64,000 nt of DNA, from assembly GCA_944322685.1 (NCBI GenBank), contig CALUPP010000016.1:1-64000 (forward strand), read 5' to 3'. Below, one piece after another: positions 1 to 64,000 of the stretch (position 1 is its first letter; every line of letters begins with the position of its first letter). The notes under the pieces are model-generated. The model ran no database searches. It was not told the DNA's origin and saw nothing but the letters and a program-made list of their open reading frames with translations. The translations under genes were made by a program, and so were the position numbers. The DNA is from Candidatus Gastranaerophilales bacterium (GTDB lineage: Bacteria; Cyanobacteriota; Vampirovibrionia; Gastranaerophilales; Gastranaerophilaceae).

Positions 1-1
1 T

Positions 2-1498
2 TTTTCTAATCCTGATAACTGCTGGAATTTGCCCGGACAAGGTGCTTATGCCGGGAGAACAATTGAAAAATCTGTTGATCTTCAACAGGGGCAAAGTATC
101 TATGTCTATGTCGGCAAAGGCGGTACAACCAGCATGGAAACCTTAAATAATAAAGTTGTCGGCAGTGCAGGAACGGCCGGTGAGGAGTCATATGCATCGA
201 CCGGAGATCTCGCGGCCGGCACAAGCCCGGGGTATTACAGATATCTCACTATTCCGTCGTACAAATCGGTTCCTGTAAGGGATTGCAAGCTGGTTGTTTA
301 CGAATATTCGTATGATTGCTCAGAAAGAGATTATCGCAGCTGTAATGATTATGCCACTGATCTGGTAGTTTCGGGTTCTGGCAGTGATTTTTGGTGTACA
401 ACTGATGAATGCAGGTCAACTTGTACTTCTTTAAATTCTTCCTGTAAAGTTGCTGGTAATGTTTATACTAATGATGAAGGTGAAATCACATCTGATTACA
501 GATACTGCACCGGCTCTTATACTGTTGTGATACCTAAAACCTGTTATGGTAAAAGCACAAAAATAGATTACAACACCTGTGTATATAAAAGTATAGATAT
601 TGATGATCTGAATTTGCATGCCTGCGTTACAGGTTCCGGCAGCGGCCCGAACTCGGGTTATAGCGCTGATAAGCCTCAACTTATAAACACAACAACCGAA
701 ACCGATGAAGACGGTACCGAAGTTATCGGTGGTGCCGGTTCAGGAGGATACGGAGCAGGTCCTAATATTTATATGACCGAAGAAGGTTATAAAACTTATT
801 TAGCTGAGCCTGGTCATGATGGTTCTGCGCTTGTAAGCTATACTGATTTTGCCGGCGGCGGCGGCGGTGAAGCCGGAAAAGTCGTCATGGCTGTATTCAA
901 AAAGCTTGGATATGTTAAAGCAGTACCGGGCTTAGGCGGTTCTGGAAGTGCGGCTGATTCCGAGGCGGATGGTACAGCAGGCGGTAATTCTCAAGTAACT
1001 TATGCCTACACAGGTGGCAACGGTAGTTTAAACGCAGGTACATATATTGTTGCAGAAGGCGGCCGCGGCGGAAAATTCGCTTCTCAGCGAAGCAATTTGC
1101 AGGTTAGTGGCTCTATCGGCTATTTCCCCGGAGGTAATGGCGGTTATGCTCCGTTGTATGCTAATATAAATAATCATGGTGAATATGCATATGGCGGCAA
1201 GTATTCAGGTTCATCAGATTGGAACGGACAATCCGCAGGCACTCCTGCAATTCATAGGTATAACAAGTCTAAATTAGAACTTTTATACTTACAGGCGCAG
1301 TTGCTGCTATTACAACAGGGCTCTCTTGTGCCTTGGCAGGTGAATTTGCTTGGTGCTGGTGAAAGTGACCTGACCTATGGTGCCGGCGGCGGCGGTGGTG
1401 CCGGCGGCGGAACATACCATGGCGGTATTTTTAATCCCGGCCATTATGCAGGTGATGGCGGTGACGGTGCTCCCGGTATAGTTATAATCGAATGGTAA
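2..1498 (+). CDS. Glycine-rich prepilin-like surface protein, 5' end cut by window
   Basis: The reading frame is open to the first bases, so the true start lies upstream and at least 499 residues are visible. The visible part is rich in Gly, Ser and Tyr, has a Cys-rich middle section, and carries several Gly clusters. It ends GAPGIVIIEW, almost the same as the end of the next gene (GASGIVRVEW), so the two are paralogues. By analogy with that neighbour, the missing N-terminus is probably a type IV prepilin leader; this is inference. The role is unknown: a surface or pseudopilus-associated adhesin is plausible. A Leu/Gln-rich stretch at about 1255-1370 breaks the glycine pattern and could be an insertion or a pair of compensating frameshifts. 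Confidence 0.75.
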   Translation, partial: FSNPDNCWNLPGQGAYAGRTIEKSVDLQQGQSIYVYVGKGGTTSMETLNNKVVGSAGTAGEESYASTGDLAAGTSPGYYRYLTIPSYKSVPVRDCKLVVYEYSYDCSERDYRSCNDYATDLVVSGSGSDFWCTTDECRSTCTSLNSSCKVAGNVYTNDEGEITSDYRYCTGSYTVVIPKTCYGKSTKIDYNTCVYKSIDIDDLNLHACVTGSGSGPNSGYSADKPQLINTTTETDEDGTEVIGGAGSGGYGAGPNIYMTEEGYKTYLAEPGHDGSALVSYTDFAGGGGGEAGKVVMAVFKKLGYVKAVPGLGGSGSAADSEADGTAGGNSQVTYAYTGGNGSLNAGTYIVAEGGRGGKFASQRSNLQVSGSIGYFPGGNGGYAPLYANINNHGEYAYGGKYSGSSDWNGQSAGTPAIHRYNKSKLELLYLQAQLLLLQQGSLVPWQVNLLGAGESDLTYGAGGGGGAGGGTYHGGIFNPGHYAGDGGDGAPGIVIIEW

Positions 1499-1509
1499 AG
1501 GTTCAATAA

Positions 1510-2823
1510 ATGGCAAAAATCATAAAAATCAAAACGGCTTTTTCTATCGCAGAAGTATTGGTGACAATGCTTGTTGTTTCTTTGATAATGGTCATGGTTG
1601 CACCGATTTTTACCAAAAAAAATGCAGTTCGTTCATCGGTTCCGCCGGGAGAGTGGACATGTACGCTTGATGCCAGCGGCCGGCATGTGGCTTCTGACGG
1701 TTCTGTTGCTGCCGATGGTTCTTATTGCATATTTAAGCCTATTCCTGGTGTTACAGATTATTCCGTTTATGCCATAGGCGGTGGCGGCGGTGGTGCTGCG
1801 GGTAGTGATTCCGGGTTCAATCTTGTTTCATTCGGTCAATCTGTTACCGCAGAGATACCTGAATCAGGTAGTTATGATTATGTTATGGTCGGTGGCGGCG
1901 GTGGCGGCGCCAGCTATAATAGAATCTTTCCTGGTGACCCCCGCGGCAGAATTGCATGCAATGGTGCGCATGGCATTTTTAAATCTGGAACACTTGAACT
2001 TACTAAAGGCACGCAGATTAGTATTCAGGGCGGTTATGGAGGTGTCGGCGGTGAAAGAAGGGGTGATGGCTTTTCTGCTACCGGGGTAGTGTCTTGTGAC
2101 TCAGAGGTCTCAAGAGAACAAGATGGCGGTGAGAGTTTAATCACAACACGAACTAATGATGGTGAACAAAATATATCCGCTGATGGCGGATCCGCCGGTG
2201 ATAAAAGCAAGTATAGCGGTTGTGCCACTGCGGAGTTGTCTGCATCTGATAGAAACTCTTTAATCTCTTTTACCGGTTTTTCTTCTAACTTTATTTCCAA
2301 TTTGGGGCGTGGTGGTAGTGGGTCTACTTGTATGGTTGCTGCCAAGCCGGGTACTAACGGATTGGTTATGATAAAATCCAGTCTGGTCTCAGGCGGTGGC
2401 GGCGGTAGTGCTGGTTCTGTTGCTTATAGAACAGTTGAAAAACCTCCATTTGAAGTTATTGTTAAAGTTGGACAGGGTGGTGGCGGCGGCACTTATGCAG
2501 CTAATGACGGATATCAAGGACAGCCGAGCGCATTCGGAAACTATCTGATTGCTGCTGGTGGTGCCGGGGGACATGTTAATGCAACGCATGACCCAACACA
2601 TGCTTCCGGCACTAATGGTGAAGCTTCACCATTAGGTGGAATTTATTCCGGCTCATCCGGTGCAAATAATGCACAGAATGATATGGATCAGAACCAAGGA
2701 TATGTTCTTGTTGGTTCAAATATGTATGGAGCCGGCGGCGGCGGCGGCGGTTATGATTCTTCTAATGGCTTCGGCAAAGGCGGACGCGGCGCAAGCGGCA
2801 TAGTTCGTGTTGAATGGCATTAG
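1510..2823 (+). CDS. Glycine-rich protein with type IV prepilin N-terminus
   Basis: This 437-residue protein starts with a short basic leader, then AFSIAEVLVTMLVVSLIMVM. That is a class III (type IV pilin) signal with the conserved Glu five residues after the cleavage site and a hydrophobic alpha-1 helix. Ala replaces the usual Gly before the Phe. The rest is a Gly-rich domain with runs of GGGGG and the closing motif GIVRVEW shared with the upstream gene, 11 bases away. A prepilin peptidase would process it and hold it in the inner membrane for assembly as a (pseudo)pilin. The large Gly-rich head is atypical for a major pilin and suggests a minor pilin or adhesin. Its partners are not in the window. 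Confidence 0.8.
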   Translation: MAKIIKIKTAFSIAEVLVTMLVVSLIMVMVAPIFTKKNAVRSSVPPGEWTCTLDASGRHVASDGSVAADGSYCIFKPIPGVTDYSVYAIGGGGGGAAGSDSGFNLVSFGQSVTAEIPESGSYDYVMVGGGGGGASYNRIFPGDPRGRIACNGAHGIFKSGTLELTKGTQISIQGGYGGVGGERRGDGFSATGVVSCDSEVSREQDGGESLITTRTNDGEQNISADGGSAGDKSKYSGCATAELSASDRNSLISFTGFSSNFISNLGRGGSGSTCMVAAKPGTNGLVMIKSSLVSGGGGGSAGSVAYRTVEKPPFEVIVKVGQGGGGGTYAANDGYQGQPSAFGNYLIAAGGAGGHVNATHDPTHASGTNGEASPLGGIYSGSSGANNAQNDMDQNQGYVLVGSNMYGAGGGGGGYDSSNGFGKGGRGASGIVRVEWH

Positions 2824-2842
2824 TTTTTGCAAGGTTTTTAAC

Positions 2843-3223
2843 TTAATAAAGCACCAGAATAAGGATTTTTCTTGCAAACAGGATAAAACCTATCGCAAGG
2901 CTGGTCATCGCGGCAATAAACACGACTCCGGCCGACAAATCCTTTGCCATTTTTACGAGTTTTGAATATTTGTTTTTGTAGTATGCGTCCAGCGTGAATT
3001 CTATGACAGAATTGAACAATTCTGCCGTGATGACGTTGCTGATTGCCAAAATCAGCACGCAATATTCAAGACATTTGAAATTCAGCACGATTCCCAGCAA
3101 AAGCGACAAAAAACCAATCAAAAGATGAAAACGGTAGTTTTTTTGCGATTTGTATGCGCAGCTCAGCCCGTTGAATGCGTTTTTAAAACTTCTGAAATAC
3201 CCTGTTGATGCATATTTAGACAT
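2843..3223 (-). CDS. dgkA: Diacylglycerol/undecaprenol kinase family protein
   Basis: A small integral membrane kinase of 126 residues with about three transmembrane helices. The family signature is visible: ELFNSVIE (residues ~67-74) followed by a conserved Asp, then KDLSAGVVFIAA. Gram-positive-type members phosphorylate undecaprenol, recycling the cell-wall lipid carrier, whereas the E. coli enzyme uses diacylglycerol. Which lipid is used here cannot be read from the sequence. It overlaps the end of ybeY by 8 bases. The pgpH-ybeY-dgkA order matches the yqfF-ybeY-dgkA block of Firmicutes, supporting one operon on the minus strand. Confidence 0.9.
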   Translation of the reverse strand: MSKYASTGYFRSFKNAFNGLSCAYKSQKNYRFHLLIGFLSLLLGIVLNFKCLEYCVLILAISNVITAELFNSVIEFTLDAYYKNKYSKLVKMAKDLSAGVVFIAAMTSLAIGFILFARKILILVLY

Positions 3224-3722
3224 TATTACCCTCGGTCATTTCTTTTTGCATATCCCACATTTCGCACAGGGTTTCTTCTGTTTGATGATCGTAGCCCATA
3301 AGGTGAAGTATCCCGTGTGCCAATAAAAAGTATAACTCATCTTCAAAAGTTTGACCATTTTCTTGGGCCTGGGTTCTTGTTTTTTCAATCGAGAGGATAA
3401 TTTCGCCAAGATTTATCTCGTTATCAAAAATAAACCGCTCCTTGGGCGCGCTGTCCGCAAAAATCGCAAAAGAAATGACATCTGTGGGCCGGTCAATGTT
3501 TCTGTATTCTTTGTTTATGCGGTGGATTTCGTCGTTCGTGCAAAAAACTATGTCAAAACACAGCGTGTCGTATTCATAGCCGTTCAGGCAGGATTTTTTG
3601 ACGAAATTTTCTTTGGCGAGAAAATAGCGCGTCATTTTTTTTAGTTTTTCGGTGATTTTTCCCAAGTCCAGCCCGGATTCGGCTGCATCTTCAACAAAAA
3701 TGTTTAATTCCGGTTTATTCAT
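3216..3722 (-). CDS. ybeY: Endoribonuclease YbeY, rRNA maturation factor
   Basis: A 168-residue metal-dependent endoribonuclease that takes part in 16S rRNA 3'-end maturation and ribosome quality control. The zinc-binding signature HGILHLMGYDH lies near residues 135-145, and the upstream motif with NKEYRNIDRPTDVISF is typical of the family. Length is normal. The start overlaps the end of pgpH by 8 bases and the stop overlaps dgkA by 8 bases, so the three genes are probably translationally coupled. Confidence 0.95.
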   Translation of the reverse strand: MNKPELNIFVEDAAESGLDLGKITEKLKKMTRYFLAKENFVKKSCLNGYEYDTLCFDIVFCTNDEIHRINKEYRNIDRPTDVISFAIFADSAPKERFIFDNEINLGEIILSIEKTRTQAQENGQTFEDELYFLLAHGILHLMGYDHQTEETLCEMWDMQKEMTEGNNV

Positions 3723-5922
3723 TTTCCTTTTTCAGTCGTTTTTGAATCTTTTTTTCAATTTTTTCTTCATCTTCCGATATAATTTTTTCAGGCGCCACGA
3801 ATTTTTTCTTCATAGCCTTTTCTTCGAGCTCCTGAATGATGTTTTCATGGTATTTTATCCTTTGGTGGTGGGCTGCCCTGAGACTTTTTGAAAAAGTTTG
3901 GGCAATTGTTTTCAAATCTTTCAGCGTAAGCGGGCTGTCAGAGAGCTGGCCGTCATTCAGGCGATCTTGAATGATTTTGTTAATCATGTTGTCCAGTTCC
4001 TCGGCTGAATGGTCTTTTAGCGTCCTTGATGCCGATTCTACCGCGTCCGCAATCATCAAAATTGCGGTTTCTTTGGTGTTCGGGCGCGGGCAGGTGTAGC
4101 GGAATTGTTCTTCTGTGACCTTTTCTGCGCCTTCTTCTTGTTTTGCCTGGTTGTAAAAGTACTTTGCAATCGAATCGCCGTGGTGCTGGATGATAAAATC
4201 CTGAATAACCGGCGGAAGTCCGTATTCTCTTGCCAAATCAAGCCCGTCTTTGGGGTGAGCTGTGATTACCATCTTGCTCAATCTCGGATTAAGCTTTGTA
4301 TGAGGGTTTTCTATCCCGAAATATGTCTGGTTTTCCACGAAAAACAGCGGTCTTTTGAGTTTTCCGATGTCATGATACATAGCTCCGACCCTTGCAAGCA
4401 CAGGATCAGCTCCGATTGCTTCGGCTGCGGCTTCGCACAGGTTCGAAACCATCAAAACATGCGAAAAAGTACCCGGCGCATCAAGCTGCATTTTCTTCAA
4501 AAGCGGCTGGTTGTGGTCAGCAAGCTCCGCAAGCCCGTAGGGGGTAACGATTTTGAACCAGCTTTCGAGCAGCGGAATCGTTCCGAGAACTATGACCCCG
4601 GCAAGAAGCCCGTTTATTAACCCTATGATTGCATTTGTCCAGATAAATCCGGTATCTATGGGGGTAATGCAGTTTTCAATAATATATACGTCGAGAATAA
4701 AGAAAAACATTGCGAGTGCAACCTCAACGCCTATTTTTAAAAGGTCAAAACGGCGTGAATATCTGATTTTTGCCGTCGCAATAGCTGAAATCAATGAAAC
4801 TATGATAAACACTGCGCCAGGCTGGAGCGGCATTTGCATAGAAAGTGAGATTATTATTATCAAAATCGCCGATGAAAGGAACGAAACCCTCGGATTTGTG
4901 AAAACTGACAGCAAAATTGCATAGGCAGGGAACGGAAGATAATAAAAAGATGCTCCCTCCGGCAAAAGCGCCGCACAGCAAGCCATCACAAGCGACAAGA
5001 GCCCGGTGATTGAAAGGTGGTTTTTGTTGAGAAATTTTTTCTCAAAATACTGCATATAATACATCAGGGCGATTATTCCGAACGCAACAAGGCAGAAAAT
5101 TCCGATTATTCCCTTTAAATTTAGCTCAAGCACGTTGTACCCCGCTTTTTGCAGGGCATCACGTTTGACTTTTGTTACCAGTTCCCCTTTGTAAACAATT
5201 TTTTCGCCCTTTTCAAAGGTTACTGTCACCGGGGTGATGGAGTTTACGGCGTTTTTCTTTGCGATTTCGGTCGCAACCTCGTCAACTACCATATTCGGCA
5301 CAATTACCTGTTCAAGAAGTGCAGAAATAACACGCATTTCGCCTTTTGATGTTTCAAAGTTTGAATTTCTCAAAATCATGCTGTTTAGCCTGTCCAGCTC
5401 GAAATCTTTTTCCGTAACACCTTGTTTTAGCAGATTGTCGAGCGTTTTTTCGGCTTTTCCGAACGTATTCATCACCCTGTCGTCGTTTGCGTTTATCAGG
5501 TAATTGAGTATGTAATTTCTGTATGCATTGCTGTTGTCAAAGTCAAAAAGCAGGCTCATTTGGTCTTTTTTTGTCTGATATGCGCCGGTTTTGCTTCTGA
5601 TTTTTAAAATATTGTTTTCTAGCGCTTTGTAGTTGTTTTTTATGTAGCTGTCTTCAGCCGGTGTGAGCACAGGTTCGATTTTTTGAGCCATTTCTTTTTT
5701 GTACTGGTCGGTTTTGAAAGTATCTACGACTTTTATTGTTTTGTAGGCAACTACATCGCGTTTGCTGGTTCCGTCATCGCCAATAATGCTCTGAAACAGA
5801 AAATATTTTGCGCAAAGCACCCCGGTAAGCAGTACCGTAAATGTCAAAAATATCAGCAGGTTAATTACTCTTGATGTTGAGAAAATATCTGAGATAAGGT
5901 TTGTAAATTTAACTTTTTTCAT
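3715..5922 (-). CDS. pgpH: 7TM receptor HD-domain phosphohydrolase, PgpH-like c-di-AMP phosphodiesterase
   Basis: The 735 residues follow the PgpH layout. There is one N-terminal transmembrane helix, an extracytoplasmic domain (~60-260), seven membrane helices (~270-470), and a cytoplasmic HD domain with MYHDIGKLKRP near residues 513-523 and IIQHHG further on. Family members such as Listeria PgpH hydrolyse cyclic di-AMP to pApA, so this organism probably uses c-di-AMP. It heads the minus-strand operon with ybeY and dgkA. The start has a GAGAA Shine-Dalgarno a few bases upstream. The C-terminus is a highly charged Lys/Glu tail. Confidence 0.9.
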   Translation of the reverse strand: MKKVKFTNLISDIFSTSRVINLLIFLTFTVLLTGVLCAKYFLFQSIIGDDGTSKRDVVAYKTIKVVDTFKTDQYKKEMAQKIEPVLTPAEDSYIKNNYKALENNILKIRSKTGAYQTKKDQMSLLFDFDNSNAYRNYILNYLINANDDRVMNTFGKAEKTLDNLLKQGVTEKDFELDRLNSMILRNSNFETSKGEMRVISALLEQVIVPNMVVDEVATEIAKKNAVNSITPVTVTFEKGEKIVYKGELVTKVKRDALQKAGYNVLELNLKGIIGIFCLVAFGIIALMYYMQYFEKKFLNKNHLSITGLLSLVMACCAALLPEGASFYYLPFPAYAILLSVFTNPRVSFLSSAILIIIISLSMQMPLQPGAVFIIVSLISAIATAKIRYSRRFDLLKIGVEVALAMFFFILDVYIIENCITPIDTGFIWTNAIIGLINGLLAGVIVLGTIPLLESWFKIVTPYGLAELADHNQPLLKKMQLDAPGTFSHVLMVSNLCEAAAEAIGADPVLARVGAMYHDIGKLKRPLFFVENQTYFGIENPHTKLNPRLSKMVITAHPKDGLDLAREYGLPPVIQDFIIQHHGDSIAKYFYNQAKQEEGAEKVTEEQFRYTCPRPNTKETAILMIADAVESASRTLKDHSAEELDNMINKIIQDRLNDGQLSDSPLTLKDLKTIAQTFSKSLRAAHHQRIKYHENIIQELEEKAMKKKFVAPEKIISEDEEKIEKKIQKRLKKENE

Positions 5923-6055
5923 ATGAAATTCTCGATAAATCTTGTTATTTATTACATTTTAATACTTACATATTACTTTACAACAGTTTAAAAAAGTTAC
6001 TATCGTACTTAAAGATGATTCTGCGGGGGAAGTTGTTAATGTTGTTTGCTGTTTA

Positions 6056-6089
6056 CTTTTATTTTTATTTTTATTTTTATTTTTTATGA
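6056..6089. repeat. TTTTTA simple-sequence tract
   Basis: A run of about five TTTTTA-type units on the plus strand, in the spacer between the divergent pgpH and Lrp-type genes. A minus-strand open frame across it encodes Asn-Lys repeats and is very likely not a gene. Such tracts are prone to slippage and might affect local DNA curvature or promoter spacing; no function is shown. Confidence 0.7.
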
Positions 6090-6100
6090 TTTTTAATAGA

Positions 6101-6170
6101 AATCCCCAAAAATCCCCAAAATCCCAAAATTCCCAAAAAATCCATAAAAATTCCGAAAAATCACAAAACC
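6101..6170. repeat. Degenerate 10-bp tandem repeat (TCCCAAAA-type)
   Basis: Seven successive units of about 10 bases run from 6101 to 6170. The first two are both AATCCCCAAA and later ones decay to forms such as TTCCGAAAAA. The A-runs are in helical phase (one per 10 bp), which is the classic arrangement for intrinsically bent DNA. It lies directly beside the inverted repeat at 6212-6327 and upstream of pgpH. Confidence 0.7.
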
Positions 6171-6211
6171 AGAAATTCAAAATCGAGAAAATAAAATCCA
6201 CGCGCGAAAGA

Positions 6212-6327
6212 GGGGAAGTTTTTTTATATTTTTAGTGCTCATGGAGGAGGCGTCAAAGGTTGTGAAAATTCATTTTTGACGCTGCACGCCGGGGGAATCA
6301 GCACTAAAAATATAAAAAAACTTCCCC
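6212..6327. repeat. Perfect 28-bp inverted repeat with nested inner stem
   Basis: The left arm 6212-6239 and right arm 6300-6327 are exact reverse complements over 28 bases, beginning GGGGAAG and ending AGTGCT on the left. The 60-base interior carries a second stem, GCGTCAAA at 6250-6257 with TTTGACGC at 6275-6282. The whole 116-bp unit would fold as one long hairpin on either strand. There is no coding frame, no obvious target-site duplication, and no T-run directly after the arms, so an ordinary terminator is unlikely. It could be a MITE-like element or a structured RNA. Confidence 0.85.
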
Positions 6328-6452
6328 ACCCCAGCCAACCCCGCTCAAAACCATTTTCTCCTCCCTTGTATTCCCTCCAAATAATTTACATAGTTCCGTT
6401 TTAAGCCCGAATGTAATATAATTTTCCCATCAGAACGAAAACGGAGATGATT

Positions 6453-6935
6453 ATGAGAGATGAATTGCTTTCAATATTGGAAAAAAACAGCAGAATCGAT
6501 TTTAAAGAGCTTGCGGTTTTGCTTGGCGCCTCAGAAGAAGAAGTTTTGAGCGAAATTTCAAAACTTGAAAAAGAAAATATAATCTGTGCCTATCACACAC
6601 TCATAAACTGGGAAAAAACCGATATCGAAAAGGTTTCCGCGCTGATTGAGGTGAAAGTTACGCCTCAAAGGGGGCAGGGTTTTGACCGAATTGCGGAAAG
6701 AATTTACAAATATCCCGAAGTAAAGTCGGTTTATTTGATTTCGGGCGGCTATGATTTGCTGGTGACGCTGGAAGAAAAGAGTTTGAAAGAGATTGCGGGC
6801 TTTGTATCGGACAAATTGTCCACATTGGAGAGCGTTTTGAGCACGGCAACGCACTTTATCCTCAAAAAATACAAAGACCACGGCACAATCATCAACGAAA
6901 CAACAAAAGACGAGAGAGAGGTAATAACTCCATGA
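6453..6935 (+). CDS. Lrp/AsnC family transcriptional regulator
   Basis: About 160 residues: an N-terminal winged helix (~1-55, ELLSILEKNSRIDFKELAVLLG) and a C-terminal RAM/AsnC ligand-binding domain (~65-150, with VYLISGGYDLLVTLE). Family members sense amino acids and often control neighbouring transport or metabolic genes. Two in-frame ATGs lie at 6447 and 6453. GGAG at 6443-6446 is too close to the first but well spaced for the second, so I start at 6453. The stop overlaps the aminotransferase start by four bases (ATGA), so the pair is co-translated and the regulator probably controls the enzyme or its pathway. Confidence 0.9.
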   Translation: MRDELLSILEKNSRIDFKELAVLLGASEEEVLSEISKLEKENIICAYHTLINWEKTDIEKVSALIEVKVTPQRGQGFDRIAERIYKYPEVKSVYLISGGYDLLVTLEEKSLKEIAGFVSDKLSTLESVLSTATHFILKKYKDHGTIINETTKDEREVITP

Positions 6936-8095
6936 GGAATTTTCTCTCAGATAAGGTTACGGGGCTAAAACCGTCGGGAATTAGGAAGTTTTTTGACATT
7001 GTTACGGAAATGAAAGATGCAATTTCGCTCGGCGTTGGCGAGCCGGATTTCGATACGCCTTGGTTTATCCGTGATGAGGGGATTTTTTCGCTTGAGCGGG
7101 GGCGCACTTTCTATACGTCGAATGCCGGATTGAAAGATTTGCGCAATGAAATCTCAAACTATATAAAGCGTACGCAAAATATCGAATATAATCCGGATTC
7201 CGAGGTTATTGTTACGGTCGGCGGGTCTGAGGCGATTGATATCGGGCTTCGTGCGGTGATTAACCCGGGCGATGAGGTCATAATCCCCCAGCCGTCCTAC
7301 GTTTCGTACGAGCCATGCGCGATTCTGGCCGACGCAAAGCCCGTAATTGTTGATTTAAAAGCTGAAAACGAATTCAGGCTTACAGCGGATGAGCTTCTCG
7401 GGGCTGTTTCGGACAAAACAAAGGTGCTTATCCTGCCTTTTCCGAATAATCCGACCGGTGCGATTATGGAAAGGGAGGATTTGGAAAAAATTGCTGAAAT
7501 TGCCATAAAAAAAGACATTCTGGTCATGTCGGACGAGATTTATTCAGCGTTGACATACAAGGGCGAGCATGTTTCGATTGCGGCGATTGACGGAATGAAA
7601 GAGCGGACGATTCTCATCAACGGTTTTTCAAAATCTTATGCAATGACGGGATGGAGGCTCGGTTATGCGTGCGGGCCGAAAGAGATTATTGCCCAAATGA
7701 CCAAAATTCACCAGTTTGCCATAATGTGCGCCCCTACGACGAGCCAGTATGCGGCCGTTGAAGCGCTCAAAAAGGGTGATGAAGAGGTTGAAAAGATGCG
7801 CAAATCCTACAACCAGCGCAGGCGCTTTCTGATGAACGCATTTAAGGAAATGGGGCTCGAGTGTTTTGAGCCGCATGGCGCTTTTTATGTTTTTCCGTGC
7901 ATAAAAGAGTTCAATATGTCGTCTGAGGAGTTCGCGACGCGGCTTTTGATGGAGGAAAAGGTCGCTGTTGTCCCGGGAACGGCTTTTGGGGATTGCGGCG
8001 AGGGTTTTTTGCGTATTTCTTATGCTTATTCTATTGAAAATCTGAAAGAGGCGATTTCCAGAATTCAAAAATTCGTGGAAAGGCTCAGAAGTTGA
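6932..8095 (+). CDS. PLP-dependent class I/II aminotransferase
   Basis: A fold-type I aminotransferase of 387 residues, full length. Visible signatures are PFPNNPTGAIM (cofactor site, ~165-175), a SDEIYS motif, and NGFSKSYAMTGWRLGY (~231-246) whose Lys forms the Schiff base with pyridoxal phosphate. The C-terminal Arg in GFLRISYA fits a substrate-carboxylate binder. Members of this AspC/PatA-like group act on aspartate, aromatic, branched-chain or diaminopimelate substrates; which one cannot be told here. It is translationally coupled to the Lrp-type regulator upstream. Confidence 0.9.
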   Translation: MRNFLSDKVTGLKPSGIRKFFDIVTEMKDAISLGVGEPDFDTPWFIRDEGIFSLERGRTFYTSNAGLKDLRNEISNYIKRTQNIEYNPDSEVIVTVGGSEAIDIGLRAVINPGDEVIIPQPSYVSYEPCAILADAKPVIVDLKAENEFRLTADELLGAVSDKTKVLILPFPNNPTGAIMEREDLEKIAEIAIKKDILVMSDEIYSALTYKGEHVSIAAIDGMKERTILINGFSKSYAMTGWRLGYACGPKEIIAQMTKIHQFAIMCAPTTSQYAAVEALKKGDEEVEKMRKSYNQRRRFLMNAFKEMGLECFEPHGAFYVFPCIKEFNMSSEEFATRLLMEEKVAVVPGTAFGDCGEGFLRISYAYSIENLKEAISRIQKFVERLRS

Positions 8096-8329
8096 TTTTT
8101 TCTGCCGACAGAGGCGAATTCTGACGAGAAATTGTACCAAATCCGGCTAGCGGCCGCTTTTTCCCGCTTGAGTGGGCACGCTCTGCGGCATTTTACCCAA
8201 ATTTTGCAAATATGACCGAACTCCCGGCAATAGCGCGTCGGAATCGATTGCGCAAAGCCGTTAATTGAGAACTTTCAAGCCAAACACCCGCTAAAATCGT
8301 GCCAAAGCCGCAACAATCTTCCGCCCAAT

Positions 8330-8364
8330 ATAAAAAAAGAAAAACCTCTTTCCGAGGAAAGAGG
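8330..8364 (-). terminator. Hairpin plus T-run on the minus strand, no obvious gene
   Basis: CCTCTTT (8345-8351) pairs with AAAGAGG (8358-8364) around a 6-base loop. On the minus strand it is followed by a T-rich run (the A-rich stretch 8332-8344 on plus). It looks like an intrinsic terminator for a leftward transcript, but all nearby genes run rightward. The spacer 8096-8587 holds no supported gene apart from this hairpin and the perR promoter. Confidence 0.5.
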
Positions 8365-8520
8365 TGAGCACTAAGTACAAGCAATCAGAAGAGTTGAGGA
8401 TTTACTATGTTATGATACGCGATAGTGCTTGTTATTTCATTGCACTTTTTAGCCAAGTTTATTTATAGCCCTTTCGGGCAGGATTATTTTGCAAAAATTT
8501 GTGTAAAAATTGAACTTGAC

Positions 8521-8548
8521 TTGCAATATGAAAAAAATCTGATATACT
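8521..8548 (+). promoter_or_regulatory. Predicted perR operon promoter
   Basis: TTGCAA at 8521-8526 and TATACT at 8543-8548 are separated by 16 bases, a good sigma-70-type pair. Transcription would begin within the palindrome at 8550-8572 and run into perR, rubredoxin and rubrerythrin. Confidence 0.65.
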
Positions 8549-8549
8549 G

Positions 8550-8572
8550 TTATTAAGAATAATTCTTAATAA
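8550..8572. promoter_or_regulatory. Palindromic operator, likely PerR/Fur box
   Basis: Two perfect 11-bp arms, TTATTAAGAAT and ATTCTTAATAA, flank a single central A. The AT-rich palindrome resembles PerR-type boxes (TTATAAT-n-ATTATAA) and sits immediately downstream of the -10 element, 16 bases before the perR start. Binding there would block transcription, so autoregulation by the encoded PerR is the simplest reading. Confidence 0.75.
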
Positions 8573-8587
8573 CAAAATCTAAAAATT

Positions 8588-9037
8588 ATGCAGCATTCAG
8601 AAGAAATCGTAAATAAAAAAATAGAAGAACTCAAAAATGAGTGCAAAAAACGCGGCATGCGCGTGACCCCGCAGCGAATTGTGATTTATCGCGAGGTTGC
8701 AAAATCCTGCGTGCACCCAGATGCCGAGGCTGTTTATGAATCTGTGAAAAAAGAGCTTCCCAATATCTCTTTTGATACGGTTTATCGCACTTTGGCGTCG
8801 CTGGAGGATATGGGGATGATTTTTCGGGTTGATAACCAGCTGCCAAAAGCCCGTTTTGACGCGGATAAAACGCCACATCACCACTTTTTGTGCGTAAATT
8901 GCGGCGAAGTTTACGATATAAAGCTTGAGGATAAAGAAGATTTAAAAATACCTGCACATGCGGCGGAATTCGGCGATATCAAAGATATGAATCTCCAGGT
9001 TCGCGGCATTTGCAACAAATGTAAGACAAACAAATAG
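8588..9037 (+). CDS. perR: Fur family regulator, probably peroxide sensor PerR
   Basis: 149 residues: an N-terminal winged helix (~15-85, GMRVTPQRIVIYREV and SFDTVYRTLASLEDMG) and a C-terminal metal-binding dimer domain. HHHFLCVNCGEVYDI and GICNKCK supply the two CxxC structural-zinc pairs, and HHH plus Asp residues could form the regulatory iron site. Being first in an operon with rubredoxin and rubrerythrin points to PerR rather than an iron-uptake Fur. In such regulators, peroxide oxidises a metal-bound His and releases the repressor. The palindrome just upstream suggests autoregulation. Confidence 0.85.
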   Translation: MQHSEEIVNKKIEELKNECKKRGMRVTPQRIVIYREVAKSCVHPDAEAVYESVKKELPNISFDTVYRTLASLEDMGMIFRVDNQLPKARFDADKTPHHHFLCVNCGEVYDIKLEDKEDLKIPAHAAEFGDIKDMNLQVRGICNKCKTNK

Positions 9038-9052
9038 CAAAAGGAGAAAATT

Positions 9053-9190
9053 ATGGAAAAATTTGTATGTACGGTATGCGGATATGTTTACGATCCCGCG
9101 GAAAATGATAATGTAGCGTTCGCAGATTTGCCGGATGACTACGTTTGCCCGCTTTGCGGCGTTGGTAAAGACCAGTTTGAACAAGAATAG
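9053..9190 (+). CDS. Rubredoxin
   Basis: A 45-residue protein with the two CxxC knuckles of rubredoxin, [10 protein letters not shown] at 6-15 and [12 protein letters not shown] near 32-43. These hold one iron in a Cys4 site, and rubredoxins carry single electrons in the cytoplasm. AAGGAG at 9040-9045 is well placed before the ATG. It sits 15 bases after perR and 8 bases before rubrerythrin, so it is the probable electron donor to the rubrerythrin peroxidase. Confidence 0.95.
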
Positions 9191-9198
9191 GAGAAATT

Positions 9199-9756
9199 AT
9201 GGAAACAGCGCAGACAAAAGAACTAAAAGGCTCAAAAACGGAAAAGAACCTTATGGAAGCTTTTGCCGGTGAATCGCAGGCAAGAAATAAGTACACATAT
9301 TTTGCATCCCAGGCAAAAAAAGACGGCTACGTTCAAATCGCAAAGATTTTTGAAGAAACAGCCAACAACGAAAAAGAACATGCAAAAATATGGTACAAAT
9401 TGCTTCACGGAGGAAGCATCGGCGATACGATGGCGAATCTCCAAGACGCAGCAGCCGGCGAAAACTATGAATGGACGGACATGTACGCAAGATTTGCACA
9501 GGAAGCAAAAGAAGAAGGCTTCAATGACATTGCTTTCCTGTTCGAAAAAGTTGCGATGATTGAAAAACACCATGAAGAAAGATATCAAAAGCTTCTGGCC
9601 AATGTTAAAGAGGGCAAAGTTTTTGAAAAATCCGAAAAGGTTGTTTGGGAGTGCGCAAATTGCGGATTTTCTCATGAGGGTACGAATTCTGTGGAAATCT
9701 GCCCGGTTTGCAAGCACCCGAAATCTTATTTCTTTATTCAGGCTAAAAATTACTAG
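9199..9756 (+). CDS. Rubrerythrin
   Basis: 185 residues. A ferritin-like four-helix domain (~10-145) carries the Glu/His ligands of a di-iron site ([32 protein letters not shown]), followed by a C-terminal rubredoxin-like domain with CANCG and [11 protein letters not shown]. Rubrerythrin reduces hydrogen peroxide in anaerobes using electrons from rubredoxin. It is last in the perR-rubredoxin-rubrerythrin operon and is followed by a strong terminator. Confidence 0.95.
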
Positions 9757-9779
9757 AAATATCCTCCCAATGGGTAAAA

Positions 9780-9813
9780 AAGCGTACAGGCTTTCGGCTT
9801 GTGCGCTTTTTAA
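9780..9813 (+). terminator. Intrinsic terminator of the perR operon
   Basis: AAGCGTACAGGC (9780-9791) pairs with GCTTGTGCGCTT (9797-9808), 12 pairs including two G-U wobbles, with a 5-base loop and a following T-run. It ends the operon just before the convergent pdxA gene. Confidence 0.85.
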
Positions 9814-9824
9814 ATGCGATTTTT

Positions 9825-10751
9825 TCAATCTTTCAGAAGAATTTCGATTGCGGCCATCAAACTGGACGGATCCGCGCAGTTTTTTGCAACAATATCGTAC
9901 GCGGTGCCGTGAGCGGGCGATGTTCTGACCACATCAAGGCCGATTGTCATATTTACGGCATTTTTTGAGGCTAAAACTTTCATCGGTATGAGCCCCTGGT
10001 CATGGTAGCACGCCACATAGCAGTCGTAGGGCTGGGGGGCGTTGTTTTTTATTGCTTCTGCCGCTTTAACAAATAAAGTGTCGGCCGGGAGCGGTTTTGT
10101 GACGTTAATGCCCTTTAAATTTTTTATGGCCGGCTCAAATTCCTCAATTTCTTCTTTTCCAAGTATTCCGTTCTCGCCGGCATGCGGATTTAGCGAACAT
10201 AGCGCTATTTTAGGCGATTTTATTTTGAACCGGAACCTTAGAGTATCGTTCAGCCGCCTGATTTTGTCTTCAAGCAGCTCTTTTGTAATTTTTACGTCCT
10301 TTAGCGCGAGATGTCTTGTTAAAAGCATTACCCTAAAGTCGCCGGAAACGAACAACATTTCGGCTTTTTGACCTTTTTTAGCAAGATTTTGTTCAAGTAT
10401 TTCTGTCTGGCCGGAAAAGTCGTAACCCGCAAGATGCAGCGCGTTTTTTGAGACCGGAGCTGTTACGATTGCCGATGCTTTTCCTGATTTTGCCATATCG
10501 CAGGCGGTTTTCAGACATTTGTAAGAAAATTCGCCGCCTTCAGCCGTATCTTTTCCGAAATCTGCGGCTCCGGCCGGTGTTTCTTCGACTTCGTACGCAA
10601 AATCCGCCGGCAAAAATCTTTTGCTTCCGATAACAAGTATTTTCTCTTTTGGAGGTTTCAGCCTGTAAAGCGCTTTTGTGATAATTTCAGGGCCGATTCC
10701 GTTGTAGTCGCCCATTGTGATTAAAATTCTTTTAGAGTTTTGAAAAATCAA
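9825..10751 (-). CDS. pdxA: PdxA-family 4-phospho-hydroxy-acid dehydrogenase
   Basis: 308 residues with PdxA signatures: MGDYNGIGPEI near the N-terminus, NPHAGENG, CYHDQGLIPMK and the C-terminal AHGTAYDI metal/substrate motif. Classical PdxA oxidises 4-phosphohydroxy-threonine in vitamin B6 synthesis. The PdxA2 branch oxidises 4-phosphothreonate or -erythronate during sugar-acid use and normally travels with a DUF1537 kinase, which is the gene 5 bases upstream here. I favour the PdxA2 role from context, but the sequence alone does not exclude B6 synthesis. Confidence 0.85.
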   Translation of the reverse strand: MIFQNSKRILITMGDYNGIGPEIITKALYRLKPPKEKILVIGSKRFLPADFAYEVEETPAGAADFGKDTAEGGEFSYKCLKTACDMAKSGKASAIVTAPVSKNALHLAGYDFSGQTEILEQNLAKKGQKAEMLFVSGDFRVMLLTRHLALKDVKITKELLEDKIRRLNDTLRFRFKIKSPKIALCSLNPHAGENGILGKEEIEEFEPAIKNLKGINVTKPLPADTLFVKAAEAIKNNAPQPYDCYVACYHDQGLIPMKVLASKNAVNMTIGLDVVRTSPAHGTAYDIVAKNCADPSSLMAAIEILLKD

Positions 10752-10756
10752 TAAAA

Positions 10757-12064
10757 CTACTCCTCATGAGCTTCAAAGTATCTTAAAATGTCAACGAGGG
10801 TGTTTGAATTCCCGACATTTCCCGATTTTGTAACTATCCATTGCGCTTTTACATCCATACAAAGAGGAATAGCCGGCGTTACAGCGTCAATAACCTGTAA
10901 AGCGTTGCTGTTTATTGCTTTGCAGCACTTAAAAGAGGTTTCTCCTCCGATTGTAAGAAGCAGCACGTCTTTATCAAAAATAACCCGTTTTGTAAGGGTC
11001 GCAAGATAATCGCAAATCTTTGAAAGCAGCTGTGATTTTGACATTTCGTTCTCAAAAAGCATTTGCCCGAGAACTTTTGAATCAACCGTTAAATCCGACG
11101 TGTGAACAATGACGGAATTGTCTTTTACAAGGTTTTTTGACACTCTTTCGACAATTTCATCGCTTACGCCCGCAAGAATGTCTTCAAGCTTTAAAGAAAT
11201 GAAATATGTGTTTTCAAAATCGTCGGAATCATCTAGTTTTTGAATCTGCGTAGCCGTGATTTTTGTAGCGCTGCCCGAAACAAAGAGTTTTGGCATTTTT
11301 GGGATGGAAGTAATTACGTCATGCTGCTGTTGGTCCGGCAGCCAGATGTTTCCCAGCACCTGTGCGCATCCGGCCGAGCCGCAGGGGAGAATATTGTATG
11401 AACTCTTTTCCATTGCCAGCACAACCTGCTCAATATCCGTCGTGGACATTGAATCTGCGACGATTAATTTTTTCCCGTTTGCGATTAATTCGTTTAATTT
11501 TTGAAGAATCGGCCCCGCGCCTTTGACGATTGTTTTTAATTCCAATAATCCGATTAAATCATGATTTTCTTCGTCCAATTGCTTTTGCAAAAGGGTCGGA
11601 ATGTGCGATTCTGCAATTGGCGAGAGCGGATCTCTTGCCATTTCTGTTCTTTCGATTGGCACGCCCTTTAAAAGGTGATAACCGCCTATTGTAACGCGTC
11701 CTTCCTGCGGAAAAGCCGGAATAATAACCGCTGCATCCCACTCCAGCGTGTCCAGCATCGCCAGACATTCAAGTGCGATGTTTCCGCGCAGAGTTGAGTC
11801 CATTTTTTTGTAAAAATATTCGACATTTAGGTTGTCACGCAAAAAAGAAGTCGCGGTTTTAACGCGTTCGATAGCTGTGTTTGCGTCGATGTTTCTTGTT
11901 TCGGTGGGGATTGCCCAGGCCTGTGTATTTGCGCTGTTTTCCGGTTTTACGGACGGATCAAGTATAATTTGTGTGTTTGCTCCCCGCAAATGAAACTGTA
12001 AAGCTGTATCGTCGGCGCCTGTAAGGTCATCGGCAACAATGCCTATATTATTTGAAACGAACAT
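10757..12064 (-). CDS. Four-carbon acid-sugar kinase family protein (DUF1537)
   Basis: 435 residues. The N-terminal half has the family motif GIVADDLTGADDTA (~8-21), a conserved Lys-Met-Asp-Ser-Thr-Leu-Arg-Gly segment (KKMDSTLRGN) and a PAFPQEGR segment. The C-terminal nucleotide-binding half contains LFVSGSAT and LLTIGGETS. Characterised members (OtnK/DtnK) phosphorylate threonate, erythronate or related four-carbon acids using ATP. The next gene is the PdxA-type dehydrogenase that would act on the product. The dehydrogenase and aldolase that normally flank this pair are absent here, so the substrate is open. The stop of ssb lies 2 bases upstream of the start. Confidence 0.85.
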   Translation of the reverse strand: MFVSNNIGIVADDLTGADDTALQFHLRGANTQIILDPSVKPENSANTQAWAIPTETRNIDANTAIERVKTATSFLRDNLNVEYFYKKMDSTLRGNIALECLAMLDTLEWDAAVIIPAFPQEGRVTIGGYHLLKGVPIERTEMARDPLSPIAESHIPTLLQKQLDEENHDLIGLLELKTIVKGAGPILQKLNELIANGKKLIVADSMSTTDIEQVVLAMEKSSYNILPCGSAGCAQVLGNIWLPDQQQHDVITSIPKMPKLFVSGSATKITATQIQKLDDSDDFENTYFISLKLEDILAGVSDEIVERVSKNLVKDNSVIVHTSDLTVDSKVLGQMLFENEMSKSQLLSKICDYLATLTKRVIFDKDVLLLTIGGETSFKCCKAINSNALQVIDAVTPAIPLCMDVKAQWIVTKSGNVGNSNTLVDILRYFEAHEE

Positions 12065-12066
12065 AA

Positions 12067-12396
12067 TTATTCCTGTGAATTTTTAGAACCTAACAATCTC
12101 ATATTTTGCGCACGAACAAAAGCTCGCTCTCTGGTCGCGCCAGAAGCGTCATTCCACTTGCTTATGGCCAGTCTTCCGTCGATTGCAACGAGTTTGCCTT
12201 TTTTTACGTATTCTCCTGCGATTTCTGCGAGTTTATCCCACAATTCAATATTAAACCAGTCGGTAACTTCGCCTTTTGTTTTTGCGTCCCATCTGTTTAC
12301 GGCCAGAGAAAAAGTTGTTTTTACTTTTCCTGATTCAAAATACTTCATTTCAGGATCTTGTCCTACTCTACCAACAACAACGACTGAATTTATCAT
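12067..12396 (-). CDS. ssb: Single-stranded DNA-binding protein, short form
   Basis: 109 residues covering one OB fold: MINSVVVVGRVGQDPEMKY, then FSLAVNR and VTDWFNIELWDKLAE, typical of bacterial SSB. The start at 12396 is chosen because MINSVVVVGRV matches the family N-terminus and AAAGGGA lies about 8 bases before it. A longer in-frame extension to 12459 has no family match. The protein ends at SKNSQE, so the Gly/Pro linker and acidic DDDIPF-type tip that recruits replication partners are missing. It leads an operon with the DUF1537 kinase and pdxA, an unexpected association. Confidence 0.9.
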   Translation of the reverse strand: MINSVVVVGRVGQDPEMKYFESGKVKTTFSLAVNRWDAKTKGEVTDWFNIELWDKLAEIAGEYVKKGKLVAIDGRLAISKWNDASGATRERAFVRAQNMRLLGSKNSQE

Positions 12397-12553
12397 CAAA
12401 AATCCCTTTTCTTTATAATCTTTTCCATGATTATAGTTTAAAAAAACGGGCATGCACAAAAATAGTTACCAAATGTTAAGCTGGCGCGATTTTTGTAAAA
12501 AAATGCACGTTTTGTTTTTGTTATCATGTTTTTTGGAGAGGTAAAAATAAGTT

Positions 12554-13774
12554 ATGCATAAAATAATCGAATTAGCCGAAGAAAAGGTAATTGAACAGTT
12601 TAAAAGGGTTGATAAAATAAAAGAATACAATCAGGAAAAGGTTTTGAGCGCTTTTCAGAAATATAAAATCGGTCTGGAGCATTTTGCGACGGTAAGCGGC
12701 TACGGACACGACGATATGGGGCGTGAGGCGCTGGATAATGTGTTTGCGGATGTTTTTAAAACCGAATCTGCGGTTGTGCGCAACCATTTTGTGTCCGGAA
12801 CCCATGCAATTGCGTGCGCGCTTTTCGGAAATTTGCGATATGGCGAAAAACTCGTGTCGGTTGCGGGCACACCTTATGACACAATGGAAGAAGTCATCGG
12901 AACAAGGGGCGACAAGCGTGCTTCTTTGATGGGGCACGGGGTTTTGTATGAAGAAATCCCTCTGAAAGACGGAATGGACGTTGATTTTGAGCTTTTGGAG
13001 AAAAAAATCGATAAATCCGTAAATATGGTTACAATTCAGCGCTCACGCGGGTATTCGCTGCGAAAATCGCTTGATATTGCAACTACAAAAAGGGTTATTG
13101 ATATCGTAAAAGCTAAAAATCCCGATTGCATCTGCTTTATCGACAACTGCTACTGCGAATTTGTCGAGGAAAAAGAACCGCTCGAAATCGGTGCGGATTT
13201 AATCGCGGGCTCGCTGATAAAAAACCCCGGGGGCGGCATTGTTGAAACCGGCGGGTACATTGCGGGCAAAAAAGAGTTCGTTGAACAGGCCGCAATGCGT
13301 TTAACCGCACCAGGAATCGGCGCAGAAGGCGGTGCGATGCTAAATCAGCTTCGTTTGATTTTTCAGGGGCTGTTTATGGCTCCGTCGGTTGTTGCAGATG
13401 CGGTTAAAGGGTCGATTTTGGCCTCTCAGGTGTTTGAGGATATCGGTTTTGTTTCGACTCCGAAGCCCCACGAGCCGCGCTGCGACCTTATTCAAACGAT
13501 AAAATTCGGCGCCCCCGAGCCTTTGATGGCATTTTGTAAGGCTTTGCAGTACTATTCTCCGGTTGAATCCTACCTGACGCCTATTCCTGACGAGGTTCCG
13601 GGCTATGAGGACAAGCTCATTATGGCCGGGGGAAGCTTTATTGAGGGTTCTACGATTGAGCTTTCGGCTGACGGCCCGATGCGGCCGCCTTATGCGGCTT
13701 ATATGCAGGGCGGGTTGAACTATGCGCATGTTAAAATTGCTTTGAACGGGATTTTGAAAGAATTGGGAATGTAG
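12554..13774 (+). CDS. Methionine gamma-lyase family (aluminium-resistance-like) PLP protein
   Basis: 406 residues, full length for the YnbB/aluminium-resistance group of PLP enzymes. Visible are the cofactor-region VSGTHAIACALFG (~81-93), FIDNCYCEF, the Schiff-base lysine in GSLIKNPGGGI (~220-230), and the family C-terminus with GSFIEGSTIELSADGPMR. Homologues are annotated as methionine gamma-lyase-like, but the physiological substrate is poorly known. GGAGAGG lies about 14 bases upstream of the ATG. It is transcribed alone, divergently from ssb. Confidence 0.85.
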   Translation: MHKIIELAEEKVIEQFKRVDKIKEYNQEKVLSAFQKYKIGLEHFATVSGYGHDDMGREALDNVFADVFKTESAVVRNHFVSGTHAIACALFGNLRYGEKLVSVAGTPYDTMEEVIGTRGDKRASLMGHGVLYEEIPLKDGMDVDFELLEKKIDKSVNMVTIQRSRGYSLRKSLDIATTKRVIDIVKAKNPDCICFIDNCYCEFVEEKEPLEIGADLIAGSLIKNPGGGIVETGGYIAGKKEFVEQAAMRLTAPGIGAEGGAMLNQLRLIFQGLFMAPSVVADAVKGSILASQVFEDIGFVSTPKPHEPRCDLIQTIKFGAPEPLMAFCKALQYYSPVESYLTPIPDEVPGYEDKLIMAGGSFIEGSTIELSADGPMRPPYAAYMQGGLNYAHVKIALNGILKELGM

Positions 13775-13803
13775 ATTGGCGATAACTGCTTTATTCCGGC
13801 GTT

Positions 13804-13864
13804 CTGAACTTATTTCGCGGGCTGCATGGCGATGATTGTTGATGAAATGCTGAAATAAGTTCAG
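13804..13864. repeat. Inverted repeat of a dispersed GAAATAAGTTCAG family
   Basis: CTGAACTTATTTC (13804-13816) and GAAATAAGTTCAG (13852-13864) are perfect 13-bp complements separated by 35 bases. The right half, continuing into CAAGAC, resembles 47423-47446 (GAAACAAGTTCGGAATGAC), suggesting a dispersed repeat. It sits after the methionine gamma-lyase-like gene and may also slow or end its transcription, although no T-run follows. Confidence 0.65.
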
Positions 13865-13978
13865 CAAGACGATTTATTGTTGCCATTTTGGGCAAATTGC
13901 GCATTTTTTAAGAGATTAAACGTCAGGGTATGCAATCGGGTTGTGTTCGTTCTTAAAAATTTATGCTAATTTATTAGT

Positions 13979-15820
13979 ATGAAGAAAAGAACGTTATTGA
14001 TTACTGTTATCCTGTTTTTTGTGCTTTTGCTGGCGAGCTGTATTCGTGCGGATAAGCTGGAAATTGACAAATCCGTAACAAAATCGCAGCAAAACGCGGA
14101 AGAAGAGTTCGCTCCTTACCCTGTGCGGCTGAAAACAATCAACGGCACCGATTATCTGCTTTCCAGAAGCCCTGCTGGAAAATACGGCGGTACAATGGTT
14201 ATCAGCACAATCGGCGAAGGGCCGAAAACGTTCAATTCCTGGAATTCAAAAGACGCAACCTCAAGCGTGGCAAGCGATATTATGTTTGAAAGCCTTGTTA
14301 CGACCGATGCTTACACGGGCGAGGTCATTCCGAGGCTTGCAAAAACAATTGAAACACTTCCTGACAAAAAAACTTACATAATCACCCTCAGAAAAGGGCT
14401 GAAATGGTCGGACGGCAAGGAAATCACCGCCGATGACGTCGAATATACCTGGAATACGTTGATTTTTGGCGGTTACGGCAACACCAGCACCCGTGATGCA
14501 ATGTATATCGACGGAGAACTGCCAAAAGTTACAAAAATCGATAAATATACGGTAAAATTCGTTACACCGAAGCCATTTTCACCGTTTTTGCGGCAAATCA
14601 GCGTGCCGATTGCGCCGAAACATGTACTAAAACCGGTTTCGGACAAGGGAAAGCGCGCTTTTGATTCTTTTTGGGGGCCGTCGACCCCTCCCGGGGATTT
14701 TGTTGTCAGCGGTGCGTTCAAATTAAAGGAATATGTGCCCGCACAGCGTATTGTTTACGAGCGCAACCCGAATTATGCAATGCTTGACGAAAAAGGGCAG
14801 CGGCTGCCGTATTTGGACAAGTACATAATATTGATTGTCGGCGATTTGAATAACGAACTTTTGAAATTTAAGGCAAATGAGCTCGATTTAGTATCGCTGC
14901 GGGGCGCAAATGTTTCAATTTTTAAGGAAAAAGAGAAAAATTCGGATTACAAAATCTATAATCTCGGGCCGGACACGGGTACGATGTATTTTGGGTTCAA
15001 TCTCAACACACGCAAGGATGAAAAGGGAAAATATTACGTAAATCCGGTAAAACAAAAGTGGTTCGGTGATTTAAACTTCAGAAGTGCGGTGGATTATGCG
15101 ATTGACCGTGAAAATATGGTGTTTAACGTTGCAAATGGTGTTGGGGCGCCGCTTTTTACCCCGGAAGCGCTTTCGTCGATTTATTTGAACGAAAAAGTTG
15201 CCCAGGGGCATCCTCAGGACGTTGAAAAAGCCCGTGAACTGCTCAAAAAATCGGGATTTTACTGGGATAAAAACAACAAACTCTATGACAAGGACGGAAA
15301 TAAGGTTGAGTTTGACCTTTATACGAATGCGGGCAACACTGAGCGCGAATCAATCGGCGTAATGATTAAGCAGGATCTTGAGGATTTGGGAATGAGCGTG
15401 AATTTCAAGCCTGTTGAGTTCAACACCCTCGTTAACCGGCTTACGAACACTCTTGATTGGGATTGTGTGATAATGGGCTTCACCGGCAACCCGCTGGAGC
15501 CGTACAGCGGCAAAAATGTCTGGCAGTCCAACGGTTCTTTGCATCTTTTTAACATGCGAAAAGAACCGCACGAAAACAAAAACATTTTTTCCTGGGAAAA
15601 ACGCCTGAACGAGATTTTTGACGGTGCTGCGATTGAGCTGGATTTTGAAAAGCGGCGTGCGCTTTATGAAGAATATCAGCAGCTGATTTATGACATGAAA
15701 CCTATGATTTATCTCTATTCGCCCATAAGAATCACCGCAATTCGCAAAAAATTCGGCAATATTCATCCCACAGAACTCGGCGGGGTTACGCACAATCTTG
15801 AGGAAATTTATATAAAATAG
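13979..15820 (+). CDS. Peptide-type ABC transporter substrate-binding lipoprotein
   Basis: 613 residues. A lipoprotein signal with lipobox LLAS-Cys (Cys21) is followed by the family-5 extracellular solute-binding domain: IPRLAKTIETLPDKKTYIITLRKGLKWSDG is the classical N-lobe signature region, and FRSAVDYAIDRE the hinge region. Relatives (OppA/DppA) deliver peptides or other oligomers to an ABC permease. No permease or ATPase genes are next to it, so it may serve a distant or shared transporter. Confidence 0.9.
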   Translation: MKKRTLLITVILFFVLLLASCIRADKLEIDKSVTKSQQNAEEEFAPYPVRLKTINGTDYLLSRSPAGKYGGTMVISTIGEGPKTFNSWNSKDATSSVASDIMFESLVTTDAYTGEVIPRLAKTIETLPDKKTYIITLRKGLKWSDGKEITADDVEYTWNTLIFGGYGNTSTRDAMYIDGELPKVTKIDKYTVKFVTPKPFSPFLRQISVPIAPKHVLKPVSDKGKRAFDSFWGPSTPPGDFVVSGAFKLKEYVPAQRIVYERNPNYAMLDEKGQRLPYLDKYIILIVGDLNNELLKFKANELDLVSLRGANVSIFKEKEKNSDYKIYNLGPDTGTMYFGFNLNTRKDEKGKYYVNPVKQKWFGDLNFRSAVDYAIDRENMVFNVANGVGAPLFTPEALSSIYLNEKVAQGHPQDVEKARELLKKSGFYWDKNNKLYDKDGNKVEFDLYTNAGNTERESIGVMIKQDLEDLGMSVNFKPVEFNTLVNRLTNTLDWDCVIMGFTGNPLEPYSGKNVWQSNGSLHLFNMRKEPHENKNIFSWEKRLNEIFDGAAIELDFEKRRALYEEYQQLIYDMKPMIYLYSPIRITAIRKKFGNIHPTELGGVTHNLEEIYIK

Positions 15821-15964
15821 TTTTGCATGTTTAATTTAAAAAATTGTGAAACATCTCGCTAAATCTGCGGTTTTGTTGTGATTTTTGTTACAAAATTTCT
15901 TTTTTATGAATAAAATTTCATAAAAATCCGTTTATTTTGCCTTTAAGCAAAATGAAATTAAGAC

Positions 15965-15993
15965 TTGAAAAACATATTTCTTTTGTTTAGAAT
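15965..15993 (+). promoter_or_regulatory. Predicted tRNA-Pro promoter
   Basis: TTGAAA at 15965-15970 and TAGAAT at 15988-15993 are 17 bases apart, about 47 bases ahead of the mature tRNA-Pro. Confidence 0.55.
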
Positions 15994-16039
15994 ATAAAAG
16001 CAATTAACCCCATATAGATTCATTCTATAATGCTGAAAT

Positions 16040-16113
<74 letters not shown>

Positions 16114-16232
16114 TTTTTATTTTGGCTGGTTTTGGTGCTTTTTCTGTTTTAAAAAGAAAAAATTTGTTATTTACTTCAAGAAAAGTTGGGTTTGGTAAAT
16201 TTTATATATACAGGAATTATAAAAATATTTTG

Positions 16233-16724
16233 TTATCTTATCTTTTTAAGATTTGCCATTAAAAAGTCCAATGCCGCATAAACCGTCTTTTTTATATTGG
16301 TTGGTAATGCTTCTATCATCTCTTTATCAAGGAATCTTGAACGCAAAACAGCATTGTTTATTGCTCCGTTTTGATCAGCAGAAACACTCAAATAGTTGGT
16401 TTCTATTGCTTTATTGAACCAGCTGCCGTTTCCAATTTTGTATTTAGTAATAGAGTTATATAATTTATTATTTTGACGTTCAATAACAGCTTCTTTTAAC
16501 TCCCCGAATTCATTATAGGAATAGTGGCTTGATTTGCCAATCGGAGTGGCTCTTTTACCGGTATATTCGTCAACATAATAGGTATCAACATTTTTAGATT
16601 CTAAAACCGGCTTTTTACCGGGATATACCCTGTATGTTTCAGATACATCTGATCTGATGTTTCCTATTTGTTTACTGGTGTTTACCTCATTATATTTAAA
16701 ATCCCGCGATATTCTAGCTGGCAT
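16233..16724 (-). CDS. Hypothetical protein
   Basis: 163 residues, not recognised. It is rich in Tyr, Asn and Lys with no signal peptide or membrane helix, and the middle alternates beta-like strands (TYYVDEYTGKRATPIGKSSHYSYNEFGELKEAV, a segment written in two parts in the protein around residues 48-80). The C-terminus ends in a predicted helix, KKTVYAALDFLMANLKKIR. The protein encoded at 17431-17898 has similar size and a similar basic helical end (MAKRVLSYLKKF), so they may be distant relatives. AAGGAAG precedes the start. Confidence 0.7.
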   Translation of the reverse strand: MPARISRDFKYNEVNTSKQIGNIRSDVSETYRVYPGKKPVLESKNVDTYYVDEYTGKRATPIGKSSHYSYNEFGELKEAVIERQNNKLYNSITKYKIGNGSWFNKAIETNYLSVSADQNGAINNAVLRSRFLDKEMIEALPTNIKKTVYAALDFLMANLKKIR

Positions 16725-17070
16725 AAAAACTTCCTTTTACTTCTTTAACACTTGCAAAATTATAAAAACAAAGGCTTGTTTGATATTGACCTGCTAAAAC
16801 TTGTGTTTTAATAATTCTTTACAAAATGTTTTATTCATATAACCTTAAATCCTAAGTGTATTAATAAATATCCTGAAATAATTACATTTATAAAATATTA
16901 TTTTCCTAAAAATTATAATATTGTGGCTGAAAACCCAACCTGCGGTAATATTAATAATGGTGAAAAAGGTGTTTTTTACAACACAAATTTTTTTTGTTTG
17001 AAATCAGTCACAGCGTTCTGTTTTCCTGTTGAGGTGCATTAAATTTTGAATTCAACGAAAATTGAAGCGA

Positions 17071-17099
17071 TTGAGGTTATTGATTAAATGAGTTATAAT
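17071..17099 (+). promoter_or_regulatory. Promoter of the orphan RNA gene
   Basis: TTGAGG at 17071-17076 and a perfect TATAAT at 17094-17099 are separated by exactly 17 bases. A start about 6-7 bases downstream would coincide with the first base of the closing stem at 17104. Confidence 0.75.
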
Positions 17100-17103
17100 G
17101 TAT

Positions 17104-17193
17104 TATCGGTATGAGGTCGTAGAATCTGCCTCGCACGACGTTTGGCGCGGCCATACGATGACAAGTTGGCAGTCTGTGCATACCGATATTTTT
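17104..17193 (+). ncRNA. Orphan structured small RNA, about 90 nt
   Basis: TATCGGTATG (17104-17113) pairs perfectly with CATACCGATA (17179-17188), and five T residues follow, as at an intrinsic terminator. Inside, AGA-AT-CTGCC pairs with GGCAGTCT, leaving a 2-base bulge, and CGTTTGGC pairs with GCCATACG around a 3-base loop. The result is a rod with two internal bubbles. A consensus promoter lies directly upstream and no reading frame fits. It is not a tRNA, and it lacks the GGAA tetraloop core of SRP RNA and the tmRNA and RNase P cores I know. The rest of the 16725-17430 spacer shows nothing I can name. Confidence 0.75.
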
Positions 17194-17430
17194 AGTGATT
17201 AGTTTTCTGCAATTTTTGGTTTGTGTGATATTAACAACTAACCTATTTGGGTCAGCTTATTTATATAAAAAATCTTTCTTTTGTGTAAAACTCTTTCAAA
17301 AGTTCATAAATTTTATGCAAATTTCGCAATTTTAACCGGATGTTGCGCGCATGTGCATAACAATTTGAACAAAGGTGTTTAAAATCACACAAATGAAAAT
17401 ATATAGTCAAATCATCCGTTTTTTATAAAA

Positions 17431-17898
17431 TTACTTAAATTTTTTTAAATAACTCAAAACCCTTTTTGCCATAGGAGTTAGTTTTTCTTTGAAATTGAAT
17501 TTTAAAATCAGATTTGCGTCGTCAGCGGGGATTTCATTTGATAAAATTAATTTTTTTGACATATCCAGTGATTTTCCGTTAACAATCAGTGTTCTATCTT
17601 CACCAGCATTAAAATTTATAGAGGCGTTTTCTATTAATTCGCCTTGTTGATTAAATAAATTTTTTATAATTATTGAATTAAGGGCAGTTTCATTTTCAAA
17701 TTTTTGTGCAATAAGCCTGTAAGTGTCAAGCCCGTCAATATTTTCTTTTTTGTATAATTTTAAATATTTTTTATAATTGTGTATGCTGGTATTTTCTGAA
17801 TTATCAATGTTTGATTTTAGGCAATATTCTCCTTTTGAGGATTTGAACTCTTTAAGTGTATATGGACAATTTGGCGTGTTGAGTTTTTCCAGCTTCAT
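17431..17898 (-). CDS. Hypothetical protein
   Basis: 155 residues, not recognised. No signal peptide or membrane segment is evident; it is rich in Asn, Lys, Leu and Ile with predicted beta strands, and ends in a basic helix (PMAKRVLSYLKKFK). Size, orientation and C-terminal helix resemble the hypothetical protein at 16233-16724. AAAAGGAGAG lies just before the ATG, a strong ribosome-binding site that supports the start. It is probably a single-gene unit. Confidence 0.7.
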   Translation of the reverse strand: MKLEKLNTPNCPYTLKEFKSSKGEYCLKSNIDNSENTSIHNYKKYLKLYKKENIDGLDTYRLIAQKFENETALNSIIIKNLFNQQGELIENASINFNAGEDRTLIVNGKSLDMSKKLILSNEIPADDANLILKFNFKEKLTPMAKRVLSYLKKFK

Positions 17899-18100
17899 TG
17901 AAGCTCTCCTTTTGTTATTACTTATTTTATTGTAAAACCTGTAAAATTATTTTTTGCTACAAGGTTAACAATATTTTACAGAAACATACATTATAAATCA
18001 CAATGGTATTTTCAAGAGTTAATAACGAATAAAATGTTTTAAAACGAAAAAGTGCTTTTTTGATTAGTTTTTTCGACGAAAATTGTGTTACAATACAAAA

Positions 18101-18625
18101 ATGCTTTACAAAACAACCCAAAATACGCCAATAGGCAATATAACCCTCTGTTCCGACGGAAAAAGCATCGCCGGGCTTTGGATTGAAAACCAAAAGTACT
18201 TTGCGCAGACCGCAAAAGAGGAAATGATAGAAAATGCGGATTTGGCGGTTTTTGAGCGGGCAATTGATTGGTTAAACCGCTATTTTGCCGGGGAAATGCC
18301 CGATATTTCCGAGATTCCTCTTTCACCTGAGGGCAGCGAATTCAGAAAAGCGGTCTGGAAAGTACTTTGCGCAATCCCATACGCAAAGGTCACGACTTAT
18401 GGCGAAATCGCAAGGAAAATTTCGGCCGAAACAGGTAAAAAAACTTCTGCAAGGGCTGTTGGCGGCGCGGTCGGGCACAATCCGATTTCAATAATAATCC
18501 CCTGCCACAGAGTAATCGGCGCAAACGGCAATTTGACCGGATATGCCGGCGGAATTGGCTTGAAAGTCCGGCTTCTTGAGCACGAAAAGGCAAATTTGTC
18601 GGATTTTTTCCGCTTTAACTACTAA
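18101..18625 (+). CDS. ogt: Methylated-DNA-protein-cysteine methyltransferase
   Basis: 174 residues. The active-site motif IIPCHRVIGANG (Cys near 135) accepts the alkyl group from O6-methylguanine in a suicide reaction. The DNA-binding helix-turn-helix with YAKVTTYGEIA lies before it and an RNase H-like N-terminal domain at ~1-75. I start at the ATG at 18101 (MLYKTTQNTPIGNI), which matches the family; an upstream TTG would add six residues. It is convergent with hisS, overlapping its end by 4 bases. Confidence 0.9.
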   Translation: MLYKTTQNTPIGNITLCSDGKSIAGLWIENQKYFAQTAKEEMIENADLAVFERAIDWLNRYFAGEMPDISEIPLSPEGSEFRKAVWKVLCAIPYAKVTTYGEIARKISAETGKKTSARAVGGAVGHNPISIIIPCHRVIGANGNLTGYAGGIGLKVRLLEHEKANLSDFFRFNY

Positions 18626-19851
18626 TTCAGCTTATTTGCGGCTTCATTTCTCGGGCAGGAAATCTGCTCGGAGGTTTCAAGATTTTTTATTGTTACAGTG
18701 TTGTTCTTTATTTCGTCTTCGAGCAGAATCAGCGCAAATTTGGCGGTTTTTGAGGCTTTTTCGAGCTGCTTTTTGAATTTTTTTGATGAATAATCAAATT
18801 CAGCACAAAAACCCTTTTCCCGAAGCTCATTTGTGAGCTTCATCGCTTCTGCCGCATCTTCTGAGATTACATAAGCGTCAATTTTCGACGGTTCGGGCTT
18901 GGAAATCAGGGAATTAAGCCTTTCCATCCCCATTGCCCAGCCGACAGCCGGTGTGGGCGTTCCTCCGAGGGTTTCCACAAGCGAATCATATCGCCCTCCG
19001 CCGCATACGGCGTTTTGTGAGCCCAAATTGTTCGATTTAATCTCAAAAACCGTTCTGTTGTAATAATCCAGCCCCCGAACAAGCAGTTTGTTGACAGAAT
19101 ATTTTATTTTGAGAATATCAAGGTATTTTTTGAGTTTTTCAAAGTGCTCCGCGCAATCCGGGCAGATAAAATCGGAATAAATCACATTTTGAATCTCTTT
19201 TTTCTCAAAAATCTTTTTGCAATCCGGATTTTTGCAGTCCAAAATTCGCAAGGGGTTTTTTTCATACCTGTAATTGCAGTCTTCGCAAAGTTCGTTCAAA
19301 TACGGCTTCAAAACCTCTTTTAAAGCGTTTTTGTAGTTGTTTCTGCATTCAGAGCACCCCAGAGAATTGATTTCTACGTCCAAATCGTTTAATCCGAGCT
19401 CGTTGAGGTATTTTACGGCGAGATTTATGGCCTCGGCGTCCGCAGAGGGCTCAGAAGCACCGAACATTTCGATTCCAACCTGATGAAACTGGCGCTGGCG
19501 GCCGGCTTGAGGGCGTTCATAGCGGAACATCGGGCCTTTGTACCAGAGTTTTACCGGTTGAGGAAGCCTTGAAAAGCCGTTTTCAATATATGCACGCACA
19601 ACCCCAGCCGTATTTTCGGGCCGCAGGGTCAAAGAACGCTCGCTTTTTTCAAAAGTGTACATTTCTTTGTTTACAATATCCGTAGAATCGCCCACCCCTC
19701 TTGCAAAAAGCTCGGTTGCTTCAAAAATCGGGGTTCTTATTTCTTTAAAATTGGCTTTTGAAAAAACTTTTTCAGCAGCGTTTTCCATTCTGTGCCAGTT
19801 TTCGATTTCTGCGGGAAGTATGTCTTTTGTACCTTTTTGTGCCTGTATCAC
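18622..19851 (-). CDS. hisS: Histidyl-tRNA synthetase
   Basis: A class II synthetase of 409 residues. Motif 1 region GTKDILPAE is at the N-terminus, motif 2 has MFRYERPQAGRQRQFHQ (~115-131), the histidine-binding loop is GLDYYNRTVFE, and motif 3 is GWAMGMERL; a C-terminal anticodon-binding domain follows. A Cys-rich insertion (CSECRNN, CEDCNY, CPDC) is seen in many bacterial forms and may bind zinc. The GTG at 19851 is the chosen start, since AAGGA lies 8 bases before it and the protein then begins at the usual point. Upstream in-frame codons to 19899 lack a family match. Confidence 0.95.
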   Translation of the reverse strand: MIQAQKGTKDILPAEIENWHRMENAAEKVFSKANFKEIRTPIFEATELFARGVGDSTDIVNKEMYTFEKSERSLTLRPENTAGVVRAYIENGFSRLPQPVKLWYKGPMFRYERPQAGRQRQFHQVGIEMFGASEPSADAEAINLAVKYLNELGLNDLDVEINSLGCSECRNNYKNALKEVLKPYLNELCEDCNYRYEKNPLRILDCKNPDCKKIFEKKEIQNVIYSDFICPDCAEHFEKLKKYLDILKIKYSVNKLLVRGLDYYNRTVFEIKSNNLGSQNAVCGGGRYDSLVETLGGTPTPAVGWAMGMERLNSLISKPEPSKIDAYVISEDAAEAMKLTNELREKGFCAEFDYSSKKFKKQLEKASKTAKFALILLEDEIKNNTVTIKNLETSEQISCPRNEAANKLN

Positions 19852-20056
19852 CTTTTTGTTCCTTATTTTTTTATATAATCTTGTTATGAAAATCAACAAT
19901 CCAGAGGCTTTTTGGCTGATTTATGCCGTTTAATTTGCCGTTTTGCCGGAATTTTGACTTTTCCTCACTATTCTATTACAAAAACAGGCTATATTAAAAT
20001 TTCAAAATTTGTAGTAAAATCACCAATGTAATAAAAAGCTCGGAAAGAGGCGAAAT

Positions 20057-21088
20057 ATGGATTTTAAAAACAGCTTTACTGCTAAAAATATAAGTTTTAC
20101 GCTTTTGATTCTTTTTCTCATTTACTGCATAATCAAAATGCCTGATATAGCGTTATTGCTGTTTGTCGGATATGTGATATCCTGCGCGATAAATCCTGTT
20201 GTGGACAAACTTTCTGAAAAAATGCCCAGAACAGCTGCGACTTCAATAATGTTAACGGCAGTTATTGCCGTAACTTTGGGGATTTTTATCCCTATAATCG
20301 TTATGGCGGTAAAAGAAATCAAAGAATTTGTCACCCAGCTCCCGGATCAGATAGGAAATATTCAAAATTATCTGGATTCGGTAAAAATCGCGGGCCACAG
20401 CCTTTCTCAGCTTTTCAATCTTGATACCGCCCTCGCTAATTCCGGCCAAATAGCGCAGGAAGTTATTGATAAATCAATAAATTTCACCGTAGGCGCTCTT
20501 GGGGTTGTGACGATTCTTGTTACGGTTGCGATTATTGTATTTTTCTTCACAAATGACCGAGATTCCATAAAAAAAACAATGCTGAGGCTTTTTCCGGTTG
20601 ATTTGCGAGATGATGCTTCAAGAATTATTGATGATTTGGAACAAAAAGTCGGCGGATATGTCACAGCGCAATTTCTTTGCGTGATTCAGGTCGGGATTTG
20701 CGTTGCAATCGGGCTTGCGGTGTTAAAAGTTAATTACGCACTGTTTTTGGGCTTTATTTCTGCGATAATGGATCTTATTCCTGTTGTTGGCCCTGTGATT
20801 TCCGGGGTGATTATTTTGCTGGTTGCGTTTTCGCATGGGCCGCTCATAAGTGTGTTGGCAATTGTCGTGCTTTTGATTGCCCAATTTATTGAAAATAACT
20901 GGGCAAAACCCTACTTTTTCTCTAAATATATGGATTTGCACCCGTTAATCGTAATTTTTTCGTTCGTTTTTGCGGCAAAACTCATCGGTGTAATCGGCGT
21001 TGTGTTTGCTCCGGCGATTGCGGCGGTTATTGTGACACTTTTTGAAGAAATTTATGTAAGAATAATGAATGAGGAAACCAAAAAGTGA
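20057..21088 (+). CDS. AI-2E family transporter (UPF0118 permease)
   Basis: 343 residues with about eight membrane helices in the AI-2E/PerM pattern: two N-terminal helices, a soluble segment (~75-150) and a C-terminal cluster with the family motif LGFISAIMDLIPVVGPVISG. Members are linked to autoinducer-2 export or ion/proton exchange; the substrate here is unknown. AGAGG precedes the ATG. It overlaps the radical SAM gene by four bases, so they form an operon. Confidence 0.9.
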   Translation: MDFKNSFTAKNISFTLLILFLIYCIIKMPDIALLLFVGYVISCAINPVVDKLSEKMPRTAATSIMLTAVIAVTLGIFIPIIVMAVKEIKEFVTQLPDQIGNIQNYLDSVKIAGHSLSQLFNLDTALANSGQIAQEVIDKSINFTVGALGVVTILVTVAIIVFFFTNDRDSIKKTMLRLFPVDLRDDASRIIDDLEQKVGGYVTAQFLCVIQVGICVAIGLAVLKVNYALFLGFISAIMDLIPVVGPVISGVIILLVAFSHGPLISVLAIVVLLIAQFIENNWAKPYFFSKYMDLHPLIVIFSFVFAAKLIGVIGVVFAPAIAAVIVTLFEEIYVRIMNEETKK

Positions 21089-22683
21089 TTCAGGCGCCTG
21101 AAGAATTATTTTTGTACAAAAGACCGGTTGAAAAAGCGCCGGAAATAAATATTTGGGCAGCTTTCCCCGCAATATATTCTTTTGGGATGTCGTCGCTTGG
21201 GTATTTGTCGATTTTTAAGCGGCTCGACGAAAGAAAAGACTACTTTGCGGAAAGGATTTTCACTGACACAAAATCCACGGCGATTCCGCTTTCGGATGTG
21301 GATTTGATGTGTTTTTCTTTCTCTTTTGAGATTGATTTTCTCGGAATGTTCAAAATTTTTGAACGATTTAACATTCCGTTTAATTCAAAAGACAGAAATG
21401 AGGATTTTCCGTTGATTTTTGCGGGCGGGCCGGTTTTAACTGCGAATCCGGAGCCTTTTTCGGACTTTTTTGATTTTATAATTATCGGCGATGCTGAGCA
21501 GATGGATACGACGGTAATTGATGTTGTTAAAAATAACAAAAACTTGCCTAAAAACGAGATTTTGCGGCTGCTTGCGGGGGTTGAGGGCATTTATGTTCCG
21601 TCATTGACCGAATTTGATGAACAAAATCAAACGGTGACAATGAACGGCAAGCCGCTCGAGGTGAAAAAAATCACAGCGGAGCTTGGCGGCTGCATTACAA
21701 CGCCGATTATCAGCGAAAAAAGCTATTTTTCGGACACTTACATAATTGAAATCGCGCGCGGCTGCTCGCAAAGGTGCGGTTTTTGCCTTGCCTCTTATCT
21801 AAATCTGCCAACAAGGTTCGTTTCTTACGAAAATATCGTAAAATCAATAGATTTCGGGCTGAAATACACAAAAAAAATCGCCCTGCTCGGCGCTTTAATT
21901 TCTGCGCATCCGGATTTTGAAAAAATCTGCGAATATATCCTGAAAAAGAAAGAAGAAATTCCCGAGCTTGAGATGTCGGTTTCTTCGCTGCGGGCGGATA
22001 CGATTTCTCCGTTAATCGTGAAAACTCTCGTAAAATGCGGCCAAAAACACTCGACAATCGCAATTGAAGCCGGTTCGGAACGTTTGAGAAAGGTTATAAA
22101 CAAAAATCTTTCGGAAGAAGAAATTTTCAATGCCGTAAAAATCGCTCAGGAAAACGGTTTAACCGGTTTGAAAATTTATGCGATGATAGGGCACCCCACG
22201 GAAACAATGGAGGATATAAAAGAGCTCGCGGATTTGGCAAAAAGGCTGAAAAAGACCTTTAAAAACTTTGATTTTACCTATTCTTTTGCGACTTTCGTGC
22301 CAAAAGCGCACACTCCTTTTCAGTATTGTGCGCGGGAGGCAGCAAAAAGCCTTGAAAAAAAATATAATTACCTGAAAAAACATTTTCACCAGCTTGGTAT
22401 AAAAATCCGCTGCTCAAGCGTAAACTGGGATTATTATCAGGCGCTTCTTTCGCGCGGCGACCGCAGGCTGGGCAAATATCTCGTCGAAGTTTACAATGAG
22501 GGCGGAAATCTCGGCGCTTTCAAGCAGGCATACAAAAAAATGCGCCAAAAACGGCTTTTACCACCGTCTGATGATTTTGCAATCGCTGAAAAACCGCTTG
22601 AACAGCCGCTGCCTTGGAATTTTATAAAAACTGCGCCCGGCGAAGAAGCTTTGCGCAAAGAATTTTGCCGGCTTTTGAGCTGA
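21085..22683 (+). CDS. B12-binding-like radical SAM protein
   Basis: 532 residues. An N-terminal B12-binding-like alpha/beta domain (~20-170, with LIFAGGPVLTANPEPFSDFFD) has no clear cobalamin DxHxxG motif. The radical SAM core follows, with the cluster-binding CSQRCGFC near 226-233 and a C-terminal extension. Such proteins cleave S-adenosylmethionine to a radical; this subgroup resembles uncharacterised YgiQ/TIGR03960-like proteins. The start is GTG at 21085, overlapping the stop of the upstream permease (GTGA). GAGGA about 10 bases before supports it. Substrate unknown. Confidence 0.85.
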   Translation: MIQAPEELFLYKRPVEKAPEINIWAAFPAIYSFGMSSLGYLSIFKRLDERKDYFAERIFTDTKSTAIPLSDVDLMCFSFSFEIDFLGMFKIFERFNIPFNSKDRNEDFPLIFAGGPVLTANPEPFSDFFDFIIIGDAEQMDTTVIDVVKNNKNLPKNEILRLLAGVEGIYVPSLTEFDEQNQTVTMNGKPLEVKKITAELGGCITTPIISEKSYFSDTYIIEIARGCSQRCGFCLASYLNLPTRFVSYENIVKSIDFGLKYTKKIALLGALISAHPDFEKICEYILKKKEEIPELEMSVSSLRADTISPLIVKTLVKCGQKHSTIAIEAGSERLRKVINKNLSEEEIFNAVKIAQENGLTGLKIYAMIGHPTETMEDIKELADLAKRLKKTFKNFDFTYSFATFVPKAHTPFQYCAREAAKSLEKKYNYLKKHFHQLGIKIRCSSVNWDYYQALLSRGDRRLGKYLVEVYNEGGNLGAFKQAYKKMRQKRLLPPSDDFAIAEKPLEQPLPWNFIKTAPGEEALRKEFCRLLS

Positions 22684-22762
22684 ATTTCTGTTAAAAACCG
22701 CGCCGTTATAACTGTTAAGTTAATGCCGACGCAGTAAAATCTTTAAATAACCGAATTTCTTT

Positions 22763-23896
22763 TTATTGTTGTATCGGTTTTTCTGATTTTTTCTTTTGTA
22801 TGTGTTTTTTTATATAATAAATACCTGCCGCGGCTAAAATAATCAAAAATACAGATAATACGGGTCTATAAACAAACCAGGCTATTGCTATTGTAATTAA
22901 TGATAAACACAATGAGATAATAGCCATAGTAAAAATTGTTGTGAATTCCAGTATTGTTCCTAATAAAGGAAAATAGTTAGCAATAGCTATAATTGGATTA
23001 AGCATTAGAAATAGTCCCCCAAACATAATGATAAATCCCATCAATCTAAAACCGAATGTTAATAATTTATTGCGTTGTTTGAAACTGTGCAGCATACCTT
23101 CAAGACTGTGCATTCCGTCGGATTGCAGATATATTCCGTCTTTTGAGGTGTACATTGGTACGATAGTGTTGTTGTTTTGCTGACCGATTATGGAAAGATA
23201 TGAACCGGAGGGTATAAATCGGTACGAAATTCTTATATCGCCAACCTGCGGTTCTGAAAAATTCTTTCCTTTGTAATAGTAATTGTCAACTATTTTGTAA
23301 CCGTTAACCGGAACCAGTTTTTCTATGCCTTTAAAATTCTTCATAAGGCTTATTTGTTCCTGCCTAAGCTTAAATGCACCAAGTGTTGCGCTATTTGCGG
23401 TAATAGATTTTGTTTTTATTGTAAATTTTGGGTTTTTGTATTCTGTTTTCTTGAAATTTTCAGAATTATGCTCTATTTTGTCCCAGTCTTTTGTATATGA
23501 ATATGTTGTTGTCTTGGTAGTGCTTCCGCCTTTGTTTGGGGTTTTTTTGACTTTTTTGTGTTCAATCCATTGATACATTTCAACTTTTCTTTCAAGGCGA
23601 AGTGCTTTGTTTACGCTGATAAGAGAATCAGAAAGGTTTTCTGTTGTATAAACTCTGCCGTATGTTGCGATTAGCTTAGAATTGTTACTTTTTTCAGGAA
23701 CATCCGGGTTGACGGCAATTGCATTTTTTTTGATAAAGTCTTCTTGTCTTAACAGGCTCACATAATTTCCTTCATTCCACCATAGCAGACAGAATGACAG
23801 TATGAATAATATTGCTCCTAAAAATACAGCGCCTATGGCTTTCTTAATATTTTGGAGGTAGGAAATTTGTTCAGTTACTTGAAATTCGTTTGACAT
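22763..23896 (-). CDS. TMEM43/LUMA family membrane protein
   Basis: 378 residues. One membrane helix lies near the N-terminus (~20-45, IGAVFLGAILFILSFCLLWW followed by NEG), then a long extracytoplasmic domain (~50-260) and three to four C-terminal helices (~275-370). This is the layout of the TMEM43 family, whose WWNEG motif is visible. The family is found in bacteria and animals but its bacterial function is unknown. The ATG at 23896 has GGGAG a few bases before it; an in-frame codon five residues upstream is less likely. Transcribed alone. Confidence 0.85.
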   Translation of the reverse strand: MSNEFQVTEQISYLQNIKKAIGAVFLGAILFILSFCLLWWNEGNYVSLLRQEDFIKKNAIAVNPDVPEKSNNSKLIATYGRVYTTENLSDSLISVNKALRLERKVEMYQWIEHKKVKKTPNKGGSTTKTTTYSYTKDWDKIEHNSENFKKTEYKNPKFTIKTKSITANSATLGAFKLRQEQISLMKNFKGIEKLVPVNGYKIVDNYYYKGKNFSEPQVGDIRISYRFIPSGSYLSIIGQQNNNTIVPMYTSKDGIYLQSDGMHSLEGMLHSFKQRNKLLTFGFRLMGFIIMFGGLFLMLNPIIAIANYFPLLGTILEFTTIFTMAIISLCLSLITIAIAWFVYRPVLSVFLIILAAAGIYYIKKHIQKKKSEKPIQQ

Positions 23897-24082
23897 ATGT
23901 ACTCCCAACATTTTTATTTCTTATGGTAATTGAAATAAATATAAAAAATTTAAGTTTTTTTGTACACATTCAAACGGTTTATTTTTACTAACTGCAAATA
24001 TCTTTGCAATCAAATCAATTTTATTGTGAAGTTTGTTTTTATTTATATAGCGAACATGTCAAAAATGGGGTAAAATAGTTAC

Positions 24083-24256
24083 ATGGACAAAATCGTTGAT
24101 ATAACAAAAATTCTTGAAGAAACAAAGGAAAAACAGCCCCCGGCTGCCGAAAAACCGGCTGCAAAAAACGCAACAAATCCGATTTTGAAAAAACTGGCGG
24201 CTTTTACAAACCAAAAACTCAAGAATAAATTCGATATCGGCGATTTGTTAAAATAA
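24083..24256 (+). CDS. Small hypothetical protein, 57 aa
   Basis: ATG at 24083 to TAA at 24254-24256. The protein is Lys/Ala-rich: an N-terminal helix (MDKIVDITKILEETKEK), a Pro/Ala linker, and a C-terminal helix ending FDIGDLLK. Codon use looks like neighbouring genes. No clear Shine-Dalgarno is seen, so translation is only moderately supported. It sits 51 bases before the hypothetical gene that overlaps prmC. Confidence 0.5.
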   Translation: MDKIVDITKILEETKEKQPPAAEKPAAKNATNPILKKLAAFTNQKLKNKFDIGDLLK

Positions 24257-24307
24257 CATCAAAATTTGGCATTTTAAACTCGTTTTGAAATCTCAAAATG
24301 CAGTGCT

Positions 24308-24820
24308 GTGGCAAAATCAATGTACTATTTGAAAAACACCCTCTTTTTAAACCTGACAAAAAACCAGAAAGCCTCGCTGATGAGCTTTCTGAAAAGTTTT
24401 ACAAAAAAACATAACGAAAAATCCGCTCAGGAGATTATTGACCTGTTTATTGAGGATGAAACTTATTATTTTGAGCAGAAAAACCCGCATTTTGAGTGGA
24501 TTATCGAGGAATTTGAAAAAGAATCGTTTTTGAAAGAAATCGAAAAATATATCCTTGCCGTGAAAAAAGATTTGCAGATGAAAGAGGCCCAAAAACCTTT
24601 GCTTGAAAAGCAAAAAGCCATAATGAAAGAACAGCGCAAAAAACAGCAGAATTTTCTTATGTCAAAACAACCTCCAACCAAAAAACAGCTTTTCTATTAT
24701 GATAAATTATGCAAACAGCATAAAATCGAGCCGAAAGAAACAAACGGGCTTTCAAGGCTTGATTTGAAAGAGATGATTGGAGAAATTTTAGAGGAATCCG
24801 ATGCGAAAAAAGTGGATTAA
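24308..24820 (+). CDS. Hypothetical helical protein upstream of prmC
   Basis: 170 residues from a GTG at 24308; an ATG at 24320 is an equally possible start and neither has a strong ribosome-binding site. It is strongly helical and charged, with a Lys/Gln-rich coiled region (~105-135) and a C-terminal segment with PTKKQLFYYDKLCKQH and LSRLDLKEMIGEIL that reads like a small helical DNA- or protein-binding module. It overlaps prmC by 20 bases and is co-transcribed with it. Function unknown. Confidence 0.75.
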   Translation: MAKSMYYLKNTLFLNLTKNQKASLMSFLKSFTKKHNEKSAQEIIDLFIEDETYYFEQKNPHFEWIIEEFEKESFLKEIEKYILAVKKDLQMKEAQKPLLEKQKAIMKEQRKKQQNFLMSKQPPTKKQLFYYDKLCKQHKIEPKETNGLSRLDLKEMIGEILEESDAKKVD

Positions 24821-25631
24821 AGAATATAAAAACGCGGGTTTTGATGAAAATGAGGCAATTGCGGAAATCGATTTTGCTATTGAAGCGATAACTTCGTTTT
24901 CTCGCATGGATTTGTTAAAAGATGCGCAGATAAACGATTCTGACCGGCAAAAATTGCAAAAAATAATCGACGAACGCCTAAAAAACCGCCGCCCGCTCGC
25001 TCAGCTACTCGGATGCGCGTTTTTTGCGGGTAAAAGGTTCAAAGTCAGCGAGGATACCCTGATTCCCCGCCCTGAAACCGAACTTCTCGTTGAAAAATCA
25101 GTCGAATTGATAAAAAAATACGATTACAAACAGATTCTCGACATAGGAACGGGCACTGGCTGCATTGCGTGTATGGTTGCGTTGAAAACGGACGCACAGG
25201 TGCTCGGGGTTGACATTTCTACGGGTGCTTTGCGCTGTGCTTTGGACAACGCAATGGAAATGGGGCTCATGAATCGGGCGCTTTTCAGAAAATCAGACAT
25301 TTTTTCCAATATTCAGGAAAAATTCGACCTGATAATCTCAAATCCGCCCTACATACCGCTTTCAGAAAAAGAAAACCTGCAAATCGAGGTTCGTGAATAT
25401 GATCCGGCCGGTGCGCTTTTCACTTCTGATGAAAAAGGCGTTGAATTTTACGAAAAAATTGCAAAAGGGGCAAAAAATCATCTTAATCCCGGCGGCGCGC
25501 TGGCTTTTGAGCTTGGAATCGGCCAACATGAAGATGTTTCGTGCATACTTTGCGAAAACGGATTTTCAAATATTGAAATTTTCAAAGATTTGAGCGGAAT
25601 TGAGCGCGTAATCACCGCAAAAAATGCATAA
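24801..25631 (+). CDS. prmC: Release factor glutamine N5-methyltransferase
   Basis: 276 residues. An N-terminal helical substrate domain (~1-80) is followed by a class I SAM methyltransferase fold with ILDIGTGTGCIACMVA (~112-127) and the catalytic NPPYIPLSE (~178-186). PrmC methylates the Gln of the GGQ motif in release factors RF1 and RF2, which is needed for efficient termination. Usually prfA is upstream; here the neighbour is an unknown helical protein that overlaps its start. Confidence 0.95.
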   Translation: MRKKWIKEYKNAGFDENEAIAEIDFAIEAITSFSRMDLLKDAQINDSDRQKLQKIIDERLKNRRPLAQLLGCAFFAGKRFKVSEDTLIPRPETELLVEKSVELIKKYDYKQILDIGTGTGCIACMVALKTDAQVLGVDISTGALRCALDNAMEMGLMNRALFRKSDIFSNIQEKFDLIISNPPYIPLSEKENLQIEVREYDPAGALFTSDEKGVEFYEKIAKGAKNHLNPGGALAFELGIGQHEDVSCILCENGFSNIEIFKDLSGIERVITAKNA

Positions 25632-25721
25632 TACTGCAAATGTATGAAAAACGTACGTAAAGGTTTGATAAAATCGAAAATATAGATTAAAATTACATTT
25701 ATAATTTAAACAGGAACGATT

Positions 25722-26357
25722 ATGCCGTCATTAGCTAAAATTTTAATAATAGATGACAACCCGAAATACCTTGCGGACGCGCTTCCTTTGTACGGATATG
25801 AGGCGGATGTCGCTCTGGACGGGCTTCAGGGGTTAAAAAAGCTTTCTGTTGATTCGACAAAGTATGATTTGGTGCTTTTGGACGTTATGATGCCAAATAT
25901 GGACGGCTGGGAAACGTTAAAAGCCATCAGAAATAACAAAAAATACGCTTCTATCCCGATTATTATGATTACGGCGCTGAACGAGGAACAAAAAGAGATT
26001 TCGGGGCTGAAATTCGGGGCTGACGACTATATTGTGAAGCCTTTTATCCTCCCGAACCTGCTTGCAAGGATTGAGGCGCTTTTAAGGCGTTCAAACTGGC
26101 AAAAAGAGGAGAAAAAAGCCCCCGCTGTGGATTTAAAATTCACTCAAGAAGGCGCTGTTGAGCCGCTTACGGCCAGGGAAAAAGAGGTTTTGAAGCTTGT
26201 TTCGCAAGGAGCAAGCAATCAGCAGATTGCGGACGCTTTATTTGTGCGTGAAGTTACCGTAAAAACGCATCTTAACAGTATTTTTAAGAAGTTAAAAGTG
26301 TCAAACAGAACCCAGGCGGTGCTTCTGGCCATGCAGATGAGAATTATTGAAGACTAA
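25722..26357 (+). CDS. Response regulator with LuxR-type DNA-binding domain
   Basis: 211 residues. A receiver domain (~1-120) has the acidic pair IIDDN, the phospho-acceptor Asp in VLLDVMMPNMDG, the Thr in IMITAL and the Lys in DYIVKPF. A LuxR/FixJ helix-turn-helix follows (~150-205, LTAREKEVLKLVSQGASNQQIA). It is a phosphorylation-controlled transcription factor. No sensor kinase is adjacent, so it is an orphan here. The pentapeptide gene starts 10 bases after its stop. Confidence 0.9.
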   Translation: MPSLAKILIIDDNPKYLADALPLYGYEADVALDGLQGLKKLSVDSTKYDLVLLDVMMPNMDGWETLKAIRNNKKYASIPIIMITALNEEQKEISGLKFGADDYIVKPFILPNLLARIEALLRRSNWQKEEKKAPAVDLKFTQEGAVEPLTAREKEVLKLVSQGASNQQIADALFVREVTVKTHLNSIFKKLKVSNRTQAVLLAMQMRIIED

Positions 26358-26367
26358 GGAGAAAAAT

Positions 26368-26898
26368 ATGTCCACCTATTCAAAAGAAGAACTTTTTGAT
26401 TTAATCTTGAAAAATCCCTCGGAATTCAACGATCACAGGCTTGCTGTGGGTGAATTGGATTTGAGCGAAACGGATTTTTCGAACACAAATCTTGAACAAA
26501 TTGATTTTACAAACTGCGACCTTTCCGGAAGTACTTTCAGCGAGGCTCATCTTACGGAATGCAAGTTTGTGAATTGCGATTTGACCTCGACGGACTTTAC
26601 AAGAAGCAATCTTGTTGAATGCGACTTTTCTGAAGCGCTTTTGAACGGTACTGATTACAGCTATGCTACGGTCAGCTACTGCAATTTTACCGATGCGGAT
26701 ATGGCTGGCGCGATTCTCATTGAAAGCGACCTTTCTGGTTCGGATTTTTCTGCATCTGAAAATCTCAATGCGACCAGATTTGACGAAACGACAGTTTTTC
26801 CTGATATGGAAATGCTCCCTGACGATTTTGACACAACAAGCACAAGAGATTTGTCCTCGTTGGAGGATGAAGATGAGGCTAATATTTCGGATTATTAA
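26368..26898 (+). CDS. Pentapeptide repeat protein
   Basis: 176 residues. The middle (~30-135) is a run of A(D/N)LXX-type pentapeptides, such as LSETDFSNTNLEQIDFTNCDLSGS (a longer run from residue ~33), that folds as a right-handed beta helix. The start at 26368 has AAGGAG eight bases before it. Functions range from gyrase protection to scaffolding, and nothing here chooses between them. It follows the response regulator directly, so they are probably co-transcribed. Confidence 0.85.
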   Translation: MSTYSKEELFDLILKNPSEFNDHRLAVGELDLSETDFSNTNLEQIDFTNCDLSGSTFSEAHLTECKFVNCDLTSTDFTRSNLVECDFSEALLNGTDYSYATVSYCNFTDADMAGAILIESDLSGSDFSASENLNATRFDETTVFPDMEMLPDDFDTTSTRDLSSLEDEDEANISDY

Positions 26899-26976
26899 TT
26901 TATATTAAATTTTAACCGATAAAGTGGCAAAAATTCCCATGCTCTGATTTATTATAATCAAAAGGAGCATTGAGAT

Positions 26977-27525
26977 ATGGAAAACAACGTTTCGGCTGCC
27001 GGAATTTCAGGAGCACCGGTTAAAACAATCGAATTATTAGACCCGAGAACACGAACAGTAAGAAAATTTACAAATACACCGGATGCGGTCGACAAATATG
27101 TCAAAGATGCTCGCAAAGCTGAAAAAGATATGCTGAGAGATTCGTCTTTCACATCTGCGGCAGTAGGCGGAGCGGGGTTGTTTGCCCAGTTTTTATATGA
27201 CGGCATAAAACGCCACAAATTCTATCCCGGAAAAGCGCTCGCAACGGGGATTTTTATGGGGATAATAAGCTTTGCTGCGACAGCGCTCATTCATTACAAG
27301 ACAAAAATCTGCACGCTTGCCGATAATTTTATGAAAGATTCCGAAAAGAAGTTTCTGCAAAAAGATACCGATGGAGAGAAATTTCTCGAATATCTGAACA
27401 GAAAAGCTGAAGAATCCGATAAAATTCATGCGGCTAAAAAAGAAGAATCGGCTCAAAATGAAGCGTTAAAAGCACAAGAAAACGCTCAGGGTGCCGAAAT
27501 TCCGACCAAAACTAACGAAGAATAA
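26977..27525 (+). CDS. Hypothetical membrane protein
   Basis: 182 residues. A soluble N-terminal part (TIELLDPRTRTVRKFTNTPD) is followed by two membrane-spanning segments (~66-80 and ~88-108, ATGIFMGIISFAATALIHY) and a charged C-terminal helix rich in Lys, Glu, Ala and Gln. AGGAGC precedes the ATG at good spacing. No family recognised. It lies just upstream of the glycogen-synthase-like gene on the same strand, and a link is possible. Confidence 0.75.
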   Translation: MENNVSAAGISGAPVKTIELLDPRTRTVRKFTNTPDAVDKYVKDARKAEKDMLRDSSFTSAAVGGAGLFAQFLYDGIKRHKFYPGKALATGIFMGIISFAATALIHYKTKICTLADNFMKDSEKKFLQKDTDGEKFLEYLNRKAEESDKIHAAKKEESAQNEALKAQENAQGAEIPTKTNEE

Positions 27526-27573
27526 ATTACTCCATCACAAAATAACTAACTTAATAAGCTCCAGGACTCAAAA

Positions 27574-30500
27574 ATGCGTATAAATGCACTTTGTGCCGGT
27601 AAAAATTATCAATACAGCGTTTATAATGTGCAAAACAAAAAACCGACTCCGGCCACACCGGAAATAGTTAAAAATTCACAAAAATACATTTCCTCGACAA
27701 AAATATCTTTTAAAGGCGCGGTAAATCAGAACCAAATACTGGTTTTGGCCGCAGAATGCACTCCTTATTCGGTTTCGGGCGGATTGGGTGCGGTAATAAG
27801 GGACATGACGAAAGCCTACAAGGAAAATTACCCGCAAAAAGACTTGAGGCTCATGCTTCCCTTTTACAATGCCGGTTTTTCGGCGCAGGATGATAAAATT
27901 TTTTACGAAGTTGACGGTGTCAAGGCTGCGGATGGAAAAAATAACTTAAAATTTGAGCTTGAAAAGACCGGAATCAAAAAAGAGTTTTCTTATGGCGTTC
28001 GAAAAAGCACTGCGGAATTGTTCAAGGCAAAAAATCCAGAAAATGGCGTAACAACGTATTTTTTGTATTGCCCTGAGTTTAAAGATATGAAAAAGCAGTA
28101 TGCGTTGGATGATTATTCGCTGTTTGAGCGCTATTGTGCGTTCAGCAATGCGGCTGTTGCGCTGCGCGGGGCGCTACAAGATTCAAAAGAGGCATTCAAC
28201 CCGGCGATTTTGCATACAAATGACTGGCATACGGCGTTTGCGGCTTTTAGGGCCCAAAATTGCGAAAAAGACTTGAAAACCGTTCATGCACTTTTGAACG
28301 CAAACGCTCATTTTCAGGGAAAATACCTGCCTTTTGCCGCTGCGTTGAACGCTTTTACGCCCGAACAAATTGACCGCCTAATTCAAAAGCGGGAATTTAA
28401 GCGTGAGATTATGAATTTGGTTTTTGACAACAGTGAGCTGCTTTTGAATGAAAAAACGCGAAAATTTTCGACCGGAAATCTCAATCTCGATTTGAATGAC
28501 AAAGAATTTATGCTCGCAGTGCTTCAAAACACTGCCGAAAACTATCAAAAACTTTTTAATGACCCTAAAAACGAGCTTACGTATTCATGCATAAATGAAG
28601 TTATGAGAGAAGAGTTCAAAGACGTTTGCTGGGATGAAAATCGGGATTTTAATGCAACGGTTAACGCCCTGAAAGGCGCGGATGCCTGGTTTACAATCTC
28701 AAAAACGCATCTTGGCGAGCTTTTGACCCAGAGCGAGTTTTCTTCATTGGCTTTGTACAATATGATGCGCGTAAAACTCAATAAGGGCACCGCAATTCTC
28801 AATAAAATCGATATAAACAGATATGATCCCAAAAATCCGGAGCAGGTAAAATATCCGTATGATTTGAGCTCATTTGTGCCGGGAAAAGCGAAAAATAAGG
28901 AATTTTTATTCAGGCAGTTTTCGAAAAACAACATTATTAACAAAAATTTTGATAAAAAACTCATTAATAACCCAAATACGGCGCGGATTTCCGGTTATTT
29001 GAACCCGATGTATAAAAATTATCCGCTCGCAATGACTGTCAGCCGTTTTGATACGAACCAAAAAGGCTCGGATATCGCTTTAAAAACTGCGGAAATACTT
29101 TTAAAGCAAAATAAGAAAATAAATTTCGTGTTTGCGCTTCCTGATATAAACAACCTCAATGCGCCGCTTTTAAAATCGTTTGAGAAAAACGTAATTGAAA
29201 AATATCCGGGGCGGGTTGTGGTTATTGACGCGTATGTTCCGATAAATGAATATGCTGCGGCCGCAGATTTGTCAATTATACCGAGCCGCTCTGAGACTTG
29301 CGGGCTTGTGGGCTATCAGTCGATGAGAATGGGCGCAATTCCCGTCAGCGCACCGGTCGGAAGCATGAATGACTGCCTAATTACGCCGTATCATGACATA
29401 AAAACGGCAATGGGCTTCAAAGCGCCGCTTCATTTTTTGAATGCGTCAAATCCGGCTAAAATTCTTGCCTCAACGCTTAATACTGCGGTCGATTTTTATT
29501 ATGACGAGCCAAAACAGTTCCAAAGGATGATAAAAAACAGCATGCTCTACGACAGCAGCTGGAATTCTGCGGTGAAAGAGCAAAATGAGCTTTATGAAAA
29601 AACGGCTGCGGGGCTGGATATTGGGAATTTGACCTTAAACGACCTCAAAGAACCCGAAGAACGCCACAATTTGACCATATTGCGCAAAGACGATATTAAA
29701 AATCTGCAAAAAGCGGATGTTTTGGTGCTTTTGTCGCATGCTGACGATGAAATTTTCTTTTTACCGGTGATGGAGGCGCTAAATAAGGGAAAATCCGTTC
29801 AGTTTGTCTACACGGCAAAAGGCGAAAAGGGCCATTATAAAGCCGGTGCACCGAATACCGAAAATGAGCTGGTAAAACACAGAGAAAACGAACTTTTGGA
29901 TGCTTTAAACGCTCTTGGTGTGGAAAGAAGCCCGATTATGCTGGAAATTCCCGACCTTGAGCTGTGGAAAGAGGAAAATAAACGCGAAATTTCCGAACTT
30001 TATGAAAAAATTATCGAAAAAGTCCGCCCTCAAGAGGTATGGTCATTCGGCCCCGACGGAATTACCGGAAACAATGACCACAAAATCACCGGGAAATTGG
30101 CATTTGATACGGTAAACGCCTATAAAAAATCTCAAAACCCAGCCGCGAAGCTTTATCAGCCGGCATTAACACCGGCCGATGCTCAAAGATTCAAGGATTA
30201 TTCTTCCTACACGACGGATGCCTTTGATTTCGCAAGCCCGTCGAAAGTTCCGCCCGCTGGCCGTATTAATGCGGCAAAATACCGCGATAAATTCGAAAAA
30301 TCACTAAATATATACAAATCCCAATGGACTCCGAATGAAGTCAAGGCAATCGCGGATTTTTATACAAATACACCGGTTTCTTATACCTCTTTGGAGACAT
30401 TTCCTGAGGTGGACGGGGCAGAAAATCCCTGGCTGGAAAGAGAAAACAAGTTCAAAACAACTTACGGAAGCGATTTCGAGGAATTTAACTCCGGAATTTC

Positions 30501-30858
30501 GTTCAAACCGGCCGGAAAAAACTATAAAGTTAATCTATACCTCGGAAATTTCAACAAAGACAAAAAACACATCTGGGTTGAAACTTCGGGACTTAAAAAT
30601 ATTGATACTGGTGCTGATATTTTGAACGAACTTTTTGAAAACGCCTCAAGAATAACCAAAATACCTCAGTTTAGCGAGGTTGAATATTTTGATATCGTAT
30701 TTTATGCCCCGAATGGCAAGCTGAAAATACTTTTCCCGGTCAATGAAATGCAAGATTTCAAGGGAATGGGCGCTGCTTTTGCAAGAAATCCGATATCAAC
30801 CCTTTTTGACTTCAGACGTAAAAAACCGGGTTCAAATATTAGATACAGCTATATTTAA
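27574..30858 (+). CDS. Glycogen-synthase-like GT5 fused to PIG-L/LmbE deacetylase
   Basis: 1094 residues in three parts. Residues 1-50 are an extension with ISFKG at 44-48. Residues ~54-690 resemble GT5 glycogen synthase: CTPYSVSGGLGAVIRDM replaces the usual KTGGLGDV motif, LHTNDWHTAF matches the DWH/Q region, and PSRSETCGLVGYQSMRMGAIPV matches the C-terminal catalytic region. Residues ~712-900 are a PIG-L family domain with SHADDE near 720-725, equivalent to the AHPDDE zinc site, and a downstream NDHKITG His motif. The tail (~900-1094) is unrecognised. GT5 enzymes extend alpha-1,4-glucans and PIG-L enzymes remove N-acetyl groups. The fusion and the Lys-to-Ser change suggest a non-standard polymer or donor. 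Its stop overlaps the convergent gene tail to tail. Confidence 0.85.
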   Translation: MRINALCAGKNYQYSVYNVQNKKPTPATPEIVKNSQKYISSTKISFKGAVNQNQILVLAAECTPYSVSGGLGAVIRDMTKAYKENYPQKDLRLMLPFYNAGFSAQDDKIFYEVDGVKAADGKNNLKFELEKTGIKKEFSYGVRKSTAELFKAKNPENGVTTYFLYCPEFKDMKKQYALDDYSLFERYCAFSNAAVALRGALQDSKEAFNPAILHTNDWHTAFAAFRAQNCEKDLKTVHALLNANAHFQGKYLPFAAALNAFTPEQIDRLIQKREFKREIMNLVFDNSELLLNEKTRKFSTGNLNLDLNDKEFMLAVLQNTAENYQKLFNDPKNELTYSCINEVMREEFKDVCWDENRDFNATVNALKGADAWFTISKTHLGELLTQSEFSSLALYNMMRVKLNKGTAILNKIDINRYDPKNPEQVKYPYDLSSFVPGKAKNKEFLFRQFSKNNIINKNFDKKLINNPNTARISGYLNPMYKNYPLAMTVSRFDTNQKGSDIALKTAEILLKQNKKINFVFALPDINNLNAPLLKSFEKNVIEKYPGRVVVIDAYVPINEYAAAADLSIIPSRSETCGLVGYQSMRMGAIPVSAPVGSMNDCLITPYHDIKTAMGFKAPLHFLNASNPAKILASTLNTAVDFYYDEPKQFQRMIKNSMLYDSSWNSAVKEQNELYEKTAAGLDIGNLTLNDLKEPEERHNLTILRKDDIKNLQKADVLVLLSHADDEIFFLPVMEALNKGKSVQFVYTAKGEKGHYKAGAPNTENELVKHRENELLDALNALGVERSPIMLEIPDLELWKEENKREISELYEKIIEKVRPQEVWSFGPDGITGNNDHKITGKLAFDTVNAYKKSQNPAAKLYQPALTPADAQRFKDYSSYTTDAFDFASPSKVPPAGRINAAKYRDKFEKSLNIYKSQWTPNEVKAIADFYTNTPVSYTSLETFPEVDGAENPWLERENKFKTTYGSDFEEFNSGISFKPAGKNYKVNLYLGNFNKDKKHIWVETSGLKNIDTGADILNELFENASRITKIPQFSEVEYFDIVFYAPNGKLKILFPVNEMQDFKGMGAAFARNPISTLFDFRRKKPGSNIRYSYI

Positions 30859-32033
30859 ACATATTGATTTATCAATGTTTTTAAATCATCGCTGTTCATT
30901 TTAAATTTTGTGTTTTTGCTTGAATAATTGTAGTTTTCGGGCAGCGCTTTTGCGTTATTCCAGAGTTTTTCGCGGTTTTTGAAATCCTCCTGAGGCAAAA
31001 TAACGTATCTGTCCTCCAATTCCAGCGTGTTTTTTTCTTCTACGGGAGAAATAAAGTCCTCATTCAGCTTTTCCCCCGGCCTTGCGCCGATAAATTCGAC
31101 TTTTGCATCGGGAGCGACCTGTTTTGCAAGCTCGAGAATGCTTGTATTTTTGAGCTTGGGAATAAAAATTTCCGCACCGTTCATCATTTCGATTCCCGTA
31201 AGAATAAGTTCGGAAGCTTGTTGCGGGGTCATGAAAAATCTGGTCATATCTTTATCCGTGACCTTAATTGTGCCGGATTTGCTTTGTTCTTTGAAAAGCG
31301 GGATAATGCTGCCCCTGCTGCCGAGAACATTGCCCAAACGCACGCAGCTGAACCTCGGGCCGCCCTCTTCGGTGTATTTGTTTGCATGATTAAAGAGTTT
31401 TTCTGACACAAATTTTGTTGCACCGTAAAGATTTGACGGTGAAGAAGCTTTGTCCGAGCTGACAAAGAGCACGCGTTTAACATCGTTGTCAATTGCGGCG
31501 TTGATTATGTTTCTTGCGCCGTCAATGTTGGTTTTTACGGCTTCTTCAGGATTTTCTTCGCAAAAGGGTACATGTTTCATCGCTGCTGTGTGAATAACCG
31601 CGTCAACATTGCGAAATGCCCGCTGCAAAGCCTTTTCATCCCGTACATCGCCGATTATGTACTCGAGTTTTTGATTTTCCCTGCTTTTTTGCTTCATAAC
31701 GTGCTGTTTTAGCTCATCGCGCGAATATACGATGACTTTTTTCGGCGAATAGTTCTCAAAAAGCGAATTTATCAGATAATTCCCGATTGTGCCCGTTCCT
31801 CCGGTTATGAGGATTGTTTTTCCGTTCAAATCGAACTTTTTCTGCGGATTTTTGTTTTGTTCGCCGAAATTTATATTTGAAGTGAAATAAATTATGCTGC
31901 TGCGGCCGATTCGCGGCATTTCTGACGGAGATTTTGAGATATTATCCGGTTTTGAGTTGATTTCCGGAGGATTATTTCTGTTGTTTGTGCCAATATTTGC
32001 GTAAGTGTAAGATTTGATTGCCTGAATTTTCAT
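30855..32033 (-). CDS. CapD/PseB-like nucleotide-sugar 4,6-dehydratase with N-terminal extension
   Basis: 392 residues. The NAD-binding core starts near residue 68 with GKTILITGGTGTIGN. The motifs AAMKHVPFCEENPEEAVKTN and SSDKASSPSNLYGATK match the polysaccharide-biosynthesis branch (UDP-GlcNAc 4,6-dehydratases PseB/FlaA1/CapD). The first ~67 residues are a non-conserved Asn/Ser/Pro-rich leader with INFGEQN, resembling the ISFKG and LSFKR leaders of the two adjacent enzymes. Role: modified sugar synthesis for a surface or storage polymer (inference). It follows the GH77-like gene with a 58-base gap on the same strand. Confidence 0.85.
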   Translation of the reverse strand: MKIQAIKSYTYANIGTNNRNNPPEINSKPDNISKSPSEMPRIGRSSIIYFTSNINFGEQNKNPQKKFDLNGKTILITGGTGTIGNYLINSLFENYSPKKVIVYSRDELKQHVMKQKSRENQKLEYIIGDVRDEKALQRAFRNVDAVIHTAAMKHVPFCEENPEEAVKTNIDGARNIINAAIDNDVKRVLFVSSDKASSPSNLYGATKFVSEKLFNHANKYTEEGGPRFSCVRLGNVLGSRGSIIPLFKEQSKSGTIKVTDKDMTRFFMTPQQASELILTGIEMMNGAEIFIPKLKNTSILELAKQVAPDAKVEFIGARPGEKLNEDFISPVEEKNTLELEDRYVILPQEDFKNREKLWNNAKALPENYNYSSKNTKFKMNSDDLKTLINQYV

Positions 32034-32091
32034 TTTTAAGTTAACCTTTTTGATTTTTTGCTTATTTTGTTGAATTGAGCTTTTTTTATGC

Positions 32092-33909
32092 TCAATGTTT
32101 GTGTTTTTGTGCTTTTTCGTGCCTGATTCCGATTGTCAGCGCTCCGGCGGCCAGCATTAGCAGCCCGATTCCTGCGGTTGAGAAAAATTTGTGCTTTTTC
32201 AAGGGCGCTGCGGGCTCTTTTTCAAGAAGAATGTCGCGATATTTTATCAGTTTTTTGTACAAATCCGGTTCCGATTTATCCAGCCCTTTTGCCTTGAAAA
32301 CCTTAGCCAGGGCATCCATCGGGTTAAATCCGAAACCCTCTCGCACGGCTTTTATGTATGCTGTTTCAAAATCGTCCCAAATTTTGAAGCTGTAAGCCTT
32401 GGGATTGTTGAAATTTTGCATATCAAACCGTTCTCTGCACCCAAAAACGTCCATATAAAACAACATATTGTTCTTTGCGCTCATCGGCTCGGCAAATTTT
32501 GCCTTTGCAAATTCGATTGGGTTTTGCAAAATTGTTTCCGAAATATTCAAAATCCTCGCCAGGGGCGCAATCTGGTCTTTTTTGTATAATTTTGCGGTTT
32601 TTTTGCCGTTTTCTATCACAAAATCGGGCGCTCCCTCCGCGATTTGCCGCAAAGGCTGCGGATCGTGGTTTCCCACCCCGATAACGAACTCATCCGGCGA
32701 CCATTTTCGATAATTTAAAAATGCGTCGTTTGTTCCCCAGTTTTCGCTCAGATGCGCGGAGCTGTAAACCTTTTTTCTGCCTTTCAAGGGGTCAATAAGC
32801 TCGTTGTCGTTTTTCATTGCTCTGAATTCTTCTGAAGAAGCCTCAAATTCATGTAAAAGATTGTTCACGTCAAAATCGCCGCCCTTTACCTCTTTTACCC
32901 AGCCCTCAATCAGCTTTAAAAGCGAATCGCCCATCTCTTTTCGGCTTTCTGTGCCGTCTTTTTGGGTTAAAAGCGGGGTTACGTAGCACCAGGAAACATC
33001 AAAACGTATGGAATCATAGCGTCTTGCTGCGAGCTGGACTTTTTTCTTCAATAGTTTGTGCGATGCGCTCTGCGAATCGAGAATATTGTCATAATTCAAG
33101 GCCGGCAGCCCCCAGGAACGCAGTCCTATATAAGTATCTTTTGCAAAAGCGTCGGGAAACGCGGCAACTTCTTTCGGAGAAAAGCCGATTTCGCAATCTC
33201 CGTATAATTTCAGCCCCATTTTATTCAGTTCGCTGCGGGCAATTTTCAGATGTTCTTCTGCGAGAAACTGTTTGAATTTAAAAAACGATTTTTCTTCCTC
33301 CGAAGCATTTTTTGTCAGCGGTTCAAGCCAATCCAGGTTTTCTTTTTCAAAAATCTTGTAATTTTTTTTCAAATCGCTGCTTTCATCAATATTTTTGAAC
33401 CGGTCAAACGCTTTTTTTAGCATTTTGTCAAACGGCGAATCGTCATCCATAACGTTTTTATAGTTGGCCTGGTTCGGAAAGCTTATATTTTTCTTAACAA
33501 CCTCCTGAATGTCCTCCTGCGTGATAAGACGGCCGAATTTATCTTCGGTAAGAAGCTGCGGATTGATAACATGGTTTGCGAGCGGCAGCGCTGCTGAGTC
33601 ATACGCGCAATATATACCGTTTTTAGGGGAAATCGGGCCCTGGGGTAAAATTTCTATTGTATTTATGCCCAGATAGGTCTTCATTGTTTCAAAAAACTTC
33701 AAAGATTCTTGCGATGAAAGGGTGCCGAGGCCTGTATTGCTGCTGCGGTTTTGGGGAAGGCAGGTGTCATGCACAATAAGTATGGATTTTCCGGTTTGAC
33801 CGGTTTTTTGCTTTGCCGCATTTAGGGTTTGTGTGTAATCGGCAATTTCCTCCTTGCGCAATTTACGCTTAAAGCTCAAATTTCCGCCGGTTGCAGCTTT
33901 TACTCGCAT
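32092..33909 (-). CDS. Divergent GH77-like 4-alpha-glucanotransferase with membrane anchor
   Basis: 605 residues. Similarity to the GH77 amylomaltase group is visible in YLGINTIEILPQGPISP, GLKLYGDCEIGFSPKEVAAFPDAF (written across residues ~231-254), the nucleophile-region RYDSIRFDVSWCY and the GVGNHDPQPLR region near where MalQ has THDNDT. The leader contains NLSFKRK at ~10-16. A C-terminal membrane helix (~580-597, TAGIGLLMLAAGALTIGI) followed by basic residues would anchor it, which is unusual for this cytosolic family. Such enzymes transfer alpha-1,4-glucan segments. AAGAGGA lies about 10 bases before the start. The distant similarity makes the exact activity uncertain. Confidence 0.7.
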   Translation of the reverse strand: MRVKAATGGNLSFKRKLRKEEIADYTQTLNAAKQKTGQTGKSILIVHDTCLPQNRSSNTGLGTLSSQESLKFFETMKTYLGINTIEILPQGPISPKNGIYCAYDSAALPLANHVINPQLLTEDKFGRLITQEDIQEVVKKNISFPNQANYKNVMDDDSPFDKMLKKAFDRFKNIDESSDLKKNYKIFEKENLDWLEPLTKNASEEEKSFFKFKQFLAEEHLKIARSELNKMGLKLYGDCEIGFSPKEVAAFPDAFAKDTYIGLRSWGLPALNYDNILDSQSASHKLLKKKVQLAARRYDSIRFDVSWCYVTPLLTQKDGTESRKEMGDSLLKLIEGWVKEVKGGDFDVNNLLHEFEASSEEFRAMKNDNELIDPLKGRKKVYSSAHLSENWGTNDAFLNYRKWSPDEFVIGVGNHDPQPLRQIAEGAPDFVIENGKKTAKLYKKDQIAPLARILNISETILQNPIEFAKAKFAEPMSAKNNMLFYMDVFGCRERFDMQNFNNPKAYSFKIWDDFETAYIKAVREGFGFNPMDALAKVFKAKGLDKSEPDLYKKLIKYRDILLEKEPAAPLKKHKFFSTAGIGLLMLAAGALTIGIRHEKAQKHKH

Positions 33910-34114
33910 GAAGTTTAATATCCTCTTAGTAAATTACTTATTTAAAAACTCTAAATGAGATTTTTGCCAGATAATAGCCGGAAATATCCTAATTTTTACA
34001 AAGTTTAACAAATTCTCCATCCCCCGAAAAGCTATAATCGCTGCTTTGACCTCAATTTTGATAATAAGCGCTAAATATGCTACAATAACCGAGTCATAGA
34101 ATATCTGAGCGGGT

Positions 34115-36358
34115 ATGAAAAAGAAACTTTCAATTGCAATTATATGGCACATGCACCAGCCGGCATACAGAACGGGGCCCGAGGAAATCTATCTTATGCC
34201 CTGGGCAAGGCTGCATGCGGTTAAGGATTATCTTGATATGCTCGTGATGATGGACAAATTCCCCGGGCTAAAGCTCAATTTTAACCTTGTTCCGGTGCTT
34301 GTTGACGCGATTTACAACTACGGGTTCCAAGGCGCGCATGATATTTACTCAAAACTCACGGTTATGCCGGTCGAGGAGCTCGGAAAAGAAGAAAAAACGT
34401 TTATTTTGAACAATTTTTTCGACGCAAACTACCAGAACATGGTTTTTCATCATCCTGCTTACAAAAAACTCTACGATAAAAGGTTTTCTTCGGACAATAT
34501 CGGCATAGATGACTTTTCATTGCAGGAATATTCGGATATTATGGCGTTGTTTAACCTTGCCTGGATTGATCCGCACTGGAAAAATTACCCCAGATTGAAA
34601 GAACTCGCTGAAAAAACCGACGGAAACTTCACGCTGCAAGACAGAATTGACCTGATTGAGCACCAAAGAAGAATAATTCGCCGAATAATCCCCACCTACA
34701 AAAAATATCAGGACGAGGGCAAAATAGAAATATCCACAAGCCCATATTATCACCCGATTTTGCCGCTTCTGGCCGATATGGAGGATGCAAGGCGCTCAAA
34801 TGCGAATATTATCCCGCCCCAGATGGAGTCTGATCTTTACGAAGATGCTGTTTTTCAGGTAAAAGCCGCTTTGGATATGTTCGAGAGGACTTTTGGGAAA
34901 CGTCCTGCCGGGATTTGGCCCTCGGAACACTGTGTAAGCGAAAAAACAATGGGAATTTTGCAAGATTTGGGCGTAAAATGGACAATCTCCGACGAAGGTG
35001 TGCTCGAGCAGTCCTTAAAAAGAGAGTTTTCGAGGGATTTTAGGGGATATCTCGAAAATCCTTACGATTTATGCCATTCTTACGAATACAAAAACGGCAA
35101 AGCCCCGATAAATATAATTTTCCGCGATGCTGTTTTTCCGAACCTGATAGGTTTTGAATATCCGAATTATGACCCCAAAAAAGCTGCAAATGACCTTTAT
35201 GACCGGATAAAATCCATACAATACAAGCTGGAAAACTCACCGGATGAGCACCATCTTTTGACAATCGCGATGGATGGTGAAAACTGCTGGGAAAATTACC
35301 CCGATGACGGAAATGAGTTCCTTGAAGCGCTTTATAGTCTCATAAATAACGATGAATTCCTCGAAACCACTACCGTAAGCGGCTATCTGGAAAAAATCAA
35401 AAAGCCTAAATCAATAAAAACAATACATCCGGGCTCTTGGATTAACAGGGATTTTATGCTCTGGGTCGGCGAACCTACGAAAAACCTTGCCTGGCAATAT
35501 CTCGACAAAACCCGCATGGATTTGAAAGAATTTGAAAAAGAAATTACGGATGTGCGGCTCCTTTTTGAACTCTGGCGTGAAATTTACATGGCCGAAGGCA
35601 GCGATTGGTTCTGGTGGTACGGCGAACCTAACGATTCCGGTCAGGACAATCTTTTTGACCTATTATTCCGCGCGCATTTGAAAAATGTTTACAAACTCGC
35701 CGGAAAACCGTATCCTGATTATCTTGACATCCCGCTTCATGATTCTGTTGACGTGGGTTCGAGATATCCCAAGGGCGAAGTCGAAGGCTTTGAGCTTTCC
35801 GGTACAAACCAGGAAAACTGGGTCAACGCCGGCTGCATAGAAATTCCGACAACACCGACAATGCAGGAAAAAAGGTTCTTTAACAAGATTTTCTTTGAAC
35901 ATGACAAGGACAATTTGTACCTGCGCTTTGATATCAACAGTTATGTAATTGATGAGGAAATTGGATTCAAAGATTTTCACCAAATTTATCTGTATTTTAA
36001 AAATTCATCGGACATAAATCCCCCGGTGGCAAGCATCAGAACTATTATTAAAACGGAAAATGTAATGCCGCTTTTAAAAGAAAAATTTACGAATGAAGTC
36101 AAAATGACATTTTTCAGAAAAGTCAATTTTCCGGTGCAATTTGCAAAAGCAAACCAGGATAATCTCTGGATTTTGCAGATAAAACACGGAATAAGCACTA
36201 TTTATAAGGATTTTGTCGAAATAAAAATACCTTTTGCGGATTTGGGCATACAAAAGGGCGAAAGTTTGGAATTTTTTGTAATTCGCGGCGAGCTTGGGCT
36301 CGTTGACAAATTCTATCCGCGCGATACCCTGCTTTCTGTGACAAGACCGCTTGATTAA
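34115..36358 (+). CDS. GH57 family glycoside hydrolase
   Basis: 747 residues. The N-terminal catalytic barrel opens with the GH57 hallmark IIWHMHQPAYR (~9-19). GIWPSEHCVSEKT carries the nucleophile-region Glu, and TIAMDGENCWENY contains the acid/base Asp. The rest (~400-747) forms helical and beta-sandwich domains; SDWFWWYGEPNDS is typical of long GH57 alpha-amylase-like proteins. These act on alpha-glucans as amylases or glucanotransferases. It lacks a signal peptide, so it probably works on cytoplasmic glycogen together with the nearby GT5- and GH77-like proteins. It is divergent from the GH77-like gene. Confidence 0.9.
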   Translation: MKKKLSIAIIWHMHQPAYRTGPEEIYLMPWARLHAVKDYLDMLVMMDKFPGLKLNFNLVPVLVDAIYNYGFQGAHDIYSKLTVMPVEELGKEEKTFILNNFFDANYQNMVFHHPAYKKLYDKRFSSDNIGIDDFSLQEYSDIMALFNLAWIDPHWKNYPRLKELAEKTDGNFTLQDRIDLIEHQRRIIRRIIPTYKKYQDEGKIEISTSPYYHPILPLLADMEDARRSNANIIPPQMESDLYEDAVFQVKAALDMFERTFGKRPAGIWPSEHCVSEKTMGILQDLGVKWTISDEGVLEQSLKREFSRDFRGYLENPYDLCHSYEYKNGKAPINIIFRDAVFPNLIGFEYPNYDPKKAANDLYDRIKSIQYKLENSPDEHHLLTIAMDGENCWENYPDDGNEFLEALYSLINNDEFLETTTVSGYLEKIKKPKSIKTIHPGSWINRDFMLWVGEPTKNLAWQYLDKTRMDLKEFEKEITDVRLLFELWREIYMAEGSDWFWWYGEPNDSGQDNLFDLLFRAHLKNVYKLAGKPYPDYLDIPLHDSVDVGSRYPKGEVEGFELSGTNQENWVNAGCIEIPTTPTMQEKRFFNKIFFEHDKDNLYLRFDINSYVIDEEIGFKDFHQIYLYFKNSSDINPPVASIRTIIKTENVMPLLKEKFTNEVKMTFFRKVNFPVQFAKANQDNLWILQIKHGISTIYKDFVEIKIPFADLGIQKGESLEFFVIRGELGLVDKFYPRDTLLSVTRPLD

Positions 36359-36453
36359 TTATTATACTTAACAATTCTACAAAGTAGCATGACAAATCTA
36401 TGCGTGTTGTATATTATAAGTATATAGATTGGGACGGTTAAACGTTAAATTTT

Positions 36454-36942
36454 ATGGAGAGAAAATTGATTAAAGACCAGATTAATACAGAAAATACAAT
36501 TATTACGGAGCAAAGCGCTTTATCTGATGAAAATGATAAATTCAGCAACCTCAGCACCTCAGCAATGCTCGCAAAAGTCGATGTACCCCGTTCGCACGTG
36601 CTGGTTGCGGACAATTATATGGTCATAAAGAAAATTTATGGTTCTCCTGTTGTAAAAAGCCGCATTACCAATCAGGAAAAGGCTATGCTGGCAAAATATG
36701 ACTTCAATCCCCTCGAATATTCAACAATCAAGCAGATTAACGAAGAACTTGTCCTTTTGAAAAAATGGTCAATGTCCCAGGATGTTAATCTTAAAAATGA
36801 TTCTGATGAAATCATAAATATTCGCTGCAAAGAGCTCAAATATCTCGCCGCAAGCCGCTACACCCTTATAACAAACGAGCTGTACAACGGCTATATGGCG
36901 CTTGAGAAGTATTTTGAGGATATTTCAAAATACAGATATTAA
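36454..36942 (+). CDS. Hypothetical protein
   Basis: 162 residues, not recognised. The N-terminal ~45 residues are polar and probably disordered; the rest is helical and charged with several Tyr. No signal peptide or membrane helix is seen. ATGGAGAG overlaps the start (ATG at 36454), and the nearest upstream purine run is weak. It is alone between GH57 and the convergent rfbA gene. Codon use matches the neighbours, supporting a real gene. Confidence 0.7.
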   Translation: MERKLIKDQINTENTIITEQSALSDENDKFSNLSTSAMLAKVDVPRSHVLVADNYMVIKKIYGSPVVKSRITNQEKAMLAKYDFNPLEYSTIKQINEELVLLKKWSMSQDVNLKNDSDEIINIRCKELKYLAASRYTLITNELYNGYMALEKYFEDISKYRY

Positions 36943-37016
36943 TCTGGGGCTGAAGCTGCCTTTATTTCTTGCAATACCTTTATAAAACGAGCTTTCGTGC
37001 GGTTTTTTCCCGGCTT

Positions 37017-37892
37017 TTATGATGTAATCCGCAAAATGTATTGGTAATAGTTGCTGTTTTTGTATTTTTTTGCATTTTCGCGTATTGATTCTTTGTCAAC
37101 AAAGCCCATGCGCCATGCAACTTCTTCAAGGCAGGCAATTTTGATTCCCTGGTTGTTTTCGATTGTTTGAACATACGAGCTGGCCTGCAAAAGCGCATCA
37201 TGCGTGCCCGTATCAAGCCAGGCAAAGCCTCTGCCGAGAACTTCCACGTTCAAATTGCCGTTTTTCAGGTAAATATTGTTCAAATCGGTAATTTCAAGCT
37301 CGCCTCTGGGCGATGGTTTCAGGGATTTTGCGTATTCGGCTACTTTGTTGTCGTAAAAATACAATCCTGTTACCGCAAAATTAGATTTTGGGTTTTTGGG
37401 TTTTTCTTCGATGGAAAGCGCTTTTTTATTTGCGTCAAACTCAACAACACCGAATCTTTCCGGGTCTTTCACCTGATAAGCAAAAACTGTTGCGCCGTTT
37501 TCCCTTTGTGAAGCCGATTTTAAGATGCTTGAAAATCCCATGCCGTAAAAAATGTTGTCCCCGAGCACAAGTGCCGCATTATCATCGCCGATGAAGTTTT
37601 CCCCGATAATAAAAGCCTGTGCAAGGCCGTCAGGTGAGGGTTGAACAGCGTATTCAAAGTTCACTCCGAGGTTTTTCCCGTCCCCGAGCAGTTTTTCGAA
37701 CTTTGGTGTGTCCTCAGGTGTTGAAATAATCAAAATATCACGGATTCCTGCAAGCATGAGTACAGAAACCGGGTGATAAATCATCGGTTTGTCGTAAACA
37801 GGCAAAAGCTGCTTTGAAACAGTCATCGTAGAGGGATACAGACGGGTGCCCGAGCCTCCGGCAAGGACAATTCCTTTTGTTTTTTTAGTCAT
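37017..37892 (-). CDS. rfbA: Glucose-1-phosphate thymidylyltransferase
   Basis: 291 residues, full length. The nucleotidyltransferase signature [11 protein letters not shown] is at ~12-22, with [22 protein letters not shown] and [13 protein letters not shown] further along. It joins dTTP and glucose-1-phosphate to dTDP-glucose, the first step to dTDP-L-rhamnose. It is the last gene of the rfbCBDA operon and overlaps rfbD by 8 bases. Confidence 0.95.
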
Positions 37893-38715
37893 CTTCGCGT
37901 AATTCCATATATTGTCTTAGTGATACTTTCCAATCTGGGCAAATTCCGCCGTTTTCCATGACCGAATATGCCGGACGCTTTGCCGGGCGTGGAAATTCTG
38001 CCGTTGTAACGGGAATTACCGGCGTTTTTATGCCCGCAAGTTTGAATATTTCCTTTGTAAAGCCGTACCAGCTTGTTTTTCCGCTTCCGCATACATGATA
38101 AGTTCCAAAATCCGCCTCATCTTCGAGCAGCTTGATAATTGCCTCAGAAAGCGCTACGCTCCAGGTCGGACAGCCGACTTGGTCATCAACAACGCGCACT
38201 TCCGGCATTTTTTTGCCCAGCGAAATCATTGTTTCAACAAAATTCTTTCCGTGGTGGCCGTAAAGCCAGCTTGTTCTGATTATGTAGTGCTTTTTGCAGT
38301 GTTTTTTGACGGCTTCTTCGCCTTTTAGCTTAGAAAGCCCGTAATTGTCGACCGGATTGGGTTTGTCGTCCGGTTTGTAGGGTTTGTCAGCCGTTCCGTC
38401 AAAAACATAGTCCGTGCTTATGTAAACAATCGGAATATCCGCTTTTTCAGCCGCAATTGCGACATTTTCGGTGCCTTTTTCGTTTATTAAAAGAGCTGTC
38501 TCAAAATCTTCCTCCGCTCCGTCAACATTTGTATATGCAGCGCAATGGATTACCAAATCAGGAGCCTGTTCTGCGAAAACCTCAAGAACTTTTTCCTTGG
38601 CGGTTATGTCCATTGTTTTTGAGCGCGTTTCGATTACGTCATAGCCCTCATCTTCAAGCAGCGGGCACAAATCCTGCCCAAGCATGCCGCCTGCGCCTGT
38701 AACAAGAACTTTCAT
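37885..38715 (-). CDS. rfbD: dTDP-4-dehydrorhamnose reductase
   Basis: 276 residues. The Rossmann start [14 protein letters not shown], the STDYVFDG motif and the catalytic Tyr-x3-Lys (YGLSKLKGE) identify RmlD/RfbD, the final NADPH-dependent reduction to dTDP-L-rhamnose. The C-terminal RPAYSVMEN segment is typical. It shares one base with rfbB and overlaps rfbA by 8 bases. Confidence 0.95.
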
Positions 38716-39695
38716 TAAACAGCCGCTGCCTTTCTTGCTTCAATATGTTCAATCCAATCCTGATTTTTCAAATACCAGTCGATTGTGAGCTTGATTCCTT
38801 CTTCAAAAGTAACGGACGGCGACCAGCCGAGCTCTTTTTGTATTTTTGAGCTGTCAATTGCGTATCTTCTGTCGTGTCCGAGTCGGTCTTCGACGTATTT
38901 TATTGAGCTTTCGTCTTTGCCGAGCTCTTTTATGAGCAGTTTTGTAATTTCTATGTTGGCTTTTTCGTTGTTTCCGCCGATATTATAAACTTCTCCGACG
39001 CGTCCTTTGTGAAGAACTGTGTCAATCGCCGCACAATGGTCATAAACATACAACCAGTCGCGAACATTCATGCCGTCGCCGTAAACCGGAACCTGTTTTC
39101 CTTTCAAAAGGTTAGAAATAAAGAGCGGAATTAGCTTTTCGGGGTACTGGTACGGGCCGTAGTTGTTTGAGCAGCGCGTTGTTAATACGGGCATTTTGTA
39201 GGTTTCATAATACGCTCTGACGAGCAAATCCGCACCGGTTTTTGAGGCTGAATAAGGGCTGTTCGGCGCAAGCGGGGTTTCTTCCGTGAAATAGCCGGTT
39301 TTGCCGAGCGTTCCGTAAACTTCGTCTGTCGAAACCTGCAAATATCTGTCAATTTTGAATTCTTTTGCGTTTTGAAGCAGGTTCAAAGTGCCCTGAATGT
39401 TGGTTTCTACAAAGATTTCCGGCCCTGTAATGCTTCTGTCGACGTGAGATTCCGCAGCAAAGTTTACACAAGCGTCAACTTCCGCCATGAGTTCGCGAAC
39501 GAGCTTTTTGTCGCAGATATTTCCGTGAATAAATTTGTAATTCGGGTTATTTTCAACGTCTTTGAGGTTTTCGAGGTTGCCTGCATAAGTAAGTGCATCA
39601 AGGTTTATCACCTTATAATCCGGATATTTGTTCAAAATGTGTCTTACAAAGCAATTTCCTATAAAACCGGCGCCTCCGGTAACCAATAATCTCAT
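38715..39695 (-). CDS. rfbB: dTDP-glucose 4,6-dehydratase
   Basis: 326 residues. The NAD-binding LLVTGGAGFIGNCF begins at residue 3; the catalytic TDEVYG and YSASK motifs and HVDRSI are all present. It converts dTDP-glucose to the 4-keto-6-deoxy sugar. AAGAGGTGA lies 5 bases before the ATG at 39695, so I prefer this to a GTG two codons upstream. Confidence 0.95.
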   Translation of the reverse strand: MRLLVTGGAGFIGNCFVRHILNKYPDYKVINLDALTYAGNLENLKDVENNPNYKFIHGNICDKKLVRELMAEVDACVNFAAESHVDRSITGPEIFVETNIQGTLNLLQNAKEFKIDRYLQVSTDEVYGTLGKTGYFTEETPLAPNSPYSASKTGADLLVRAYYETYKMPVLTTRCSNNYGPYQYPEKLIPLFISNLLKGKQVPVYGDGMNVRDWLYVYDHCAAIDTVLHKGRVGEVYNIGGNNEKANIEITKLLIKELGKDESSIKYVEDRLGHDRRYAIDSSKIQKELGWSPSVTFEEGIKLTIDWYLKNQDWIEHIEARKAAAV

Positions 39696-39704
39696 ATTCA
39701 CCTC

Positions 39705-40256
39705 TTAAAAATTGTTATCTGCATCTTTTAACAAAGGATGTTTTGCATCCTTTTCGGAAATAATCGGTTCTGAATCAAGATTCCAGTCGATTCCTATTTC
39801 CGGGTCGTTCCACATAATTCCGCGGTCGTTTTCAGGGGAATATTCATCTGAAGATTTGTAACAAATCTCGGCAATCTCCGATCTAACGCAAAAACCATGC
39901 GCAAACCCCGCAGGAATATAGAGCATTTTTTTATTTTCCTCCGTAAGTTCTACGCCAACCCATTTTCCGTAGGTTTTTGAGCCTTTTCTTATGTCGACCG
40001 CAACATCAAAGATTGCGCCTTTTACGCATCTTACGATTTTTGCCTGGGCTTTGGGTGCTTTTTGGTAATGAAGCCCTCTGAGCACGCCTTTTGACGATTT
40101 TGAATGGTTATCTTGAACAAAATCTTCCTTAATTCCGTTATTAATAAAGTCAGAGCTTTTATATGTTTCCATAAAAAAGCCTCTGTCATCGTTAAACACG
40201 CGAGGGGTAATCACAATGACATCTTCAATAGCGGTTTTTTCAAAACTGAACGGCAT
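39705..40256 (-). CDS. rfbC: dTDP-4-dehydrorhamnose 3,5-epimerase
   Basis: 183 residues, a cupin-fold epimerase with the family motifs RVFNDDRGFFMETY, FVQDNHSKSSKGVLRGLHYQ (catalytic His at the end) and FAHGFCV. It makes dTDP-4-keto-L-rhamnose. It is first in the rfbCBDA operon. The start at 40256 (MPFSFEKTAIED) is chosen because GAGAGG precedes it with good spacing; a longer frame to 40268 has no family match. L-rhamnose probably goes to lipopolysaccharide or another surface glycan. Confidence 0.95.
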   Translation of the reverse strand: MPFSFEKTAIEDVIVITPRVFNDDRGFFMETYKSSDFINNGIKEDFVQDNHSKSSKGVLRGLHYQKAPKAQAKIVRCVKGAIFDVAVDIRKGSKTYGKWVGVELTEENKKMLYIPAGFAHGFCVRSEIAEICYKSSDEYSPENDRGIMWNDPEIGIDWNLDSEPIISEKDAKHPLLKDADNNF

Positions 40257-40339
40257 TTTCCCTCTCAACTTCCTGATGTTACTAAATTATATCACAAGTT
40301 TATTAACAAATTTAGCACAAAAAGGCTTCAAATAATGAA

Positions 40340-40369
40340 TTGTAACAAAAAATTTAATTATGCTATAAT
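40340..40369 (+). promoter_or_regulatory. Promoter of the secreted coiled-coil protein
   Basis: TTGTAA at 40340-40345 and a perfect TATAAT at 40364-40369 are 18 bases apart, followed by AAAGGAGG (40381-40388) and the ATG at 40398. Confidence 0.65.
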
Positions 40370-40397
40370 GACACTATCAAAAAAGGAGGATTTTACT

Positions 40398-40796
40398 ATG
40401 AAAAAACTATCAGCAATCGCTATTGCAGCTGCTTTCATCATGACTTCGGCATGCTCATTTGCTGCTACGGCAGCTACGCCTTGGGGTCAAAAATATCTCG
40501 ACAAAAGACAAGAACTTTTGGATAAACAAAATGCTGCCATAAAAAAACAAGATGCTAAAATGGCTGAAATGAATAAAAAAGCTGAAGAAGCAAGAAAACA
40601 GCGCGAAGCTCAGCAAAAAGCGCGTCAGGAAGCCCTGAAAAAACAACAGGAAGAAATTAAGAAAAAACAAGACGCTCAAAAAGCTGCAATTAAAAAACAG
40701 CAGGAAGAAGCTAAAAAAAGACAAGAAGCTCGCAAACAGAGCGCTGAAAATATCAAAAAAGATATGAAATCTATCAAAGATTCTTTCAAATTTTAA
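40398..40796 (+). CDS. Secreted Lys/Gln-rich coiled-coil protein
   Basis: 132 residues. A Sec signal peptide (MKKLSAIAIAAAFIMTSACS, cleavage near AAT-A) is followed by an uninterrupted charged helix (~35-120) of KKQQEE/KKQDA-type repeats that should form a long coiled coil. Longer in-frame extensions to 40104 lack a ribosome-binding site. A strong AAAGGAGG and a consensus promoter precede the ATG and a hairpin follows the stop, so it is a single-gene unit, probably highly expressed. The helical form recalls Skp-like or cell-wall-tethering proteins, but no family is recognised. The Skp/OmpH gene is next. Confidence 0.8.
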   Translation: MKKLSAIAIAAAFIMTSACSFAATAATPWGQKYLDKRQELLDKQNAAIKKQDAKMAEMNKKAEEARKQREAQQKARQEALKKQQEEIKKKQDAQKAAIKKQQEEAKKRQEARKQSAENIKKDMKSIKDSFKF

Positions 40797-40808
40797 GCAA
40801 TTATAAAA

Positions 40809-40851
40809 AATATTAAACGATTTGCCTGATGCGGGTAAATCGTTTAATATT
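40809..40851 (+). terminator. Long hairpin after the coiled-coil gene
   Basis: AATATTAAACGATTTGCC (40809-40826) pairs with GGTAAATCGTTTAATATT (40834-40851): 18 pairs with one G-U wobble and a 7-base loop. The T-run after it is weak, so it may be a terminator or an RNA-stabilising hairpin. Confidence 0.6.
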
Positions 40852-40896
40852 TAATATGAATATTGATATTTATTTTAATAGAAAGAGAGAAAACAC

Positions 40897-41340
40897 ATGA
40901 AAAAATTTTTAGTAATTCTCGGATTACTCGCTGTATCAGCTCCTGTATTGGCTGCTGACAAATATGCATCAGTTGATTTGGACAAAGTGCTCAGAAGCTA
41001 CAAAGAAACTGCTGACGCAACAGCACAATTCCAAAAAGAAGAAGCTGATATCAGAATTTTCGTTCTTGACGCTCAGAAAAAAGTAGTTTCTGCAAAAACA
41101 GACGCAGAAAAGAAACTTCTTGAAGAAAAATACAACAAAGAGCTTCAAGGCAAAGTAGACGCGCTTCAGGCTAAAAAAGTTGAAGCTTTGAAAAAAATCG
41201 ACGCAGCTGTAAAAGCCCAAATCGAAAAAATCGGTAAAACCGGTACTTATGCTTTGATTCTTCCTGCAAACAACACTTTGTACGGCACGGTTGATATCAC
41301 TGATCAAATCATCAAAGGGCTTAATGACTCTGTAAAATAG
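40897..41340 (+). CDS. OmpH/Skp family periplasmic chaperone
   Basis: 147 residues. Signal peptide MKKFLVILGLLAVSAPVLA is cleaved before ADKYASVDLDKVLRSY, the typical OmpH start. A long helical middle (~45-110) and a C-terminal strand region (YALILPANNTLYGTVDITDQI) follow. Skp trimers hold unfolded outer-membrane proteins in the periplasm, so its presence supports a diderm envelope. It is 6 bases upstream of gmhA, a likely operon. Confidence 0.9.
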   Translation: MKKFLVILGLLAVSAPVLAADKYASVDLDKVLRSYKETADATAQFQKEEADIRIFVLDAQKKVVSAKTDAEKKLLEEKYNKELQGKVDALQAKKVEALKKIDAAVKAQIEKIGKTGTYALILPANNTLYGTVDITDQIIKGLNDSVK

Positions 41341-41346
41341 TAAAAA

Positions 41347-41925
41347 ATGGAATTTATAAAAAATTACATTGAAAAATCTATTGAAACAAAAAGAAACATC
41401 CTTGAAAACGAGAATATCCTCTCAAAAATCAGGGATGTTTCTCTTGTTATTGTAGATTCGCTGAAAAATGGCGGAAAAGTGCTTATCTGCGGCAACGGGG
41501 GCAGTGCTGCCGACTCTCAGCATATCGCGGCGGAGCTTGTCGGCCGTTTAAGTTTTGACAGACCGGGGCTGCCTGCTATGGCTTTGACAGTTGACAGCTC
41601 GATTTTGACCGCAGTCGGCAATGATTACGGTTACGAAATGGTATTTTCGCGTCAGGTGCAGGCATGTGCGCAAAAGGGCGATGTTTTAATCGGAATTTCC
41701 TCCTCCGGAAACTCGAAAAACGTCGTAAACGCAATTCTTGAAGCTAAAGAAAAGGGCGTTTTTACCGTAGGCTTTACGGGAGAAAAAGACGGGTTAATTT
41801 CTGCGAATGCTGACATTACAATTAAGATTCCCTCATCTGAAACCCCGATTATACAAGAATCTCACATCATGGCGGGGCATATTATCTGTGCAATGGTTGA
41901 AAAAATGATGTTTCCCCAAGATTAG
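41347..41925 (+). CDS. gmhA: Phosphoheptose isomerase (SIS domain)
   Basis: 192 residues with the GmhA SIS-domain signature GGKVLICGNGGSAADSQHIA (~40-59), the SSSGNSKN loop and QESHIMAGHIIC with metal-site His residues. GmhA converts sedoheptulose-7-phosphate to D-glycero-D-manno-heptose-7-phosphate for lipopolysaccharide core or other heptose glycans. The related DiaA replication protein has the same fold, but its motifs differ. It is coupled to the Skp-like gene upstream. Other heptose genes are not in the window. Confidence 0.9.
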   Translation: MEFIKNYIEKSIETKRNILENENILSKIRDVSLVIVDSLKNGGKVLICGNGGSAADSQHIAAELVGRLSFDRPGLPAMALTVDSSILTAVGNDYGYEMVFSRQVQACAQKGDVLIGISSSGNSKNVVNAILEAKEKGVFTVGFTGEKDGLISANADITIKIPSSETPIIQESHIMAGHIICAMVEKMMFPQD

Positions 41926-42065
41926 TTGTTGTTCGACATACAAAGCATGCTTTCTTTAACGGCTTCAACATACATGTTCTCAAATTCGTCCATGCATTCG
42001 TCCAAAACCTTTATCAATTTAATCAAATCGGCTTGCAGCTGAATATGATAGCTTTCTCTGTCCAT
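41922..42065 (-). CDS. Small hypothetical acidic protein, 47 aa
   Basis: Minus-strand ATG at 42065 with AAGGA 7 bases before it, stop at 41922. It is predicted all-helical: MDRESYHIQLQADLIKLIK, then an acidic helix with ECMDEFENM, ending MSNNN. It overlaps the end of gmhA tail to tail by 3 bases. The good ribosome-binding site and clean start support a real small gene; function unknown. Confidence 0.55.
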   Translation of the reverse strand: MDRESYHIQLQADLIKLIKVLDECMDEFENMYVEAVKESMLCMSNNN

Positions 42066-42147
42066 TCGCACATCCTTATTTGTTTTTACAAATAAGTTAT
42101 CGGTACAAAACGCAAAAAACTTTAGTTTTGTGAATAAATTGTTACAT

Positions 42148-42978
42148 TTATTTTGAATAAATATGCATAATGGTGTTTACATCGCGGCGGGAGGTGTGAA
42201 CGCCGATTATATTTGTCGTGGGGAACATAATATCGTTGTTATTCTTGCTGTGGCCCATAATCCCAAGCGCATGGCCGATTTCATGCAAAGCAACGCCGTA
42301 CATGTTTTTTTGTGAAACAATTTGGCCTCTGGTTCTTGTTTGCAGATGAATTCTCGATTTTCCGACAAAAAAACGTCCGATGCAGCCCGCATAGCTTGTG
42401 TAACCAACTGCGCTGCTGTCCGATGTGTTTAAATTTTCTTCAAAATAAACGAGAATTTGCCCCTGTGATTCACTTTTTGTCGAAATAAACCGAATTTTGT
42501 TTTTTGACACATACTGCCACTCATTAAAAGCGTTTACCACCGTGTCCGTGTATTTTGTGCCCGGCTGAATCCATACTCTTATGGGCATTGCGCTCCATTT
42601 GCAATTGTACGAAATATCAGCGAGGTAATTTCCGTAATCCTGTTTCTTTGCGGCCGCAGAGCTTGTATTTATTGTCTGGCATTGTTTCATGTATTTTCTG
42701 GACTCTTTTCCGAGCTTTGAATTCGGCGATATTGTTCTTATTTTGTCAAATTGTGCGTATGCGGCGCTTTTTTCTCCCAGATTCAGCAGAGAATGCGCAT
42801 ACAGGTACATAATTTGTAGGTTGCTTCTGTTTGCGGTTAAAAGTTTTGCCGCACAATTTTTTGAGGCCGCATAATTCCCGCGATTGTAATAGTTTAAGCA
42901 GGTATTATAAGTCAATGCAGCGTAAACCGGCCCGGACAGGGCCAAAAATAAAGCAAAGAATAAATATATCTTCTTCAT
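42148..42978 (-). CDS. Secreted matrixin-like zinc metalloprotease with TPR-like N-terminus
   Basis: 276 residues. Signal peptide (~1-20, ending VYAA), then a helical repeat region resembling two TPR units (~22-105, YNRGNYAASKNCAAKLLTAN), then a metzincin catalytic domain. The zinc-binding HEIGHALGIMGH (HExxHxxGxxH) is near residues 228-239, followed by the Met-turn region with NDIMFPT. Matrixin/M10-like proteases act outside the cytoplasm on protein or glycoprotein. No pro-domain Cys switch is evident. Transcribed alone. Confidence 0.9.
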   Translation of the reverse strand: MKKIYLFFALFLALSGPVYAALTYNTCLNYYNRGNYAASKNCAAKLLTANRSNLQIMYLYAHSLLNLGEKSAAYAQFDKIRTISPNSKLGKESRKYMKQCQTINTSSAAAKKQDYGNYLADISYNCKWSAMPIRVWIQPGTKYTDTVVNAFNEWQYVSKNKIRFISTKSESQGQILVYFEENLNTSDSSAVGYTSYAGCIGRFFVGKSRIHLQTRTRGQIVSQKNMYGVALHEIGHALGIMGHSKNNNDIMFPTTNIIGVHTSRRDVNTIMHIYSK

Positions 42979-43031
42979 AAAACTATATTACGTTATTTTC
43001 GCTCCGGTTAAATCGGACATATTGCTGAAAA

Positions 43032-43352
43032 TTATAAATATAATGCTATCGCGTCGAGTAAATCTCTAAAGCCCAAACTTTTAGCCATTTGTTTAACATG
43101 TTTGCCTTTTGAAAGCGCAAAATCAAGCGTTACTGCAATAGCCGCAGTTCCAAGTGTGCCGAAAACTGTCATCATTGCCCAACTAGGTTTGACTTTCCCG
43201 TCTTTTTTATTTTGTTTCATAAACTGGTCATATTCAGCTTTGTTCAGCACTTTGGCGCCAATATTTCCATTATTAACGGCAACTTTGTACTTTCCCTGTT
43301 CAATTTTTGCAATTTGGTAACCTTCAACACGTGGAAGTGTAAAACTTTGCAT
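43032..43352 (-). CDS. Hypothetical small membrane protein
   Basis: 106 residues, not recognised. The N-terminal part is beta-like (GYQIAKIEQGKYKVAVNNGN), a single membrane helix follows at ~60-80 (AMMTVFGTLGTAAIAVTLDF), and a short helical end. AAAAGGAC precedes the ATG. It is transcribed leftward between the metalloprotease and nifJ genes. Confidence 0.7.
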   Translation of the reverse strand: MQSFTLPRVEGYQIAKIEQGKYKVAVNNGNIGAKVLNKAEYDQFMKQNKKDGKVKPSWAMMTVFGTLGTAAIAVTLDFALSKGKHVKQMAKSLGFRDLLDAIALYL

Positions 43353-43438
43353 ATTAAATGTCCTTTTCTACATAGAACTGATACTTATTATAAATCAAGT
43401 GAATATTATTAATTGCTATTCAACTAATAAAAAGTAAT

Positions 43439-43468
43439 AAAAAGAGGCACCTTTCGATGCCTCTTTTC
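43439..43468 (-). terminator. Bidirectional intrinsic terminator after nifJ
   Basis: AAAAGAGGCA and TGCCTCTTTT pair as 10 bp around an 8-base loop, with A-rich sequence on one side and T-rich on the other. It lies 39 bases beyond the nifJ stop on the minus strand and is the natural end of that transcript. Confidence 0.85.
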
Positions 43469-43506
43469 AATAATCAGAAAGGATATGCGGTTTTTGCCGC
43501 CTAACG

Positions 43507-45552
43507 CTATCTCATTAATTCGCCGACTGCTTTGTAAACAGCCATTCTCTTAGCCGCGTCTTCTTCAGCCTGGCAGTAGAGCGATTCACAAGCTTCGGGG
43601 TTCGTTTTCATAAGAGATTTGTAACGACCTTCGCTTCTGATGAATTCCTGATAGCTGCCTTTGGGTTCTTTTGCGTCCCAAGTGAAAGGCTGTTCGTTTG
43701 CGGGGTTGTATCTGTAAAGCGGGAAGTATCCTGCTTCAACAGCACGTTTTTGTTCGGTTTGAGTCTTGCTCATATCGATACCGTGCGCGATACAAGGCGC
43801 ATAAGCAAAGATAATAGACGGGCCGTCGTATGCTTCAGCTTCCTGGAACGCTTTCAGCGTTTGAGCTCTGTCAGCGCCGAGTGCTACTGATGCAACGTAA
43901 ACATATCCGTAAGACATGCTCATCAAGCCCATGTTTTTCTTGTAAGTTCTCTTACCGCCTGTTGCAAACTTCGCAACCGCACCTGTCGGAGTCGATTTTG
44001 AAGCCTGACCGCCGGTATTTGAATAAACTTCGGTATCAAGAACGAGGATATTAACGTTCTGGTTTTGTGCAAGAACGTGGTCAATACCGCCGTATCCGAT
44101 ATCGTTAGCCCAGCCGTCGCCGCCGATAATCCAAACGGATTTATCCGTGAAGTAATCCTGAAGTTCTCTTACTTTTGCAAGATCGGGGCATTCGCAATCC
44201 GCATATTTTGCAAGAACTTCTTTTGCTTTGTTTTGAGCGGCAACCGCTTCTTCGGTTTTTGAGTTGTCAAAGTGAGAAAGCGCTTCAGTGAGAGCTTCTT
44301 TCAGATCCGCAGGAGTTTTTTCGTTAGAAATAACTTTTTGCGCGTAATTTTTCAAGGTTGTTCTGTTTTGATCAACAGCCAGCCTCATACCGAAACCGAA
44401 TTCTGCGTTATCTTCGAACAATGAGTTTGCCCAGGCCGGTCCTCTGCCTTCTTTTGTTGTTGTGTAAGGAATTGTCGGGAATGTGCCTGAGTAAATTGAC
44501 GAGCAGCCTGTTGCGTTAGCGACAAGTGCGTTTTCGCCGAACAATTGTGAAACAAGTTTAACGTAAGGTGTTTCACCGCAGCCTGCGCAAGCGCCTGAGA
44601 ACTCAAACAACGGTTTTCTGAGCATTGCACCTTTGATAGTTTTCGTGGTGTTTTTGCCCATTACGTTGTCAGGCAGCTCGTTGAAGAATTTTTCGTTTAC
44701 GCATTCGCCTGCTGCTTCTTCCTGCTCGATTGATGACCAGGTAAGAGCCGGTTTTTCAGGATTTTTGTTCGCAGGGCACTGGTCAACGCAAACGCCGCAT
44801 CCTGTACAATCTTTGCAGTAAACCTGAACTTTGAACTGTTCATCAGCCAGGGCCGGTTTTGCGGGGATTGTTTTGAATGTGTCGGGAGCATCTTTCAGGT
44901 CTTTAGCTTCAGCCAGTTTTGTTCTGATTGCAGCGTGAGGGCAAGCAGATGCACAAATTCCGCACTGAATGCAGTTTTCGGGGTTCCATTTCGGAACTCT
45001 CGGTGCAATTCCGCGTTTTTCAAGGCATGCTGTGCCCGTCGGGATAACGCCGTCTACTGACATTGCAGAAACAGGGATATCATCGCCTTTTTGTCTCATT
45101 GAAGGTTCAATGATTTTCTTCGCAAAGTCGCTTGCGTCTTCAGAAATCAGCTTGATATCTTCTGCATGAGCCACTCCGTCCAAAGATGCCGGAACTTTGA
45201 CTTCTTCGCAGGCATCAACCGCTGCGTCAATCAAAGCAAGGTTCATATTTACAACATCGTCGCCTTTTTTCTTGAATGTTTTCTTGGTCATTTCTCTCAT
45301 GCCCTCAAGAGCCTGTTCGAAAGGAATGATTCCGGAAACTTTGAAGTAAGCAACCATCATAACGGTGTTTGCACCTTTACCGCGCAAGCCGGGCTGTTTT
45401 TTGATGAGAGCTTCGGCATCAATGTTGTAGAATTTGATTTTCTTGTTGATGATAGTTTCCTGCATATCTCTTGTTAAGTGAGAAAAGGCTTCTTCTTTTG
45501 ACCAAGGGCTGTTGAGCAGGAATGTTCCGCCTTCTTTGATGCCCTTTAACAT
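43507..45552 (-). CDS. nifJ: Pyruvate:ferredoxin oxidoreductase, C-terminal part after in-frame stop
   Basis: The first Met after the nonsense codon is at 45552, but clear nifJ-type protein continues in the same frame back to 45738 (KIIGQDTNNDAQAYFAYDSK and YLITAPDFVSCSAHAYIGRY), so this is one gene split by a single TAA. The part contains the gamma domain, a two [4Fe-4S] ferredoxin domain (CIQCGICASACP, CKDCTGCGVCVDQCP), the CAGCGETPY cluster region and the thiamine-diphosphate site with GGDGWANDIGYGGID. PFOR oxidises pyruvate to acetyl-CoA and reduces ferredoxin, a central anaerobic step. Combined with the upstream part the length is about 1177 codons, normal for the family. Confidence 0.9.
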   Translation of the reverse strand: MLKGIKEGGTFLLNSPWSKEEAFSHLTRDMQETIINKKIKFYNIDAEALIKKQPGLRGKGANTVMMVAYFKVSGIIPFEQALEGMREMTKKTFKKKGDDVVNMNLALIDAAVDACEEVKVPASLDGVAHAEDIKLISEDASDFAKKIIEPSMRQKGDDIPVSAMSVDGVIPTGTACLEKRGIAPRVPKWNPENCIQCGICASACPHAAIRTKLAEAKDLKDAPDTFKTIPAKPALADEQFKVQVYCKDCTGCGVCVDQCPANKNPEKPALTWSSIEQEEAAGECVNEKFFNELPDNVMGKNTTKTIKGAMLRKPLFEFSGACAGCGETPYVKLVSQLFGENALVANATGCSSIYSGTFPTIPYTTTKEGRGPAWANSLFEDNAEFGFGMRLAVDQNRTTLKNYAQKVISNEKTPADLKEALTEALSHFDNSKTEEAVAAQNKAKEVLAKYADCECPDLAKVRELQDYFTDKSVWIIGGDGWANDIGYGGIDHVLAQNQNVNILVLDTEVYSNTGGQASKSTPTGAVAKFATGGKRTYKKNMGLMSMSYGYVYVASVALGADRAQTLKAFQEAEAYDGPSIIFAYAPCIAHGIDMSKTQTEQKRAVEAGYFPLYRYNPANEQPFTWDAKEPKGSYQEFIRSEGRYKSLMKTNPEACESLYCQAEEDAAKRMAVYKAVGELMR

Positions 45553-45738
45553 ATCATATCGGCCGATGTATGCGTGCGCTGAGCAAGATACGAAGTCCGG
45601 AGCCGTGATAAGGTATGTTGATTTAATCGGTTTGTCGCCGAATCTCAGGTGAGATACAGTAACACCGAATGATTTTTTAGAGTCATAAGCAAAATATGCC
45701 TGAGCATCGTTGTTTGTGTCCTGACCGATGATTTTGAT

Positions 45739-47043
<1,305 letters not shown>

Positions 47044-47259
47044 TTAAATAGTCCTCCTTATTTAAAACTATTACTTAATTCTAACTACACACTAAATATG
47101 CTAATACAAAAACATATTTAATACAAACGGGGACGTGCTCTATTTTTAATTTTAGAAATGAAAAAATAAAAAGTCCCGACGGGTTTGCTTGTTTTTTTCC
47201 GTTCCGATTTTTCCGGGTATCCGGTAAAAAATGCATAATATACGTTCGTTTAAGCTACT

Positions 47260-47290
47260 CCCGATTGCCTTTCCAAGAAAAACAATCGGG
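47260..47290. other. Short perfect hairpin in the nifJ-purD spacer
   Basis: CCCGATTG (47260-47267) and CAATCGGG (47283-47290) form 8 pairs around 15 bases. The following sequence is only moderately T-rich. Apart from this hairpin and the repeat at 47423-47446, the 47041-47573 spacer shows no supported gene. Confidence 0.5.
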
Positions 47291-47422
47291 CTTTCTGTCA
47301 TCATTTTTCTAAAAATAGCAAAAAAGATTTATATAGCTTTGTGCATAAAAAGCTCAAACGGCCGCCCAATGCTTGTTATGGGCTCCGTCAAATGAAAAAG
47401 TTAACTTTTCTCACCGGCAAGC

Positions 47423-47446
47423 TTCCGAAACAAGTTCGGAATGACA
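47423..47446. repeat. Second copy of the GAAAcAAGTTCgG dispersed repeat
   Basis: TTCCGAA (47423-47429) and TTCGGAA (47435-47441) form a 7-bp stem around ACAAG, then ATGAC. It shares the pattern GAAA-Y-AAGTTC-R-G with the right half of 13804-13864, including the trailing GAC and following AT-rich bases. Confidence 0.5.
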
Positions 47447-47573
47447 TTATTGCTAAATTTCGAGCACATTTGGCGTAAAGTCGTCATATAATTCCGGTCA
47501 AAAAACAAAAAACACTTTTTGATTTACAAATTTTAAAGTATAATCAATTTACAAATCAAAAAAGGTAAAAATC

Positions 47574-48845
47574 ATGAATGTTTTAATTGTCGGCTCGGGA
47601 GCAAAGGAATACACCCTCGCAAAACTGATGAAATCTTACAATAACGTGGATTTGGTCTTTGTTGCGCCGGGAAATGAGGCGATTCAAGAGTTTGCCTCAT
47701 GCATTGATATAAAAGCTAACGATATTGATGAACTTTTGGAGTTTGTAAAAGCAAATGAAATAGATTTGACCGTAGCGTGCTCTGAAAAGGCAATTGAAGC
47801 GGGAATTGCCGACAAATTTAATGACGCGGGGCTTATGATTTTTGCTCCGACCATAGATGCGGCAAAAATCGCCATTAGCAAATCTGCCGGCAAAAAATTC
47901 ATGTACAAAACCAAGATTCCGACCCCGAAATTCGGAATTTTTGACCGCGAAAACATGGCGGTTGAATACGCAAGAAAATCAGCGATGCCTTTGCTTATAA
48001 AAACCGACAATCACCAAAAAGGCGAAAACGTCGTTGTGTGCGATTCGTTCAAAAACGCGAAAAGAGTGATTGAAGAAGTTTTTGACAGCCAGAATAAGAA
48101 GCTGGTTATGGAGGATTACGTTCCGGGGCAGGAGTTTTCATACTATGTAATAACTGACGGGTACAATGCGATGCCCTTGACCTCGGTTGTGCCCTACAAA
48201 TACTCGCTAAACGGCGACGGAGGGCTCGTTACGTCAGGTATGGGGGCTTATTCGCCGTTTTATATGATAAATCATGATATCGAAAGAAGAATTTTTAAAG
48301 AAATCATCTATCCTGCGCTTGATGAGCTCGGCAGAAACAACAATCAATACGTCGGAATTCTCGGTGTGGACATAATTTTGGACAGAAATGGCGGTTTGAA
48401 TGTTATGGAATTCAACCCGTTTTTAAAAGAACCCGATGCAGAGTGCGTTTTTGCGCTTGTAAATGAAAATTTTGCTGATTTAATGCGTGCTGCGGTTATG
48501 GGAACGCTTATGGACATTTTTCCGGAGATAAGAGTAAAGCACCAGTATGCAGTATCTGTTGTTTTAACGGCCGGAAATTACCCTGTTTCGGGCCGGAGCG
48601 GCAGCGTAATCAAAGGGCTTGATGAAATTGATGAAGAAGTAATCGCCGCGCACTACAACACAACAAAAAATCAAGCCGGCGAATACGAAACAAACGGCGG
48701 AAGAACGCTTTCCGTAACGGCTTGCGGGGCTACGCTGGAATCGGCCTCAAATAAGGTTTATGAAAATATAAAACTGATAAATTTTGACTGCAAAAAGCAC
48801 AGAACGGATGTCGGAAACGTAATGCCGTCAAGGTTTCAGCTATGA
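47574..48845 (+). CDS. purD: Phosphoribosylamine-glycine ligase, divergent
   Basis: 423 residues, the full PurD layout: N-domain with VLIVGSGAKEYTLAKLM (usual form GGREHAL), VAPGN, the ATP-grasp middle (MEDYVPGQEFSYYVITDGYN, GGLVTSGMGAYSP) and C-domain. In purine synthesis it ligates glycine to phosphoribosylamine. It is divergent: the usual RFGDPE metal-site motif reads FNPFLKEPDAEC, and GREH reads AKEY. It may be a genuine but fast-evolving PurD or a related ATP-grasp enzyme. It overlaps the next gene by four bases. Confidence 0.8.
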   Translation: MNVLIVGSGAKEYTLAKLMKSYNNVDLVFVAPGNEAIQEFASCIDIKANDIDELLEFVKANEIDLTVACSEKAIEAGIADKFNDAGLMIFAPTIDAAKIAISKSAGKKFMYKTKIPTPKFGIFDRENMAVEYARKSAMPLLIKTDNHQKGENVVVCDSFKNAKRVIEEVFDSQNKKLVMEDYVPGQEFSYYVITDGYNAMPLTSVVPYKYSLNGDGGLVTSGMGAYSPFYMINHDIERRIFKEIIYPALDELGRNNNQYVGILGVDIILDRNGGLNVMEFNPFLKEPDAECVFALVNENFADLMRAAVMGTLMDIFPEIRVKHQYAVSVVLTAGNYPVSGRSGSVIKGLDEIDEEVIAAHYNTTKNQAGEYETNGGRTLSVTACGATLESASNKVYENIKLINFDCKKHRTDVGNVMPSRFQL

Positions 48846-49105
48846 GCGAACATATAAGAAAATGTGCGGGATGCGCCGGAAAATTTGGCCGGGCGGGCAT
48901 GATACGGGTGCTGAAAAACAGTGTTTCCGGTGAAATTCTCATAAACCCTGACAATTATACATTTGGGCGTTCGGTTTATATTTGCAAAAACAAAAAATGT
49001 GTAGAAGCAGCATTCAAAAAGGGCAGAATTTTTAAACTTTTAAAAACGCAGCCGCAAAATCAGCTCAAAGAAAAGCTCCTCGGCCTTTTTGCCGGAAAAG
49101 AATAG
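48842..49105 (+). CDS. ylxR: YlxR/RnpM family RNA-binding protein
   Basis: 87 residues with the DUF448/YlxR pattern: CAGCAGKF near the N-terminus, IRVLKN, NYTFGRSVYICKNKKCVEAAFKKGRIFKLL (motif positions ~40-70). Characterised members bind RNA and modulate RNase P, and normally lie between nusA and infB. Here it starts inside the last codons of purD (ATGA overlap), away from its usual operon. It could be a second, specialised copy. Confidence 0.8.
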   Translation: MSEHIRKCAGCAGKFGRAGMIRVLKNSVSGEILINPDNYTFGRSVYICKNKKCVEAAFKKGRIFKLLKTQPQNQLKEKLLGLFAGKE

Positions 49106-49108
49106 GGT

Positions 49109-49675
49109 TTATTCTTCTTCTTGTGCGATTTCTTCTGATTTTCCGATTACTTTCCCGTCTTTGTCGTAGGCTGTATTCCCAACCCAGTGGCAGTTTAGGG
49201 TTCCGTCTTTATTGTAGATATATTCCTCCTGCGGGGAAACCTGAAAACTCACGGCAGTGAGTTCTCCGTTGGGATTGTACCGGTAAATTGCAAACGGGTA
49301 TTTTTCGCCGGGTTTTGGGGCTGTTTCAATCGCCACTGCTTTCAAATAGCCCGACGAATGCCAGTAAAAATAGGTTACGCCCTTTTCTTTTTTTGTATTT
49401 ACGCCGTATGCCTTTGAAAATGGTAATTTGTAGAGTTTTACCTCTCTGTCCGGCAGGCGGAGGTTGTATTTTAGCGCGTTTTTGTTTTCTTCTAAATCTT
49501 TATCGAAAATATGTGATTTTATCTGCGATGACGGGATTTTGTAAACAATATTTTCAAAAGCAGCTTTTCTTGCCAGCTCAGCATTGTATTCCGCGCTGGC
49601 ATGGAGTACTTTGCAATATGCCGGCGCTGTCGTCAAAATAATCGCTAATAACAGGCTTATTAAACTATTTTTCAT
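49109..49675 (-). CDS. Secreted hypothetical protein with MORN-like repeats
   Basis: 188 residues. The signal peptide (MKNSLISLLLAIILTTAPAYC) starts at the ATG at 49675 with AGAGGA just before it; a longer in-frame extension is less likely. The C-terminal half has repeated Tyr-Asn-x-Asn/Asp-Gly-x-Leu strands (YRYNPNGELTAV, YIYNKDGTLNCHW, YDKDGKVIG), like MORN or toxin-wheel repeats. The end is acidic (EEIAQEEE). It is divergent from the next gene with only 36 bases between. Confidence 0.75.
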   Translation of the reverse strand: MKNSLISLLLAIILTTAPAYCKVLHASAEYNAELARKAAFENIVYKIPSSQIKSHIFDKDLEENKNALKYNLRLPDREVKLYKLPFSKAYGVNTKKEKGVTYFYWHSSGYLKAVAIETAPKPGEKYPFAIYRYNPNGELTAVSFQVSPQEEYIYNKDGTLNCHWVGNTAYDKDGKVIGKSEEIAQEEE

Positions 49676-49711
49676 ATTTCCTCTGCTCTGATATAATATC
49701 ATTATAATATT

Positions 49712-50662
49712 ATGAGCTCAAGAGTTAAAAATATATTCACAATAGCATACATATTTATCATGCTGGGCGGCTGCGCTTATGCCGCGCAAGGGCAAAGCCG
49801 TGTTATTTTGACGGATTTTCGCAATGTTAACCTTTTTGAGGCTTTTTATGCCTATGACAAAAAGAAAAATGACTATGTTTTTACAAAGCTCGACAGAAAA
49901 ACATACAAAAAGCTCTCGCCGGAAAATAAAGCAATTTATAAAAGGGTAAAAAAATCCAATAAAATTTATATAGCTTCAAAAAGGCCGATGCCGGATTTTA
50001 TAAGAATAAATAAACGCCAAGACGCCTATAAAATCAACAAGTATAACCTGCCGGCCGCAAATGCGCTCGTTTTTGACTTTCAAAAGGACAAAAAATACTC
50101 AACTGCCCTCTATTATGCGCTGCAAATAAAAAAATATGATAAAAAGAACAAATATCCTGATTTGAATTACAGAATCGGTGCGCTCTATTACATGCTCGGG
50201 TATTTTGATGACTGTATTCCTTATCTGGAGAAAAATCTCAGCCTGCAAAAGCCGTTTGCTCAAAAAGATACCCGCATAATGCTTGCAGATTCATATAATC
50301 TCACTGCGGAGAATCAAAAAAATCCAAACGAATACTACAAACTTGCGCTTTTGAATGCGGACAAGGTGCTGAACAACTATGAACAGAACGCAAAAATGCT
50401 CGAGGTTAAATATAACGCCTGCTATAATTTGAAAAGTTACCGCTCCGCGATGGCTGCGGCCGAATCTTTGATGAAATTGAACCCGCAATCCGCTGATTAT
50501 GCGCTGAAATATGCAAATTGCCGCGGTGCTTTGAACGATAAGCAAACCGAGCTGATTTATCTGCAAAAGGCAAAAAATCTTGCGAATAAGGGGCAAAAAA
50601 ATGAAGAACTTATGAATGAAATTAACCTGCGATTAAAGAATTTCGGCGTTTTGCGTAAATAA
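49712..50662 (+). CDS. Secreted TPR-like repeat protein
   Basis: 316 residues. An N-terminal signal sequence (~1-25, ending GGCAYA-AQG) is followed by a Lys/Tyr-rich region (~30-115) and then helical pairs that read like TPRs (YSTALYYALQIKKYD, YRIGALYYMLGYFDDCIPYLEKNL cut at ~150-175, and more to the end). A periplasmic or lipoprotein scaffold is the likely role; Cys21 could be a lipobox Cys (LGGC). Its partners are unknown. Confidence 0.75.
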   Translation: MSSRVKNIFTIAYIFIMLGGCAYAAQGQSRVILTDFRNVNLFEAFYAYDKKKNDYVFTKLDRKTYKKLSPENKAIYKRVKKSNKIYIASKRPMPDFIRINKRQDAYKINKYNLPAANALVFDFQKDKKYSTALYYALQIKKYDKKNKYPDLNYRIGALYYMLGYFDDCIPYLEKNLSLQKPFAQKDTRIMLADSYNLTAENQKNPNEYYKLALLNADKVLNNYEQNAKMLEVKYNACYNLKSYRSAMAAAESLMKLNPQSADYALKYANCRGALNDKQTELIYLQKAKNLANKGQKNEELMNEINLRLKNFGVLRK

Positions 50663-50665
50663 AAC

Positions 50666-50693
50666 TTGAATTATCGTTCTTATTTAATATAAT
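50666..50693 (+). promoter_or_regulatory. Predicted tRNA-Thr promoter
   Basis: TTGAAT at 50666-50671 and TATAAT at 50688-50693, 16 bases apart, upstream of the tRNA at 50727. Confidence 0.65.
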
Positions 50694-50726
50694 ATTAATG
50701 TAAATTATCATATTTGTTTTGCAAAT

Positions 50727-50799
50727 GCCGATGTAGCTCAGCTGGTAGAGCAACTCATTCGTAATGAGTAGGTCGCGGGTTCGAATCCCTTCATCGGCT
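50727..50799 (+). tRNA. tRNA-Thr (anticodon CGT)
   Basis: GCCGATG (50727-50733) pairs with CATCGGC (50792-50798). The anticodon stem ACTCA/TGAGT encloses TTCGTAA, anticodon CGT. The T-loop is TTCGAAT. The T-stem GCGGG/CCCTT has one C-T mismatch plus a wobble, which is unusual. No CCA is encoded and a T-run follows. The spacer after it (50800-51018) shows nothing else supported. Confidence 0.93.
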
Positions 50800-51018
50800 T
50801 TTTTGCTACCCTTGCTGGGGGCGGCTTTTCGGAAATTCGTAGATTCGGGCTTTGGGGGAATTTTCTATCTTGAAAAGACTTGTATTGATGTTTTTTAGCT
50901 CAAATAAAATTTAATTATTATTTTGTTTGTTAACAATTGTAAAATTTATAGTCATATTTCTAAAGTTTTCTGTAAAACCTGTCGATAACATAAATGTATT
51001 TAGCTTGAAAGGAGTAGA

Positions 51019-51678
51019 ATGATGACTCAGGTTAACGGAATTCAGGGTGGTATTGGCTCTCTGTTTGGAGCGTATTTTAACAATCTTATTCAATCAGCAG
51101 TGGATAAGGCCGTAGATAAGGCAGTAGACGAAATTACAACTTCATATGATGTTGATGTAACTTCGGTCAGCGATGATGAGGCGGAGTTTGTTCCTAGTGA
51201 ATCAGCGGAAGCTTCTGAAGATACTTCTTCAACATCAGGTTTTATGTCGAGTATTTCAACGATGTTTCAGACTTTAGTTCTTGGATTTTTATCGTTGATT
51301 GGGCTGAGTACATTAGCGGCACAACAAGCTCAAGGCACGGAAGAAACGTCATCTGCTGATGGAACTGTACCGGCGCAAGGAGCAGAAACGACCGGTGCTG
51401 TGTCTGATGGAAATGATAAATATACAATGACCGAAGATGAAAAGGCTTATTTGACACTGCATCCTGACTATGTTAAAGATCTGCTTGCAGAAGAACGATA
51501 TCAGGAACAATACGGCGGCAGCTGGGCTCCGAGCAGCAGAAAAGCGAGAAGGTTAGAACAAATAAAAAGTCAAATAACTGACGCAGAAGTTCAGGCCTAT
51601 TTGCAGCTTCACCCGAATGTAATTAAAAATGCAATCGTAATGGATGAAGTAGTAGATCGTTTTAATGGCGCTATTTAA
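51019..51678 (+). CDS. Hypothetical protein with acidic linker, membrane helix and duplicated motif
   Basis: 219 residues. An amphipathic N-terminus (SAVDKAVDKAVDEI), an acidic Ser-rich linker, one hydrophobic helix (~86-104, MFQTLVLGFLSLIGLSTLAA), and a soluble end with two copies of one motif: AYLTLHPDYVKDLL (~148-161) and AYLQLHPNVIKNAI (~193-206). No family is recognised. AAAGGAG precedes the start, which could be either of two adjacent ATGs. It ends at a strong terminator, so it is a single-gene unit. Confidence 0.75.
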   Translation: MMTQVNGIQGGIGSLFGAYFNNLIQSAVDKAVDKAVDEITTSYDVDVTSVSDDEAEFVPSESAEASEDTSSTSGFMSSISTMFQTLVLGFLSLIGLSTLAAQQAQGTEETSSADGTVPAQGAETTGAVSDGNDKYTMTEDEKAYLTLHPDYVKDLLAEERYQEQYGGSWAPSSRKARRLEQIKSQITDAEVQAYLQLHPNVIKNAIVMDEVVDRFNGAI

Positions 51679-51689
51679 AATTTTCATTA

Positions 51690-51725
51690 AAAAGCGGATG
51701 TTATCCAAAAACATCCGCTTTTTGT
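51690..51725 (+). terminator. Intrinsic terminator
   Basis: AAAGCGGATGTT (51691-51702) pairs with AACATCCGCTT plus the following T (51710-51721), with a long T-run after it. It ends the hypothetical gene at 51019-51678. The rest of the spacer to 51945 shows no supported gene. Confidence 0.9.
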
Positions 51726-51945
51726 TTATTAATTTTGCTTTTGTTTCGGATATTTGTTGTTTTTTATGGTTTTTATAACTTAAAAACGAAAATTTGGAAA
51801 ATTTGCCGATTATTTTGGCACCTGCTCCTGATTTTTTCAAATAAGCCGCATGTTGAAAATAAAAATTGCCGTTTTGGGCATTTGGCCGGTCAATTGAAGA
51901 TATTTTTAAAGCCGTTTATCCTCAAAATGCACGGAGGAGGGCTTT

Positions 51946-52257
51946 ATGAAAAAAATAATTTCTGCAATGTTGGTTTTTCTTTTGGTGTCGTCAAGTGCGC
52001 AGGCGGCATGCAGCTATCGAATGCAGAAAAAAATGCTGCACAACCGGCGTGTGGTGAAAAACAAGGTCATTAATGCGCAAATTAAAGGCAAAATGCTCGC
52101 AATCCAGGAGCTTTCCCGAAAAGACTACTGCAACGACCCCAAAACCAAGCAAAAAATTCTGGCATATCAAAATCAGATAGTTGATTTGACAAATCAAAAA
52201 TTGTGCCTGAAAAAAGAATATAAAGCCTCGCTCGCAAAGCTGAAAGCGGCTCGTTAG
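51946..52257 (+). CDS. Small secreted helical protein
   Basis: 103 residues. Signal peptide MKKIISAMLVFLLVSSSAQA, then a basic helical mature part with four Cys (ACSYRM, KDYCNDP and KLCLKKE visible) that could form disulfides. GGAGGAGGG lies before the ATG. Its stop overlaps the convergent ketosynthase gene by a few bases. No family recognised. Confidence 0.75.
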   Translation: MKKIISAMLVFLLVSSSAQAACSYRMQKKMLHNRRVVKNKVINAQIKGKMLAIQELSRKDYCNDPKTKQKILAYQNQIVDLTNQKLCLKKEYKASLAKLKAAR

Positions 52258-53480
52258 GGGCATTTTTTGAAAATTAACGAGGTATTTATTCCGCCAAAAG
52301 CAAAATTGTTTGACATTATGACGTCTGTTTTGATTTCACGTCCCTGACCGGTGATATAATCAAGCGGTGCGCATTTTTCGTCAATGTTGTTAAGGTTCAG
52401 CGTGGGCGAATACCAGCCGGAATTGAGCATTTTTATCGCCAAAATAGCCTCAATAGCCCCGCAGGCGCCCAATGTATGACCCGTGTAGCTTTTTAATGAA
52501 CTTATAGGAACTTTTCGCTTAAAAACCTCGTAAGTTGCTGTTGATTCTGCAACGTCACCCTGCAAGGTTGCTGTTCCATGGGCGTTTATGTAGCCGATTT
52601 CATCGGGAGAGATTTTTGCGTCGTTCAAAGCCAGTGAAAGCGCCGAGCCCATTGTCTCCGGGCAAGGATTTGTGATGTGGGTTCCGTCCGTTGAGGTGCC
52701 GAAACCGATGATTTCAGCGTAAATCTTTGCATTTCGCCTTTTTGCGTGTTCGTATTCTTCAAGAATGAGCGTCCCGGCCCCCTCTCCGAGCACCAATCCG
52801 TCCCTTTCCCGGTCAAATGGCGCGGGCGTAAGCTCCGGCGTGCTGTTTTTCAGGCTTGTTGCGTACAAAGTGTCAAAAATCGCTATGTGAGACGGGTGGA
52901 GTTCTTCCGCTCCGCCTGCTATCATCACTGTTTCGTAGCCGTTTTTGATTGCTTCGTAAGCATAACCGACGCCCATTGAGCCTGATGTGCAGGCTGTGGA
53001 TGACGGAATCAGCCGACCTTTGGTTTTAAAGTAGAGCGAGATGTTGACTGTGGTTGTTTGGGGCATCATTTTTATGTAAGAGCCGGAATTTACGCAGCGA
53101 ACCTTTTTTTCCACGTCCATTGTGTAAAAATCAATTATCGATTCGAGAGAACCCGAGGAAGAACCGTAGCTTACGCCGGTTTCACCGTTTGAAATAATCT
53201 CGTCGCCTAAAAGCCCCGCATCTTTGAGCGCTTCTTCTGTCACTGCGGTTGAAAATATGGCAACTTTGCCCATTGTTCTTGTTACTTTACGGTTAAAATG
53301 TTCAGGGATGACAAAATCGTTTACCGGCGCGGCCAGTCGGGTGTTCATGTTTTCAAATTCGTCAAGAATTTTCCAATATTCAACACAGTTTTTGAATTTT
53401 TTTAAATTTTCAAAAGCGATTTCCACTTTGCTGCCGAGCGGGCTCGTGAGAGCCATCCCTGTAACAACAACCCTTTTCAC
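52254..53480 (-). CDS. Beta-ketoacyl-ACP synthase of aryl-polyene-type cluster (KS 1)
   Basis: 408 residues, a FabF/KAS II-type thiolase fold with all three catalytic residues: Cys164 in STACTSGSMG, His in NAHGTATLQGD and His in GHTLGACGAIE. It condenses malonyl-ACP with a growing acyl chain. It is the last gene of the minus-strand arm and overlaps the ketoreductase by 4 bases. In known aryl polyene clusters one ketosynthase pairs with a chain-length factor; this or KS 2 may be that partner. Confidence 0.9.
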   Translation of the reverse strand: MKRVVVTGMALTSPLGSKVEIAFENLKKFKNCVEYWKILDEFENMNTRLAAPVNDFVIPEHFNRKVTRTMGKVAIFSTAVTEEALKDAGLLGDEIISNGETGVSYGSSSGSLESIIDFYTMDVEKKVRCVNSGSYIKMMPQTTTVNISLYFKTKGRLIPSSTACTSGSMGVGYAYEAIKNGYETVMIAGGAEELHPSHIAIFDTLYATSLKNSTPELTPAPFDRERDGLVLGEGAGTLILEEYEHAKRRNAKIYAEIIGFGTSTDGTHITNPCPETMGSALSLALNDAKISPDEIGYINAHGTATLQGDVAESTATYEVFKRKVPISSLKSYTGHTLGACGAIEAILAIKMLNSGWYSPTLNLNNIDEKCAPLDYITGQGREIKTDVIMSNNFAFGGINTSLIFKKCP

Positions 53481-54205
53481 CTGTACAAACCTCCGTTTAC
53501 GGAAATAACCTGACCTGTTATGTAGCTTGCATCTTCGCTCATAAGGTAATTTACGAGGCTGGCGACCTCTTTTGCGCGTCCGAGTCTGCGCATCGGTATC
53601 ATTTTTTTGACTTCATCGGCCGGAATATCTTTTATCATGTCGGTTTCGATGACTCCCGGGGCCACGCAGTTTACTGTTATGCCTCTTTTTGCCAGTTCAA
53701 GGCTCAGCGCTTTTGTTGCTCCGATAATTCCGGCTTTTGCCGCGCTGTAATTGACCTGTCCGCGGTTTCCGGCAAGCCCTGAGATTGAAGACATTGTTAC
53801 AATTCGGCCTTTTATCCTTTGCTCTATCATCGGCATTATTATTGGCTTTAAAACATTATAAAAACCGCCCAAATTCGTGTTCAGCACGTCATCCCACTCG
53901 TTTTCTTCCATAACGGGGAACACATTGTCCCTTGCTATGCCTGCATTTAGTACCACTCCGTAGTATATGCCGTTTTTTTTAATGTCTTTTGACAAAACCT
54001 CAAAGCATTGTTCGCGATTTTTTACGTCAAACTGCAAAATTCGGGCTTTTACGCCGCAGGATATGACTTCGGCCCGTACTATTTCGGCCATTTCCGTGTT
54101 GTTGACGCAATGAAGAACAATATCAAAGCCGCTTTTTGCAAGATAAACGGCGGTTTCTTTACCAATACCGCGGCTTGAGCCGGTTATTAAGACGGATTTG
54201 CACAT
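53477..54205 (-). CDS. 3-oxoacyl-ACP reductase (FabG-type ketoreductase)
   Basis: 242 residues, a short-chain dehydrogenase with the cofactor motif TGSSRGIGKE near the N-terminus and catalytic Ser and Tyr-x3-Lys in SSISGLAGNRGQVNYSAAKA, plus VAPGVIETDM. It reduces each beta-keto intermediate with NADPH. The start at 54205 (MCKSVLITGSS) suits the family; an in-frame extension would run into the dehydratase gene. The gene order ketosynthase-dehydratase-reductase-ketosynthase matches aryl polyene clusters. Confidence 0.9.
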   Translation of the reverse strand: MCKSVLITGSSRGIGKETAVYLAKSGFDIVLHCVNNTEMAEIVRAEVISCGVKARILQFDVKNREQCFEVLSKDIKKNGIYYGVVLNAGIARDNVFPVMEENEWDDVLNTNLGGFYNVLKPIIMPMIEQRIKGRIVTMSSISGLAGNRGQVNYSAAKAGIIGATKALSLELAKRGITVNCVAPGVIETDMIKDIPADEVKKMIPMRRLGRAKEVASLVNYLMSEDASYITGQVISVNGGLYR

Positions 54206-54221
54206 AAAACTCTCACTAAAT

Positions 54222-54656
54222 CTAAATTTCTCCGGAGTCTTCGGGCTGGTAAACATTTACAACAGCATTCACGCACTCCACACCATCATTATAGATAAAA
54301 CACTCGAAGGAAACAAGTTCAGTGTCTGAAAATGTCTGTTTTGCCAATATTTTGTACTCTTTTCCGAGCTCAAATTTTTCAATTGAACAATTATAAGCCC
54401 TTGAACCCAGCAAATAGCCGATTTTTGGCTCTTTTTCACCGTTTTTGAAATATGCGTAGCAGCCGGCGGTCTGAGCCATAAATTCAATGCCTGCAAGGGG
54501 CGACATCCCCTTTATTGTTTTATCATAGAGGATTTTGTCTTCGGAAATCCTCACCGCTGCTTCCACGGTTTCATTTTCAAGGTCAACATCAACCAATTCA
54601 TCAATCAGAATCATCGGCGGGTCATGCGGGAGAATTTTTTGCAGATTTTTTTTCAT
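54222..54656 (-). CDS. Hot-dog 3-hydroxyacyl-ACP dehydratase, ApeP-like
   Basis: 144 residues. ILPHDPPMILIDELV at the N-terminus and SPLAGIEFMAQTAGCYAYF further on are the hallmarks of the ApeP-type hot-dog dehydratases of aryl polyene clusters. It would remove water from the 3-hydroxyacyl chain to form each double bond, working with the other dehydratase domain in the 58315-59937 protein. It shares one base with the upstream ketosynthase and has 16 bases to the ketoreductase. Confidence 0.85.
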   Translation of the reverse strand: MKKNLQKILPHDPPMILIDELVDVDLENETVEAAVRISEDKILYDKTIKGMSPLAGIEFMAQTAGCYAYFKNGEKEPKIGYLLGSRAYNCSIEKFELGKEYKILAKQTFSDTELVSFECFIYNDGVECVNAVVNVYQPEDSGEI

Positions 54657-55804
54657 TATTTACCTTTCCTGAGGACTAAAACAGCATTGGATCCGCCAAA
54701 ACCGAAGGCATTGCACAAAATATTGCGAAGATTCTGCGCTTTTTGTCCGTATTTTACAAGTTCAATTTCCGGCAGCGCGTCATCGTAAATGCCGTCAAAC
54801 CTGTGCGGCAGAAGATTGTTGGCTTTGTTTATGGTTTCGTCGAGCATTGCGCAGCAAAGGGCTGTTTCCACTGCGGCTGATGCGCCCAAACAGTGTCCGG
54901 TCAGCGGTTTTGTGCCGCTGGCTGGGATTTTGCCGCCAAAAATCCTGAAAACGGCGTTCGCCTCCATCAAATCGTTGGTTTGTGTCCCGGTTGCGTGGAG
55001 ATTTATGTAATCTATTTCTTCAGGTTTTATATTTGCCTGATTCAGGGCCGCTTTGATGGCGTTTGAAGCTTGAATCCCCTCCGGATCGGGGGTTGCGCAG
55101 TGGTAAGCATCGGAGGTTTCGCCGATTCCGGCCAATTCCGTGCTGTTTTCGCCGGGTTCTTTTTCAAGAAGAAACAGCGCGGCCCCTTCGCCTATATTTA
55201 TGCCGTTTCGGTTTTTGCTGAAAGGGATGGAATGCTTTTCTGAAAGGACTTCCAGCGAATGAAATCCGTAAACTGGCATTTTGCAAAGCGCATCCGTGCC
55301 TCCAGCGATTACTGCGTCGCAAATTCCGTTTTCAAGAAGCTTTTTTGCGGTTGAAAAGGCTTTTATTCCCGATGTGCATGCGGTCGAAACGCTGCTGTAA
55401 TAGCCGTTTAGCCCGAGATGCTTGTGCAGGAATCCTGACGGGTTGCCTATTTGGGAGTGATCGATGTCTTTTGAGCGTTCGTATTCGTCAATTCCGGAAT
55501 TTGTCGTTCCTATCACGATTCCGACGCGATTTTTACCGTATTTTTTTATTGCGTTTTTGATTTCGCCGTTAATTTGTGCGAGGCAATGAAGAAGAAGCGC
55601 ATTGCAGCGCAAATTGTATTTTTCGCTTTTGATTTCGGGCAGTTTGGTCATTATTTTCCCGAAAGGAAAGCTTTTTCCCTTGAGTAGCTGTTCATCCGGG
55701 GTCAAAAAATCAATATCCGGTTTCAGAGCATTAAAAAACATTTCCCCGGCCGAATTTCCGAGGCAAGATACCGAACTGTATGCGTTTATGTAGGTTTTGC
55801 TCAT
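54656..55804 (-). CDS. Beta-ketoacyl-ACP synthase of aryl-polyene-type cluster (KS 2)
   Basis: 382 residues with the catalytic set Cys143 in STACTSGIKAF, His in HATGTQTND and His in GHCLGASAAVE. It is a second, distinct full ketosynthase. It is first in the minus-strand arm, starting 82 bases from the divergent plus-strand arm. No strong promoter pair could be fixed in the gap, although an AT-rich TATAAT is present on the plus strand at 55842. Its role relative to KS 1 (chain starting or extension) is not decided by sequence. Confidence 0.9.
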   Translation of the reverse strand: MSKTYINAYSSVSCLGNSAGEMFFNALKPDIDFLTPDEQLLKGKSFPFGKIMTKLPEIKSEKYNLRCNALLLHCLAQINGEIKNAIKKYGKNRVGIVIGTTNSGIDEYERSKDIDHSQIGNPSGFLHKHLGLNGYYSSVSTACTSGIKAFSTAKKLLENGICDAVIAGGTDALCKMPVYGFHSLEVLSEKHSIPFSKNRNGINIGEGAALFLLEKEPGENSTELAGIGETSDAYHCATPDPEGIQASNAIKAALNQANIKPEEIDYINLHATGTQTNDLMEANAVFRIFGGKIPASGTKPLTGHCLGASAAVETALCCAMLDETINKANNLLPHRFDGIYDDALPEIELVKYGQKAQNLRNILCNAFGFGGSNAVLVLRKGK

Positions 55805-55886
55805 AATTTCAGGATATCCTTTTTTGATAAAAAAGAAAATTTATAATAAAATTAATATTAACATAAAGTTAGAAAGAGTCTGGTAT

Positions 55887-56438
55887 TTGGATTTGAAATT
55901 TTATATAAAAAATCATGTTTCGAAAACCGCACAAACGGCAAATGTCGATTTTTTGCCCCCAATGGCGAGAAGAAAGCTTTCTGCTGTTGACAAAATCGCG
56001 CTTTGCGTGATGAACGAATGTTTGGCGGGGATTGAGGGCGATGAATGGGATTTGAAAATCGTTTTTGCGTCCAGATACGGGGAACTTGACCGTTTAAAAA
56101 AGCTGGTTGCGCAATATACCACTGAAAATGAAGTTTCTCCTGCGGCTTTTAGCGGTTCTGTTCATAACAGCGCGGTCGGGCAGTTTTCTTTAATCAATAA
56201 AATCACTCAAAGCTACAATTCGGTTTCTGCGGAGGAAAATACGTTTTCTGCGGGGCTGATTGAGGCTGTGATTACGGCGAAAAATTGCGATGTGCTTTAT
56301 TGTTACTGCGATGCGGTTACTTTGGATTCGGCATGCGGTTTTGGCTGCTTAATCAGCTCGAATCACGCACCTAACGCGGTTTTGAAAGACGGAAAGCTAT
56401 ACGAACTTGCACCGGAGGGCGAAAAATGTCTTTTTTAG
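55887..56438 (+). CDS. Ketosynthase chain-length factor, ApeC-like
   Basis: About 183 residues. The region MARRKLSAVDKIALCVM and FSGSVHNSAVGQFSLI matches the short ketosynthase-like chain-length-factor family (Ketoacyl-synt_2 type) of aryl polyene clusters. The catalytic Cys is absent, as expected for a non-catalytic partner that sets product length. The start is uncertain: I use TTG at 55887, after AGAAAGAG, because upstream residues are AT-driven and non-conserved; no in-frame ATG fits. The acyltransferase gene overlaps its end by 13 bases. Confidence 0.75.
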   Translation: MDLKFYIKNHVSKTAQTANVDFLPPMARRKLSAVDKIALCVMNECLAGIEGDEWDLKIVFASRYGELDRLKKLVAQYTTENEVSPAAFSGSVHNSAVGQFSLINKITQSYNSVSAEENTFSAGLIEAVITAKNCDVLYCYCDAVTLDSACGFGCLISSNHAPNAVLKDGKLYELAPEGEKCLF

Positions 56439-57184
56439 CGCTGAAACGCTCTTGTATTGTGCTTTTTCTTTTTGCTTTTTTCGGCGCGGGAGCTTTGTTG
56501 ATAAATTATTTGATTTTTCCGGCTGCATCTTTATTTTTGCCTAAAAAATTCCAAAAAAGTTTTTATTGCAGCGTTGTTCATAAAACATGGCGTTTTTTCA
56601 ACGGAATGATGCAAAAAACCGGGATAATTAAGGTTGATTTTGTGAATAGTGAGCGGCTTTTTGACGCAAAGCGCAAAATCATCGTCGCGAACCATCCGAG
56701 TTTTATTGATATCGTGCTTTTAATCGGTTTTTTGCCGGATACGATTTGTGTTGCAAAAAAAGAGCTGAAAAAGAACTTATTTATGGGAAATATCGTAAAA
56801 TCGCTCTATTTAATCAACGACGAGAACAACGAACAGCTGCTTGCGGATACGGTAAGGGTGCTTGAAAACGGATATAATATAATTATTTTTCCGTCGGGCA
56901 CAAGAACCGTCGAAGGCGAAGATTTGAAGCTGCACAAGGGCGCTGCGCTTATGGCTTTGCATTCCGGGGCGGATATTTTGCCTTTAAACATACACTGCGA
57001 CCGCAAATTTCTTGCAAAACATCAAAAAATTATAGATGCCGGCGAAAAAACAATAAATTATACGATAACGGCAAATGAACCCATAAGAACCAATGAGCTG
57101 CTTAATTCTGCGGGCGATTTGACGAAAATTCAGCTCAGAAACCGTTTGAATAACGTTATAAAAGAAAAAATTTCGCAAGCATAA
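56426..57184 (+). CDS. PlsC-like lysophospholipid acyltransferase family protein
   Basis: 252 residues. A membrane helix near the N-terminus (~10-35) precedes the acyltransferase motif NHPSFID (HxxxxD type, ~90-96) and the PSGTRTVEGED motif (~152-162). In aryl polyene clusters such a protein is thought to link the polyene carboxylate to a lipid or fatty acyl group. It overlaps the chain-length factor and is followed by the carrier proteins. Confidence 0.85.
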   Translation: MSFLALKRSCIVLFLFAFFGAGALLINYLIFPAASLFLPKKFQKSFYCSVVHKTWRFFNGMMQKTGIIKVDFVNSERLFDAKRKIIVANHPSFIDIVLLIGFLPDTICVAKKELKKNLFMGNIVKSLYLINDENNEQLLADTVRVLENGYNIIIFPSGTRTVEGEDLKLHKGAALMALHSGADILPLNIHCDRKFLAKHQKIIDAGEKTINYTITANEPIRTNELLNSAGDLTKIQLRNRLNNVIKEKISQA

Positions 57185-57232
57185 AAATTGACATTACAGT
57201 ATTGTTAGGCTATAAAGTTATTGGGAAAAACA

Positions 57233-57484
57233 ATGTTGGAAGAAGAATTAAAAAAACTAATTATAGACGTTTTGGAGCTTGAGGACATAACTCCGGACGA
57301 CATTAAAACGGATGAACCGCTCTTTATCGACGGTTTGGGGCTGGATTCCATTGATGCTCTGGAACTCGGGATGGCTTTGAAGAAAAAATACGCCTTAAAA
57401 ATGGGTTCTGACAAAGATGAGAACAAAAAACATTTTTATTCGGTAAAAACTCTTGCGGATTTTATCAGAAGTCAGGGAAAATAA
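57233..57484 (+). CDS. Acyl carrier protein 1
   Basis: 83 residues. The phosphopantetheine site is Ser39 in GLGLDSIDALELG. The helices fit the acyl carrier fold. The chosen start is the ATG at 57233 (MLEEELKKL); a TTG four codons earlier is also possible. GGGA lies shortly before it. It would carry the aryl starter or growing polyene chain as a thioester. A second carrier follows directly. Confidence 0.9.
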   Translation: MLEEELKKLIIDVLELEDITPDDIKTDEPLFIDGLGLDSIDALELGMALKKKYALKMGSDKDENKKHFYSVKTLADFIRSQGK

Positions 57485-57486
57485 CG

Positions 57487-57741
57487 ATGTGCGCTAAATA
57501 TTCCAAAGAAGAAATACTTAACGAGCTGACGAACATTCTCGCTGATGATTTTGAAATCAAACGGGAAAAAATCACGCCTGACGCAAATTTGTTTGAGGAT
57601 TTGGAGTTTGACAGCATTGATGCGGTTGATTTGGCGGTTAGATTGCAGGATTTTACGAAACAAAAGATTTCTCCTGAAAATTTTAAGCAAATCAGAACGG
57701 TTGAAGACGTGATAAACGCTGTTGAGCAGCTTTTGGGCTAG
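57487..57741 (+). CDS. Acyl carrier protein 2
   Basis: 84 residues with Ser43 in DLEFDSIDAVDLA, the phosphopantetheine attachment site. Its start is 2 bases after the first carrier protein stop. Paired carriers are a feature of aryl polyene systems, where one may hold the starter and the other the extender units; the assignment is inference. Confidence 0.9.
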   Translation: MCAKYSKEEILNELTNILADDFEIKREKITPDANLFEDLEFDSIDAVDLAVRLQDFTKQKISPENFKQIRTVEDVINAVEQLLG

Positions 57742-57746
57742 ATTTT

Positions 57747-57890
57747 ATGCGATTGGCGTTTTTCTGCGGTGAAAATGAAACAACGGGGCTTGGGTTTTGC
57801 TTTGCGCCGGTTTTTTTGCGCAAAAAACTGTTTTGGGTGCTTGATTTTTCGTTTTTGATTTTTTATTACATGCCGGAGGGCGGTTTTTAG
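57747..57890 (+). CDS. Possible 47-aa hydrophobic peptide between ACP 2 and the membrane protein
   Basis: An ATG 6 bases after the ACP 2 stop opens a 47-codon frame ending 1 base before the next ATG, so it fills the gap exactly. It is Phe-rich (MRLAFFCGEN, FSFLIFYYMPEGGF) and could be a membrane peptide. No ribosome-binding site precedes it, so it may simply be a spacer. Low confidence. Confidence 0.3.
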   Translation: MRLAFFCGENETTGLGFCFAPVFLRKKLFWVLDFSFLIFYYMPEGGF

Positions 57891-57891
57891 T

Positions 57892-58314
57892 ATGAAATTG
57901 TCCGAAATCTACAAAAAATACGGTTTTGTCTTTTCTTTTTTGTTTACCATTTGCGTAATTTTGTTTTTTCATTACACGCGATTCGGCGGGCTGAAACTTT
58001 ATCCGGTTGTGGTTAATTTTGCGATTTTTTGGCTGTTTTTTTCTTCGCTTTTTCAAAATGAAACAATCATACAAAAATTTGCCCGGCTTTCTGAGGGCGA
58101 GCTTACAAAACCGGTAAAAATCTATACGCGGAATCTTACATATGTCTGGTGCGTTTACCTTTTTGTGCAATTTTTGATTTCTGTTGCGACCTGCTTTATG
58201 TCGGATAGGATTTGGATGATTTATAACGGTTTTTTGTCTTATTTTTTCCTCGGATGTTTTTTTGCGATAGAATATCTTATCCGGATAATTTTTAAAAAGA
58301 GAAATTGTCTTTAG
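57892..58314 (+). CDS. COG4648-like membrane protein of aryl polyene cluster
   Basis: 140 residues with about four membrane helices (~12-28, ~35-52, ~83-102, ~108-130) and a charged loop with ARLSEGELTKPVKIYTRNLTYVW. Such a protein is a regular neighbour of the AMP-ligase in aryl polyene clusters; its role is unknown. GGAGGG precedes the start and the next gene starts immediately after its stop. Confidence 0.75.
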   Translation: MKLSEIYKKYGFVFSFLFTICVILFFHYTRFGGLKLYPVVVNFAIFWLFFSSLFQNETIIQKFARLSEGELTKPVKIYTRNLTYVWCVYLFVQFLISVATCFMSDRIWMIYNGFLSYFFLGCFFAIEYLIRIIFKKRNCL

Positions 58315-59937
58315 ATGAATATTTTTGAGCTGTTTAAAAATGAAAATTATGACGAAATCCCCGTTATGTATGACGGTGAAGATGTTTATTGCGCCGGAAA
58401 ATTGAAAATAATGGCTGCGCGTGCGGCAAAAAAGCTCGTTGAAAATCCGCAGAAAAATATTTTGATATCTTCAGAAAAAAATTTGGATTTTGTTGTTAAT
58501 TTTTTGGCTGCTGTGTACGCAAAAAAAGAGATTTTTCTTCTTTCGGATCCTAAAAAGGCAAGTTTGCTTAATTTTGATTATATTTTTGCCGATAAACCGG
58601 ATTTTTGCGATAATCCGGGCGGATTTGAATTTGAATTGCCCGATTTTGAAGAAACTTTTGTGACTTTTTTCACTTCCGGCTCGAGCGGTTTCCCAAAAAG
58701 CGCCAGAAAAAATTTTGTGAATTTTTTCAATGAAACGGCGGATGTTGTGCAGGATTTTGGGCTGAAAAAAGAGGCGGAATGCAGAATTGTCACCTCGACA
58801 AAGCCGCATCACATGTTTGGTTTTATTTATTGGCTGTTTTTATGGATTTATGACCCTTTTAGCTTCAAAATCGACGTAAACGAGGTGGTTTATCCTGACA
58901 GCGCTGATTTGAAAGATACAATTTTTATTTCTTCCCCGTCATTTCTTGAAAAATTTAAAAGATACGAGGTTTTTTTGAAAGAACCGCCCGAGGTTATATT
59001 TACTGCGGGGGATAAATTGGCTGAGGTGATTTATGACTATTTTCAGAAGTACAATACGCGCATAATTGACATATACGGCAGCACCGAAACCAGTACAATT
59101 GCATATAAATCCGGCAAAAATGATGAATTTTATCATTGTATGAGCGGTGTTGAAGTTTCCGCTGACAACAATGCCCAAATCGTTGTGGAATCTCCGTATT
59201 TTCTGGGAAAAAGCCGTGTTTTATGTGATATTATAGAACTGTCTGATTCAAAAACATTCAGTTTGAAAAATCGCAGCGACAGAATCGTAAAAATTCAGGA
59301 AAAAAGAGTGAGCATGCCCGAAATAGAAGATTATTTGAACAAAAACGAGCTTGTTGCGGATTCTTATTGCTTTAAAAACGGCGAAAAACTTGCTTGTGCT
59401 GCGGTTCTGAGCGATGTCGGGAAAAAAGCTTATTTGTCCGAAGAAAAAGGCGGCAGAACCGCTCTTGTTAAAGAACTAAAGAGCTTTTTGGCGGAAAAAT
59501 CCGAAATAATCCCTCAAAGATGGCGCTTTTTGTATGAAATCCCAAAAAACAAGAACGGAAAAACGGACAAGGACAAAATCGAAGCAATTTTTAATACAAA
59601 TATTTCGTTTCCGCTTGTTTTGAATGTAGAAAAAGAAGAAAATCGCGCGGAATATGAACTCGTTTTTCCTAAAAACAGTAATTTTTTCAACGGCCATTTC
59701 AAGAATTTTCCTGTTTTGCCCGGGGTTGTGCAGCTTTATTTTGCGCATTGGTTTGCGCAGGACGCTTTTTGCAAGAATATCCGGCCCTGTCCTGTGAAAA
59801 AGATAAAATTTTCTCATTTAATCAATCCGGACGAGGTTTTGAGGCTTGAATTAGTTCTGAAATCAGATAGCGTAAATTATGTCTACAAATGCGGCGAAAA
59901 TATCTGCTCCGGCGGTGTTTTTCGGATAGGGGAGTAA
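58315..59937 (+). CDS. AMP-dependent ligase fused to ApeI-like dehydratase
   Basis: 540 residues. Residues ~1-430 are an ANL-type adenylating enzyme with the P-loop TFFTSGSSGFPKSARK (~116-131), IDIYGSTETSTIAYKS and a C-terminal KNKNGKTDKDKIE segment with the catalytic-type Lys. Residues ~440-540 form a hot-dog dehydratase with NGHFKNFPVLPGVVQLYF. By analogy with aryl polyene systems, the ligase activates an aryl acid such as 4-hydroxybenzoate or coumarate and loads a carrier protein, and the C-terminal domain pairs with the ApeP-like dehydratase. In other clusters these are separate proteins (ApeH and ApeI). It starts at the base after the upstream stop. Confidence 0.85.
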   Translation: MNIFELFKNENYDEIPVMYDGEDVYCAGKLKIMAARAAKKLVENPQKNILISSEKNLDFVVNFLAAVYAKKEIFLLSDPKKASLLNFDYIFADKPDFCDNPGGFEFELPDFEETFVTFFTSGSSGFPKSARKNFVNFFNETADVVQDFGLKKEAECRIVTSTKPHHMFGFIYWLFLWIYDPFSFKIDVNEVVYPDSADLKDTIFISSPSFLEKFKRYEVFLKEPPEVIFTAGDKLAEVIYDYFQKYNTRIIDIYGSTETSTIAYKSGKNDEFYHCMSGVEVSADNNAQIVVESPYFLGKSRVLCDIIELSDSKTFSLKNRSDRIVKIQEKRVSMPEIEDYLNKNELVADSYCFKNGEKLACAAVLSDVGKKAYLSEEKGGRTALVKELKSFLAEKSEIIPQRWRFLYEIPKNKNGKTDKDKIEAIFNTNISFPLVLNVEKEENRAEYELVFPKNSNFFNGHFKNFPVLPGVVQLYFAHWFAQDAFCKNIRPCPVKKIKFSHLINPDEVLRLELVLKSDSVNYVYKCGENICSGGVFRIGE

Positions 59938-59942
59938 TTTTA

Positions 59943-60368
59943 ATGAAAAAATTGGAAGCAAAATGCGAAATTGATGTTGAATTTTATGATCTTGACCCGA
60001 TGAATGTCGTTTGGCACGGGAATTATGTAAAATACCTTGAAAAGGCACGTTGTGATTTGCTTGAAAAAATCGGCTACACCTACGATGACATGAAAAAGGA
60101 CAATTCAGCTTACCCTGTTGCGAAAATGGAGCTGAAATTTATCAAACCGGCATTATTTAGGCAAAAACTCCTCGTAAAAACGGAAATCGAAAGTGTTGAG
60201 CCGTCTTTGAACATAAATTACACAATTACCGATAAAAAAACGGGAGAAAAGCTCCTAAAAGCCAAAACTATGCAAATCCGCGTGGCTATCGATTCAATGG
60301 AGTCGGTTTATGAGGCGCCTGCTGAGTTTTTGAAGAAAATAGAGGAGTTTGGAGGGCAAAAATCATGA
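59943..60368 (+). CDS. Acyl-CoA/ACP thioesterase, 4-hydroxybenzoyl-CoA type
   Basis: 141 residues, a hot-dog thioesterase of the YbgC group: YDLDPMNVVWHGNYVKYLEKAR (split across ~15-36) has the catalytic Asp and the characteristic VVWHGNY. It would release or edit acyl intermediates. The start at 59943 follows the usual family N-terminus; an earlier in-frame codon overlaps the ligase gene. It overlaps the LolA-like gene by four bases (ATGA). Confidence 0.85.
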   Translation: MKKLEAKCEIDVEFYDLDPMNVVWHGNYVKYLEKARCDLLEKIGYTYDDMKKDNSAYPVAKMELKFIKPALFRQKLLVKTEIESVEPSLNINYTITDKKTGEKLLKAKTMQIRVAIDSMESVYEAPAEFLKKIEEFGGQKS

Positions 60369-60904
60369 AAAAGCTTATTTTGCCGTTGTTTTGTATTGTT
60401 TTGTCCGCTTCGGCCGGGTTTGCGCAGGAGATTTTTAACCACAAAATCGCTGCAAAGTCTGCGGCCTCGCAGATGCCCGAGTTTGAAAGCAAATCGTGCA
60501 AATTCAGCCAGACAAAGCTTATGAAATCTTCAAATGTTGAGCTGAAATCGGGCGGAAATTTCAAATTTATAAAAAATGAGGGCGTTGTTTTTGATACGAC
60601 TTATCCGATTCATTCCCAAACCTCATACAACGCGTCAAAAAACAAAAATATTAACGCGATTGTAAAATCTGTCGTTAATAAAAATTATTCGTATCTTGAG
60701 AAGAATTTTGATATTTATTTTCTGAAAACGGATGCGCAAAAATGGTCGCTAGCCCTGAAACCGCGCACAGATAGCCAGATAAAAGGCGAAATCCAAAGCA
60801 TTCAGATGGCCGGCGAAACAAAAAACGGCCTTGGGCTGATTACAAAAATGCTGATAGATACTTTGAATACGAAAACGACGATATATTTCACGGATTGCAG
60901 GTAA
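60365..60904 (+). CDS. LolA-like periplasmic carrier
   Basis: 179 residues. Signal peptide MKKLILPLFCIVLSASAGFA-QE, then a LolA-type mature domain with FESKSCKFSQTKLMKSSN and GGNFKFIKNEGVVFDTTYP, the strands that form the open barrel. LolA-like proteins in these clusters are thought to move the lipid-linked polyene across the periplasm. It overlaps the thioesterase gene and is followed 6 bases on by the exporter. Confidence 0.85.
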   Translation: MKKLILPLFCIVLSASAGFAQEIFNHKIAAKSAASQMPEFESKSCKFSQTKLMKSSNVELKSGGNFKFIKNEGVVFDTTYPIHSQTSYNASKNKNINAIVKSVVNKNYSYLEKNFDIYFLKTDAQKWSLALKPRTDSQIKGEIQSIQMAGETKNGLGLITKMLIDTLNTKTTIYFTDCR

Positions 60905-60910
60905 AACGGG

Positions 60911-63079
60911 ATGAAAAAAGAAACATTTTTGAACATACTGCGCGTTCTGTTTTGCTTGGTGTTTGCGTTTTTGGCGATTTTTGTTGTTTTTCACCCGAAA
61001 AGAACGCAGACAAACATTTTGCAGGCGATTCTTACGAACAACGCACAGGACAGGCTTTTATCCGATTTGAGCGAGAAGCATTCCGGCCGTTTTAACGTTA
61101 TTTTTGAGGCTGATGGTGCGGATTTGGGCGAAATTAGCCGCGAATTTCTTTCGCTTGTTGACAAAAACGTAATAAAAACGGATTTTTCCAAAAACGGCCG
61201 ATTTGCCCGTATTTTGGATACTTATAAGTATTATTCCCCGAATTTGCTTTCTATGAGCACTGCAAAATCGCTTAAGGAGCATAATTATGAAAATGTGAAG
61301 CTGGAAAGTCTTGAACGGCTTTACAATCCGCTCGCTTTGAACCTTTTGCCGGTTGAAAAAGACCCGTTTTTGCTTTTTGATGATTATATTCAGTCGCTTT
61401 CGGGGCCGCAGGCTGGCGGGAATGTGGAATTCGACGGAAAAAACTACGAAATTTTAACCCTGAGTCTGCCCGAGGAAATCGCGCTTTCGCCAACCCTTTT
61501 GAATCAGGAAATTTCAAAAGTAAAAAATATCAAAAACCGCCTTGAAAAGGAGCATAACGGCCTGAAAATCTACCTTTCGGGTGCGCCTGTGCATACTTTT
61601 TACGCAAGCTCGAAATCAATGGTCGAAATTAACGTTATTTGCGTTTTATCCTCGATTTTTATCATACTTTTGTGCAAATTCTATTTTCGTTCGTTTAAAA
61701 TCCTTATCCCTATTGCGCTTAGCCTGTCTTTGGGGATGATTTTCGGGTATTTGCTTACTTCTGTGCTTTTTGATTCGATTCATATCTTGACATTCGTGTT
61801 TTCTACGACTTTAATCGGGATTTGCGTTGATTATTCGCTGCATTTCTTTGCGCATGACAACGATATTGATTCCGTGTTCAAAAGCCTGACTTTGGGCATG
61901 ATTACAACGGTTTTTGCGTTTTTTACCCTTTTGTTTTCAAATATTTCGCTCTTAAAACAGATTGCCGTGTTTACTTCGGGCGGTTTGGTCTGCGTTTACC
62001 TTTTTGTTGTGCTTTTTTATCCGCTAATTTGTAAAAATATTAAGCCCAAATCCGCCGATTTTCGCTTTCCTGAGCTGAAAATCAATAAAATCGCCGCAGG
62101 TGTGTTAATTTTGCTTTGTATTGCTGGGCTTTTGCGGGTTAAATTCAATGACGACATAAAAGACATGTACGTCCCGCCAAAACACCTTGTACAGGCCGAA
62201 AAACTCTATGCAAACCTGCAAGGAGCGCAAAACAGCACCTCTTTTATAATTGTGAACGGCAGTAATGTTCAGGAACTCCTGGAAAATGAGGAAAATATAA
62301 CAAAATACCTCAATCAGGATGATTTTTATTCTTTGAGCAAATTTGTTCCCTCAATAAAACGCCAAAAAGAAAATTCAGAACTAATCAGAGAGTTGTACAA
62401 GCACGAACTTAACGATTATGCTGGCTTTTTGCCGGTTTCGCAAAGAAAAAAACTCCTAAATGCTCCGCAGTTTAACGATTTTTTGACGCTTGAAAAACTG
62501 AACTTGCCAATGCTTAAAGATTTTTTGATAAATGACACAACTTCGGTGATTATTCTTCAAAAAACGCCGCCTGAGCACCTTTTGAATAAAATTTTGAGCG
62601 ATAATCCGCGGGCTCAACTTATAAATTTGCGGGATGATATTTCACATCGGGTCGAAAAATGCCGGCATGCGTGCATGATGCTGATTATCCCTGCGGTTTT
62701 GGTGCTTTTTGGGCTGCTTTCTTTTGTTTATAAACCCAAAAACGCGCTGAAAATAATATTGCCGTCAATTTTGGGCGGAACAATTACAATAAGCCTGCTC
62801 GGGCTATTGGGTCTGCCGGTAAACCTTTTTCACGTGCTTGCGCTGTTTTTAATCGCCGGATTTAGCTTGGATTATGCGATTTTTCGGTTTAATTTCTTAA
62901 ACAGCCCCGCTCCCGCAAAATCCGGCTGGGCTGTGCTGATTTCTTGCGCTACGACGGTTTTTTCGTTTTTACTTTTGGCATTTACGAGCTTTAAATTGAT
63001 TAGTTCGCTTGGTTTTGTGCTGGCTGTCGGGCTTGTGAGCTCGTATTTGTTAAGTTTGGTGCTGATAAGGAAAGATTGA
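60911..63079 (+). CDS. MMPL/RND-type exporter of aryl polyene cluster
   Basis: 722 residues with the MMPL layout: one N-terminal helix (~10-28), a periplasmic domain (~35-235), five to six helices (~240-380), a second periplasmic domain (~395-580), then a second group of helices (~585-722). FSLDYAIFRFNFL and the matching IGICVDYSLHFFAH carry the acidic proton-relay positions (DY in both halves). It would flip the finished polyene lipid from the inner membrane. It belongs to the same operon as the LolA-like and thioesterase genes. Confidence 0.85.
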   Translation: MKKETFLNILRVLFCLVFAFLAIFVVFHPKRTQTNILQAILTNNAQDRLLSDLSEKHSGRFNVIFEADGADLGEISREFLSLVDKNVIKTDFSKNGRFARILDTYKYYSPNLLSMSTAKSLKEHNYENVKLESLERLYNPLALNLLPVEKDPFLLFDDYIQSLSGPQAGGNVEFDGKNYEILTLSLPEEIALSPTLLNQEISKVKNIKNRLEKEHNGLKIYLSGAPVHTFYASSKSMVEINVICVLSSIFIILLCKFYFRSFKILIPIALSLSLGMIFGYLLTSVLFDSIHILTFVFSTTLIGICVDYSLHFFAHDNDIDSVFKSLTLGMITTVFAFFTLLFSNISLLKQIAVFTSGGLVCVYLFVVLFYPLICKNIKPKSADFRFPELKINKIAAGVLILLCIAGLLRVKFNDDIKDMYVPPKHLVQAEKLYANLQGAQNSTSFIIVNGSNVQELLENEENITKYLNQDDFYSLSKFVPSIKRQKENSELIRELYKHELNDYAGFLPVSQRKKLLNAPQFNDFLTLEKLNLPMLKDFLINDTTSVIILQKTPPEHLLNKILSDNPRAQLINLRDDISHRVEKCRHACMMLIIPAVLVLFGLLSFVYKPKNALKIILPSILGGTITISLLGLLGLPVNLFHVLALFLIAGFSLDYAIFRFNFLNSPAPAKSGWAVLISCATTVFSFLLLAFTSFKLISSLGFVLAVGLVSSYLLSLVLIRKD

Positions 63080-63120
63080 ACCTCATTATTTGCGTTTTTG
63101 ATGGTATAATTTGATTGATT

Positions 63121-64000
63121 ATGGAAAAAAATGTGAAATTTTCAAGAAAAAACCGAATGTCAGCCGTAGAAGCGCTCACGGAAGCGCAAAAAATCGCTTT
63201 TGCGCCGTTTACGTTTCAGGCGCTGGCTGCGATGATTGATTTTAAAATCCTGGAAACCTTGAGCAAGGCACCAAAAACAAAAGAAGAAATAAAAAAAGAA
63301 TGCAAAATTTCCGAATACGCGGTCGATACGCTTTTTGATGCAGCTTTGTGCGCAGGGCTTTTAAAAATCAACGAGGATGGCACTTATTCAAACACAAAAC
63401 TCGCAGACGCGTTTTTGTACGATGAAATGACGCGCGTAAATTTCAATTTTGTGAAAGATGTTTGCTATCTTGGCGCAAGCGAGCTGGAAAAATCGTTCAA
63501 AACCGGCCGCCCCGAGGGCTTGCACAAGTATTTTTTCGATTCGGAAACAATTTACCCGATGATTACCAAAATGAACGCGCAAATGAAAAAAAGCTGGTAC
63601 GAATTCGACCATCATTACTCAGATGACTGTTTTGACGAGGTTTTGGGGATAATTTTTGAAAAAAATCCCAAGACTATCCTTGACATCGGCGGAAATACCG
63701 GAAAATTTGAAAACGCATGCCTGAATTATAATTCGGATTGCACTGTTTTTATGTTTGATTTGCCTGAAAATATCAAGGCGGCGCGTGCTGGTTTTGATAC
63801 GCCGAGGTGCCGGTTCATTTCGGGAAATATCCTTGATGAGGGCGATTTATCAGCTGATTCGGGGAAATTGGATGCGGTTTTTATGAGTCAGTTTTTGGAT
63901 TGTTTCTCAAAAGAGCAGATTTTGTTTATTTTGAACAGGGTTGCGGGCAGCATTGACGAAAAAACGCGGGTTTATATCCTCGAACCTTTCATTGACAACC
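63121..64000 (+). CDS. SAM-dependent methyltransferase, cut by window end
   Basis: At least 293 residues, running off the right edge. An N-terminal winged-helix dimerisation domain (~15-115) is followed by the methyltransferase fold with ILDIGGNTGKFE (~186-197) and the SAM-binding FMFDLPENI. This is the acetylserotonin O-methyltransferase-like arrangement. In aryl polyene pathways a methyltransferase decorates the aromatic head. The gene follows the exporter by 41 bases. Product specificity is not known. Confidence 0.8.
   Translation, partial: MEKNVKFSRKNRMSAVEALTEAQKIAFAPFTFQALAAMIDFKILETLSKAPKTKEEIKKECKISEYAVDTLFDAALCAGLLKINEDGTYSNTKLADAFLYDEMTRVNFNFVKDVCYLGASELEKSFKTGRPEGLHKYFFDSETIYPMITKMNAQMKKSWYEFDHHYSDDCFDEVLGIIFEKNPKTILDIGGNTGKFENACLNYNSDCTVFMFDLPENIKAARAGFDTPRCRFISGNILDEGDLSADSGKLDAVFMSQFLDCFSKEQILFILNRVAGSIDEKTRVYILEPFIDN

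What the first reader, a model, noticed from the sequence alone, without database searches (positions are those of the whole stretch)
27574..33909. Shared N-terminal aromatic motif on three neighbouring carbohydrate enzymes
Directly seen: ISFKG in the GT5/PIG-L protein (44-48), INFGE in the CapD-like protein (in a ~67-residue leader), and LSFKR in the GH77-like protein (~11-15). Each lies in a polar, family-foreign N-terminal extension. The fourth enzyme (GH57) has none. Inference: it may be a lineage-specific sorting or docking tag placing these enzymes at one site, such as a granule, membrane patch or compartment.
Basis: partly seen in the sequence, partly recalled or inferred. Interest (0 to 1): 0.7.

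Follow-up and report, generated by a model that had tools for sequence, protein, structure and literature searches.

The report
Lineage-wide N-terminal docking tag
Three neighbouring sugar enzymes in a gut relative of cyanobacteria carry the same short tag at their front ends; the tag turns out to be used across the whole bacterial order on dozens of unrelated proteins and sits next to a gene resembling the docking part of a protein-export machine, so it is probably an address label that nobody seems to have described.

Summary
The three motifs are where stated (INFGE is residues 54-58). They belong to a two-part N-terminal tag: M-[KR]-[IV]-N-x-[IV]-[NS], a polar Asn/Ser/Gln-rich linker (5-64 residues), then [PIV]-[SN]-Phe-[KG]-[GAR]. 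It marks roughly 3% of proteins in this Candidatus Gastranaerophilales genome and recurs in other families of the order. N-terminal occurrences exceed shuffled leaders (37 vs 15.4±3.6), protein interiors and reversed or Phe-to-Tyr controls; in 80 independent loci a trained matrix scores 34 N-termini vs 6 shuffled and 0/950 interiors. Homologues of the tagged GH77-like enzyme keep the Phe (invariant in 25 proteins at 20-25% identity); canonical MalQ and GlgA copies lack the tag. It is not specific to carbohydrate enzymes. The best lead to function: across 80 loci, 57 of 79 genes directly downstream of a soluble protein containing only the FlhA/SctV export-gate docking domain are tagged (13% of distant genes). 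All 37 genomes searched also keep a second flagellar-type export core, even those without the flagellar set. I propose the tag is a docking signal read by this FlhA_C-type receptor, probably for type III-type export; export itself is unproven.

The parts
27574..30858 (+). Tagged GT5-like glycosyltransferase / PIG-L deacetylase fusion (1094 aa); a divergent paralogue, the canonical GlgA is on contig C33
   Evidence: Pfam Glyco_transf_5 6.6e-23, PIG-L 4.3e-18; untagged 488-aa GlgA at G000:C33
27574..27702 (+). Leader of the GT5/PIG-L protein: head MRINAL + polar linker (residues 1-43)
   Evidence: head consensus
27703..27717 (+). Tag core ISFKG (residues 44-48)
30855..32033 (-). Tagged CapD/Polysacc_synt_2-like NAD-dependent epimerase/dehydratase (392 aa)
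   Evidence: Pfam PF02719 1.2e-91, domain from residue 74
31875..32033 (-). Leader of the CapD-like protein: head MKIQAIKS + polar linker (residues 1-53)
   Evidence: query residues 16-392 align with G027, whereas G001/G002/G014/G017 align only from residue 67-69
31860..31874 (-). Tag core INFGE (residues 54-58)
32092..33909 (-). Tagged GH77-like 4-alpha-glucanotransferase (605 aa); candidate catalytic residues R302/D304, E373, H415/D416 conserved in the family
   Evidence: Pfam PF02446 4.1e-8; invariant and nearly invariant columns; canonical MalQ on C85
33880..33909 (-). Leader of the GH77-like protein: MRVKAATGGN (residues 1-10), predicted disordered
   Evidence: AlphaFold pLDDT < 50 for residues 1-11
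33865..33879 (-). Tag core LSFKR (residues 11-15); F13 invariant in 25 family members at 20-25% identity
32125..32187 (-). C-terminal hydrophobic segment of the GH77-like protein (possible tail anchor); similar tails in L062-L065
34115..36358 (+). GH57 enzyme without leader or tag (negative comparison)
   Evidence: Pfam PF03065 8.7e-57, domain from residue 8

Best explanation
The motif is the core of a bipartite N-terminal address tag used throughout Candidatus Gastranaerophilales. Shown: a short hydrophobic head at the extreme N-terminus (M-[KR]-[IV]-N-x-[IV]-[NS]), a flexible Asn/Ser/Gln-rich linker, and a core [PIV]-[SN]-Phe-[KG]-[GAR] just before the folded domain, on specialised paralogues of many unrelated proteins and not on their housekeeping copies. 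Inferred: the Phe core is a linear docking motif read by a receptor of the FlhA/SctV cytosolic-domain type. The prime candidate is the soluble, order-wide FlhA_C-only protein ('FlhAc') whose downstream gene is usually tagged, or the related gate protein FlhA2. Further inferred: docking delivers the proteins to the second, conserved flagellar-type export core (FliE/F/G-like/H/I, FlhA2, FliP2, FlhB2). The GT5/PIG-L, CapD-like and GH77-like enzymes would then be a small set of substrates acting on glucan or surface polysaccharide outside the cytosol or at the envelope.
For: Enrichment and controls. Protein-level rather than DNA-element conservation: 53 distinct 15-mers encode 57 tags, with both Ser codon families. 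Bipartite structure: [IV] at position 6 in 48% of tagged vs 16% of untagged proteins, [NSQT] at position 7 in 52% vs 20%; linker rich in N/Q/S, poor in L/E/F/C. Conservation across homologues with different leaders. FlhAc: Pfam FHIPEP only over the cytosolic domain, matches FlhA_C/SctV_C structures by sequence (3mix 5.5e-41) and by fold (6ch2 1.2e-21), and is closer to FlhA2 (~30% identity, E ~1e-48 to 1e-31) than to flagellar FlhA (~24%, 1e-21 to 1e-10). The gene immediately 3' of FlhAc is tagged in 57/79 loci vs 35/265 distant genes and 4/78 genes immediately 5'; tagged neighbours belong to several families. The FliI-like ATPase of the second core lies within 8 kb of FlhAc in L237, L257 and L268, and a FlhAc-like fragment abuts FlhA2 in G068. 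All 37 genomes keep FlhA2, FliP2 and FlhB2 even where the flagellar set is missing. Precedents: FlhA_C binds a Tyr plus a hydrophobic residue (PMC5932034); early flagellar substrates carry an N-terminal hydrophobic signal plus a separate downstream gate recognition motif (PMC8983047).
Against: No export or binding is shown. In FlhAc the chaperone cleft is only partly conserved: the Asp456 equivalent is kept, but the Phe459 position is a nearly invariant Thr and the Thr490 position is Arg in the profile. Some tagged proteins have internal membrane spans (L002, L023, L024), unusual for type III substrates. The linkage is dominated by one family (FlhAc-GH77), so loci are not independent events; about 20 of the 79 loci have an untagged 3' neighbour. 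Known type III signals rarely show such a sequence consensus. In GH77-like proteins Phe13 lies at the disordered/ordered boundary and could pack on the domain.
Confidence: 0.42

Rival explanations
1. Intracellular scaffold: the tag docks enzymes onto a soluble FlhAc ring (FlhA_C domains form nonamers in known systems) that acts as a cytosolic assembly platform or substrate-channelling hub, with no export.
For: FlhAc lacks the membrane part and has its own N-terminal beta-alpha-beta domain and coiled coil; its chaperone cleft is altered; partner enzymes are ordinary metabolic activities.
Against: FlhA_C-type domains are export docking platforms wherever studied; tagged families include a 5'-nucleotidase/metallophosphatase type that is normally exported.
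Confidence: 0.24
2. The tag is a sorting signal read by an unrelated, unidentified receptor (membrane patch, pole, granule or inclusion); the FlhAc operon is specific to the GH77-like enzyme and incidental to the tag.
For: Tagged bodies are very diverse and include membrane proteins; most FlhAc linkage comes from one gene pair; most tagged genes in G000 are not near FlhAc.
Against: Tagged genes next to FlhAc also come from other families: GT5-like in G000 and G001, the PSFKAGG/SFKG families in L194/L202/L206/L245, and the L257 pair.
Confidence: 0.22
3. Structural element: the conserved Phe simply caps or packs against the following domain, and the similar leaders arose by recombination of N-termini between genes.
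For: In the GH77-like model the core sits right before the first helix (residues 19-35) with rising confidence.
Against: The same core precedes unrelated folds at 5-64 residues from the start; a separate head co-occurs with it (odds ratio 6.6, p 1e-9), while control motifs do not.
Confidence: 0.08
4. Chance or composition artefact of Asn/Lys/Ser-rich N-termini.
For: Motif is short and degenerate; some matrix hits are clearly false (TsaD-like L079:11263, and probably SepF-like L022/L129).
Against: Shuffles of the same leaders, reversed and Tyr controls, and independent loci all show a clear excess; Phe conserved in homologues.
Confidence: 0.03

Closest known systems
Two-part export signals of early flagellar rod/hook subunits (N-terminal hydrophobic signal + gate recognition motif; PMC8983047)
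   Same: A hydrophobic element at the extreme N-terminus and a separate short hydrophobic motif downstream, joined by a spacer, read by a flagellar-type export gate.
   Different: Here the downstream core is [SN]F[KG][GAR], it is carried by enzymes rather than rod/hook subunits, spacing varies from 5 to 64 residues, and export is not shown.
Chaperone docking on the FlhA cytosolic domain (FliT/FliS with FlhA_C, PDB 6CH2/6CH3; PMC5932034)
   Same: FlhA_C recognises one aromatic residue plus a nearby hydrophobic residue; FlhAc has this fold and keeps the cleft Asp.
   Different: Known ligands are helical chaperone segments with Tyr; here a Phe in a disordered leader. FlhAc is a separate soluble protein with a changed cleft (Phe459 to Thr).
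Injectisome (type III) effector N-terminal signals
   Same: Disordered, polar, N/S/Q/I-rich N-terminus on proteins without a Sec signal (general resemblance, from own knowledge).
   Different: Effector signals have no strict consensus; this tag does. No needle, translocon or chaperone genes were searched for.
Cargo-targeting peptides of encapsulins and bacterial microcompartments
   Same: Short peptides on unrelated enzymes that bring them to one place.
   Different: No shell or encapsulin link was seen; those peptides are usually C-terminal or amphipathic helices (own knowledge). Not tested further.

Membership tests
   37 vs 15.4+/-3.6 shuffled and 15.8 interior; 34 vs 6 shuffled and 0/950 interior in independent loci
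   GH77-like F13 invariant in 25 proteins; canonical MalQ/GlgA untagged. CapD-like homologues differ: some lack the leader
   needs a fusion experiment
Type III/flagellar export signal | Organism encodes a flagellar or type III export core | tested here: met
   FlhA2, FliP2 and FlhB2 in 37/37 genomes; FliF/FliH/FliI/FliE and FliG-like genes in the operon
Type III/flagellar export signal | N-terminal, disordered, no Sec signal peptide | tested here: met
   leader composition; pLDDT < 50 for residues 1-11 of the GH77-like protein
Type III/flagellar export signal | Substrate is exported in a manner dependent on the core | not testable with these tools
   no secretion data
FlhA/SctV export gate (FlhAc) | FlhA_C fold | tested here: met
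   PF00771 cytosolic part; 3mix 5.5e-41; Foldseek 6ch2 1.2e-21
FlhA/SctV export gate (FlhAc) | N-terminal transmembrane gate domain | tested here: not met
   486-492 aa; PF00771 matched only at profile positions 321-653; own N-terminal domain instead. FlhAc is not filed as an export gate
FlhA/SctV export gate (FlhAc) | Conserved chaperone cleft Asp456/Phe459/Thr490 | tested here: inconclusive
   Asp kept (D253 nearly invariant), Phe replaced by Thr (T256 nearly invariant), Thr490 position Arg in the profile

The most novel reading that the evidence does not exclude
Gastranaerophilales run an undescribed flagellum-derived secretion system whose enzyme cargo carries a true consensus address tag ([PIV][SN]F[KG][GAR] plus an N-terminal hydrophobic head), read by a free-standing FlhA_C receptor encoded beside cargo genes, so that non-photosynthetic cyanobacterial relatives in animal guts export sugar-active enzymes through a repurposed flagellar gate.
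Probability: 0.33. Interest if true: 0.9.

Novelty: new variant of a known kind. Interest (0 to 1): 0.73.

Why it matters
A consensus, genome-wide address tag would let one list the whole cargo set of a poorly understood gut lineage from sequence alone. It gives a candidate function to the 'incomplete flagellar gene set' that earlier authors read as loss of motility (PMC4040986), and offers a directly testable receptor-ligand pair (FlhAc and tag peptide). If it is a type III signal, it would be unusual in having a readable consensus.

Tried and rejected
Single-sequence scan of genome contigs with the GT5/PIG-L protein found no relatives. DNA patterns for the tag are too degenerate to count across genomes. 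A mobile DNA element inserted in frame was rejected: 53 different 15-mers for 57 tags. Carbohydrate-specific tag rejected. Absence of any type III machinery, which would have refuted the export idea, was looked for and not found. Paper searches found no description of the tag, of FlhAc or of a type III system in this lineage, within an open-access library only. Some matrix hits are false or doubtful (TsaD-like L079:11263; SepF-like L022/L129, where FKGYEV may be part of the domain; FlgC-like L150).
Full report
WHAT IS THERE. The window is part of a 1.9-Mb draft genome (G000, contig C16). Its nearest named relatives by the FlhAc gene are Candidatus Gastranaerophilales MAGs (63-65% identity; NCBI order in the Melainabacteria). 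The motifs are ISFKG (44-48), INFGE (54-58) and LSFKR (11-15); GH57 has none.

IS IT MORE THAN CHANCE. I took stretches covering 1.11 Mb (58%) of the genome and called ORFs mechanically. The loose core [IVLPTAMN][SNT]F[KGR][GASN] occurs 37 times in residues 3-80, against 15.4+/-3.6 in shuffles of the same leaders and 15.8 from interiors; the reversed motif gives 9, Tyr instead of Phe 9. The excess sits mainly in the first 20 residues. In G034 (another family of the order) the count is 12 vs 2.8, though the reversed motif is also raised there (13 vs 5.2); in G008 it is 9 vs 4.4. A 10-column matrix refined on the three genomes converged on [QN]-N-[PI]-[SN]-F-[KGR]-[GRA]. On 1203 ORFs of 80 loci not used for training it scored 34 N-termini at >=10, against 6 shuffled and 0 of 950 interiors.

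ANATOMY. The tag has two parts. A strict head (M, optional [KNRQE], [IV], [NSQ]) co-occurs with the Phe core (22 of 87 head-bearing proteins vs 86 of 1753 others; odds ratio 6.6, p=1e-9) but not with reversed, Tyr or Leu controls. In 67 tagged proteins position 6 is [IV] in 48% (16% in untagged) and position 7 is [NSQT] in 52% (20%). The linker is enriched in N, Q and S, depleted in L, E, F and C, median 17 residues. The tag is conserved as protein, not as DNA. In the GH77-like model residues 1-11 are disordered and the core abuts the first helix.

CONSERVATION. Relatives of the window's GH77-like enzyme keep the tag although their leaders differ: MKIQSQKNISFGRTL (L061), MRIHPASHNINFGRKL (L064), MKINAVSQVSFGNAL (L068), MKVLGIGARNVSFGRKP (L074); canonical MalQ copies lack it (L073, L076, L078). 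In an alignment of 25 family members at 20-25% identity to the window protein, Phe13 is one of 35 invariant columns, alongside the candidate catalytic residues. GT5-like relatives show SFAG, SFSG or SFGK before the catalytic domain, while ordinary GlgA starts directly. Other tagged families keep the core as well: a metallophosphatase (QSFKAATI, PSFKAATV, TSFKSANV, QTFKGATI), a small unknown family (PNFKGNVI, TNFQGNLI, QNFQGKIN) and two families with SFKG-type cores. For the CapD-like protein the picture is mixed: G027 shares the leader, but the best matches in congeners G001 and G002 align only from residue 67-68 in 328-336-aa frames.

WHAT IS TAGGED. Pfam hits among about 30 tagged bodies: GT5 (two), GH77, CapD, PIG-L, RNase T exonuclease, zeta-toxin-like kinase, 5'-nucleotidase without a Sec signal, HD, nucleotidyltransferase, AAA and FtsH-like proteins; about two thirds have no family. 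So this is not a carbohydrate tag. Tagged genes cluster on the chromosome (7 adjacent pairs vs 1.5 expected, p=0.001).

THE LEAD TO FUNCTION. Searching for export machinery, I found that all 37 relatives carry FHIPEP proteins. Besides a flagellar FlhA present in part of them, every genome has a second FlhA of about 700 aa, with second FliP and FlhB copies, in an operon with FliF-, FliG_M-, FliH- and FliI-like genes and FliE. This set is kept where the flagellar set is missing (for example G003, G004, G008, G012). A third homologue, FlhAc, has only the cytosolic domain behind a small beta-alpha-beta domain and a coiled coil. It matches FlhA_C/SctV_C structures by sequence and fold, and it is closer to FlhA2 than to flagellar FlhA. 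One scan of GTDB contigs gave 216 FlhAc loci, of which 80 were read. The next gene is tagged in 57 of 79, against 35 of 265 distant genes and 4 of 78 genes on the other side. Usually it is a tagged GH77-like enzyme 20-80 bp downstream on the same strand, but in other clades it belongs to other tagged families (L194, L202, L206, L245, L257; GT5-like in G000 and G001). The FliI-like ATPase of the second core lies near FlhAc in three loci, and a FlhAc-like fragment abuts FlhA2 in G068.

MECHANISM. FlhA_C domains recognise an aromatic plus a hydrophobic residue of chaperones in a cleft around Asp456 (PMC5932034). Early flagellar substrates use a hydrophobic N-terminal signal plus a separate gate recognition motif (PMC8983047). 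The tag has the same logic: hydrophobic head, spacer, hydrophobic/aromatic core. FlhAc keeps the Asp but has Thr at the Phe459 position, so it would read a different ligand. I therefore propose that the tag docks on FlhAc or FlhA2 and that its proteins are cargo of the second core. Shown: tag, head, conservation, clustering, FlhAc fold and linkage. Inferred: binding, export, and the role of the three enzymes. Stepwise confidence: shared protein-level tag 0.93; docking/sorting function 0.75; FlhA_C-type receptor 0.5; export 0.35-0.4.

LIMITS. ORFs were called mechanically and starts may be wrong. The matrix was trained on part of the data. Loci share ancestry, so neighbour counts are not independent. 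The 80 loci are the best of 216. Distribution outside the order is little tested. Soo et al. (PMC4040986) noted a 'subset' of flagellar genes in most Gastranaerophilales and read it as loss of a functional flagellum; I found no paper proposing a second system, but only open-access papers were searched.

Noticed in passing
G000 contig C3 = L003:3826-10681; G008 L133:15080-19998; all 37 relatives: A second flagellar-type export core (FliE, FliF, FliG-like, FliH, FlhA2, FliI; FliP2 and FlhB2 elsewhere) is conserved in every genome, even those lacking flagellar FlhA/FliP/FlhB.
   Followed up: partly
L038:7426-8886 (G000:C34) and L191-L270: FlhAc: soluble FlhA_C domain behind a small beta-alpha-beta domain and coiled coil; order-wide, commonly preceded by a nucleoside-phosphorylase-like gene and followed by a tagged GH77-like gene.
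   Followed up: yes
L133:7585-8559; L244:2610-3635: Proteins beginning MGMAASQARYLGLTARKTNVEYEGQQ, near the second export core in G008; no Pfam family; might be structural substrates of it.
   Followed up: no
window 32092-33909; L062-L065: GH77-like enzymes end in a hydrophobic segment followed by a charged tail, as in tail-anchored proteins.
   Followed up: no
window 27574-30858: Fusion of a GT5-like domain with a PIG-L deacetylase and a further C-terminal region; the usual Lys of the ADP-glucose-binding KxGGL motif appears replaced (SVSGGL), so the GT5 activity is uncertain.
   Followed up: no
L015:14332-15930: 5'-nucleotidase-type protein (Metallophos + 5_nucleotid_C) with a short tag-like N-terminus (MEEMKVNFRAQ) instead of a Sec signal.
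   Followed up: partly
L176:11906-12607 and 12658-13284 (G040, sister family): Two adjacent paralogues with tag-like starts (MITAITPTATPYFGK, MLNAIALTSTPYFGK), a possible variant tag outside the order.
   Followed up: no
G000:C33:9779-11044 and C85:3336-3797: Canonical untagged GlgA and MalQ copies exist, so the window enzymes are specialised paralogues.
   Followed up: partly
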